Shown: piece by piece, positions 1-38,469 of the stretch
How the letters are laid out: every line of letters begins with the position of its first letter
How positions within the stretch are numbered: the stretch's first letter is position 1
NCBI GenBank assembly: GCA_016200005.1
Contig: JACQFP010000009.1
Coordinates: 1-38,469 of the forward strand
DNA length: 38,469 nt
Direction of reading: 5' to 3'
DNA from: Verrucomicrobiota bacterium
Lineage (GTDB): Bacteria; Verrucomicrobiota; Verrucomicrobiia; Limisphaerales; PALSA-1396
Made by a program: the position numbers and the translations under genes
Notes under the pieces: model-generated
What the model was told of the DNA's origin: nothing
What the model saw: the letters and a program-made list of their open reading frames with translations, nothing else
Database searches by the model: none

Positions 1-774
1 GTGCGAGAGATTCCAAAACGCCTTGTAGTTTTCGGCCTTCTCGTCGTCGTAATCAAGCACCGCCCACGACAGGCCGATGATCGCATTTTCCTTGAGCTGG
101 GACACGACCGCGCGCCCCGGGCCTTCGGCGGGCGCGTAATCGAAGGGCGTGATCCAGAATTCCAGCACCAGCTTGCCGCTCTGGCCGGGGCGGAAACTGT
201 AGCGTTGCGCGGCGTTGGCGTAGGGCAACTCCTTGATCCACGGCTGGCAGCCCCAGACCATCGCCCAGTCCTTACCCTCGGCGGGCGTGAAGATGTGGTA
301 GTTCTGCGCATGAACACCGTGAAAGCTGAAGTGGGCTTCCTCCGGCCGGTCCTTGAAATGCGGATGCATCTGTTTGATGAGCGGCCCGCCGGACAAGTCG
401 CCGTCCACCACCACCTCGAAAATGTCGTTGTGCAAGTCCGTCCGGGCAAAGTCCCAGTAATCGTCGGACGCTTCGTAGAGAAAGTAGAGTTGGTTCAGGC
501 CTTTGACCCAGCCCACGCGCACCTGAACGTCGAGGTCGGTGCGATTGTAGTTTGTCCCATGCCCGCGCACGGTGTCGGAGAGTTGATCCATGCCGATGAT
601 GTAATCCTTCGGCACCGTCGCCCAATCATCCGCGTTGCCGTCAATGCGCGGGATTTGATCGGGCGGGAACTGGAAGATCCTGAACTCAACGCCCGAGCGT
701 TCGAGCGCTTGAGCGAGCGGCGCCGCCGCCAGCAGAAAGGCGACGATCTTGATGATCGGCGAAAGTGCGTTCAT
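1..774 (-). CDS. Secreted CBM9-like sugar-binding-fold protein (3' end outside window)
   Basis: This minus-strand frame starts at 774 and stays open to the window edge, giving the first 258 residues of a longer protein. Residues 1-23 form a signal peptide: a short basic start, a hydrophobic IVAFLLAAAPLA core and an AQA cleavage site. The mature part begins with a motif typical of CBM9-like domains (FPPDQIPRIDGNADDWATVP) followed by beta-rich segments with LDVQVRVGWV and LYFLYEASDDYWDF. CBM9-like domains bind sugars or form N-terminal modules of extracellular enzymes and membrane proteins; the ligand here is unknown. It lies 88 bp downstream of the M19 dipeptidase on the same strand and could be the last gene of that operon. 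No clear Shine-Dalgarno sequence precedes the ATG. The fold assignment is by motif only. Confidence 0.75.
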   Translation of the reverse strand, partial: MNALSPIIKIVAFLLAAAPLAQALERSGVEFRIFQFPPDQIPRIDGNADDWATVPKDYIIGMDQLSDTVRGHGTNYNRTDLDVQVRVGWVKGLNQLYFLYEASDDYWDFARTDLHNDIFEVVVDGDLSGGPLIKQMHPHFKDRPEEAHFSFHGVHAQNYHIFTPAEGKDWAMVWGCQPWIKELPYANAAQRYSFRPGQSGKLVLEFWITPFDYAPAEGPGRAVVSQLKENAIIGLSWAVLDYDDEKAENYKAFWNLSH

Positions 775-862
775 GGTTTCATTGACGTTCTCACACTTTG
801 TTTCGGCTCCATTCTCCTCAGCATCTGGCTGAAACTATCGTGTTAACTGGATCAGGAAAAAG

Positions 863-1966
863 CTAGGCCCACGCTTCCTTCAAGAAGCGAATAAAATTTC
901 CGTGCATGATCAGCTTCACATCTTCGCCGCTATAACCACGCGCTGAAAACATCGCTGGCAGGCGTGACAAGTCGGCGATTGTTTCCAAGTCGGCGGGTGT
1001 TTGTTCGCGACCAAACGCGCCGTCGAGATCGGAGCCGATGCCACAATGTCGCGCGCTTCCGGCCAGTTGGCAGATGTGGTCGATATGATCAAGCAACCGC
1101 TCCAGATTCAAGCCGGCGGCTGCCGGCGTGGTCTTGCCGCGCACCCAGGCGGGCACCATCATCCACGCGTCCAACACACCGCCGATGACGGCGCCGCGTT
1201 GGATGAGAGCTTTGATTTGTTCATCGGAGAATTGTCGGTTGTGCGGCACCAGCGAGCGACAGTTTGAATGGCTCGCCCAGAGGCGGCCTTGAAAGTGATC
1301 GAGCGCTTCCCAAAAACTCTCGTCGCAGAGATGGGTCACGTCAAGGATGATACCGAGCCGCTCCATTTCCCTGAGCAACTCGCGTCCGCGCTGCCCCAGA
1401 CCGCCTGTAGCGTCCGTGCCCTGCGCATAAGTCCCCGGGCCATAATGGGCCGGTCCAAGCGCGCGGAGCCCTTGCGCGTAAGAACGTTCGAGGTGTTTGA
1501 ATGTCACGATGGAGTCCGCGCCCTCCAAACTGAGAACGTATCCAATGGGCGCAGGTTGGAGTTCACGCTTTAGCGTGTCCGGACCGGCTGAAGCCTGAAC
1601 TCCAAGCCCCCAAGCTTGCAAATGCTGCTCCAGTCCGGCGGCATCTTTGATCTGCACCATCTGCCCGGCCTCTTCCATTGCACGATACCAGGCGAGTTGC
1701 CCCTGCGTTTGCGCCCACGCCTGTTCCGGCGAATGCCAGCCGCGCAGCGGGTTGCCCGGTTTGACGTAACGGGCGATCTGTGTTGCCACGCACAATCCAA
1801 TTCCACCGCGCCGCATTTCCGGAAGGGACACCGTTCCGTTTCCCCGATCCGGTTTATCGGTGAGTTCCTTTTCGCGTTGGCGAATCTCATCGATGGGCCG
1901 CGTCAAATCGCGATTCCACTCCAGAGCGTTCATCGCGAGGTCAAGGTGGGCGTCGAGGATGAACAT
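863..1966 (-). CDS. Membrane dipeptidase, peptidase family M19
   Basis: This is a 367-residue zinc dipeptidase of the renal dipeptidase (M19) family. The expected metal ligands are visible: H7 and D9 in DAHLD near the start, E148 in SLEGAD, the His of LDVTH, the His of ASHSN, and the Asp of GIGSDLDG. Family members hydrolyse dipeptides and often accept a D-residue at the C-terminal side, which would suit the adjacent permease and D-amino-acid enzyme. The frame could be extended upstream, but that stretch overlaps the permease gene and is not protein-like, so the ATG at 1966 giving MFILDAHLD is chosen; 11 bp separate it from the permease stop. Residues about 121-137 are encoded by a 50-bp palindromic repeat that sits in frame just before the strand carrying E148. 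No signal peptide is seen, so a cytoplasmic location is likely. Confidence 0.9.
   Translation of the reverse strand: MFILDAHLDLAMNALEWNRDLTRPIDEIRQREKELTDKPDRGNGTVSLPEMRRGGIGLCVATQIARYVKPGNPLRGWHSPEQAWAQTQGQLAWYRAMEEAGQMVQIKDAAGLEQHLQAWGLGVQASAGPDTLKRELQPAPIGYVLSLEGADSIVTFKHLERSYAQGLRALGPAHYGPGTYAQGTDATGGLGQRGRELLREMERLGIILDVTHLCDESFWEALDHFQGRLWASHSNCRSLVPHNRQFSDEQIKALIQRGAVIGGVLDAWMMVPAWVRGKTTPAAAGLNLERLLDHIDHICQLAGSARHCGIGSDLDGAFGREQTPADLETIADLSRLPAMFSARGYSGEDVKLIMHGNFIRFLKEAWA
1556..1605. repeat. 50-bp cloverleaf-like palindromic element inside the M19 gene
   Basis: The ends are a perfect 10-bp inverted repeat, TTGGAGTTCA and TGAACTCCAA. Between them lie three further small palindromes: CGCTTTAGCG, GTCCGGAC and GGCTGAAGCC. 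The TTGGAGTTC foot followed by a hairpin recurs at 5676-5743 and 16307-16380, both intergenic. Here the element is read through in the dipeptidase frame as about 17 residues including SAGPDTLKREL. Confidence 0.85.
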
Positions 1967-1977
1967 GTTGCGGCGAG

Positions 1978-3324
1978 TTAACCAATCATCGCGTTCAACA
2001 ACAAAGTAAAAACCAGCGCGACGATCGAAATAATTGTCTCCATCACCGTCCACGTCTTCAAGGTTTGCGTCACGGTCATGTTGAAATATTCCTTCACCAG
2101 CCAGAAACCGCCGTCGTTGACATGCGAAAGAATCAACGAACCGGCGCCCATCGCCACCACGACTAATTCCAGATTGACGCCCGGAACGCCGGCCACAACC
2201 GGGGCAACAATTCCCACCGCCGTGGTGATTGCCACCGTGGCCGAACCCGTGGCGATCCGGACCAGCGCGGCCACCAGCCACCCAAAGAACAACGGCGATA
2301 GGTGCCAGTGACTCGCCTGTTCAGCGATGGCTGCTCCAACGCCGCTGCCGACCAGAATGTCCTTGAAACCACCGCCGGCGCCGATGATCAGAATGACCCC
2401 GGCAATTGGCGCCAGACAATCGTTGGTGAAGCCCAGGATTTGTTGTCGTTTGAATCCGCACGCGTAACCCAGCGAGTAAAAGGAAAACAGCGCTGCGATC
2501 AGCAACGCGACAATCGGGTGGCCGATGAAGTCAATGACTTGGCGAAAACCGCTGCTCTTGGGAAAGGCGAGATCAACCACGGTGGCCAGCAACATCAACA
2601 ACACCGGCAGTAAAATCGTGAAGACGGTGATGGCAAACCCCGGCAGGTTTTTCTCTTTCGCCTTTTGGGTGAATTGCGCCGCCAACTCGCCGGAAGCGTC
2701 GAGTGGAACGCGCCGCGCCAAAATTATTCCCAGCAGCGGCCCGGCCAGAATCGCCGTTGGAATGCCGACCAGCAGGGAATAAAGAATCGTCTTTCCAATA
2801 TCAGCCTTGAGGACCTCGATGGCGACCATCGGGCCAGGATGCGGCGGTACCAACCCGTGCATCACGGAAAGTCCTGAGACCAACGGGATGCCGATTTGCA
2901 AAAATGGCATCCGGGTCTTTTGCGCCATGATGAACACCAACGGAATCAACAACACCAGCCCAACCTGAAAGAAGACAGGAATGCCGACGATGAACGCGAT
3001 CACCACCATCGTCCAGTGCACGCGTGACTCACCGAACTGCCGGATCAACGTGACGGCGATGCGCTCCGCCCCGCCCGATTCCGCCATCATTTTCCCCAGC
3101 ATGTTGCCCAGCCCCAGAATCATGGCGATGGACCCCATCACGCTGCCGACGCCTTCCTGAAACCGTTTCATGATTGCGGGCAACTCCATTCCGCTGGCCA
3201 GCCCGATGAACAACGCCGCCAGCACAATAGCGACAATCGAATTCATCTTGAACCGGGCGATGAGAACAATCAGTCCCACCACCGCAATCAGAGTGAACAG
3301 CAACAAACTCGTGTTGTGGTTCAT
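1978..3324 (-). CDS. GntP-family permease (gluconate or D-serine type)
   Basis: This 448-residue, very hydrophobic protein has about 12 membrane segments. It carries GntP-family signatures such as LGLGNMLGKMMAESGGAERIA, GIPVFFQVGLVLLIPLVF and SGLSVMHGLVPPHPGP. GntP proteins are proton symporters for gluconate and related acids; the DsdX branch carries D-serine. Motifs alone do not settle the substrate. The next upstream gene encodes a D-serine dehydratase/D-threonine aldolase-like enzyme and a RidA gene lies further upstream, so a DsdX-like role in D-hydroxy-amino-acid uptake is inferred. No gluconate kinase is in the window. The stop is 11 bp before the dipeptidase start, and the gene follows the PLP enzyme after 56 bp on the same strand, consistent with one transcript. 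Confidence 0.92.
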   Translation of the reverse strand: MNHNTSLLLFTLIAVVGLIVLIARFKMNSIVAIVLAALFIGLASGMELPAIMKRFQEGVGSVMGSIAMILGLGNMLGKMMAESGGAERIAVTLIRQFGESRVHWTMVVIAFIVGIPVFFQVGLVLLIPLVFIMAQKTRMPFLQIGIPLVSGLSVMHGLVPPHPGPMVAIEVLKADIGKTILYSLLVGIPTAILAGPLLGIILARRVPLDASGELAAQFTQKAKEKNLPGFAITVFTILLPVLLMLLATVVDLAFPKSSGFRQVIDFIGHPIVALLIAALFSFYSLGYACGFKRQQILGFTNDCLAPIAGVILIIGAGGGFKDILVGSGVGAAIAEQASHWHLSPLFFGWLVAALVRIATGSATVAITTAVGIVAPVVAGVPGVNLELVVVAMGAGSLILSHVNDGGFWLVKEYFNMTVTQTLKTWTVMETIISIVALVFTLLLNAMIG

Positions 3325-3380
3325 GGTTTCACCAACAAATTATTTTTGCGGTCATGCCAGCGCGTGTGTTGTGCGGGCGA

Positions 3381-4490
3381 TCAAATCGTTAGTTTCCGTT
3401 CCCGCGCCACGATTCTCCAACGTTGCGTTGCCCGTCCCTCTTCAACCACCACCGCCTCGGAATGCAACGCCACCGTGGGACAGATGTGCCAGGGAATGCC
3501 GAAAAGACAATCGCCGACTGCGAACCCATTCGCCTTTGTCGTTTCAACGACGAGATGTTCCTCGCTGTGAGTAATCGCTTTCGCATCCGGCAGATTCAGA
3601 AACTGGACGCGCGGATGCGGCATCTCTGCGGCAATCGCTTTATGACCGAGATCAAGGCAAAAGAGGTTGTCGCGCAGCTTGCTGATCACGCGGGTCAACA
3701 CCAGTGCTGCGTGCAGAAAATCCAGATCGGGCAATTTCGTTGCGTAACCCGCGTCCCAGAAGACGCAAGTTCCAGGACTGCACTCGACATCGGGTCGCCG
3801 CGCGTGAATTGGAAAGGTCGGCGTGCCGCCAGCGACGATTCGAGGGACAGGCAGATTCTCCCGCTCCAGTTTGCGACGCAACAACTCGACGGGCGCGAAC
3901 GCCGACTCGCACGCGGTCGTTCGGGCCGTCAAATCTGGATCGTTGATGTGACCGTCGTAAGCGTGGAAACCACCGGGCTTCAAGGCCGGCAACGAGGAAA
4001 TGAGCCGGTAGAGGTCAAACGCCTGCTTGCCGTCGGCGACACCGGTCCGGTGCTGGCCGAGGTCGAGGTCAAGCAGCACTTCGAGCCTGGCCGAGGAGCG
4101 GGCGGCGGCATCGGAGAGAATCCCGATGGAGGCGGCGTTGTCCGCGAGACAACTGAACCGCACACTGGGAAACCGGGCAGCCAGTTCCAACAGCCGATCC
4201 ACATTTGGGCCGACGGGTTGATAGGCCAGCATCACATCTGGCGCGCCGCAAATGGCGGCCATTTCGGCTTCAGCAATGGTGGCGCATTTGAACTTGGTAA
4301 TTCCGAGGTTCATTTGCATCCGCACGACTTCGGCCAGCTTGTGCGTCTTGATGTGAGGTCGAAGCCGTTCAACGCCACCCGCGATGGCGATCATTCGGCG
4401 GATGTTTTCTTCAATCCGATCAGGATAGACGAGCAGAGCGGGCGAAGAAACGTCGTCAACGTTCTTGAATGGAAACCAGGTAGCGAGCAT
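3381..4490 (-). CDS. D-serine dehydratase / D-threonine aldolase-like PLP enzyme
   Basis: This 369-residue fold-type III PLP enzyme has an alanine-racemase-like barrel and a C-terminal D-serine-dehydratase-like beta domain. The PLP lysine is expected to be K48 in RPHIKTHK. The C-terminal PWHICPT motif (H335, C337) matches the zinc site of eukaryotic-type D-serine dehydratase. The FHAYDGHIND and VAGGTPTFP segments are also typical. Members either dehydrate D-serine to pyruvate and ammonia or cleave D-threonine to glycine and acetaldehyde; the two activities are not separable by eye. Its ATG directly follows the TAA of the upstream gene, so translational coupling is likely. RidA in the same gene run would remove the 2-aminoacrylate released by a dehydratase, which favours that activity. 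Confidence 0.88.
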   Translation of the reverse strand: MLATWFPFKNVDDVSSPALLVYPDRIEENIRRMIAIAGGVERLRPHIKTHKLAEVVRMQMNLGITKFKCATIAEAEMAAICGAPDVMLAYQPVGPNVDRLLELAARFPSVRFSCLADNAASIGILSDAAARSSARLEVLLDLDLGQHRTGVADGKQAFDLYRLISSLPALKPGGFHAYDGHINDPDLTARTTACESAFAPVELLRRKLERENLPVPRIVAGGTPTFPIHARRPDVECSPGTCVFWDAGYATKLPDLDFLHAALVLTRVISKLRDNLFCLDLGHKAIAAEMPHPRVQFLNLPDAKAITHSEEHLVVETTKANGFAVGDCLFGIPWHICPTVALHSEAVVVEEGRATQRWRIVARERKLTI

Positions 4491-5087
4491 TTAATGAAGA
4501 CTGAACATCTCGGTATACCTACCAAAAATCTGATCCCCATACCGTCGAGCGTACATTTCTGCAAACGATTCGCCGCGACTTGATTGGATTTTTGACTTCG
4601 TGGTCATTCGATCGTGGTGATGTCCCAACTCGTGAAGCAATATGTGAAGCAACTGAAAAGCTCTGGCAGACGCTTCGCTAAATTTGCACAGAAAAATGTT
4701 TCCTTTTTGCTCACTTGGAACACCGAGCCTGGTAATGATGTCTTCATGCTCTTTGAAAAAAGAGTCATTGCAATCAATCCATAAATCGCGTTCCCAAGCA
4801 CAAATCCCCACAACGCCAGGTCTATGCCAGCCCATCAAATTGGATTCTCCAGGCGACAAGACAATCGCGTGAAGTCCCACGGAAAGCTCGTTCCAGTCAG
4901 GAAGTATCGAAATGAACGCTTCAACATCCCGCTTCATCAAAACGTGTCTGTAACCTTCGCCGGGCCTTTGACGATCGACAACAAATTCGGTAAGGTTTCC
5001 GAGGTAGTAATCGCCCGACAATTGAGTTCGGTTCTTTTTTTGAACCCTTCCGTCTCGAACTTTGGGGGTTGTTTTTCTTTGATGCAT
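4491..5087 (-). CDS. HExxH zinc-peptidase-like protein (ImmA/IrrE-type motif)
   Basis: This 198-residue protein has no strong overall family match that I recognise. Near the C terminus it carries a zincin motif, HELGHHHD (H152, E153, H156), followed about 20 residues later by RGESFAEMYARRYG, which could give the third metal ligand (E173). That arrangement resembles ImmA/IrrE-type peptidases, but there is no DNA-binding domain. The ATG at 5087 is chosen because the longer TTG start at 5138 would lie inside ridA. The gene is visibly richer in A+T than its neighbours and has more rare codons, which suggests recent acquisition. It sits between ridA and the PLP enzyme, and its TAA abuts the next ATG. 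The substrate and any link to D-amino-acid metabolism are unknown. Confidence 0.65.
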   Translation of the reverse strand: MHQRKTTPKVRDGRVQKKNRTQLSGDYYLGNLTEFVVDRQRPGEGYRHVLMKRDVEAFISILPDWNELSVGLHAIVLSPGESNLMGWHRPGVVGICAWERDLWIDCNDSFFKEHEDIITRLGVPSEQKGNIFLCKFSEASARAFQLLHILLHELGHHHDRMTTKSKIQSSRGESFAEMYARRYGDQIFGRYTEMFSLH

Positions 5088-5121
5088 CGAAGTCCATTGC
5101 TCACTGTCCCAACAGCACTGT

Positions 5122-5586
5122 CTACGTTTCAACCTCAAATATCGCCTCGATTTCCACGGGGATGTTGCCCGGCAATGAACCTATGCCGACTGCGCTGCGC
5201 GTGCCCACACCATTCTCTTTGCCGAAGACTTCGGCCATCAACTCACTGAAGCCGTTAATCACTTGCGGGTGATCGCGGAAATCGAGGGTGGCGTTCACCA
5301 TGCCCAGCGTCTTCACCAGCCTCTTCACGCGATTGAGGCTGCCGAGTTCGCTGCGCAACGTGGCGAGGATCGTGAGGCCGACTTGGCGGGCGGCGTGCTG
5401 GCCGCCAGCCAGATCGAGGTCCGCGCCCACGCAGCCGGTGATCATCGTTTTGTCCGACTTCAATGGGCCGTGGCCGGAGACATAAGCCAGATTGCCAACG
5501 ATCAGCAAAGTTTTGTAAACCGCGACGGGCTTGGGTGCGGGCGGAAGTTCGAGTTTCAATTCGGCGAGACGGGATTCTGCGTTCAT
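5122..5586 (-). CDS. RidA-family reactive enamine/imine deaminase
   Basis: This 154-residue protein belongs to the YjgF/YER057c/UK114 superfamily, in the longer subgroup that begins with LPPAPKPVAVYK. Canonical RidA hydrolyses 2-aminoacrylate and related enamines released by PLP-dependent dehydratases. The TRSAVGIGSLPGNIPVEIEAIFEV segment holds the Arg that binds the substrate carboxylate in RidA, then the usual C-terminal strand. The ATG at 5586 (MNAESRLAEL) is chosen because the upstream extension is not family-like. It is the first gene of the minus-strand run leading through the PLP enzyme to the permease and dipeptidase. Its likely job is to detoxify the product of the D-serine dehydratase-like enzyme, which is inferred from context. 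Confidence 0.9.
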   Translation of the reverse strand: MNAESRLAELKLELPPAPKPVAVYKTLLIVGNLAYVSGHGPLKSDKTMITGCVGADLDLAGGQHAARQVGLTILATLRSELGSLNRVKRLVKTLGMVNATLDFRDHPQVINGFSELMAEVFGKENGVGTRSAVGIGSLPGNIPVEIEAIFEVET

Positions 5587-5675
5587 GCGGGAAGTTATAC
5601 CCACAGACTGCGCCAGCGAGACAAGGAATAAAAATTGTGGGCCATGCACTTGATTTCCGCACATGCAAACGGGGC

Positions 5676-5743
5676 CAACCTAAAGGTTGAACTCCAACGA
5701 AACCGGTCACGCGCGGCGTTGGAGTTCACGCTTTAGCGTGTCC
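5676..5743. repeat. Pair of hairpins with TTGGAGTTC feet (REP-like)
   Basis: The left hairpin CAACC-TAAA-GGTTG is followed by GAACTCCAAC. After a 19-bp spacer comes GTTGGAGTTC and the hairpin CACGCTTTAGCGTG. The two feet are inverted copies of each other. The right half is identical over about 22 bp to the left half of the element inside the M19 gene. The pair lies in the 296-bp gap between ridA and the oxidoreductase gene; no gene is seen in that gap. Confidence 0.8.
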
Positions 5744-5882
5744 GAGGGGCCGAGGAGAATCGCCGGTGCATCGCCCATGAAATTCTTGTCGCGAGGATTA
5801 ATCCACGAATGGAAACTTGTTCGACAGCAAGAAAACTTGCGCGCACTCCTCCCACGGTGTCTGCGATGCGGGAATGCAATCG

Positions 5883-7196
5883 TCAAACAAACTTGGTTTG
5901 TCCCGGCGTCGCCATTGGCGACACGGCCAGCGATCCGTTCCAATCCAGGTTCTCCGGCACCAGACGTTCCTGCGAATTGAGCGCCATCTCCCAAGTAATT
6001 TCCTGGCCGGTGTAGGCGGCCATGCGACCCATGATCGCCAGCAACGTGCTGTGCGCCAGACGAACGCCATCGTTGATGACATTGCCGGAGCGAATGGAAG
6101 CAAAGAGTTCGTCGTGCTCCACCTGATACATGTCCTTGGTCGGCCCTTCGTAAACCCAGGAGTTCTCGCCCGTAATTTCCACCGGCGCTCTGGGTCGCAC
6201 ACCAACCATGCCGTTGCCTTTGGTGCCCATGAGATAATCGGCGTTCTGGCTGTAGCAGCCGCTGATCTGGCGCTGCCCCATGAACGCGCGGACGCCGCCC
6301 GGATATTCGTAATTCACCTCCAAGTGGTCGTAGATGTTGCCTTCGTGATTGGGCGTCTGCCGACCGCCGACGGCCACGGCTTTGAGCGGCGGCTTGTCGT
6401 GCATGGCCCAGGCGATCTTATCCACGCTGTGGACGGCCTGCTCGACCAGCCCATCGCCGCCGAGCCAGACAAAGTTATACCAGTTGCGAATCTGCCACTC
6501 CACATCGCTCATGCCCGGTTTACGGGAACTGGCGGGCGGCATCGGTTTGACCGGGCCGGTGTAGTACGTGGCGTAAATCGCTTTGATGTCCCCGATCGCG
6601 CCGGCCAGCACGCGTTTGTAAAACTCGCGCCGCGGATAATCGTAGCGCCAGCAAAAGCCGGCCACGAGCGCGAGATTTTTCTTTTTCGCTTCCTCCACCG
6701 AGGCGAGCACGGAGCGCACGCCCGGCGCGTCGGTCGCCACCGGTTTCTCGGAGAAGATGTGTTTGCCCGCGTCCACCGCGGCCTTGAGATGTTGCGGACG
6801 AAAGCCCGGCGGCGTCGCGAGAATCACGACATCCACGCCGCTGTCGATCACCTTCTGAAACCCATCCAAGCCAACGAAGCAATGGTCGGGCGCGACCTGG
6901 ACTTTGTCGCCGATTTCCTTTTTGAGCGTGGCCAGGCTGTTATTCAGTTGGTTTTCGAAAACGTCGGCCATCGCGGTGAGGACGACGTTCGAGTCTGCGT
7001 TCAAAGCCTGGTTGGCGGCGCCGGTGCCGCGCCCGCCGCAGCCAATCAATCCGACCTTCAACTTTTTGGTGTTGGGCGCGCCGGACGCGATGGATGGGAA
7101 GCCGAGGGGTGAAACCAAAGCGCCACCCAAAACGGCGACAGAAGAGGTCTTGAGAAAATCCCGGCGCGAAGTCTGTTTGTCTGAAATCTGGTTCAT
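5883..7196 (-). CDS. Tat-exported Gfo/Idh/MocA-family oxidoreductase
   Basis: This 437-residue protein starts with a twin-arginine signal (TSRRDFLKTSSVAVLGG, residues 9-25), so it is probably exported folded with its cofactor. The NAD(P)-binding Rossmann motif follows as KVGLIGCGGRGTG, then the FSEKPVA motif of the family. A likely catalytic His lies in VEQAVHSVDKIAW. The C-terminal half fits the Gfo/Idh/MocA alpha/beta domain. Such proteins oxidise or rearrange sugars and inositols; the substrate cannot be read from the sequence. Exported members are abundant in Planctomycetota and Verrucomicrobiota. The gene is transcribed alone, with repeats in its 3' flank and no clear partner. Confidence 0.9.
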   Translation of the reverse strand: MNQISDKQTSRRDFLKTSSVAVLGGALVSPLGFPSIASGAPNTKKLKVGLIGCGGRGTGAANQALNADSNVVLTAMADVFENQLNNSLATLKKEIGDKVQVAPDHCFVGLDGFQKVIDSGVDVVILATPPGFRPQHLKAAVDAGKHIFSEKPVATDAPGVRSVLASVEEAKKKNLALVAGFCWRYDYPRREFYKRVLAGAIGDIKAIYATYYTGPVKPMPPASSRKPGMSDVEWQIRNWYNFVWLGGDGLVEQAVHSVDKIAWAMHDKPPLKAVAVGGRQTPNHEGNIYDHLEVNYEYPGGVRAFMGQRQISGCYSQNADYLMGTKGNGMVGVRPRAPVEITGENSWVYEGPTKDMYQVEHDELFASIRSGNVINDGVRLAHSTLLAIMGRMAAYTGQEITWEMALNSQERLVPENLDWNGSLAVSPMATPGQTKFV

Positions 7197-7309
7197 AATA
7201 TTCTGCAGATAAATGTGTTCATAGCCTTAATCTGGAATCGCGATTCGTCAAGCCAAGAGGATGTGACAGCAACGCAGCTGGGCAGATCTCCGCAGATCTC
7301 CATTTACTT

Positions 7310-7762
7310 CTATCGGGACAGTAGCTTCTCGACAACAGCACTACTGGTTTTTCGACCATTTTCAGGCGGGCGTTTCTCGTCCAAGCAAACGACTGAATCC
7401 TTGCTAGGGACATACTTCGCGACCAATTGTCCAAAGGCTCGGATTTCGATTTCGCCTCCTGCCTTAGCGGGGCGCAGCGAGCATCCCCACCAAAATGAAT
7501 CCTCATCGCCTAAGGTGAATTTGTAGCAATCCCCACTTGGCTCGACACGATAGAGAAAAACGTGATAAGCATCGATCACTTCCCCGGTACGGTGCGCGAC
7601 AACACAAAACTTTTGGCCGTTTGTCAGAGTCAGTTTCGAACAGAGGACATCGTCGCCAGCTTTGACACCGATAGGTCCCCAATGTCCCAAACGCACCAAG
7701 CTAAGGATCAACAAAAGTGCAAGCACCCCGATTGTTCCTATTTTCATCCTTATGCTGCTCAT
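7310..7762 (-). CDS. Small secreted or membrane-anchored protein, unknown function
   Basis: This 150-residue protein has an N-terminal hydrophobic segment (IGTIGVLALLLILSLV, about residues 8-23) that could be a signal peptide or anchor. The rest is polar and probably beta-rich, with three Cys residues (in VLCSKL, KFCVVA and GDCYKF) plus GCSLRP and VVCLDE, so disulphides outside the cytoplasm are possible. I do not recognise a family. A second ATG 15 bp downstream (MKIGTIG) is an equally plausible start. The sequence is more A+T-rich than the flanking genes. It sits on the minus strand between the oxidoreductase gene and a hupE 3' remnant. Confidence 0.55.
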   Translation of the reverse strand: MSSIRMKIGTIGVLALLLILSLVRLGHWGPIGVKAGDDVLCSKLTLTNGQKFCVVAHRTGEVIDAYHVFLYRVEPSGDCYKFTLGDEDSFWWGCSLRPAKAGGEIEIRAFGQLVAKYVPSKDSVVCLDEKRPPENGRKTSSAVVEKLLSR

Positions 7763-7801
7763 AAAACCAACGCGAATTGATCGACCGATTTTGAAAGTGT
7801 T

Positions 7802-7867
7802 TCATTTCAGTGCCGCGATCAAATAAAAAATCCCCGCCACGGAGATGGCCGCTGAACCGTAGCGCAA
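7802..7867 (-). pseudogene. Remnant of a hupE 3' end
   Basis: The 48 bp at 7820-7867 are identical to 8705-8752, the 3' end of the intact hupE gene. Read on the minus strand it gives LRYGSAAISVAGIFYL then IAALK and a TGA stop, against VAALR and TAA in the intact copy. The differences are confined to the last few codons and the flanks. No start or upstream hupE sequence is left. It lies outside the toxin-antitoxin pair, so that pair is bracketed by two direct copies of the hupE end. Confidence 0.8.
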
Positions 7868-7938
7868 GGCGCGCCCACCTTCGCGGGCACACACGCTTTC
7901 TCATGGTGTTTCGATTCTACAGCGCCAATCCCGTTGAC

Positions 7939-8277
7939 TCACTGACCTGATTGAATCAATCGAACCACCGCGTCGCGAATGGTCGAAAATGTCGCCGATT
8001 TCAATGCGCCGATTTGGCCGGCCACCAAACTCGCGTGCGCCGTGAAGAGTTTGCCCGGTCTCGCAAAGCTGGTGACACGCAACGAACCGTGAGCGAAGTC
8101 GGCAGCGGCGACATGAATCGCGCGCGGGTCGCCGTAGGATTTGCTGGTGATCTGACATAGCAACCAATCGCCGCGACCGGCGTGCGCCAGCACCACAGCG
8201 GGTCGCAGTTTGGACTGGCTCAGGTCTGAAAAGGGGAACTGAACGATCACGACTTGCCCGGCTGCAAGTATGCCCAT
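7939..8277 (-). CDS. PemK/MazF-family toxin (type II toxin-antitoxin)
   Basis: This 112-residue protein fits the PemK/MazF mRNA-interferase fold. It begins with AGQVVIVQFPFSDLSQSKLR, then RPAVVLAH and LLCQITSKSYGDPRAI, as in many PemK-like toxins where PFSD and RPAVVL are hallmarks. These toxins cleave mRNA and are held inactive by the partner protein. The start overlaps the end of the upstream antitoxin gene by 31 bp, so the two are translationally coupled. The pair lies between two copies of the hupE 3' end, suggesting it arrived as a unit. Confidence 0.85.
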   Translation of the reverse strand: MGILAAGQVVIVQFPFSDLSQSKLRPAVVLAHAGRGDWLLCQITSKSYGDPRAIHVAAADFAHGSLRVTSFARPGKLFTAHASLVAGQIGALKSATFSTIRDAVVRLIQSGQ

Positions 8278-8462
8278 GCGGCGTCCTCCTCGGCACGATT
8301 CCAGTCCTCGGCCAACGCCGCCTCGCTCAGCAGCGCGGTTTCGTGAGCGTCCGGCGCTTCTTCGAGAATGGTGACCAGCGCGCGAGTTGGGAAGGCCACG
8401 TGCACCGGTTCAATCAACCTTACCTCACCCGTCGGTTCAATGATCGCCTCGACTGTTTTCAT
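8247..8462 (-). CDS. Antitoxin of the PemK/MazF-type pair
   Basis: This 71-residue acidic protein precedes and overlaps the toxin gene. The N terminus (MKTVEAIIEPTGEVRLIEPV) resembles the short beta-hairpin antitoxins of the AF2212-like/VapB group, and the acidic C-terminal tail (EDWNRAEEDAAWAYL) is the kind of segment that wraps a toxin. Role is assigned mainly from position, size and charge. The N-terminal domain would normally bind the promoter and autoregulate the pair; no operator was identified. Confidence 0.75.
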   Translation of the reverse strand: MKTVEAIIEPTGEVRLIEPVHVAFPTRALVTILEEAPDAHETALLSEAALAEDWNRAEEDAAWAYLQPGKS

Positions 8463-8546
8463 CTTGGTTCACACCATAGCCCGACCACGGGCATCCGCAA
8501 GTGGTAAACCTCGCATCCGGTGCACTCACACCGTAGCTGTTAAACG

Positions 8547-8615
8547 TTGTCCCCTCACCCTTCCCTCTCCCCCTCGGAGGGGGAGAGGGTGGCCGAAGGC
8601 CGGGTGAGGGGACAA
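8547..8615. repeat. Nested palindrome of the CCCTCTCC/GGAGAGGG family
   Basis: A perfect 14-bp outer inverted repeat (TTGTCCCCTCACCC at 8547-8560 and its complement at 8602-8615) encloses a 13-bp-stem hairpin at 8563-8589 and a small GGCC-GAA-GGCC hairpin at 8591-8601. It occupies part of the 224-bp gap between hupE and the antitoxin gene; nothing else is seen there. The architecture, an outer stem with inner hairpins, parallels the 50-bp element in the M19 gene. Confidence 0.85.
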
Positions 8616-8686
8616 TCCAATCGACCGATAATTATCCACGGTTAGGATTACTCCGATCCGACGTGCTTGGCGACTGGTGGTTCTTT

Positions 8687-10096
8687 TTATCTTAACGCAG
8701 CGACCAAATAAAAAATCCCCGCCACGGAGATGGCCGCTGAACCGTAGCGCAACGCGCGCGCGGCGATTTGATTTCGTCCGGTTTCGTCCACTTGTGTCGC
8801 GCGCGCCAGTTTCAAGGCGCAGAAAACCGGCAGCACCACGATCTGGTGTCCCACCTCGACGCCCACGCTGAACGCGACGATGGCCAGTCCGACCGTCAGG
8901 CCCGCCATGCCTTCCATGGCGCTCAACAATCCGCCCGCAAAGCCGAGTCCATGAAACAGACCAAAGAAGAATGCGACGGCGAGCCGCGACCAACCGCGCG
9001 TGCGCTCCGGCCAAAAGACGTTTTGCAGGGCCACAAAGACGATGCTCGCGGCAATCATCGGTTCGACCACGCTCGACGGCAACCGGACGAGATCGAGCAC
9101 GGCCAGCGTCAGGGTGATGGTGTGGGCCAGCGTGAACGCGGTGACGACTTTGACGAGATCCCAAAGTGTCACCGTCGCCAGCACCAGCGCGCCGATGAAC
9201 AGCAGATGATCATAGCCGCTCAAGATATGCATGATCCCGTGGCGCAAATAGTCTTTAATCATGCGCCATTTCTCCAGCCGCGGCGCGCGCGATTGATGGC
9301 CGGCGGTGTCGGCCTTCCAGTCGCAGATGTAGTCGAGCGGCTCTTTGAAGGTGAGCAGCAGTCCTTCGGTGGATTGCCGTTCGTGTTGGCCGATGCGCAC
9401 GACGTAAGTGGCTTCCCATGGATTGCCGGGCGCGTAATTAAATTCGCGGAGCACGTCTTGTTGGATGCGGACTTTTTGCGGCACCGCAGTCGTGGCGAAT
9501 TCAAAATCATAAATCACGCGGTCGGTGGAAGTTTCACCCTCTCCGCTGCGTAGTGGAGGAGAGGGCCGGGGAGAGGAGACGTCATTTTCTGGCTGGCCCT
9601 TCTCGATGAACCTGCCACCGACCGGCCCACCCCTGACCCCTCCCAGGAGGGGATCAATCCCCGGTGCGGTGCTCCCCTCCTGGGAGGGGCGAGGGGTGGG
9701 TTCAGGGGTTCGATTCGCGTAATCTGTTTCTCGGAAGGTCGTGTCACCGAGTTTCCGCGCGCTGCTGCCCGGCTCGATGAGGTTTACGAGACGGCCGGAG
9801 AGAAGCTGACCGTCAGCCGAGACTTTGAAATGTTTGAGCAGATATTGGGCGTGCTTCTTCCACACGTCTGTGAAGGGAACGCCTTTGTCGTCGCCGGTGG
9901 CACCGAGCGCGCTGGAGACAAAAACCTCTTCGGTCGTCACGCGCATGTGGAAGGTGATTTTGTCGGGAAAGATTTCCACCACCAGAGAGTTTTGCGAAAC
10001 GGGATGGGCGAAGGCCGAGTGTTCAGTCACGAGCCATGAAAGCAGGAGGAGAATGACGAATCTTGCAATGACCGATTGACGATGCCCCCTCACCAT
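8687..10096 (-). CDS. HupE/UreJ-family membrane protein with in-frame repeat insertions
   Basis: This 469-residue protein has a signal peptide (VIARFVILLLLSWLV to SAFA) and an extracytoplasmic N-terminal region starting HPVSQNSLVVEIF. The C-terminal HupE/UreJ-type domain has the family start HGIMHILSGYDHLLFI and about six membrane segments including FFFGLFHGLGFAGGLL. HupE/UreJ proteins are linked to nickel or cobalt handling, but this branch is uncharacterised and no metal enzyme is nearby. The ATG at 10096 is chosen because AGGTG lies just upstream; starts at 10189 and 10207 would include a palindromic repeat. Residues about 129-161 and 174-190 are encoded by GC-rich palindromes and are Pro/Gly/Ser-rich, unlike the rest of the protein. 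The 3' end is duplicated at 7820-7867. Confidence 0.85.
   Translation of the reverse strand: MVRGHRQSVIARFVILLLLSWLVTEHSAFAHPVSQNSLVVEIFPDKITFHMRVTTEEVFVSSALGATGDDKGVPFTDVWKKHAQYLLKHFKVSADGQLLSGRLVNLIEPGSSARKLGDTTFRETDYANRTPEPTPRPSQEGSTAPGIDPLLGGVRGGPVGGRFIEKGQPENDVSSPRPSPPLRSGEGETSTDRVIYDFEFATTAVPQKVRIQQDVLREFNYAPGNPWEATYVVRIGQHERQSTEGLLLTFKEPLDYICDWKADTAGHQSRAPRLEKWRMIKDYLRHGIMHILSGYDHLLFIGALVLATVTLWDLVKVVTAFTLAHTITLTLAVLDLVRLPSSVVEPMIAASIVFVALQNVFWPERTRGWSRLAVAFFFGLFHGLGFAGGLLSAMEGMAGLTVGLAIVAFSVGVEVGHQIVVLPVFCALKLARATQVDETGRNQIAARALRYGSAAISVAGIFYLVAALR
9531..9580. repeat. CCCTCTCC-type palindrome inside hupE
   Basis: CCCTCTCC (9537-9544) pairs with GGAGAGGG (9558-9565). The left flank GTTTCACCCTCTCC recurs inverted at 10139-10152, just upstream of hupE. 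Within hupE it is read as SSPRPSPPLRSGEGETS without a stop or frame change. Confidence 0.75.
9626..9700. repeat. CCCACCCC...GGGGTGGG nested palindrome inside hupE
   Basis: The outer arms CCCACCCC and GGGGTGGG enclose two hairpins, CCCCTCC-CA-GGAGGGG (9637-9652) and CCCCTCC-TG-GGAGGGG (9674-9689). The left half matches the intergenic copy at 18104-18168 almost base for base. In the hupE frame it reads as a Pro/Gly-rich segment including PRPSQEGSTAPGIDPLLGG. Confidence 0.85.
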
Positions 10097-10118
10097 GCAC
10101 CTGCTGCCAACCCACCCA

Positions 10119-10152
10119 CCCCTTTCCCCATCCGAGGAGGAGAGGGTGAAAC
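10119..10152. repeat. Degenerate CCCTCTCC-type palindrome upstream of hupE
   Basis: An imperfect inverted repeat in the 134-bp gap between hupE and the small membrane-protein gene. Its right part GGAGAGGGTGAAAC is the exact complement of 9531-9544. It would be translated if hupE began at 10189 or 10207, which argues for the later start. Confidence 0.5.
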
Positions 10153-10230
10153 CGGCGTCCACGCAAAGTTGAAGGATTATCCGCTTCATCAATGAACGTG
10201 AAATCAAATTGCCCTTACAACTTTACCTCT

Positions 10231-10593
10231 TCAAGCAGCGACATCATTTCGTTTTCGCCAGCGGTTGAGTCGCCAGAAAAAGATGCCGAAAAAAATCGCG
10301 CCGCAACCATTGACGCCGACGGTGTAGCCGAGTTTGTAAGTAAGGCCGGTGTTGTCCTGCGCGTAAATCGGCACATCGACCCCGACGAGCAGATTGGGAA
10401 GGGCGAGGGGCATCATTGCCCCTTGAACGATCCCTTGAACCAAGCCGGCGGGGTGGGTGCTTTCGTTGATCGCCACCGAAACGCGTTTCAGTGTCCAGCC
10501 GATCGCTGCCGCCAGGAGCAAGGCCAGGATCAGCCGCGGCAGAAATCGCTTCCCCCAACGCGGCGCGGCGACTTTGGCTTGTGTGTCCGACAT
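10231..10593 (-). CDS. Small inner-membrane protein, unknown function
   Basis: This 120-residue protein starts MSDTQAKVAAPRWGKR and has two predicted membrane segments: LPRLILALLLAAAIGWTL near residues 18-35 and VNGCGAIFFGIFFW near the C terminus. Basic residues at both ends suggest the termini lie in the cytoplasm. I do not recognise a family. The ATG at 10593 is preferred because upstream sequence is antisense to the methyltransferase gene, which diverges from it with a 20-bp gap, so any promoter would overlap the neighbour. It is separated from hupE by 134 bp on the same strand. Confidence 0.6.
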   Translation of the reverse strand: MSDTQAKVAAPRWGKRFLPRLILALLLAAAIGWTLKRVSVAINESTHPAGLVQGIVQGAMMPLALPNLLVGVDVPIYAQDNTGLTYKLGYTVGVNGCGAIFFGIFFWRLNRWRKRNDVAA

Positions 10594-10613
10594 GGTTTCC
10601 GTAGAGCAAGAGC

Positions 10614-11303
10614 ATGTTTTTGAGCCAGCGCGCCATGCAAGCAGAATATTCTGATGCCGCGGATCGTTCGGCTGCCGAAGTGGCGGATGGGTATCGCCAA
10701 CTGGCGCGGGCGAACCGGGTTTTTCGTTTCGCACATCCATTCGAATATCTGCTGCCGCGATTGCTGGGCAAGGAACGTTGCCGGTCTCTCGCCTTGTTGG
10801 ACCTGGGCGCGGGCGATGGTTCGATGGGAAATCAACTTGCGCGTTGGGCAGCACGACAGGGATGGGACTGGCGCTTCACCAACCTGGACACCAATGGCCA
10901 CGCTCTGCGTCTGAATTCGCCGCGGCGCAATGTCGCTGGCTCGGTGCTGGCGCTGCCGTTTCGCGATGCGAGCTTCGACGTGGTGATGGCGTCGCAAATG
11001 ACGCATCACTTGGCTGGCGAGGCAGAAGTCGTCACGCATTTTCGCGAAGCGTGGCGCGTGACGCGCACAGCGCTGGTCTTGAGCGATCTGCACCGCAATG
11101 CAGGTTTGTATGCGCTGGTCTGTTTCTGGGTTTTTGCGCTGGGCTTGTCGCCCCGGGTCCGCAGCGATGGGATGCTTTCCGTGCGCCGGGGATTTCGCGT
11201 TGCAGAATGGCGAAGTTTCGCGCAGCAAGCCGGGATTCCGCAGGCCAGCACGTGGCTCTATCTCGGCATGCGCATCATGCTGCACGCGCGGAAGGCGGCG
11301 TGA
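10614..11303 (+). CDS. Class I SAM-dependent methyltransferase
   Basis: This 229-residue protein has a Rossmann-type methyltransferase domain. Motif I is ALLDLGAGDGSM (about residues 60-71), followed by NLDTNGHAL (the SAM ribose-binding acidic position), VLALPFRDASFDVVMASQMTHHL (motifs II and III region) and EAWRVTRTALVLSDLHR. This pattern is shared by small-molecule and lipid methyltransferases; the substrate is unknown. It ends 2 bp from the end of the convergent glycosyltransferase gene, so no terminator fits between them. Related gene pairs occur in lipid or envelope-glycan pathways, but that link here is inference. A start at 10635 is possible; the first ATG is kept. Confidence 0.82.
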   Translation: MFLSQRAMQAEYSDAADRSAAEVADGYRQLARANRVFRFAHPFEYLLPRLLGKERCRSLALLDLGAGDGSMGNQLARWAARQGWDWRFTNLDTNGHALRLNSPRRNVAGSVLALPFRDASFDVVMASQMTHHLAGEAEVVTHFREAWRVTRTALVLSDLHRNAGLYALVCFWVFALGLSPRVRSDGMLSVRRGFRVAEWRSFAQQAGIPQASTWLYLGMRIMLHARKAA

Positions 11304-11305
11304 TT

Positions 11306-12004
11306 TCAGTTCCCCGATTTCAATTCTGAAGCATTGCGACGCATCCGCCACCACCAGCGAAACCAGCGGCGGGTGTCCTGCAACGGACGGATTTTGCTCT
11401 TCTCATCCTGATAAATCACCTTGATGGGAATGAAATGAACGCGATGACCGGCGGCGGCGAAGGCGAGCAGAATCTCGGACTCGATTTCGAAATGAGTCGT
11501 GTCGAGCTGGAGCGTGGACCAGACATCGAGTCGCATCAGGCGGAAGCCGCATTGCGTGTCGGGCAAAGGTTGGCCCGCCATTCTTGAGAGACGCCGGCTC
11601 ATCCAGCGATTGACCTGTCGGCGCAGCCACGGCATGTGCAGGGGATTGTTCATGCGATTGCCAACGACCAGCGCGGCGTTCTCTTTTTCCGCCAGTGCCA
11701 ACATGCCCGGTATGTCGTCCGGCGAATGTTGACCATCGCCATCCATCGTCAACGCCCATTTAAATCCGCGCTCGAATGCGCGTCGCCAACCGGCGTTCAG
11801 GGCGGCGCCTTTGCCGGATGTTCCTGGCAGACGTATGACTTGCGCCCCCGCGCGTTCGGCCAAGTCCGCCGTCGGATCGCTTGATCCGTCATCGACAACG
11901 ATCACGTTGGGAAGAGATCGGCGCACGGTGGCGACGAGCGATTCGATTGCCCCGGCCTCGTTCAAGCAGGGGATGACGACCACGCATTCAGCCGCCCAAT
12001 TCAT
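11306..12004 (-). CDS. Family 2 glycosyltransferase (polyprenyl-phosphate type)
   Basis: This 232-residue GT-A glycosyltransferase resembles dolichol- or undecaprenyl-phosphate sugar transferases. It starts with VVVIPCLNEAGAIESLV, then VIVVDDGSSDPT and the GTSGKGAALNAGW loop. The DxD-type motif is TMDGDGQHSPDDI (D88-G-D90), and DTQCGFRLM and HFEIESEILL follow, both typical of the group. It lacks C-terminal membrane helices. It probably loads a sugar onto a lipid carrier at the inner membrane for cell-envelope glycan synthesis. The gene converges on the methyltransferase gene with 2 bp between stops. Confidence 0.88.
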   Translation of the reverse strand: MNWAAECVVVIPCLNEAGAIESLVATVRRSLPNVIVVDDGSSDPTADLAERAGAQVIRLPGTSGKGAALNAGWRRAFERGFKWALTMDGDGQHSPDDIPGMLALAEKENAALVVGNRMNNPLHMPWLRRQVNRWMSRRLSRMAGQPLPDTQCGFRLMRLDVWSTLQLDTTHFEIESEILLAFAAAGHRVHFIPIKVIYQDEKSKIRPLQDTRRWFRWWWRMRRNASELKSGN

Positions 12005-12694
12005 CCGCTAAAGCTAGGGAAGGAGAAGCGAGTGTCCAGCGATTTTCCGGGAGGAGCAGGCCGGGAAAGATCCGACCGAGCGCTGATTGGGATGCGACGT
12101 TGGGAATTGTCCTCGTCTCCATCCGCCAAACAAAGTTGTCGTGGTGCCGCAAGACCGGAATAATGACACCGACCGACAGGTAATTGTGCTGTTCCCTTCG
12201 ATGTGGCACAGCGAATGACTTCGCTTCGGTGGAGGATAGTGCTCTGCGGGGACGCAACCTGAGCGCCGCCGGCAGCCTGGCATACGGCAGGTCGGGCCGC
12301 ATCGGCGGCTCCGGCACGCCCCTGCCGGAGCCAGCGCAAAGCGAAAAAACCAATTCCGCACCAGCCTTGATTCCGAAAGTTTCCGCGACTCGCAGGAATT
12401 CCGGTTTTGAAAACTACACGACATCTGTCAAATGGTTTCCCGCGCAGTCCTCCAAAAACCAGAAAAAGCGTGAATAGAGAACCGTCATGACAAAAGGAGC
12501 AGAGAGATTTCGCTTCCAACAACCTGGTGGCATTGGGTCGATTGAAGCAGAACGCTGATAGCCTTAACAGGTTGTCGTGACAGCCGGTTTGGAAGGCAAT
12601 CCCAATCAGCGCGATGGCATTTTGATTGGACCAGTTGATTTGAGCATTGCTCCGAAGCAACCGTGCCGTCAAATCAGGACGCTACCGTAAATTT
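12005..12694. other. 690-bp gap without a convincing gene
   Basis: Open frames exist on both strands, up to about 220 codons on the minus strand, but they lack recognisable motifs and have erratic composition. The only clear structure is a hairpin at 12307-12332, GGCTCCGGCA-CGCCCC-TGCCGGAGCC, with a 10-bp perfect stem and no U-tract on either side. The gap separates the glycosyltransferase from the pyrophosphatase gene and may hold a decayed gene. Confidence 0.6.
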
Positions 12695-15187
12695 CTAACC
12701 CGTGTGCGGCAGGACCAGGGTGCCGTCCGTCCCCGCGGTATCTTCTTCCGGAATCCGCATGGCGTAAAACGAGCGGTAGACAAAGATCAGCGCCACGAGG
12801 AAGAAGAACGCCCCGATGGCGTGCTTGATCGATTTCTGCGCTTCCGGTATGGTCACGGCAATTTCCACGGCCAGCAAACCGAAGAGCGTCGTGAATTTGA
12901 TCACCGGGTTCATCGCCACGGATGAAGTGTCCTTGAAGGGATCGCCCACGGTGTCGCCGACAACGGTGGCGGCGTGCAACTCAGTGCCTTTCTGGCGGAG
13001 GTCCACTTCCACGATCTTCTTGGCGTTGTCCCACGCGCCGCCGGCATTGGCCATGAAAATGGCCTGGAACAATCCGAAGAACGCAATGCCGATCAGGTAG
13101 CCAATGAAGAAATAAGGGTTGAAGAACGGCAGCGCGAGCGCGAAGCAAAACACGACGATGAAAATATTCCACATGCCTTTCTGCGCATAGACGGTGCAGA
13201 TGCGCACGACTTCCTTGCTGTCCTTTTCCGACGCGGTGCGGGCGGAAAGATTCATGTTCTCCTTGATGTAAACCACCGCGCGATACGCGCCGGTCACCAC
13301 CGCCTGGGTGGAGGCGCCAGTGAACCAATAAATCACCGAGCCGCCCATGATGAGACCGAGAATAATCTCCGGCTGCACGATGCTCAGCTTGGCGATCACG
13401 CCGCCAAACATGTTTTCGAGCAGGATGATGATGCCGAACACCATCGTGGTCGCGCCCACGACCGCGGTGCCGATGAGCACCGGCTTGGCGGTCGCCTTGA
13501 ACGTGTTGCCCGAGCCGTCGCCTTTCTCTAATTGATACTTGGCATTCTCAAAGTCCGCATCGAAACCAAAGTCCCGCTTGATTTCCTCCTTGATGCCTTT
13601 ATGCGATTCAATCTGGCTCAATTCATAGACCGATTGCGCGTTGTCCGTGACCGGACCGTAGCTGTCCACGGCAATCGTCACCGGCCCCATGCCGAGGAAG
13701 CCGAACGCCACCAGACCAAACGCAAAAATCGGCGCGGCGAACAGAAACTTCGCCGGCATGAGCGCAAGCAGCGCGGGGTTCTGTGAAAAATAATACGACG
13801 TGGCCATGAGCACCATGATGCAAAGGCCCATCCAGAAGGCGGAAAAATTGCCCGCAACGAAGCCCGACAGGATGTTCAACGACGCGCCGCCGTGTTTGGA
13901 GCAGTTGGTCACCTCGCGGACGTGACGCGAAGTGGTGCTGACGAACACCTTCGTGAATTCCGGAATCAACGCGCCCGCCACCGTGCCGCAACTAATGATG
14001 ATCGACAGCACCCACCAGAGATCGGGTTGCGCCAGGCCCGCGGTATCTTTGAAATCGCCCAGCAACAGCTTGCTCGCGATGAACGTGATGGCGATGGACA
14101 CCGCCGAAGTGATCCAGACCAGGTGGGTCAATGGCGCTTCAAAATCAAAATCTTTTTTGCCGCCGAACATCGCCTTGCTTAATGCTTCGTTGGCGAAATA
14201 GGAAACCAGCGAAGTCACGATCATCAACGCGCGCATGACGAACAGCCAGATGATGAGCGTTGCGACGATGGCCGGGGTGGCCGCCAGCGCAAGCGCGAGG
14301 AACGCGATCAGCGCCACGCCGGTCACGCCATAAGTTTCAAAGCCATCCGCCGTCGGTCCGACCGAGTCGCCGGCGTTGTCCCCGGTGCAATCCGCGATGA
14401 CACCGGGATTCTTTGGATCGTCTTCCGGCAGTTTAAAAACGATTTTCATCAAGTCGCTGCCGATGTCGGCAATCTTCGTGAAGATGCCGCCGCAGATGCG
14501 AAGCACCGACGCGCCGAGTGATTCGCCGATGGCAAACCCGATGAAGCACGGGCCGACCAGATCGCGGGGCAGGAAGACGAGAATGCAAATCATGAAGAAC
14601 AGTTCCACCGCGACAAGCAACAAACCGACGCTCATGCCAGAGCGGAGCGGGATGCCGAGCGTGGCGAGCGGGTTGCCTTTGAGCGCGGAGAATGCGGTGC
14701 GGGAATTGGAGACGGTGTTGATGCGGATACCGAACCACGCGACGCCGTAAGAACCGAGGATGCCCAAAATGGAGGCGAGAAGAATGACCACCACGTGACC
14801 CATCGAATTTCCCTGGAGGACCTTGAAGTAGTAAATCATGCAGGCCGCGATCAACACCCAAAGGATGGCGAGGAATTTGCCCTGCGTGAACAGGTAGGTT
14901 TTGCACGTCTCCCAGATGGTGTGGGACACCTTGGACATGGACTCATGGACCGGCAGCGCCTTGGTCTGTTTGTATTGCACGAGACCAAAGATGGCCCCGA
15001 CAAAACAGATGAGGATGCCCAGATACATCAGCGCCTCGCCGCTCACGCCGCCCAGTCCGTCGAATCTGACCTGTTTCAGGTCGGGAATATGAATGTCCGC
15101 TTCACCGGCAAAAGCGCCGGAGGCAACGCCTAGAAGAATAACAATGGGCATCAAAACGCCCCAAATTCTTGATTTGTTTTTAATCAT
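12695..15187 (-). CDS. hppA: Membrane-bound ion-translocating pyrophosphatase, divergent type
   Basis: This 830-residue protein has about 16 membrane segments and couples PPi hydrolysis to ion pumping. PPi/Mg-binding acidic clusters are present: ADIGSDL (D241, D245), PEDDPKNP and IADCTGDNAGD (D266-D274), VDSYGPVTDNAQS (D508, D515) and the C-terminal WDNAKK and GDTVGDPFKDT. The canonical DVGADLVGKVE signature is altered to DIGSDLMKIVF, and CTGDNAGDSVGPTADGFE replaces NVGDNVGDCAGMAADLFE. K564 in GNTFKA occupies the position that marks K+-independent enzymes. These traits suggest the divergent, Na+-regulated H+-PPase group described from Chlorobium limicola rather than the canonical groups. The N terminus is a signal-like hydrophobic segment. 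The gene stands alone. Confidence 0.93.
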   Translation of the reverse strand: MIKNKSRIWGVLMPIVILLGVASGAFAGEADIHIPDLKQVRFDGLGGVSGEALMYLGILICFVGAIFGLVQYKQTKALPVHESMSKVSHTIWETCKTYLFTQGKFLAILWVLIAACMIYYFKVLQGNSMGHVVVILLASILGILGSYGVAWFGIRINTVSNSRTAFSALKGNPLATLGIPLRSGMSVGLLLVAVELFFMICILVFLPRDLVGPCFIGFAIGESLGASVLRICGGIFTKIADIGSDLMKIVFKLPEDDPKNPGVIADCTGDNAGDSVGPTADGFETYGVTGVALIAFLALALAATPAIVATLIIWLFVMRALMIVTSLVSYFANEALSKAMFGGKKDFDFEAPLTHLVWITSAVSIAITFIASKLLLGDFKDTAGLAQPDLWWVLSIIISCGTVAGALIPEFTKVFVSTTSRHVREVTNCSKHGGASLNILSGFVAGNFSAFWMGLCIMVLMATSYYFSQNPALLALMPAKFLFAAPIFAFGLVAFGFLGMGPVTIAVDSYGPVTDNAQSVYELSQIESHKGIKEEIKRDFGFDADFENAKYQLEKGDGSGNTFKATAKPVLIGTAVVGATTMVFGIIILLENMFGGVIAKLSIVQPEIILGLIMGGSVIYWFTGASTQAVVTGAYRAVVYIKENMNLSARTASEKDSKEVVRICTVYAQKGMWNIFIVVFCFALALPFFNPYFFIGYLIGIAFFGLFQAIFMANAGGAWDNAKKIVEVDLRQKGTELHAATVVGDTVGDPFKDTSSVAMNPVIKFTTLFGLLAVEIAVTIPEAQKSIKHAIGAFFFLVALIFVYRSFYAMRIPEEDTAGTDGTLVLPHTG

Positions 15188-15297
15188 AAATTTTAACAGG
15201 CGGGGACTATGGCAAAAGGCACTGGCCGAATGCCAACAAAATTTTCAGCTTTTCACGCCTTTGAGGCCGGGATTACTTCGTGATAAAAAGCCTCGAT

Positions 15298-16167
15298 TTA
15301 GGGCACTCCCGGCAAGCTGATGCTGGTGGTGGGGATGGTAGTCCGCTCACGCAACCAGACCACATCGATGTTCTTGGGGGACGGATCGTTGTGAGCGTGG
15401 TAGTCGGGGGAGAAGGCCCTGACAGTGCGGGCGTCCCGCCATCGGTGCGCCTCGGCATGGCCATCTGAAAATGAAACCACTCCGCTTCGGTTGTGATGGC
15501 CGGCAGGGAAGTTGAAGAATCGATCCAAGCGCTCATCCATGTAGATTCCGAAATACGGCCAGCAAATGCTGTCAGGATGAACATCCTGAAACAGGAACAC
15601 ACCACCGGGCCTCGGCAGGACGACCTCGGAATTCTTTTTGAAGATCTTATAGGCGGTTGACATTCGCTCATCAAACGGGCCTTCCCAACCCACGTAGGCG
15701 TTCAACGAATAACTGCGGAGCTTCGGGTAATTGCGGCCGCCGACTTTGACCGTCGGGCGGTCGCCGGCGCAACGGTACACATTGACCGCTTTCAGGTAGG
15801 GGGCGAACAGCGCATAGCTGGGGCTTAACAGCAGATTGACGTTTGTGTTGTCCGGCGCGTAATAGAACGCTCCCTGCACCCAGGACTTAAATGCCGGACT
15901 GTTGCCATTGGGCGGCCGGCCATTCGCCACCACCCGATCGTTGTTGTCTCCGGCATAAATGATCCACGTCAACGCCAGTTGCCGCTGATTATTCATGCAG
16001 GGAATCCGCTTGGCTTGCACCTTGGCTTTCGCCAACGCGGGCAACAACAAGCCGGCAAGAATCGCAATGATGGAGATCACCACCAGCAGTTCAATCAACG
16101 TGAACGCCGCATGGCCTCCTTGTCGTTCCGGTCGCTCATCCCGGCTGCTCGCGGCGGGCGTTTGCAT
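15298..16167 (-). CDS. Pseudopilin-like protein with H-X9-DG motif
   Basis: This 289-residue protein has a class III prepilin signal, [20 protein letters not shown], followed by [28 protein letters not shown]. Prepilin peptidase should cleave before the Phe, although Ala replaces the usual Gly at the preceding position. Near the C terminus H225 is followed after nine residues by D235-G236 ([11 protein letters not shown]), the H-X9-DG hallmark of the large pseudopilin families of Planctomycetota and Verrucomicrobiota. These are surface or periplasmic proteins of unclear role, often present in tens of copies per genome. The ATG at 16167 (MQTPAASS) gives the usual short leader; 16209 is an alternative. 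No secretion genes lie nearby. Confidence 0.88.
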
Positions 16168-16306
16168 AATCAATTCATTCGCGGAGACTCTGGTGGATCG
16201 ATAACGCATTAACTGCCGTACCGTTGAATGATTCAAGGAAAAATGCAAACGCTCTCACTGCTGCTCGTCTTCATTCGAACGCGATACGGCAGCCACGGGT
16301 CATTTT

Positions 16307-16380
16307 GTTTGGAGTTCCGCCTTCAGGCGGTCTGGTTGGGTGTTAAAACCCCGGAACCGCCTGAAGGCGGAACTCCAAAC
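16307..16380. repeat. 74-bp inverted repeat with TTTGGAGTTC feet and CCGCCTTCAGGCGG hairpins
   Basis: The first 24 bp (16307-16330) and last 24 bp (16357-16380) are exact reverse complements, and each arm itself contains a hairpin (CCGCCT-TC-AGGCGG). The foot TTTGGAGTTC is shared with the elements at 1556-1605 and 5676-5743. It lies in the 5' region of the ThuA-like gene, 57 bp before its start codon. Confidence 0.9.
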
Positions 16381-16437
16381 GGCGGCAGTGCCCGACCCGC
16401 GCCTTTGCAGCGTGGCTGCATTTTGCTTGTCGGAGCA

Positions 16438-17223
16438 ATGGGGTCAAAACATGCTCTGCGCATGATCAAATACCTCGCCGCGCTTGGTTTGTTGCTTGCG
16501 GGAACTTCGGGAGTCACGGTGGCGGAAGTGTTGATCGTGGCAGACGAATTCCCGGCCATGGAACTGGTGGCGGCAAAATTGAAAAGCGAGGAACGCATCA
16601 CCAGCAAAGTCATCTCGCAAACGGAGCTTCCCGCCAGCCTTGCGCCTTTCGATGCGGTGATCGTTTACATCCACAAGGAACTTTCGGCAAGTGCGGAAGC
16701 TGCCTTGATCGATTACACCAAGGCCGGTGGCAAGCTCGTGGTGCTCCATCATTCCATCAGTTCCGCCAAGCGGAAGAACCCGCACTGGTTTTCGTTTCTG
16801 GAGGTCGCGTTACCCGAAAGCGATGTCGCTGCGGGTGGCTACAAATGGATTCACCCGGTGACCTTGGATTTCGTGAATCTCGCGCCGCGCCATTACATTA
16901 TGACGAACCGCGTGAATTACCCGGCCCAAATTTCTTATGCGACCACGAATGCGCCGGTTCGTAACGGCGGCCTGCCCGGATTCACGCTCGAAGAATCAGA
17001 AGTTTACCTGAATCATGCGCTCACCGGACCCCGCACGCTGCTCATGGGGTTTAAATACGTGGACGCCGGCACGAAGACGACTTACATGCAGGACACTGCT
17101 GGCTGGATAAAACCGACGGGCAAGGGTTGGATCATCTACCTCAGTCCCGGTCACAGCGTGAAGGATTTTGAAAATCCAACTTTTGCGCGGATTGTCCTCA
17201 ACGCCGTGGTCTGGAAACCGTGA
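16438..17223 (+). CDS. Secreted ThuA-like protein
   Basis: This 261-residue protein has an N-terminal signal (KYLAALGLLLAGTSGVTVA). The fold fits the ThuA family, class I glutamine-amidotransferase-like: VLIVADEF at the start, FDAVIVYIHKE, AGGKLVVLHHSIS and the closing GWIIYLSPGHSVKDFENPTFARIVLNAV, close to the family's GH-x3-F end motif. ThuA-like domains are linked to trehalose or other sugar metabolism, and secreted forms are common in Verrucomicrobiota; the reaction is unknown. The ATG at 16438 is preferred because GGAG lies 3 bp upstream. An upstream extension of the frame would translate the palindrome at 16307-16380. The nitrilase-family gene follows after 81 bp. Confidence 0.8.
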   Translation: MGSKHALRMIKYLAALGLLLAGTSGVTVAEVLIVADEFPAMELVAAKLKSEERITSKVISQTELPASLAPFDAVIVYIHKELSASAEAALIDYTKAGGKLVVLHHSISSAKRKNPHWFSFLEVALPESDVAAGGYKWIHPVTLDFVNLAPRHYIMTNRVNYPAQISYATTNAPVRNGGLPGFTLEESEVYLNHALTGPRTLLMGFKYVDAGTKTTYMQDTAGWIKPTGKGWIIYLSPGHSVKDFENPTFARIVLNAVVWKP

Positions 17224-17304
17224 TTCAACCGAACGCAGTCTGCGTCTGCCCGCAGGTCGCACTCACGACTCGCATCAAACTGGCCGCTCGCTTAAGGTTC
17301 GACC

Positions 17305-18084
17305 GTGAACTTTGTTGCCCTCCAATTCGACATCGCGTGGGAAAACAAATCCGCGAATTTTGAAAAAGTCCGCAGCTTGCTGACCGGGTCGCCCCCTGAA
17401 AAAAACTCGCTCGTTGCCCTGCCGGAAATGTTCGCCACCGGTTTCAGCATGAACGCGGACGCAATTGCGGAACCATATGGAGGCGAGACCGAACAGTTTC
17501 TCGCGAGCACGGCCAAGGAATTTGGCATTTACCTCGTTGCCGGCGCCGCCATGCGCGGTCGCAATGGTCAGGCGCGCAACAAAGCGCTCGTCTTTGCGCC
17601 TGCCGGAGAACTGATCGCTTTCTACGCCAAGATGCGGCCTTTCACGCCGGGCGGCGAGCCGCAGCATTATGTCGCCGGTGAAGCGCCGATTGCATTCCGC
17701 TGGAATGACTGCGCAGTTGCGCCGTTCATCTGCTACGACCTGCGATTTCCGGAAATTTTCCGCGAGGCCGTGGCCGCACATCAGCCGGAGCTTTTTGTCG
17801 TGATCGCGAACTGGCCGGAGAAGCGGATTCGTCACTGGGTCGCGCTGTTGCAGGCGCGCGCGATTGAGAACCAGGCTTATGTGGTCGGCGTGAACCGCAT
17901 CGGGCGTGATCCGTATTACCGATACAGCGGACGCTCGCTCATCATCGATCCACATGGAGAGATTGTTGTGGACGCGGACGGGCGGGAGTGTTGTATAAGC
18001 GCGAAACTGGACTTGATTAACCTGCGGAAATATCGCGAAGGACTACCGTTCCTTGCTGACATGAAAAACGTTTCCTCGTCGTGA
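17305..18084 (+). CDS. Nitrilase-superfamily amidase (omega-amidase-like)
   Basis: This 259-residue carbon-nitrogen hydrolase carries the complete catalytic triad: E41 in ALPEMFATGFSM, K109 in FYAKMRPFTPGGE and C143 in FICYDLRFPEIFR. The LPEMFATGF and PFTPGGE contexts are closest to the YafV/omega-amidase branch, which deamidates alpha-ketoglutaramate or 2-oxosuccinamate. That subfamily call is from motif resemblance only. It is cytoplasmic, with no signal peptide. It follows the ThuA-like gene on the same strand; a palindromic repeat fills the gap to the next gene. Confidence 0.88.
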   Translation: MNFVALQFDIAWENKSANFEKVRSLLTGSPPEKNSLVALPEMFATGFSMNADAIAEPYGGETEQFLASTAKEFGIYLVAGAAMRGRNGQARNKALVFAPAGELIAFYAKMRPFTPGGEPQHYVAGEAPIAFRWNDCAVAPFICYDLRFPEIFREAVAAHQPELFVVIANWPEKRIRHWVALLQARAIENQAYVVGVNRIGRDPYYRYSGRSLIIDPHGEIVVDADGRECCISAKLDLINLRKYREGLPFLADMKNVSSS

Positions 18085-18103
18085 CGCGTGACAAGCGATT
18101 CAC

Positions 18104-18168
18104 CCCACCCCTGACCCCTCCCAGGAGGGGAACAATCCACCGCGCGCCGCTCCCCTCCTGGGGGTGGG
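18104..18168. repeat. Intergenic copy of the CCCACCCC...GGGGTGGG palindrome
   Basis: CCCACCCCTGACCCCTCCCA and the following GGAGGGGA match 9626-9653 inside hupE. The right side is shortened: CCCCTCCTGGGGGTGGG lacks the inner GGAGGGG arm. It lies in the 200-bp gap after the amidase gene, shortly past its stop, where it could also act as a transcript 3' hairpin. Confidence 0.85.
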
Positions 18169-18284
18169 TTCTGAGGTTTCCGTGCTTCTCGCGACTGGCC
18201 TTGAGATCGTGGCAGCGCTCGATGGCTCATCACTGCTTCATCAAAAGGATTGAAAACCACCAGCCGATTCAATAACTTGCGCCC

Positions 18285-19274
18285 ATGAAATCACTTCTTC
18301 ACCTGATCCTGTGCTCTGCCCTCTTCACATTGTCTGGCTGCGGAAAAAAGACGGACGAAAAATCCTACACCATCGCCGTCATTCCCAAGGGAACGACGCA
18401 TGAATTCTGGAAATCGATTCACGCTGGCGCCGTGAAAGCGCAACGGGAATTGGACGCCAAAGGCGTGAAAGTGGAGATAATCTGGAAAGGGCCGCTGCGC
18501 GAAGATGATCGCGACCAGCAGATTCAAGTGGTGGAAAATTTCGCCAGCCGGCACGTCAGCGGCATCGTTGTCGCGCCGCTCGATTCGCAGGCGCTCGTCA
18601 ATCCCGTGGCCAGCGCGGTGCAGGCCGGCATTCCCGTCCTCGTGATGGATTCCGGTTTGAAATCGGACAAGCAAATCAGCTTCGTCGCCACGGACAATTA
18701 CAAGGGCGGCCTGTTGGCGGGCGAACATTTGGGCAAACTTCTCGGTGGCAAGGGCAACGTGATCCTGTTGCGCTACGCCGTCGGCTCGGCCAGCACGGAA
18801 GAACGTGAGAAGGGTTTTCTGGACGCCCTGAGCAAGTTTCCTGACCTCAAGATTCTTTCCTCCGATCAATACGCCGGCGCCACGCGCGAGACGGCCTATC
18901 AGGCTTCGCAGAATTTGTTGAACCGTTTCGGCAACGAAGTGAACGGCATCTTTTGCGCCAACGAACCCTCGACCATCGCGATGACCAAGGCGTTGCGGGA
19001 CATTGGCAAGGCCGGCGGCAAGGTGAAGATGATCGGGTTCGACGCCGGTTCGCAGTCCGTGCTCGACATGAAGAACGGCGACGTTCAGGGGCTGGCCGTG
19101 CAAAACCCCGTGCTCATGGGCTACCTCTCCGTGGTGACGATGGTCAAACATTTGCAGGGCGAGAGCGTGGAAAAGCGGATCGACACCGGCGTGGTGCTCG
19201 TGACGCCGGAAAACATGGAGCAACCCGACATCAAGGACTTGCTCCACCCGCCGCTGGATAAATATTTGAAGTGA
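18285..19274 (+). CDS. Sugar-type periplasmic binding lipoprotein (orphan)
   Basis: This 329-residue protein has a lipoprotein signal with lipobox LSGC (Cys20), so it is anchored to a membrane. The rest is a type I periplasmic-binding fold of the ribose/LacI type: YTIAVIPKGTTHEFWKSIHAGA, GIVVAPLDSQALV, AGIPVLVMDSGL, FVATDNYKGGLLAGEHL, GIFCANEPSTIAMTKAL and VKMIGFDAG. Such proteins deliver ribose-like sugars or autoinducer-2 to ABC importers, or signal to sensors. No ATPase or permease gene is adjacent, so it either serves transporter genes elsewhere or acts in sensing. It converges on the CHAT gene with a 35-bp gap. Confidence 0.9.
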   Translation: MKSLLHLILCSALFTLSGCGKKTDEKSYTIAVIPKGTTHEFWKSIHAGAVKAQRELDAKGVKVEIIWKGPLREDDRDQQIQVVENFASRHVSGIVVAPLDSQALVNPVASAVQAGIPVLVMDSGLKSDKQISFVATDNYKGGLLAGEHLGKLLGGKGNVILLRYAVGSASTEEREKGFLDALSKFPDLKILSSDQYAGATRETAYQASQNLLNRFGNEVNGIFCANEPSTIAMTKALRDIGKAGGKVKMIGFDAGSQSVLDMKNGDVQGLAVQNPVLMGYLSVVTMVKHLQGESVEKRIDTGVVLVTPENMEQPDIKDLLHPPLDKYLK

Positions 19275-19309
19275 GGCGTGGGAAAAATCAGCTCCTTCAA
19301 ACCAGAGTC

Positions 19310-20992
19310 TCAGTTCCACTGCCCTGTCAGCGTAAACGCCGCCCAGAAGTAAGGGTTGGAAAAATCTTTCGAGCGTAACAAGGACAACTGTGCTTCCCGC
19401 CAAGCCTTCGCGCGGGCTTCGCCCGCCCGCCAGCGCCGCATGAATTCCGTCATCAACTGGCTCGTGGCCTTATCATTGACTTTCCAATGACTCGCCAGCA
19501 CGGTTTCCGCGCCGGCAATTCTGAACGCGCGGCGCAGCGACATCACGCCTTCGCCGATCTTCACTTCGCCTGAACCAGTTTGGCAGGCGCTGAGGATGAC
19601 CAGTTCCGTTCCCTGCAAATTGAGCAACGAAGCCTCCAACCCGGTGAGCAAGCCGTCTTCAATTTCCGATTTCCGATTTCCGATTTCCGATTTTGAAAAG
19701 TGATTCGCTCCCGCCAATGCAATGCCGCAACGCACCATTGGATTCTCCCAATCTTGAAACCGCGAATCACGAGAACCACCCGAAAAGGAACCCGCCCCCG
19801 GCCCGCCTGTGGAAGAGCCGAAAGGCCTTTCGCGTATTCCGCGTATTTCGCGGTTAATGTCTTGGTCGGCAAGAAAAAATCCGTGAGTAGCCAGATGCAA
19901 CACCCGCGGTGAAACCACGGCTTTCAACTCCGCCTCGCGCGCTTCTGCACCCAAACGCAACGAAGCGTCCTCGCCCAGCAGCTTCGCCACGTTTGTTGCC
20001 TCGATGCCTGAACCCGGCAACGGATTGAATTTTAATCCACGGTAAGAGCGGCTCAATGTTCTCGTAGCAGTCAACGTCAGTTGGCTCTGAACTCCGGGTT
20101 GAGAGTCGTTGGCCTGCTCGCGATTTATCGGAGTTGAGGGTTGAGAGCTTTTAGTCAGAGCCTCCTCATGTCGGCTGCTACGAAGATCGAAATCAAAATC
20201 CGGGTTGCCCATCACCAGCGATTTTGAATTTTTAATTTTTAATTTTGCATTGGCGATCCGCACCACTTCCCGCCCGCTGGTGACGTAGCTGATGGTTTTT
20301 TCTTCCACCAAAAACTTGTTGCCAACGGGTAACATTTCAAACGGCAGCCGGCTCAGTTGCCAGTCCGGGCAGATAATCAGGTGGGAAACATTCGTCAGAT
20401 GCCGGGCGAGCGGCGCATAGACCAGGTCGCTCAAGCGTTGCAAGGCCGGGGACAAATCTTTGGCGGCAAACTGTCCGGCGGACATTCGCTTGCTGACCAA
20501 CTCGACCGCTTCATTGATCGGCGCGGCTTCGCCCAAGTCCACGCGCTCGACGACGACGTTGGTGGAATCGCGCGCCAGCGGAAAGGTCAAGTAAGCGGCG
20601 TAGTGTTGTTCCTTCCAGTAGTTCGTCCTGGCGGTGAAATCGTAACGGCGATACTGAATGAAATCCACCAGCGCGGATTGCGGCGGAAGACTCCGGGCAA
20701 TGTCGTTTAACGTCAGGTTTCGCTCACGAATCGTTTGCGCCACCAATCCGACACGCTCGGCCAACTTCTCCTCAAGCAGACTCAACTCGGTTTGCAATTC
20801 GCGCCGTCTGGCATCGTGCGTAGCGGGATCGAACTGAACTTCCGACAACCGTGTTAGTTCAGACATCACGATTTGATACTGTTCTTGCAAATCACTTGTT
20901 ACGGTTCGCGGGTCAGCGTTCAAAGACGTTTGAGCAATTTGAATTTCTTCAAGCAAGGCTTTATTCAGTGCCAACTGTTCGGCGGCAAGCAT
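19310..20992 (-). CDS. CHAT-domain protease-like protein, N-terminally short and repeat-rich
   Basis: This 560-residue protein carries a CHAT domain of the caspase-like clan CD. The catalytic His is H370 in VLHLATHGFF and the Cys is C470 in LVILSACQTGSGEV. Typical flanks are HLIICPDWQLSRLPFEML, ENPMVRCGIALAGAN, GLEASLLNLQGTEL and HWKVNDKATSQLM. Full-length CHAT proteins of this type usually have many N-terminal TPR repeats; here only a helical, coiled-coil-like region (residues 1-100) precedes the CHAT part. The start codon lies inside the 3' end of another gene, so the N terminus may have been lost. Residues about 271-312, 379-412 and 433-445 are encoded by repeats. CHAT proteases act in defence and cell-death pathways, but no effector or sensor partner is visible here. 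Confidence 0.85.
   Translation of the reverse strand: MLAAEQLALNKALLEEIQIAQTSLNADPRTVTSDLQEQYQIVMSELTRLSEVQFDPATHDARRRELQTELSLLEEKLAERVGLVAQTIRERNLTLNDIARSLPPQSALVDFIQYRRYDFTARTNYWKEQHYAAYLTFPLARDSTNVVVERVDLGEAAPINEAVELVSKRMSAGQFAAKDLSPALQRLSDLVYAPLARHLTNVSHLIICPDWQLSRLPFEMLPVGNKFLVEEKTISYVTSGREVVRIANAKLKIKNSKSLVMGNPDFDFDLRSSRHEEALTKSSQPSTPINREQANDSQPGVQSQLTLTATRTLSRSYRGLKFNPLPGSGIEATNVAKLLGEDASLRLGAEAREAELKAVVSPRVLHLATHGFFLADQDINREIRGIRERPFGSSTGGPGAGSFSGGSRDSRFQDWENPMVRCGIALAGANHFSKSEIGNRKSEIEDGLLTGLEASLLNLQGTELVILSACQTGSGEVKIGEGVMSLRRAFRIAGAETVLASHWKVNDKATSQLMTEFMRRWRAGEARAKAWREAQLSLLRSKDFSNPYFWAAFTLTGQWN
19664..19691. repeat. Four tandem heptamers TTCCGAT inside the CHAT gene
   Basis: Four perfect copies of TTCCGAT lie head to tail and encode the SEIGNRKSEI stretch on the minus strand. 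Seven is not a multiple of three, so gain or loss of one unit would shift the frame. A second, A/T-type heptamer run (TTTTAAT units) lies at about 20225-20245 in the same gene. Confidence 0.85.
19757..19857. repeat. AACCGCGAA...TTCGCGGTT inverted-repeat block inside the CHAT gene
   Basis: AACCGCGAA (19758-19766) and TTCGCGGTT (19847-19855) form the ends, with further CGCGTATTTCGCG-type sequence at the right. The interior is Gly/Ser/Pro-coding and GC-rich. It is translated as a linker containing RERPFGSSTGGPGAGSFSGG between LATHGFF and the ENPMVRCGIAL motif. Confidence 0.65.
20064..20181. repeat. Nested imperfect inverted repeat inside the CHAT gene
   Basis: The 27-bp ends, starting GTAGCAGTCAAC and ending TCGGCTGCTAC, match as reverse complements at 21 of 27 positions. 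Inside are related GGGTTGAGAG segments. It is translated as a polar, Ser/Gln/Thr-rich linker (about residues 271-309) between LVMGNPDFDFD and LKFNPLPGSGIEA. Confidence 0.7.
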
Positions 20993-21213
20993 GCCTGCAA
21001 TTTCAAAATTATTGCCTGCGCCCTTCGCGCAGAGCGTGTGAAATAGCCGCGATAGCTCAGGTTGTCGTAGGGCGTGCCGTTGGCGGGCGTGCGGTAATAC
21101 GGCGCGACGTAAGTGCCATTGCTGCGGAAATGGCCGCTCACGATTTCGGCTTTGGCGGCAAAGGTGGTGGTCAGGATTACGGCGGCGAGGGCGAGTTTGG
21201 TCAGAGTTTTCAT
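20965..21213 (-). pseudogene. Truncated small secreted-protein gene running into the CHAT gene
   Basis: The frame encodes 82 residues. A signal peptide (MKTLTKLALAAVILTTTFAAKA) is followed by EIVSGHFRSNGTYVAPYYRTPANGTPYDNLSYRGY. That core resembles small secreted proteins with a GTYVAPHYRT-type motif found in many bacteria, which normally continue with Pro/Gly/Tyr-rich sequence. Here the pattern stops at about 21037 and the tail (FTRSARRAQAI...) is unlike it, overlapping the CHAT start by 28 bp in another frame. A deletion joining the two genes would explain both the missing tail and the short CHAT N terminus. It could still be expressed as a short secreted peptide. Confidence 0.55.
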
Positions 21214-21304
21214 ATTTTTTGTTTGTTGTTTGTTATCGGCGGCGGTTCGTTTTGAACTGCCTTCACCCGCTACATCGCAAATGGGCTTTTCTTTCTTACA
21301 ACTT

Positions 21305-21497
21305 TTTTAACCACGGATGACGCGGATGAACACGGATGGAATTGCCGCAACAAGGCGAAGCGACACCTCACCCCCAGCCCCTCTCCCATCGGATGGGAGA
21401 GGGTAGCGTCGGACTCTCCCCGACCGAGGCGGAGAGGGTGTCCGCCTGGACGGGTGCGGGTTGATTCGTGTCCATCGGTGTTCATCCGTGGTTAAAA
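21305..21497. repeat. 193-bp nested palindrome with AACCACGGATGA ends
   Basis: The ends TTTTAACCACGGATGA (21305-21320) and its exact complement (21482-21497) form a 16-bp inverted repeat. Next inside on each side are further GGATGAACACGGATGG-like sequences. In the middle is a 12-bp-stem hairpin at 21379-21403 (CCCTCTCCCATC and GATGGGAGAGGG) and a second CTCTCC/GGAGAG pair. It fills most of the gap between the truncated secreted-protein gene and the DUF433 gene. No gene is seen. Confidence 0.85.
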
Positions 21498-21579
21498 TTC
21501 TGTGTGTTCCGTGCGTTCTTTCGCGGCGAATGAGTGGCTTGCAATCGCATTGGGGCGAGCGCATAGTTGTCGCGTGGGC

Positions 21580-21891
21580 ATGAAACCAAAAGCCAAGCGA
21601 TCAACCGGGCGGGCGGAGTTGGGCGAATACATCGTCGCGGACCCCGACATCTGCCACGGCCAGCCGACTTTCAAAGGGACGCGGGTGCTGGTCTGGGTGG
21701 TTCTGGAGCAACTCGCGGACGGAATGAGTTGGGATGCCATCGTCAAGGAATGGCGTGGAAGGGTGCCCAAGGCGGCAATTGCCGAGGCGGCATCGCTGGC
21801 CAGCGAGTTGGTCAAGCAGCGGGGTTATCGCGGGCTAAATGATCATCATAGACGAAAACCTGCCCGAATTGGAGACCTCGCAACTGCGTGA
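21580..21891 (+). CDS. DUF433-family antitoxin
   Basis: This 103-residue protein contains a DUF433 (Vap-type antitoxin) domain: YIVADPDICHGQPTFKGTRV followed by VLEQLADGMSWDAIVKEW and VPKAAIAEAASLASEL. DUF433 proteins commonly pair with PIN-like DUF5615 toxins, exactly the gene that follows. The ATG at 21580 (MKPKAKRS) is chosen over an upstream start that extends into repeat-derived sequence. Its 3' end overlaps the toxin gene by 53 bp. Autoregulation is expected, but no operator was found. Confidence 0.85.
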   Translation: MKPKAKRSTGRAELGEYIVADPDICHGQPTFKGTRVLVWVVLEQLADGMSWDAIVKEWRGRVPKAAIAEAASLASELVKQRGYRGLNDHHRRKPARIGDLATA

Positions 21892-22231
21892 TTGGGGCAT
21901 CCGCGTACGGGTGGTTGGGGTGGAGGTCGCCCGCCTGGGCATCAAGGACGACCAGATCATTCCTTTGCTGCATCGGCTGCGGGGCGCGACGTTCTTCACT
22001 CTCGACGAGGACTTTTTCGATCGGCGGCTTTGCCATGCCCGTTACTGTCTGGTCTGGCTGGACATGGCGGCCAAGTTATCCGCGCTCCAAATCCGCCGTT
22101 TCCTGAAGCATCCCTCCTTGGACACGGAAGCGAAACGGATTGGCAAAGTGGTGCGCGTGCGTCCGACCGGCATCGAGTTCTACGAGGTCGGTGCGCGCAC
22201 TTCAGGTTCCGTGGCGTGGCAAGACGAATGA
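21839..22231 (+). CDS. DUF5615 PIN-like toxin
   Basis: This 130-residue protein resembles DUF5615 PIN-like nucleases. The acidic positions expected at the metal site are D5-E6 in MIIIDENLP, the Asp pair of GIKDDQI and those of TLDEDFFDRR. GATFFTLDEDF matches the central strand and loop of the family. It is probably an RNase-type toxin neutralised by the DUF433 protein. It overlaps the antitoxin gene by 53 bp and the sigma gene by the ATGA four-base overlap, so all three may be translated from one message. Confidence 0.83.
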   Translation: MIIIDENLPELETSQLRDWGIRVRVVGVEVARLGIKDDQIIPLLHRLRGATFFTLDEDFFDRRLCHARYCLVWLDMAAKLSALQIRRFLKHPSLDTEAKRIGKVVRVRPTGIEFYEVGARTSGSVAWQDE

Positions 22232-22806
22232 GCGTGCTCAAACTCAAGGCTCTCCAAACCGGCGATGCGGACGCCTGGAACGCAGCGTTTGACTGGTTGT
22301 GGCCGACGGTCTTTGCGGTGGCGCAATTGAAACTTCGACGCTATCTCCCAAACGAGGTTGAGGACGTGGCGATTGAAGCATTGGAGGAATTGGTGGAGAA
22401 GGTGCGCGTCGTCAAATCCTCGGAGGAATTGAAGCCGCTGGCGGCAAGCATCGCGCATCATCGGGCGGTGAGTTTGCTGCGGGAGCGGTTTGCCAAGAAG
22501 CGCGGCGAAGGAAAGACGGAGTCTTTGGACGCGCCGACGGATGATGACGGCCACCCTCACGACCCGCCATCAGGCGATTCGCCATTGGCGGATTTGGAGC
22601 AATGGGAACTGGCGCAACGGCTCAGCCAGTCGCTCGCGGAACTCAAACCGCCGCTGGGTGAAATCCTTTCAGATTTCTTTCTGCACGGTTTGCGTTACGA
22701 GGAAATTGCCAGGAAGCGCGGCGTGGCGGTCGGCTCGGTGGGCGTTTATTTGAAACGCGGACTGGAAGCGATGCGGCGCATTTGGGGACGTGAGGAAAAT
22801 AGTTGA
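22228..22806 (+). CDS. ECF-like sigma-70 family factor coupled to a toxin gene
   Basis: This 192-residue protein has the two-domain layout of an ECF sigma factor. The sigma-2 region is ADAWNAAFDWLWPTVFAVAQ to AASIAHHRAVSLLRERFAKK. The sigma-4 region is LAQRLSQSLAELKPPLGEILSDFFLHGLRYEEIARKRGVAVGSVGVYLKRGLEAMRRIW. The two are joined by an acidic linker. It starts within the toxin stop (ATGA), and the anti-sigma-like gene follows after 22 bp. The start is fixed by this overlap and by the onset of sigma-2 similarity. The promoters it recognises are unknown. Confidence 0.85.
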   Translation: MSVLKLKALQTGDADAWNAAFDWLWPTVFAVAQLKLRRYLPNEVEDVAIEALEELVEKVRVVKSSEELKPLAASIAHHRAVSLLRERFAKKRGEGKTESLDAPTDDDGHPHDPPSGDSPLADLEQWELAQRLSQSLAELKPPLGEILSDFFLHGLRYEEIARKRGVAVGSVGVYLKRGLEAMRRIWGREENS

Positions 22807-22828
22807 AACAAACGAACCAGTATTTGCG

Positions 22829-23530
22829 ATGAACTCAATGAATGACGAACGCTTTTTTGATCTGGCGATGAAGGTCATTGCCCACCAAGCCACGGACGCG
22901 GAGCGCGCGGAACTGGACGCGCAACTGGCGCGCGAGCCGGAAATGCGCGCCGCGTTTGCGCGGCTGCAGGCGGACGTGCGTGTGACGAAGGATGCGCTGC
23001 CACTCGTGGATGCGACCCAGGCAATAGCGGGCGAGTTGCCAGCCTACGCTCGTGGACGGTTGCAAACAAAAGTGCGGCAGACGCTTGGTCGTCCTGAATC
23101 CGCGGAAAAAAAGCCGGACCGCAGTCTGGCGTTGGGCTGGCGTTGGGTGCTGGGTCTGGCGGCGGCGACGGCCGTGGTTCTGCTCGTGGCGTTGCCAATG
23201 TTCCTCACGCAGAATGCACCGGTAATTCAACTGGCGATGCTAGACACGGCGGGCGGCACTCGCGGCGCAGGCACGAACGAGGTTTTGCTTCTTCGCGAAG
23301 CATGGAAGACGGCCACGCTGGATTCTTTCACGAGTGCGGAGGCCCTGCGCGAGTGGGAAACAGATGCCAAACCGGGCGCGGTGAAAATCGTTTACGATCG
23401 CGCGGCGGGGGAAGTGAGGGTCATCGGGAAATGGGGCGGCAAGTCGTTGGAAAAGACTTTTCAGGTTGAGAGAGATTTGGCCGCGACCGTGAAGGAAGCG
23501 AAGGCGTTCATTTCCGAGCAAACGCAGTAG
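22829..23530 (+). CDS. Putative transmembrane anti-sigma factor
   Basis: This 233-residue protein has an N-terminal helical cytoplasmic region (ERFFDLAMKVIAHQATDAERAELDAQL). One membrane segment follows (WVLGLAAATAVVLLVALPMFL, about residues 105-126), then an extracytoplasmic domain of about 105 residues. This is the layout of anti-sigma factors, and it directly follows a sigma gene. No zinc-binding HxxxCxxC motif is present. A GTG start at 22790 overlapping the sigma gene is possible; the ATG at 22829 leaves a 22-bp gap and better fits the sequence. Function is assigned from architecture and position. Confidence 0.75.
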   Translation: MNSMNDERFFDLAMKVIAHQATDAERAELDAQLAREPEMRAAFARLQADVRVTKDALPLVDATQAIAGELPAYARGRLQTKVRQTLGRPESAEKKPDRSLALGWRWVLGLAAATAVVLLVALPMFLTQNAPVIQLAMLDTAGGTRGAGTNEVLLLREAWKTATLDSFTSAEALREWETDAKPGAVKIVYDRAAGEVRVIGKWGGKSLEKTFQVERDLAATVKEAKAFISEQTQ

Positions 23531-23822
23531 TGAAGCCGCGCTCGACGGGTCGCTGACCGTGACAGGCGAATAGCTTGTGTCGCCCTCACGGCGGATTCGG
23601 TTTCCGTTCACTTCAACTTCGGGCTTTCGTTCGCCCGGCAACATTTGTAGTTCCAAAGGGTGAGGACCCCAGTACGGCCGCACTTGGACCAGGTGCAGAT
23701 GAGTTTCGTCGTCCAACGCGCCAGTGTACCACGCGCAGTCTCCACACCTGCCAAACGGGCGGGACCGCGTTACAAAATGAATGGCTTGAGTTTTTTAAAC
23801 TCCCAGATTAAATAACTCAATC
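23531..23822. other. 292-bp gap; possible gene fragment on the minus strand
   Basis: No complete gene is seen. On the minus strand about 23540-23716 reads without stops as a protein-like stretch containing THLHLVQVRPYWGPHPLELQ and VNGNRIRREG, with no ATG and no recognised family. It may be a remnant of a lost gene or chance. Confidence 0.35.
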
Positions 23823-25004
23823 ATGCGCTACCTTCGCAGATTATTGGAATCACCCGTGGCCGCGGCCGCGCGGAGCTTTCCCGCCATCGTGCTGACCGGC
23901 CCGCGGCGCTCTGGAAAAACCTGGCTGCTCCGGCACCGGTTTCCTCAGGCGAGCTATTATCTCTTCGAGGACCCGGACGTTGTGTCCCGGTTCCGCCACG
24001 ATCCGCAGGGGTTCCTCGACGGAGTGCGGCTGCCAGTGATTCTGGACGAAATTCAGAATGTGCCGGAGGTGTTCAACTTCGTCCGCGCGCGAATCGACCG
24101 CCAGCCGCGCCGGGTTGGCCAATGGTTTCTCACCGGCTCGCAGGAGGCGGGTCTCATGCAAAACGTCACAGAGTCGATGGCTGGTCGCGCTGCGGTTCTG
24201 CAATTGTTGCCGATGTCCGCAAGCGAGACGCCAAAAGTCAGCCTGTTGCGGGGCGGTTTTCCCGAAGTGCTCGCGCGTCCAGCCGCGGCCGGCCTTTGGT
24301 TCAGCTCCTATCTTCAAACGTATCTGGAGCGGGATGTGCGGTCGATCAGCGCGGTGCAGGAGCCGGCTACGTTCCGCCGATTCCTGGCGCTGGTTGCCAG
24401 CCGGCACGGGCAGTTATTGAACAAATCGGATCTGGCCGCGCCGTTGGGCATGAGCGTGCCGGGCATCGGCCGGTGGCTCGACATCCTCGAAGCCACGGCG
24501 CAGATTTTCCTGGTGCCTCCGTATTTCGAGAACCTGGGCAAACGCCTCATCAAGTCGCCGAAGGTTTACATCGCCGATTCCGGTCTTGCCTGCCACCTGC
24601 TGGGCATTGAGACGGAAGCGGAGTTGGAGAAGTCACCGTTCCTAGGCGCGCTGTTTGAAGGTTTCATTGCCGGTGAAATTGTGAAGGCCCAGTTAAACGC
24701 AGGCCGGCGGCGTGAACTCTATTACTTCCGGGACCAACAAGGGTTGGAAGTGGATTTCGTGGTGCCACGAAAAGGCGCGGCCGTGCGACTGATCGAGGCG
24801 AAAGCCGCGCGAACGGTGTCGCCCGGGGACGCCCGGCCGATGCAACAGCTCGCGGCGGCCTGGCGCAAACGGCCTGGCGTGCGGGGAAAAGTGGAACAGA
24901 TCCTCGTGCATCGACCCGCACGATCGGGGGTGGCTTCTCCAGCCGTGGCTCCCGGAGTGCAGGCGTTGCCGTGGCAGGAGTTCGTGGAGCGAGGTCTTGC
25001 CTGA
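23823..25004 (+). CDS. AAA ATPase with DUF4143 domain
   Basis: This 393-residue protein is of the AAA_14/DUF4143 type. Walker A is GPRRSGKT (residues 26-33), Walker B is VILDEIQ (72-78), and the arginine/sensor region is QWFLTGSQEAGLM. The C-terminal half is a DUF4143 region ending in a nuclease-like motif, GLEVDFVVPRKGAAVRLIEAK, with the E-x-D...E-x-K spacing of PD-(D/E)xK folds. These ATPases are widespread, often horizontally exchanged, and of poorly known function. The gene is not tightly linked to its neighbours; a 280-bp gap without a clear gene follows it. Confidence 0.9.
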   Translation: MRYLRRLLESPVAAAARSFPAIVLTGPRRSGKTWLLRHRFPQASYYLFEDPDVVSRFRHDPQGFLDGVRLPVILDEIQNVPEVFNFVRARIDRQPRRVGQWFLTGSQEAGLMQNVTESMAGRAAVLQLLPMSASETPKVSLLRGGFPEVLARPAAAGLWFSSYLQTYLERDVRSISAVQEPATFRRFLALVASRHGQLLNKSDLAAPLGMSVPGIGRWLDILEATAQIFLVPPYFENLGKRLIKSPKVYIADSGLACHLLGIETEAELEKSPFLGALFEGFIAGEIVKAQLNAGRRRELYYFRDQQGLEVDFVVPRKGAAVRLIEAKAARTVSPGDARPMQQLAAAWRKRPGVRGKVEQILVHRPARSGVASPAVAPGVQALPWQEFVERGLA

Positions 25005-25284
25005 ACAACGGCAGTGGACTCCGATGAATGGAAGGAACAACGCCGGCCCTGCACGACGCGCGCGGAGGCGGGGATTCCTCGCGACCAGCTGGGCGATGGG
25101 CGCGTTTGAAAATCGTCAGGCACAGAGAATTCGGGGTTGCTGCGTCGATGACATCATCGTGAGCGAGGTTGCCACGCATCGCCAGAAAGACGTGGATCCG
25201 GACTCCCGGACGCGGCGTCACTGAAAAAGCAAAACACCCGAATTGACTCGCCAAAGCGGTGCGGCTATTTATCTTACGCCAACG

Positions 25285-26034
25285 ATGGACGCGATTTTGA
25301 AGATCGAGAATTTGTGTGTCGAATTTCGGAGTCGGGAGTTCGGCGGAGGCGCAAAGGCTGCTGTAAAGGGCTTGAACCTGAGTGTGAACGCCGGGGAAGT
25401 TTTCGGATTTCTCGGCCCTAATGGTGCGGGCAAGACGACGACCATGAACGTTCTGCTCGGTTTTGTGAACGCGACCCACGGGGAAGCCTACCTGTTTGGC
25501 GTGAATGTTCGCGAGCCGATTGCGCGCCAGCGCATCGGCTATCTGCCGGAACTGACCTACTACTACAAGTTCCTTACGGCGGAGGAATTGTTGCGTTTTT
25601 ACGCCCGGATTTTCGGAATCCCCCGGCGGGAATCCGAAAAGCGCATCGATCATCTCCTGAAGTTGGTGGAGTTGGATTCGGCGCGCAAACGTCCCATTAA
25701 GCAATACTCCAAGGGGATGCAACAGCGCGTGGGTCTGGCACAGGCGCTGATCAATGATCCGGATCTTTTGCTGCTCGATGAACCGACCAGCGGTCTGGAC
25801 CCGCTGGGCCGGATGAAGGTGCGGGAAATCATTCAGCGTTTGAAAAGCGAAGGCAAGACGGTTTTCTTCTCGTCCCATGAACTTGGCGAGGTGGAGACTG
25901 TGTGCGACCGCGTGGCGATTCTGCACCAGGGCGAGCTTAAGATCGAAGGGCGGGTTGGCGACTTGGTGGATCAATACCGAAGCAATCTGGAACAGATTTT
26001 TCTTAAGATCATCGGCTACATGCCGGCGTCCTGA
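25285..26034 (+). CDS. ABC transporter ATP-binding protein
   Basis: This 249-residue ATPase has all ABC motifs: Walker A GPNGAGKT (residues 44-51), the signature YSKGMQQR, Walker B LLLLDEPTSGLD and the H-loop SSHELGEV. The class resembles CcmA/NatA-type ATPases of simple exporters, which pair with a separate membrane protein. The ATG at 25285 (MDAILKIEN) is chosen because the upstream extension is not ABC-like. The permease gene starts 2 bp after its stop, and a TPR-type gene follows it, forming a three-gene operon. Confidence 0.93.
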   Translation: MDAILKIENLCVEFRSREFGGGAKAAVKGLNLSVNAGEVFGFLGPNGAGKTTTMNVLLGFVNATHGEAYLFGVNVREPIARQRIGYLPELTYYYKFLTAEELLRFYARIFGIPRRESEKRIDHLLKLVELDSARKRPIKQYSKGMQQRVGLAQALINDPDLLLLDEPTSGLDPLGRMKVREIIQRLKSEGKTVFFSSHELGEVETVCDRVAILHQGELKIEGRVGDLVDQYRSNLEQIFLKIIGYMPAS

Positions 26035-26036
26035 TT

Positions 26037-26813
26037 ATGAATAACGTTTTCGCCCTGGCGATTGTGGTGCTGAAGGAACTTTACCGGCGCAAGGATTTTT
26101 ACGTGCTCTTTGTGTTGACCGCGTTGATTACCTTGCTCCTGGGAGCGGTGAACCTCTTCAACGACGACAAGATCGTTCGTTACCTCAAGGAAATATGTTT
26201 GCTGTTGATCTGGGTGTCGTCGCTCGTCATCGCGATTGTGACGACGGCGCGGCAAATACCTGCGGAACGGGAGAATCGCACGCTGTTCCCATTGCTGGCC
26301 AAGCCAGTAAGTCGCGCCCAGCTTTTGCTTGGCAAATTCGTCGGGTGCTGGCTGACCTGCGGGCTGGCCCTTTTGATTTTTTACATTTTTTTTGCGGTGA
26401 TGAGTGGGACACGCGAACATCAATGGCCGGTCCTAAACTATTTTCAGGCCCTTTGGCTGCATTGGTGGATGTTGGCCATCGTCATCGCCGTGACCCTGCT
26501 GGGCTCGCTCGTTTTTGCTGCGCCCTCGTCCAATGCAACCATCACCTTCATTGTGGTCATCGGAATTCTGCTGGTGGGTCGGCATTTGGGAAAGGTGGCG
26601 CTGCAACTGGCGCCGCTGAGTCAGACCATTGTTTATGCGGTTTACATGGCGATCCCGCACCTGGAGTTTTTCGATGTTCGCGACCTGGTTATTCACAACG
26701 GCGATTTGATCGCCTGGTGGGCTTGCGGAACCGCCACGCTCTACGCCCTGGCCTATTCGGCATTTTTTCTTTTTCTTGCCTGGCTTGTTTTTCGGAAAAA
26801 GGCGCTAAATTAA
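26037..26813 (+). CDS. ABC transporter permease (ABC-2-like)
   Basis: This 258-residue protein has six predicted membrane segments. An amphipathic start is followed by YVLFVLTALITLLLGAV and LLLIWVSSLVIAIVTTARQIP, then ERENRTLFPLLAKPVSRAQLLLGKFVG, the cytoplasmic loop typical of ABC-2 permeases that contacts the ATPase. It pairs with the adjacent ATPase (2 bp upstream). The substrate is unknown; such pairs often export lipids, drugs or peptides or act in gliding and envelope processes. Confidence 0.88.
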   Translation: MNNVFALAIVVLKELYRRKDFYVLFVLTALITLLLGAVNLFNDDKIVRYLKEICLLLIWVSSLVIAIVTTARQIPAERENRTLFPLLAKPVSRAQLLLGKFVGCWLTCGLALLIFYIFFAVMSGTREHQWPVLNYFQALWLHWWMLAIVIAVTLLGSLVFAAPSSNATITFIVVIGILLVGRHLGKVALQLAPLSQTIVYAVYMAIPHLEFFDVRDLVIHNGDLIAWWACGTATLYALAYSAFFLFLAWLVFRKKALN

Positions 26814-26817
26814 GTCC

Positions 26818-27726
26818 ATGGCTTCGCCCTATCTGCTGCTGACATTGTTATTCGTCGCAAGCTTCAGCCTGGCGGCGCGCCTTCAGCTTTGGTACCAGGG
26901 TTGGGAAGGCAGCCGCTCCCAGTCCTCGGGGGTCCTCAACGTCTTGATGGGCGACAGCCGCCGCCTCTTTGCCAATCACTTCTTTGTCAAGGCGGACGTT
27001 TATTTTCACAGCGGTTATTATCCTTCCATCTTCGATCAAGCCAAGCTCCACGAAAACTCTCCCATGATTCAAACGACCGCCACCGGCGCGAAACCCGATC
27101 ATGAAGCGCATGAACATAAGGATCAGGAAGCCGAACAGAAGGCCGATATTTTTGGTCCGCCCAAAGACTGGATTGACCGGTTCGGCCGACATTTCTATCC
27201 GTCCCACCACACGCATCTCGAAAAAAATGGTGACGAACGGGAGATATTGCCCTGGCTTCGTCTTTCTGCCGATCTCGATCCGCAGCGGGTCGAAACTTAT
27301 ACGGTGGCGGCCTATTGGTTGCGCAGCCGGTTGGGTCGGGTGAACGAGGCGGAGCAGTTTCTCCGTGAAGGGTTGCGCGCCAATCCCAAGAGCTATGAGA
27401 TCCTCTTCGAACTGGGGCGCGTCGCCGATGAGAACCGGAAGGACCCCAAAGCCGCGCAAAACCTTTGGGAACTGGCCCTGCGTCGATGGCACGAGCAGGA
27501 GGCAGCCAAGCGCGAGCCGAATGTTTTTCTGCACCAGGAAATTGTGGGCCATCTGGCCGAACTGGAAGAGCGGAAGGGAAATTGGGATGTCGCCCTTGGT
27601 TATCTGGAGCAGCTCAAAAAATACTCGCCCTTCCCCGAAGTCGTTCAGAAGGAAATCGACCAGGTCCAACAGAAACAAGCAAAGCCATCGGCGTCCGAGC
27701 CACCAGGAACTCGCGGCGCCAAGTAG
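26818..27726 (+). CDS. Membrane-anchored TPR-like protein of the ABC operon
   Basis: This 302-residue protein starts with a hydrophobic segment (YLLLTLLFVASFSLAARL) serving as a signal or anchor. A His-rich polar stretch (DHEAHEHKDQEAEQK) follows. From about residue 145 onwards come helical repeats of TPR type (LDPQRVETYTVAAYWL, NEAEQFLREGLRANPKSYEILFELGRV, GNWDVALGYLEQLKK). It starts 4 bp after the permease stop, so it is probably part of the exporter complex or its regulator. The histidines could bind metal, which is speculation. Confidence 0.8.
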   Translation: MASPYLLLTLLFVASFSLAARLQLWYQGWEGSRSQSSGVLNVLMGDSRRLFANHFFVKADVYFHSGYYPSIFDQAKLHENSPMIQTTATGAKPDHEAHEHKDQEAEQKADIFGPPKDWIDRFGRHFYPSHHTHLEKNGDEREILPWLRLSADLDPQRVETYTVAAYWLRSRLGRVNEAEQFLREGLRANPKSYEILFELGRVADENRKDPKAAQNLWELALRRWHEQEAAKREPNVFLHQEIVGHLAELEERKGNWDVALGYLEQLKKYSPFPEVVQKEIDQVQQKQAKPSASEPPGTRGAK

Positions 27727-27992
27727 GACATCGGGCTTCGCGGTGGCGATGGACTTCCGCCTGGATCGGGCAAGGTAACAAGGCTGATCCAGCAATCCAG
27801 GTTCCCGCCGGCAACGCACAGCGCGTCTGGTTTGCGGAGATGGGCAATTCTTTTTGGGCGTCGTCAGCTCCGGCCGGATACTGTCGGATCGCATTTTCTG
27901 CCGGGTGGGCCGTCGTTTGCGCGGTGATCGGGAAAGATGGTAGCACCAGGTTTGGGCTTTGTTTTCTGAAGGAATTTTGTTTAATAGCCCGC

Positions 27993-28655
27993 ATGAACAT
28001 CCGGCACGCCCACATCAAACGCGTCACCAATGAAACGCGGATCGCTGTCAAATTGAAACTCGATGGTTCGGGCAATGCCTCCGTTAGTACGGGCATTCTG
28101 TTCCTTGATCACATGCTGTCGTTGTTGGCGAAGCACGCCGTGATTGATTTACACCTTCGTTGCACTGGTGATTTGAGGGTCGATGCCCATCACACGGTAG
28201 AAGATTGCGGCATCATCCTGGGCCAGGCATTCCAACAAGCATTGGGAGACAAGAAAGGCATCCGACGATACGGCACGGGTTTTGATCCGCGGAATCCATT
28301 CACCGCCGAAGCCTACGTGCCGATGGATGAATGCCTGGCGCGCTGCGTCATTGACTTCAGCGGACGCCCGCATCTGGTCTGGCGCGGTTTGAACCACCTG
28401 GCGCAGAAAAAAATCAGCCGCGCGGAAAAACAACAGGACATGTCCAGCGCATTTCGATTTGGTCTGGCGCGGGAATTCTTCCAGGGATTTGCCAATGAAG
28501 CCCGATGCAATCTGCACTTGGAATTGCTTTATGGCGACGAACCGCACCACATTGTGGAAGCCTTGTTCAAGGCCTTTGCGAAGGCCGTTGATATGGCCTG
28601 CCAGCGGGACCCGCGCCTCGCGGGCATACTTCCCAGCACCAAAGGAAAATTGTGA
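27993..28655 (+). CDS. hisB: Imidazoleglycerol-phosphate dehydratase
   Basis: This 220-residue enzyme dehydrates imidazoleglycerol phosphate in histidine synthesis. Metal-binding motifs are complete: FLDHML, DAHHTVEDCGI and the second repeat EPHHIVEALFKAFAKA, plus VPMDECLARCVIDFSGRP and the terminal LPSTKGKL. The start MNIRHAHIKRVTNETRIAV is the usual one. The protein is about 25 residues longer than typical HisB (about 195). Extra sequence lies between RRYG and AYVPMDE (TGFDPRNPFTAE) and in the HLAQKKISRAEKQQDMSS region before REFFQGF. Both are surface-loop positions in known structures. No other his gene is in the window. Confidence 0.95.
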   Translation: MNIRHAHIKRVTNETRIAVKLKLDGSGNASVSTGILFLDHMLSLLAKHAVIDLHLRCTGDLRVDAHHTVEDCGIILGQAFQQALGDKKGIRRYGTGFDPRNPFTAEAYVPMDECLARCVIDFSGRPHLVWRGLNHLAQKKISRAEKQQDMSSAFRFGLAREFFQGFANEARCNLHLELLYGDEPHHIVEALFKAFAKAVDMACQRDPRLAGILPSTKGKL

Positions 28656-28694
28656 TTGGAGTTGAATAGCCGGTTATTTCACGCCGTCGAAATC

Positions 28695-29291
28695 ATGGCG
28701 ACCAAGCAAGATTATCCCTCCGCCGCCGATGAAACGCTGGTGCAACTGTCGCAGAACGGTGACCTGGCGGCGTTCGAGGAATTGGTGGCCCGGCATCGCG
28801 ACAAGATTTATGCCCGTGCGTTCAGCATGGTGCGAAACGAGGACGAGGCGTTGGATCTTTCTCAAGAAGCCTGGGTGAAAAGCTGGCAACGGCTCAAACA
28901 ATTTCAGGGACAATCCAGCTTCGGCACCTGGATGACGCGGATCGTGATCAATCTTTGTCTGGATCAGTTGCGCAAACGGAAACGCCAGCGCACTGAATCA
29001 ATCGAAGCGATGGATGAAGAATTCGGCGGCGTGGAACGTCAAATGCCTGTGGTGACGGTGAACCCCACGGCCGGGTTGGAACGAACTGAATTGCGGCAGA
29101 AAATCGACCAGGCGCTTGGACAGTTGTCTTACGAACATCGCACCGTTCTGATCCTGCATGAATTTGAAGACATGGAATACAAACTGATCGCCAAGAAAAT
29201 GAATTGCTCCATCGGCACCGTGATGTCCCGGCTTTTCTATGCCCGACGAAAAATGGCGGTGCTGCTGGCCGGGTTGAAGAAAGACAACTAA
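28695..29291 (+). CDS. ECF RNA polymerase sigma factor
   Basis: This 198-residue sigma-70 family factor has a sigma-2 domain (AFEELVARHRDKIYARAFSMVRNEDEALDLSQEAWVKSW, then the FGTWMTRIVINLCLDQLRKRKRQ end) and a sigma-4 domain (ALGQLSYEHRTVLILHEFEDMEYKLIAKKMNCSIGTVMSRLFYARRKM). It is close to RpoE-like ECF factors. The ATG at 28695 (MATKQDYPSAADE) is chosen; a TTG start further upstream would abut hisB. The anti-sigma-like gene follows after 5 bp, and a secreted-protein gene after that. Confidence 0.93.
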   Translation: MATKQDYPSAADETLVQLSQNGDLAAFEELVARHRDKIYARAFSMVRNEDEALDLSQEAWVKSWQRLKQFQGQSSFGTWMTRIVINLCLDQLRKRKRQRTESIEAMDEEFGGVERQMPVVTVNPTAGLERTELRQKIDQALGQLSYEHRTVLILHEFEDMEYKLIAKKMNCSIGTVMSRLFYARRKMAVLLAGLKKDN

Positions 29292-29296
29292 AGACG

Positions 29297-29821
29297 ATGA
29301 AACATGATTCCCAACTCAAGTTGCAAGCTTACTGCGACGGCGAATTGACCGCCCGTGCGGTCCGCCAGGTGGAGACCTGGCTCGCGGAAGACAACGAGGC
29401 CCGTTTGTTGCTGGCCGAGTTGCAAAATACCAAGGCCGCTCTCGCCAGCGGCGAACCGGACCGCAAACTCCCTGAAGCCCGTGAATTCTACTGGAACAAG
29501 ATCGAACGCGAAATCCAGCGCCACTCTCAGACGCGCCCGCAAACGGGCATTCCAGTAATCTTTACCTCGTGGCGCAAGTTTCTGATTCTGGCGACCGCCG
29601 TGGCCGCGTTGGTGGGGCTGGCGCTCCTGTTTTCAAGCTCATCACGACATTCCACCATCGTGCAGGCCATCGCGCGCCATTTTCATGAGTTTGAATCACC
29701 GTCCGAAGACGCGCATGGTTTTACCTTTCGAGACCAGACGACGGGCACTACCGTCGTGTGGATATCCTATGTGGACGATGAGGGGTTTACAGACACGGGT
29801 CTCATTGATAGTATTCAATAG
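29297..29821 (+). CDS. Putative transmembrane anti-sigma factor
   Basis: This 174-residue protein has an N-terminal segment (LQAYCDGELTARAVRQVETWL) like the putative-zinc-finger anti-sigma N terminus but with only one Cys and no HxxxCxxC motif. A membrane segment follows (FLILATAVAALVGLALLF, about residues 94-111) and a short periplasmic tail. It starts 5 bp after the sigma stop, the usual arrangement of sigma and anti-sigma pairs. The secreted-protein gene follows immediately (stop at 29821, next ATG at 29824). Confidence 0.82.
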   Translation: MKHDSQLKLQAYCDGELTARAVRQVETWLAEDNEARLLLAELQNTKAALASGEPDRKLPEAREFYWNKIEREIQRHSQTRPQTGIPVIFTSWRKFLILATAVAALVGLALLFSSSSRHSTIVQAIARHFHEFESPSEDAHGFTFRDQTTGTTVVWISYVDDEGFTDTGLIDSIQ

Positions 29822-29823
29822 TG

Positions 29824-30288
29824 ATGAATGCCAATAGACTGTTTACCCGTGTCGCAAGCGTCATCGTTTTTTCGCTGTCGCTTTTCGCAAATTCGTCCGA
29901 GGTGTTGGCGGCGGATTTGAAAGTGGAGGCCCGGCTGGTCTGGGGAACGAACGAGGATAAATCTCCCAATCCCGACCACAAACCGGTGGATGCGACCCTG
30001 GCCAAAAAGCTCCGCAAAGTTTTCAAGTGGCATAATTATTTTGAAGTCAATCGAAAGACCGCCACGATTCCGCAAAACCAGACGGCCAACATCAACATGA
30101 GCTCCAAATGTGTCCTCGAGGTGAAAAACCTGGGGAACGCCCGCGTCGAGGTGAAGCTGATTGGGAAAGGCAAATTGGTCAGCAAGAACGCCCAGACGCT
30201 CACGCCCGGTGAAGACCTCATCGTCGCCGGCGATGATAAGAACGATACCGCCTGGTTTGTGGTGATCCGCTCAGTTGATTCGCAATAG
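29824..30288 (+). CDS. Secreted protein of the sigma/anti-sigma operon, unknown function
   Basis: This 154-residue protein has a signal peptide (FTRVASVIVFSLSLFANSSEVLA) and a mature beta-rich region with KVEARLVWGTNED, CVLEVKNLGNARVEVKLIGKGKLV and TAWFVVIRSV. I do not recognise a named family. It starts 2 bp after the anti-sigma stop, so it is co-transcribed with the sigma pair and may be a regulated envelope protein or an input to the anti-sigma factor. A GTG start at 29821 overlapping the stop is an alternative. Confidence 0.8.
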   Translation: MNANRLFTRVASVIVFSLSLFANSSEVLAADLKVEARLVWGTNEDKSPNPDHKPVDATLAKKLRKVFKWHNYFEVNRKTATIPQNQTANINMSSKCVLEVKNLGNARVEVKLIGKGKLVSKNAQTLTPGEDLIVAGDDKNDTAWFVVIRSVDSQ

Positions 30289-30353
30289 ACCGCGCTCAAC
30301 ATTGCGACCAAGTGCCCCGCCTTAATTCCCGGGGCGTCGGCGTCTGGAATGCG

Positions 30354-30536
30354 CCGGAAATCCGAAGCCCGAAATCCGAGTTCCGAAACAAATCCCAAGC
30401 CCGAATCTCAAAACCTCCCCCAGCCGGCCGTTGGCTCTGGCACTATTTCTCCGTCGAAACGCACAAGTCTATTGCGGCCTTCGGGCTTCGGGCCTGTTTC
30501 TGGTTTCGGGAAGTCGGAATTCTGATTTCGGAATCA
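30354..30536. repeat. Degenerate heptamer-rich inverted repeats between convergent genes
   Basis: Left part (30354-30415) has CCGAAATC/CCGAAGCC-type units; right part (30478-30536) has TTCGGGC/TTTCGG-type units, roughly complementary to the left. The region lies between the ends of the secreted-protein gene and the RNase gene, where the hairpin it can form could serve as a bidirectional terminator. No gene is seen. Confidence 0.55.
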
Positions 30537-32519
30537 ATTGGCCCCGGCCAGTTCCTCGTTGTTCGTGACGTTCAGGATTTTGAACTGTTCGGCGTGCAAC
30601 GCAGGATCGGCGCGGAACGACAGCTTTCCGAAATAGCGCTTCTCAAGCTCAATCAAAAGTTTTTCATCCTCGGTGCGCAGCCGCGCCAGCACCGTGGGAT
30701 GAACCACGATGCGAAGTTGAAAGTCGGATTCATCGCGCGAGCGCTGCTTGAGAATCTCACTGAGCTTGCGCTGGATCTCCACGCTCATGGTCAACGCGCT
30801 CTTTACCTTGCCGCGGCCTTTGCAGTAGGGGCAATCGTCATAAACGGCGGCGTGCACGCTTTCCGAATGGCGTTGGCGGGTCATTTCCATCAGCCCGAGT
30901 TGCGAGATGGGCAGGATATGGGTTTTGGCCTTGTCCCGCCGCAAGCCTTCCTTCATTCGTTGGTAAACATTTTGCTGGTCGCGACGCGATTTCATGTCGA
31001 TGAAATCGAGCACGATCAACCCCCCCATGTTGCGCAGACGGAGTTGACGGCAGATTTCATCTGCCGCTTCGACGTTGACCTTGAGGATGGTGGATTCCTG
31101 GTCCTTGCCGCCTTTGTGGCGGCCCGTGTTAACATCGATGGCGACTAGCGCTTCGGTTTCATCCACGACGATGTAGCCGCCGCTTTTCAAGTGCACCTGT
31201 CGCGAAAACGCATTCTCCAACTGGCGGCTGATGTTGAAGCGATCGAAGATGGGCTGGGACTCGGTGTAAAGTTTGACCTTGTCCGCCGAACGACGGGAGA
31301 TTTTGGAAATCATTTCGCGCATCCGGTCGTAAGACTTCGGACTGTCCACCACGATGCGCTCGACGTCCTCGGTCAAAAAGTCGCGCACCGTGCGCTCGAT
31401 CAAGTCCGGCTCCTGGAAGACACACGTGGCGGAGGGCTGGGTCTTGATGCGCTCCTGAATTTGTTTCCATTCTTCGAGCAGCAGCGCGATGTCGCGGACA
31501 AAGTAACGGGCCTGCTGGCCTTCGCCGGCGGTGCGCATGATGACCCCCATGCCTTCGGGAATCGTCAACTCGCGCAGAATCTTCTTCAGCCGCTGGCGTT
31601 CCTGTTGGTTTTCAATCTTGCGCGAGATGCCGCTTTGATCGGAGTTCGGCAGGAGAACCAGATAACGCCCCGGCAACACGACGTTGGTGGTGACGCGCGG
31701 CCCTTTGGTGCCGATCGGCCCTTTGGTGACTTGCACGATGATGTCGCTGCCCGGTGGATAGAGGCGTGGGATGTCCCGAGGGGTGATGCGCGGTTTGTCG
31801 TGCCTTTTGGTGCCGCGATCAACGATCTCCACGCCGCTGTCGAAGCTGCTGGGCACAATGTCCCAGTAGTGCAGAAAGGCATTCTTTTCAAAGCCGATAT
31901 CCACAAACGCGGCCTTCAACCCATCTTCCAGGTTGCGCACCTTGCCTTTGAAAACGCTACCGACCAGACGCTCTTCGGTGGTGCGTTCGATGGTGAATTC
32001 TTCAAGTTTGCCTTCTTCAGAAATCGCGACGCGGGTTTCCAGCGCCTCGGCGTTGATGATGACCTCTTTGTGGATTTTCTTCACCGGCTTTATCAACCGC
32101 TGGACTTTCTTGATGACGGTTGTCGCAGCGGCGCGCAGCGTTTCCACGATGCCTTGGGGTGGCCGGGTTTGCACGACCACCGGTTCAAACGGCGCTTCCT
32201 CCTGAACCTGCGCTGGAGTTTCCAGGTTCGGTTCGCGAAAACGCCGGCGCGGTCCTGATGAATCAGCGTCGCCGGCGACCGCTTCCTTGGGAAGTCCTTC
32301 TGGCGGCAAGCCGGCGGCGATGTTCTCCGCCCGCTCAATCTCGTGCGAATGGCGGGAACGATCATAGACTTGCGCATCCGAAACGGGCTTCTCGCCCAGG
32401 ACTTCGGCGCGGGCGTCACTGGCCGCGCGGTCTTGTCGTTGTCCGGCCGGGTTCAAGCCGCCGCTGGGGCGGAAGCGCATGCCGCCGCGACGGCGACGGG
32501 AAAAATGTTTATCACTCAT
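30534..32519 (-). CDS. rng: Ribonuclease E/G family protein
   Basis: This 661-residue endoribonuclease has the RNase E/G core: an S1 domain (VGSVFKGKVRNLEDGLKAAFVDIG, from about residue 186), the catalytic Asp pair D462 (VAIDVNTG) and D505 (LIVLDFIDM), and a zinc-link CPYCKGRG (563-570) that lets the protein dimerise. Its role is in rRNA and mRNA processing. About 150 residues of basic and acidic low-complexity sequence (SRRRRGGMRFRP, FEPVVVQTRPPQ) precede the S1 domain, unlike E. coli RNase G; the long C-terminal scaffold of RNase E is absent. The start is 3 bp after the rodA stop. RNase G is also next to mre genes in Proteobacteria. Confidence 0.93.
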   Translation of the reverse strand: MSDKHFSRRRRGGMRFRPSGGLNPAGQRQDRAASDARAEVLGEKPVSDAQVYDRSRHSHEIERAENIAAGLPPEGLPKEAVAGDADSSGPRRRFREPNLETPAQVQEEAPFEPVVVQTRPPQGIVETLRAAATTVIKKVQRLIKPVKKIHKEVIINAEALETRVAISEEGKLEEFTIERTTEERLVGSVFKGKVRNLEDGLKAAFVDIGFEKNAFLHYWDIVPSSFDSGVEIVDRGTKRHDKPRITPRDIPRLYPPGSDIIVQVTKGPIGTKGPRVTTNVVLPGRYLVLLPNSDQSGISRKIENQQERQRLKKILRELTIPEGMGVIMRTAGEGQQARYFVRDIALLLEEWKQIQERIKTQPSATCVFQEPDLIERTVRDFLTEDVERIVVDSPKSYDRMREMISKISRRSADKVKLYTESQPIFDRFNISRQLENAFSRQVHLKSGGYIVVDETEALVAIDVNTGRHKGGKDQESTILKVNVEAADEICRQLRLRNMGGLIVLDFIDMKSRRDQQNVYQRMKEGLRRDKAKTHILPISQLGLMEMTRQRHSESVHAAVYDDCPYCKGRGKVKSALTMSVEIQRKLSEILKQRSRDESDFQLRIVVHPTVLARLRTEDEKLLIELEKRYFGKLSFRADPALHAEQFKILNVTNNEELAGAN

Positions 32520-32522
32520 AGA

Positions 32523-33734
32523 TCAATAGGATTTTCGATGGGTATGGACGTTTTGCAAAAGGCCAATCGCGATCAACGAGCAGAGCACTGACGATCCGCC
32601 ATAACTCAGTAGCGGCAGTGGCACGCCCGTCACAGGCATAATGCGTATGTTCATTCCGATGTTGATGAAGACATGGCTGAAGAGCAGCGTCACCACGCCC
32701 ACAGCCAGCAGTTTGCCCAGGCGATCGCGCGCCTGGCTGGCAATTCTGATCCCGATGAACAGAACCACCGAGTACAGCGTGAGGACCAGCACGCTGCCGA
32801 CAAATCCTTTCTCTTCGGCAATTACAGAGAAAATGAAGTCGTTGTGCGCCACCGAGCGCGGCAGATAGCCCAGAGCGTTCTGGGTGCCCTGACGCCAGCC
32901 TTTGCCCGTCAACCTGCCCGAACCCACGGAGATCATCGCCTGACGCACGTTGTAGGAATCGTTGCGCTGCTGTTCGCGCAGGCGCAGCCTCTCAGCCTCG
33001 GTGGCATTCGAAGGAGCGTAGTCCTGACCGAAATAAACCAGCAACCGGCGGCGCTGATAATCCTGCAACTTGATCTGCCACCAGCCCGGCGGCGCAAAAA
33101 GAATGTCCACCAAGAACAAAACCGCCAGCAACCCAACCACGCCCGCCACGCGCAGCAGATAACGTTTGGGCGTCCCCGCCACGAACAACATGACCACCGC
33201 CGTGGGCACCAGCACCAGCGCCGAGCCAAGGTCCGGCTCCTTCATGATCAGCAGAAACGGCAGCGCCATCATGCCAATGGCTTTCCAAAACACATGCGGC
33301 AGGCGCAATTCATCCGAGGGTCGGCTCAGGAATTGCGCGAGGGCCAGGATCAAAGTGAGCTTGGTCAACTCCGAGGGTTGCGCCTGAAAGAATCCGAGAT
33401 CAAACCACCGCCGCGCGCCAAAACGCATCGTTCCGATATGCGGAATCAACACCACAATGAGCGCCACAATGGTGATCCAGTAGGCGACGTAGGACCAGCG
33501 CGTCAGCACGCGATAATCAACGAAGCAGATGGCGGCTGCGGCCGCCAGGCCGACGAAATACCAGATGATCTGTTTGAAATAACTTTGCGCGTACCACGGC
33601 AAAGCACTGGTCGATTCATTGGCCATCGTCGCGCTATAAACAAAGGCGGCGCCCAGCACCATCAGCCCGAGCAGGGCCAGCACCAGCAACAGGTCAATCC
33701 GGGCGTGGCGGTCGTTTGAGGTTGATCCAAACAT
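32523..33734 (-). CDS. rodA: Rod shape-determining protein RodA (SEDS glycosyltransferase)
   Basis: This 403-residue protein has about ten membrane segments and SEDS-family motifs, including FVDYRVLTRWSYVAYW, GARRWFDLGFFQAQPSELTKL, LIMKEPDLGSALVL, GKGWRQGTQNALGYLPRSVAHNDFIFSVIAEEKGFVG and INIGMNIRIMPVTGVPLPLLSYGGSS. RodA polymerises peptidoglycan strands during elongation with PBP2. The ATG overlaps the mrdA stop by 1 bp (TAATG), and the RNase gene starts 3 bp beyond its stop. Position next to mrdA supports RodA rather than FtsW. Confidence 0.95.
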   Translation of the reverse strand: MFGSTSNDRHARIDLLLVLALLGLMVLGAAFVYSATMANESTSALPWYAQSYFKQIIWYFVGLAAAAAICFVDYRVLTRWSYVAYWITIVALIVVLIPHIGTMRFGARRWFDLGFFQAQPSELTKLTLILALAQFLSRPSDELRLPHVFWKAIGMMALPFLLIMKEPDLGSALVLVPTAVVMLFVAGTPKRYLLRVAGVVGLLAVLFLVDILFAPPGWWQIKLQDYQRRRLLVYFGQDYAPSNATEAERLRLREQQRNDSYNVRQAMISVGSGRLTGKGWRQGTQNALGYLPRSVAHNDFIFSVIAEEKGFVGSVLVLTLYSVVLFIGIRIASQARDRLGKLLAVGVVTLLFSHVFINIGMNIRIMPVTGVPLPLLSYGGSSVLCSLIAIGLLQNVHTHRKSY

Positions 33735-35698
33735 TATTTTGCCTGACTCAAAGTTGCTGTTTTCGGTTCAGCCATTTTTTCTCGCGCCTGGATGGCCAGA
33801 TAAATCTGTTGCGCAATCGGCGCACAGGTGGCGCCGCCGGAGCCGCCACTCTCCACCATGACCACGACGACATAGCGCGGATTCTCGTAGGGCGCGAACG
33901 AGACAAACCAGGTGGTGTGATCGATGGTTTCGCCACGCGGATTCTTGACTTGCGCGGTACCGGTCTTGCCGCAGATGCGCATGCCGTGGACGGCGGCGGC
34001 CCGGCCCGTGCCATCAGAATCCTCGACATCGGCCAGCATCGCCGCGCGGATGATGTTCAAGGTGCGTTCGCTGACGCCCAGTTCGTCGCGCACTCGAGCG
34101 CGCGGATGCACGGGTGCTGATTGCCTGGCGAGCACATCCTGCGATTCAATCCGGTCCACGATGCGCGGCCACAAAACCTTTCCACCGTTGGCCACGGCCG
34201 CCGTCATCACCGCCATTTGCAGCGGCGTGACGAGGATCGGGTCCTGGCCAATACAGACGTTCGCGGTATTGCCATCGAACCAGCCCTCGGACACGCGCTT
34301 GAGGCTGGGCAGGTTTCCTGCCACGTCTTGTCGTGTTGGCAGGCCCGTTCGCTCGCCCAGATGCAGTTTCTGCCCGATGCGAATGATGTTCTTGATGCCC
34401 GCGTGGATGCCATTGGTGATGAAGTAAGCATTGCTTGAGTGAATGAACGCTCTGCGGAAATTGTAATCGCCAGGCGCCACGGTGTCCTCGATCTTCCGCC
34501 GGGCGACGTAAATACATCCGCGACCCGGTCGCTTCGGATCTGGCTCAACGGTGTAAGTGGCTGCGGGATTCAGCCCTGCTTCCAATGCCGCCATCGCTAC
34601 CACAAGTTTGAAGATCGAGCCAGGCGCATAGTTTTCATAAGTAGCGCGATTGCTTTCTGGACGTTGTTTCGGGTCGCTCAATTTTTCCGCCTCGGCGCGG
34701 CTGATGCCTTTGACATATTGGTTGGGATTGTAAGCCGGTGAGGAGGTCAACGCCAGAATGTCACCGCTCCACACATCCATGACCACGGCCGCGCCGCGCG
34801 TCTCGGTTCCAAAGGGTCGCCGTAACGCCTGTTCGGCAGCCTGCTGAATCGAGTAGTCAATCGTGAGCACCACGTTTTGGCCCGGCTCGACTGCCGACCA
34901 GATGTTTTGTGACTGGCGATACCCGAGGTGATTTACGAGCACCGACTTCGCGCCGGCCTTGCCGCGCAGTTCTTGATCGAACCCGGCCTCGACGCCCACG
35001 CTGCCGCGCCAGTCCGGCAGCCAGTAGTTGAAGAAGGCGTCTTCCCCTACCGCCGAACTATCGTCCCGGCGCAAGTGACCCAACAAATGAGCGGCCACGG
35101 TTTGATGCGGATAAACCCGCACCGGCTGGATTTCCATGTCCACACCGGGTGGTCCGCCCGACTGTTCCTGCAAGCGGGCGATTTGATTCGCATCCAGATT
35201 CGAAGCGATCACCAAGGGCAGGGCGAGCCGTGTTTGGTAGTGCCGATGAAAATTTGTTTCATCAAGCGCCAGCGGCATTTGCAATCGGGTGCTTAGTTGA
35301 GCCACGATGTTGCTGGCGGCCTGGTACCGGGTCAGCCGGCCCAGTTCATCGCGCTCGGCGCGCGTGAGCTTGCGTCCGAGTTGCTTCTGGTAAACTCCTT
35401 TCATGAGCGCGAATTGTTTTTGAAACGCCGGCCGCAGTTCTTCGAGATACAAACTGACGTTATAGCTGGGTCGGTTTTCCGCCAGCGTCAGGCCGTTGCG
35501 ATCCAGGATTTTTCCACGGACGGCGGGGACGCGAACCGTGCGATACGACTGAGTTTCGAGGTCGGATTGAAAGTATCTGCCCGAAACCACCTGCACGTAC
35601 CAGAGGCCGACGAGCAGGATGCTCAAACCGCTGAGGACCATGAGCGTCAACACGCGCAATTGCGGGTCGTTCTTTTTTAATTGGTCGAAAATGATCAT
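33734..35698 (-). CDS. mrdA: Penicillin-binding protein 2 (transpeptidase)
   Basis: This 654-residue class B PBP has a single N-terminal membrane segment (VLTLMVLSGLSILLVGLWYVQ). The transpeptidase motifs are S361-x-x-K364 (APGSIFKL), S421-S-N423 (IHSSNAYF) and K578-T-G (CGKTGTAQ). The dimerisation region starts RGKILDRNGLTLAENRPSY. It cross-links wall strands made by RodA. The ATG at 35698 (MIIFDQLKK) is chosen over a longer frame that overlaps mreD; 4 bp separate it from the mreD stop, and its stop overlaps the rodA start. Confidence 0.95.
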   Translation of the reverse strand: MIIFDQLKKNDPQLRVLTLMVLSGLSILLVGLWYVQVVSGRYFQSDLETQSYRTVRVPAVRGKILDRNGLTLAENRPSYNVSLYLEELRPAFQKQFALMKGVYQKQLGRKLTRAERDELGRLTRYQAASNIVAQLSTRLQMPLALDETNFHRHYQTRLALPLVIASNLDANQIARLQEQSGGPPGVDMEIQPVRVYPHQTVAAHLLGHLRRDDSSAVGEDAFFNYWLPDWRGSVGVEAGFDQELRGKAGAKSVLVNHLGYRQSQNIWSAVEPGQNVVLTIDYSIQQAAEQALRRPFGTETRGAAVVMDVWSGDILALTSSPAYNPNQYVKGISRAEAEKLSDPKQRPESNRATYENYAPGSIFKLVVAMAALEAGLNPAATYTVEPDPKRPGRGCIYVARRKIEDTVAPGDYNFRRAFIHSSNAYFITNGIHAGIKNIIRIGQKLHLGERTGLPTRQDVAGNLPSLKRVSEGWFDGNTANVCIGQDPILVTPLQMAVMTAAVANGGKVLWPRIVDRIESQDVLARQSAPVHPRARVRDELGVSERTLNIIRAAMLADVEDSDGTGRAAAVHGMRICGKTGTAQVKNPRGETIDHTTWFVSFAPYENPRYVVVVMVESGGSGGATCAPIAQQIYLAIQAREKMAEPKTATLSQAK

Positions 35699-35702
35699 GC
35701 GC

Positions 35703-36251
35703 TTAGCGACCTCGTTTGATTTCGCGATCGGCGCGGAAACTGGTGCCACCGTGCGGCCGATAACTCAGAGCGCGGTTGAAAATATCGAAGAGCTGGAACA
35801 CGACCGGTGTCAGAGCTGCACCGCCCAGGCTCATCACGATCCATTGCCAGAGCGTCCCCCAACCCAGCAACGGGTTTTCACCGAGGGTCATCAGGAACAC
35901 CAGCGTCACGGCAGGCGCAGCGGCGCTGGCGCTCAATCCTAAAATGAACTGGGCGAAGGTTTGTTCGCGGAGGATCAACCCGCGCTGCCGGTAAATCACC
36001 AGACCGATCAACAACAGCGGCAGCATGGTGACGCCGAGTGGATTGGCCGAGAGGGAATCGAACCAAAGTCCGCCGAGCACGGCCAGCAAGGCCAGAGTCA
36101 CCAGGTCGGCGCTCAGACTCGCATAAACGATCAACGGCGGGAGCAGGTCGATTTGCGCGCCGAAGAGTTGGCGCACGCCGTTGAACGAAGCTTCCAGATA
36201 CACCGCCACGAAGGCCGCGAGCAGAATGAGGATGGAATTCACCGGGTTCAT
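35703..36251 (-). CDS. mreD: Rod shape-determining protein MreD
   Basis: This 182-residue protein has five to six membrane segments. It begins MNPVNSILILLAAFVAVYLE and contains LLPPLIVYASLSADLVTLALLAVLGGLWFDSLSANPLGVTMLPLLL, matching MreD in size and hydropathy. MreD partners MreC in the elongasome. Its start overlaps the mreC stop by 4 bp (ATGA), and mrdA follows 4 bp after its stop. A longer frame exists but would lie inside mreC. Confidence 0.88.
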   Translation of the reverse strand: MNPVNSILILLAAFVAVYLEASFNGVRQLFGAQIDLLPPLIVYASLSADLVTLALLAVLGGLWFDSLSANPLGVTMLPLLLIGLVIYRQRGLILREQTFAQFILGLSASAAAPAVTLVFLMTLGENPLLGWGTLWQWIVMSLGGAALTPVVFQLFDIFNRALSYRPHGGTSFRADREIKRGR

Positions 36252-37054
36252 GGAAACAGCACCCACACTTCCTCCAAGCCGCTCAAGTTCGCCCCGAGCT
36301 TGACCCGCGCCTCGGTGTAGAGGCCAAATTCGGCGGGATGAAAATCCGCAATCTTGCCGATCGGAATGCCCTTGGGAAAAATGCCGCCCTTGCCGCTGGT
36401 AACTACGAGTTGGCCGGGCTTCAAATTGCTGTTGTTGGGCAGATACGCCAGTTCGACCAAAGAGTAATCCAACGGACCGGCCGAGCCGGAAGAAATGACA
36501 CCCATGTCGCGCGTTTCCTGGACCAGGGCCGAGACGTGACAGTTCGGATCGCCGAGGAGAACGACTTGCGAACGTGTGAGACCGACCGAGGCGATGCGCC
36601 CCACCAATCCGTCCGGCGTGAGCACTGGCAAATCGGCGCGCAGACCATCCCGGCTGCCGAGGTTGATCTGCACGGTGCGCCACCAATTGGCCGGTTCGCG
36701 CAGGATCACGTTCGCCAGTTTGAGTTTCCAGGGACTTTGACGCTGCCAGCCGAGCAGTTGGCGCAACCGTTCATTTTCGCGGAGCGCCTCCTGCGCTTGC
36801 AATGCGAGCAGGTGGGCTTGTTCATTCTCCCGGCGCAACTCTTCGTTCTGTTTGAGCAGTTCAGCGCGGGGCGTGATGGCGGCCGCGCCTTGGCCGGCGA
36901 GTTGTTGGGCGGAACTGGTGAGGCCCACGAGGGGCAGGAAAAGACCGCCGATGGCCAGTTTGACGCGGCCGGCCGTTTGATGGGGCAGGTTGAGGACCAA
37001 CAGCGTCAGCAATGCGACGAGACTTAAAATTATGTAGTGCGGCTTCTTTAACAT
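36248..37054 (-). CDS. mreC: Cell shape-determining protein MreC
   Basis: This 268-residue protein has a cytoplasmic tip, a membrane segment (YIILSLVALLTLLVLNL), then a coiled coil (RAELLKQNEELRRENEQAH to ALRENERLRQLLGW, about residues 63-102) and the MreC beta domains (VNLGSRDGL-like INLGSRDGLRADLPVLTPDGLVGRI and GDPNCHVSALVQETRDMGVISG-like segment). MreC scaffolds the elongation machinery and activates PBP2. It lies 33 bp after mreB and overlaps mreD by 4 bp. Confidence 0.94.
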   Translation of the reverse strand: MLKKPHYIILSLVALLTLLVLNLPHQTAGRVKLAIGGLFLPLVGLTSSAQQLAGQGAAAITPRAELLKQNEELRRENEQAHLLALQAQEALRENERLRQLLGWQRQSPWKLKLANVILREPANWWRTVQINLGSRDGLRADLPVLTPDGLVGRIASVGLTRSQVVLLGDPNCHVSALVQETRDMGVISSGSAGPLDYSLVELAYLPNNSNLKPGQLVVTSGKGGIFPKGIPIGKIADFHPAEFGLYTEARVKLGANLSGLEEVWVLFP

Positions 37055-37087
37055 CTTCGCCCGGCTGATCCAGGCGAACGCGCATCA

Positions 37088-38116
37088 TCAGAGCTTGGAA
37101 TTGGCAGAGACTCGTTTAAGAAATTGGAGTTCTTGCAACACCCGGCCGGTGCCTTCCACCACGGCGCTCAACGGATCGTCGGCAATGTGAACGGGCAGGC
37201 CGGTTTCTTCGGCCACCAGCCGGTCGATGCCGCGCAACAAGGCGCCGCCGCCGGCCATCACAATGCCTCGATCAATCAAGTCGGCCGATAGTTCCGGCGG
37301 ACAACGTTCGAGGGTGATGCGAATGGACTCCAAAATACTGGATAACGGTTCTTGCAAGGCTTCGCGAATCTCTTCCGAGCGAATGGTCAGGGTTTTCGGC
37401 AACCCCGCGCTCAAGTCGCGCCCCTTGACTTCCATGGTTAATTCCTGCTCCATCGGAAAGGCGGATCCAATCCGGATCTTGACCTCTTCCGCGGTGCGTT
37501 CGCCAATCATCATATTGTAGGCACGTTTCATGTGCGCCACGACCGTCTCATCGAATTCGTCCCCGCCCACCCGCAGGCTGCGGCTGAAGACAATTCCGGC
37601 CAGGGAGATGATTGCGATTTCGCAAGTCCCGCCGCCGATATCAACGATCATGTTACCCGCCGGCTCATGCACCGGCAGACCGACGCCAATGGCCGAGGCC
37701 ATTGGTTGTTCGATCAAATAAACCTCGCGCGCGCCCGCATGAGTGGCGGAATCCTTCACCGCCCGCTTTTCCACCTCGGTGATGCCTGAGGGAACAGCGA
37801 CCACGACGCGCGGCGCAATCAGCTTGCGATGGTGGACCTTTTGGATGAAGTGGCGGAGCATTGCTTCGGTGATTTCGAAGTCGGCAATCACACCATCCTT
37901 CATGGGCCGAATGGCCACGATATTTCCCGGGGTCCGTCCCAACATGCGCTTGGCCTCCTCACCGACGGCGAGAACATTCGTCGTGCCCGCTTGAATGGCG
38001 ACGACCGAAGGTTCTCGCAATACAATGCCCCGATCACGAACATAAACGAGGGAATTGGCTGTCCCGAGGTCTATTCCAATGTCATTGGAAAACAGGCTTT
38101 TAAATTGCGCGAACAT
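37088..38116 (-). CDS. mreB: Rod shape-determining protein MreB (actin homologue)
   Basis: This 342-residue actin-fold protein has the phosphate and adenosine motifs of Mre[72 protein letters not shown] and [17 protein letters not shown]. It polymerises at the membrane and directs rod-shaped wall growth. It is the first gene of the six-gene run ending in the RNase gene; a possible promoter lies 23-52 bp upstream. The start [14 protein letters not shown] is usual for the family. Confidence 0.97.
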
Positions 38117-38138
38117 GAATTGTGCCTAACAGTGGAGC

Positions 38139-38168
38139 AGCTTAGAAGGCCGGTTGCCGCTTGGTCAA
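38139..38168 (-). promoter_or_regulatory. Candidate sigma-70 promoter for the mre operon
   Basis: On the minus strand TTGACC (38168-38163) is followed after 18 bp by TAAGCT (38144-38139), 22 bp before the mreB start. The -35 is good and the -10 is weak (three of six consensus positions). It is the only such pair noticed in the upstream region. Confidence 0.3.
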
Positions 38169-38371
38169 GATGATTAAAGCCAGCCGCAACGATCGCGCGT
38201 TCCAAAATCGGTCAAGTGGAACGCACTTGTCCGTTCGTCACCGATCATTTTGCTTTGTCTTGTGCAGCAAAGGAGGCAGGGTGCGTGTGTTCAGTGTGAG
38301 TAACCGGGTGGCAAGCACTTGAACCTTTATGTCGGTGTAAAAGTCTTTCTGTAAATTGTCTTTCTTCTCTC

Positions 38372-38453
38372 CGCCTCCACCCCTCCGGGGTGAGGCGGAG
38401 CGAAGGCGAGCGTAGCGAGCCGAGCGCAGCCGAACCCCGGAGGGGTGGAGGCG
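38372..38453. repeat. 82-bp inverted repeat with 20-bp perfect arms
   Basis: CGCCTCCACCCCTCCGGGGT (38372-38391) and its exact complement (38434-38453) flank a loop of about 42 bp with GAGCGTAGCGAGCCGAGCG-type repeats. Each arm also contains CCCCTCCGGGG-like self-complementary sequence. It belongs to the same GC-rich palindrome class seen elsewhere in the window but is a distinct family. Confidence 0.85.
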
Positions 38454-38469
38454 CCCCCCGCGCGAAAAA

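Follow-up and report, generated by a model that had tools for sequence, protein, structure and literature searches.

The locus described here raises the question of how a palindrome comes to be read as protein within an enzyme gene, and of what became of the enzyme. In the window (the whole 38,469-nt stretch analysed), an M19 dipeptidase gene on the minus strand (863–1966; PF01244, residues 3–364 of 367, E 3.1e-50) contains at 1556–1605 a REP-like head-to-head dimer of 50 bp, TTGGAGTTCA ... TGAACTCCAA, and codons 121–137 of the minus-strand ORF (1556–1606) read it in frame as LGVQASAGPDTLKRELQ. An earlier note on this DNA had described a 50-bp element with a 10-bp outer inverted repeat, and the 10-bp outer arms are indeed perfect. 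The element comprises two units, each a foot, TTGGAGTTC, followed by a 5-bp hairpin: unit 1 (1556–1577, plus strand) has the hairpin CACGC-TTTA-GCGTG at 1564–1577, and the inverted unit 2 (1584–1605, minus strand) has CAGGC-TTCA-GCCGG at 1584–1597, with 4/5 stem positions paired. As a single DNA strand the element folds at −14.3 kcal/mol (z −4.92, 0/200 shuffles as good), a strong hairpin being predicted in both DNA and RNA. The cloverleaf that the earlier note had read into the palindrome was rejected, the predicted minimum being one long hairpin.

The TTGGAGTTC family is dispersed far beyond chance, as the earlier note had proposed. In the genome of the window (G000; a draft assembly of 6.54 Mb in 87 contigs), the 20-mer TTGGAGTTCACGCTTTAGCG was found at 167 sites (75 + 92) at ≤3 mismatches, compared with 0 + 1 for the reversed pattern, and dimers with exact arms (TTGGAGTTC-N25..55-GAACTCCAA) numbered 36, against 0 in the control. 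A collection of units from own-genome DNA that required the foot and two loop bases but imposed nothing on the stem yielded 132 examples, for which the consensus was the foot (G)TTGGAGTTC and then the 5-bp hairpin, its loop nearly always TTCA or TTTA. Pairing at 4–5 of 5 stem positions was seen in 121/132 units, and 609/660 stem cells were paired, where 1000 re-pairings gave 487 on average and never more than 513; the stems covary, pair 2 between AT, CG and GC, and pair 3 between GC and CG. REP/BIME elements have a foot plus hairpin, occur as inverted pairs and are present in many copies, and the TTGGAGTTC family resembles them in all three respects: its stem-loop unit has a conserved foot and is repeated in the genome, and head-to-head dimers are frequent. 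The foot is, however, neither of the tags, GTAG or CGTC, by which REPs are further recognised, and the family was therefore filed under neither super-family.

In the own-genome DNA analysed for dimers (935,310 bases and a few short loci, partly chosen around copies), slightly relaxed arms gave 48 dimers of 50–79 bp, including all 36 with exact arms. A G flanked the left end in 41 of them, and a C flanked the right end in 42. There was no excess identity between the flanks of these 48 dimers at k 3–8 relative to re-paired controls, as target-site duplication would produce. The dimers are thus like MITEs in being short, non-coding and bounded by terminal inverted repeats, and unlike them in consisting, within 50–79 bp, of two hairpin units without target-site duplication. 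Distribution across the order was patchy, with at least one exact dimer in 39/293 sampled genomes (own genome included); the same-genus genome G001 had 0 exact dimers and 3 single-unit matches.

Two further arrangements of this family lie in the window. One is a second head-to-head dimer, of the TTGGAGTTCC subfamily (16309–16378, 70 bp), whose left flank lacks an open coding frame. The other is an intergenic composite palindrome at 5639–5776, GGGCCATGCACTTGATT... with a degenerate partner, which holds units with their feet inside at 5676–5697 and 5719–5740. The same foot and hairpin had earlier been placed at 5718–5743: the unit at 5719 is real and intergenic, but its arrangement is another one, with feet inside a larger palindrome. 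This composite, GGGCTATGCACTTGATTCCC.../...GGGAATCAAGTGCATAGCCC, encloses the two feet-inside units, and the outer 20-mer recurs genome-wide at 31 sites (17 + 14, ≤3 mismatches), compared with 0 in the control.

The dipeptidase itself satisfies the profile (PF01244), the fold and the conserved residues expected of Peptidase M19. A structure model built with 28 sequences had a mean pLDDT of 91.7 and pTM 0.91, and its fold agrees with those of M19 structures (Z 40.5 to 3fdg_A). D5, H7, D9, E148, H212 and H233, which we take to be the metal ligands, are among the invariant columns of the 28-sequence alignment, in keeping with the earlier statement that all ligands are kept. The translated element lies in the low-confidence stretch of the model: blocks 121–130 and 131–140 average pLDDT 56 and 60, and residues 130–134 form the sole run below 50. 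It follows helix 109–126, whose last turns, modelled with low confidence, already belong to the insert, and precedes the predicted strand 141–148 that ends at E148, where the earlier note had put it. Against the orthologue of G001, over 356 aligned codons, dN was 0.065 and dS 0.73 (ratio ~0.09); the gene is under purifying selection. The enzyme is probably intact.

Relatives lack the peptide. The survey of M19 proteins combined 30 loci from one search (35/58 genomes matched) with the best 80 of 210 from another; the 109 loci other than the window's represent 102 distinct proteins, 7/109 rows repeating another. The 17-residue segment was looked for in these homologues and was absent from all 109, the best 80 of 210 included. 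With the frame open and dN/dS ~0.09, this accords with the earlier proposal that the element landed in the gene without inactivating it. Over the whole alignment, the loop was 11–13 residues shorter than that of the window protein in 78/109 loci and longer in 12/109, and the net extra length relative to the short-looped proteins of G039, G008 and G004 was 12–13 residues. Of the earlier figure of about 17 extra residues, the 17 codons in frame (121–137) stand, but the net gain is 12–13; nor do homologues have a clean gap at 121–137, some relatives carrying other palindromes there.

Other genes of the window genome that contain the element were also longer than their counterparts by anchored lengths: FabD by 16 and BioA by 14 residues relative to three relatives, SelA by 11–12 relative to two, DUF58 by 14 relative to G047, and RhaT by 8 relative to G001, with CysS 10 residues longer than in two relatives and only 2 longer than in G001. 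The insert peptide was absent from FabD, BioA, SelA and CysS of the relatives compared. In seven genes (these six and M19) the net gain was less than the element plus its flanking G and C (48 nt compared with 58 in FabD, 42 with 54 in BioA, 36–39 with 52 in M19), which suggests, from these comparisons of length, that 10–20 or more target bases were lost at insertion, or else that the loop has been shortened since. SelB counts against target loss, its net gain of 26–27 residues (78–81 nt) being more than a 59-nt element explains. Unrelated segments of nearly the same length are present in SelA of G004 and in both PrpD and Mfd of G001, and these, with SelB, indicate that such loops vary for other reasons too. 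Because the relatives compared are diverged (84% M19 DNA identity to G001), no strict empty site was seen among them.

Insertion in frame, into genes that stay open, was a general property of the copies within genes, as it is for RPE-like coding palindromes. The earlier note had proposed a genome-wide count of such copies: among the 48 dimers examined, 13 (11 of the 36 with exact arms) were flanked on both sides by sequence coding on one strand and in one frame, and 13/13 were stop-free in frame within an open ORF. The hosts are the M19 dipeptidase, PrpD, CysS (TIGR00435, 50–527), Mfd (TIGR00580), SelA, SelB, BioA, RhaT, FabD (acyl transferase domain), DUF58, two ECF sigma factors (TIGR02937) and an AMP-ligase. 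The family match spans the insert in 12/13; in the exception, the MenE-like AMP-ligase, the Pfam match starts after the insert, and a 64% match in G001 apparently runs across the segment. Each of the 13 dimers has its own spacer. Nine of them, in unrelated proteins, encode a peptide of the form GVQ...LK.ELQ; in three the left half is different (WSS...LK.ELQ), and the SelB copy, of the TTGGAGTTCC subfamily, reads FGVPPSGG...SGTPN.

The remaining 35/48 dimers fell outside the in-gene class by the coding-signal test, and no gene-breaking dimer was seen among the 48, 33 of which were judged by coding signal alone. Two (L162:4817 and L182:3019) had same-strand flanks in other frames and were rejected as frame-broken copies, a reading of the ORFs placing both at boundaries of adjacent genes; the L182:3019 dimer overlaps the end of the first ORF, and the names at these sites (RibD/RibE-like, acyltransferase/LolA-like) come from that reading. 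A 355-aa ORF at L178 was also rejected as a host, having neither a Pfam match nor coding signal. In-gene dimers were shorter than the others (Mann-Whitney p 0.00085, in DNA partly chosen around copies); lengths of 2 mod 3 were found in 9/13 of them, compared with 13/35 elsewhere, for which no significance is claimed.

Other repeats were noticed within open frames. A palindrome family CCCTCACCC..CCCTCTCCCC..GGGGAGAGGG..GGGTGAGGG is present at 8552–8610 of the window and at L129:14407, inside PrpD, where it is read in frame as HPLPIRWGEGRGEG, so that PrpD carries two unrelated families. A 506-aa ORF on the minus strand of the window (8687–10207) contains PTPRPSQEGS..LLGGVRGG and SPRPSPPLRSGEGE segments that look like more translated repeats. 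At L182:1668–3035, the open frame of an ORF that looks RibD-like by eye includes both a palindrome segment, CCTCCAAGGGAGAGG / CCCCTCTTGGAAGGGG, and tandem copies of AAATCGC, and in the BioA region at L188:4101 a AAATCACAAATCG-type repeat lies in frame upstream of the insert; G001 differs there too.

As judged from sequence, four different palindromic families occupy the one M19 loop in four lineages, three of them families other than the window's and one of these in the sister species. The M19 protein of same-genus G001 is sister to the window protein in the tree (support 100/99), and its loop holds a different palindrome, GGACGAGTTACACGAGTCCC..GGGACTCGTGTAACTCGTCC, whose 18-base arm GGACGAGTTACACGAGTC has 30 sites in G001 (≤1 mismatch) and 0 in G000. 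In G058 and G059 (proteins AV2 and AV5), the loop contains a GGTAGGGCG..CGCCCTACC element, somewhat decayed in G058, in which GGTAG contains the GTAG tag; exact GGTAGGGCG/CGCCCTACC dimers number 8 in G058, 3 in G059 (that of the AV5 gene included) and 0 in G000. The G038 loop contains GGAGCGCCGATTT..., found at 12 sites in that genome (≤2 mismatches, M19 copy included), with 5 weaker matches in G000, all at 2 mismatches. At one site in DUF58, G000 carries a TTGGAGTTC dimer and G001 a GGTAGGGCG..CGCCCTACC segment; G047 has neither. The ECF sigma factors, with TTGGAGTTC in two G000 paralogues, TTGGAGTCCC in G039 and a CCCTCACCC palindrome in G004, may repeat this use of a single site by different repeats if orthology of the paralogues is assumed; the feet of TTGGAGTTC and TTGGAGTCCC are similar, making shared ancestry of those inserts possible.

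Could the segment be a native, conserved part of a dipeptidase subfamily, its palindrome incidental? Loop length does vary across the family, some loops (12/109) being longer than the window's, but absence of the peptide from 109 other loci, the match of its DNA to a dispersed family and the recurrence of the GVQ..ELQ form in nine of the 13 in-gene copies, in unrelated proteins, make this scarcely credible. Misjoining of repeats into genes during assembly, for which a draft of 87 contigs gives some occasion, is extremely improbable given 13 genes with a separate spacer each, all in frame, and inserts of other repeats that are found in parallel in different assemblies. The insert might also be missing from the final protein, through ribosomal bypass or splicing. 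The byp elements of yeast mitochondria are bypassed by ribosomes, and the strong hairpin in DNA and RNA would suit such a process; neither bypass nor splicing would need the copies to be in frame and stop-free, however, as 13/13 are, and we consider this very improbable.

Two further explanations accept the element as a translated repeat and differ in why it is kept. It could be retained for a role in mRNA, such as stability or attenuation, with translation a side effect: the stem-loops persist with compensatory change, 35/48 dimers failed the in-gene test, and RNA roles of REPs are proposed in a REP survey (PMC3733652). The in-gene copies are, however, in genes of unrelated function, and on balance this role is unlikely. 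Alternatively, the REP-encoded loop may have been adopted for enzyme function, the reuse of the M19 loop reflecting selection rather than tolerance, as the four palindromic families in four lineages and the same-site insert of another family in DUF58 of G001 could suggest. Against this are the low model confidence of the insert, its freedom of sequence between lineages and the loops 11–13 residues shorter in 78/109 loci, which render adoption distinctly unlikely.

The explanation that we favour, and hold to be very probable, is that the element belongs to a dispersed family of miniature, non-autonomous REP-like dimers built on the TTGGAGTTC foot, that one copy reached the M19 gene in this genome's lineage, and that it is read through as an added peptide. 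Ribosomes would translate across the element, so that the peptide is really made, adding a flexible surface segment (GVQASA..TLKRELQ) to a still-folded enzyme, presumably with neutral effect and with partial loss of target sequence at insertion. Surviving in-gene copies would be those that kept the frame at sites tolerant of length change, as expected under selection against other insertions.

By analogy with REPs, which are associated with RAYT transposases (PMC3733652), movement may depend on a Y1/HUH (RAYT-like) transposase acting in trans. Of the Y1 transposase ORFs in the own genome, 0/4 were beside TTGGAGTTC units (one with ~240 bp upstream). A search of six other genomes gave 33 Y1 matches, 30 with a locus, and 0/30 of these were beside such units within ≤~1.5 kb on each side, 15/30 being shortened by contig ends; a few bare TGG[AT]GTTC matches lay nearby, but inspection by eye recognised no hairpin-bearing unit among them. 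In comparison with REP/BIME elements that have RAYTs, no RAYT with these units beside it was found at the loci scanned, and the GTAG tag is absent.

Palindromic repeats inserted in frame within genes are already known as a kind from Rickettsia and Opitutus terrae, and the earlier remark that no such description was known for this group is not supported: Di Nocera et al. 2013 describe in-gene REPs in several bacteria, over half of which occur as dimers or groups and encode 20–30 residues, the highest numbers being those of GTAG REPs in the verrucomicrobium O. terrae and CGTC repeats in Rickettsia conorii (PMC3733652). The survey also records different REPs at about the same recB site in X. campestris and X. 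oryzae and, in A. variabilis, dimers of GTAG-15 that lie within longer palindromes (PMC3733652). As described there (PMC3733652), the O. terrae repeats are, like ours, verrucomicrobial, short palindromic units, often dimers, in repair and other genes, whereas the foot here is TTGGAGTTC, the organism and target genes are others, and one loop is common to four families. As cited in the same survey, Rickettsia RPE-1, RPE-4 and RPE-6 are similarly in frame in genes likely still functional, but in another phylum, RPE-4 and RPE-6 being CGTC repeats and RPE-1 longer, differences drawn from their description (PMC3733652). A literature search found no report of a TTGGAGTTC foot. New are a foot matching neither the GTAG nor the CGTC tag and the occupation of a single loop by several unrelated families, also within a genus, together with hints of target loss at insertion.

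The 13 genes provide a comparable set of natural insertions whose donor can be recognised, in conserved enzymes such as CysS, Mfd and FabD, for a phenomenon noted before in one species of the phylum (PMC3733652). Related lineages with different repeats in the same loop make insertion-tolerant sites in proteins countable, and let one ask whether any loop made by a repeat has been retained for a function. More tentatively, and with somewhat more doubt than confidence, we suggest that unrelated palindromic families repeatedly seed the same enzyme loops, as stop-free peptide cassettes (GVQASA..LKRELQ) that replace a 10–20 bp target rather than duplicating it. If this were true, orthologues would differ by which repeat supplied the loop, and Verrucomicrobiota would have in such repeats a general source of new protein surface, and one that can be traced.
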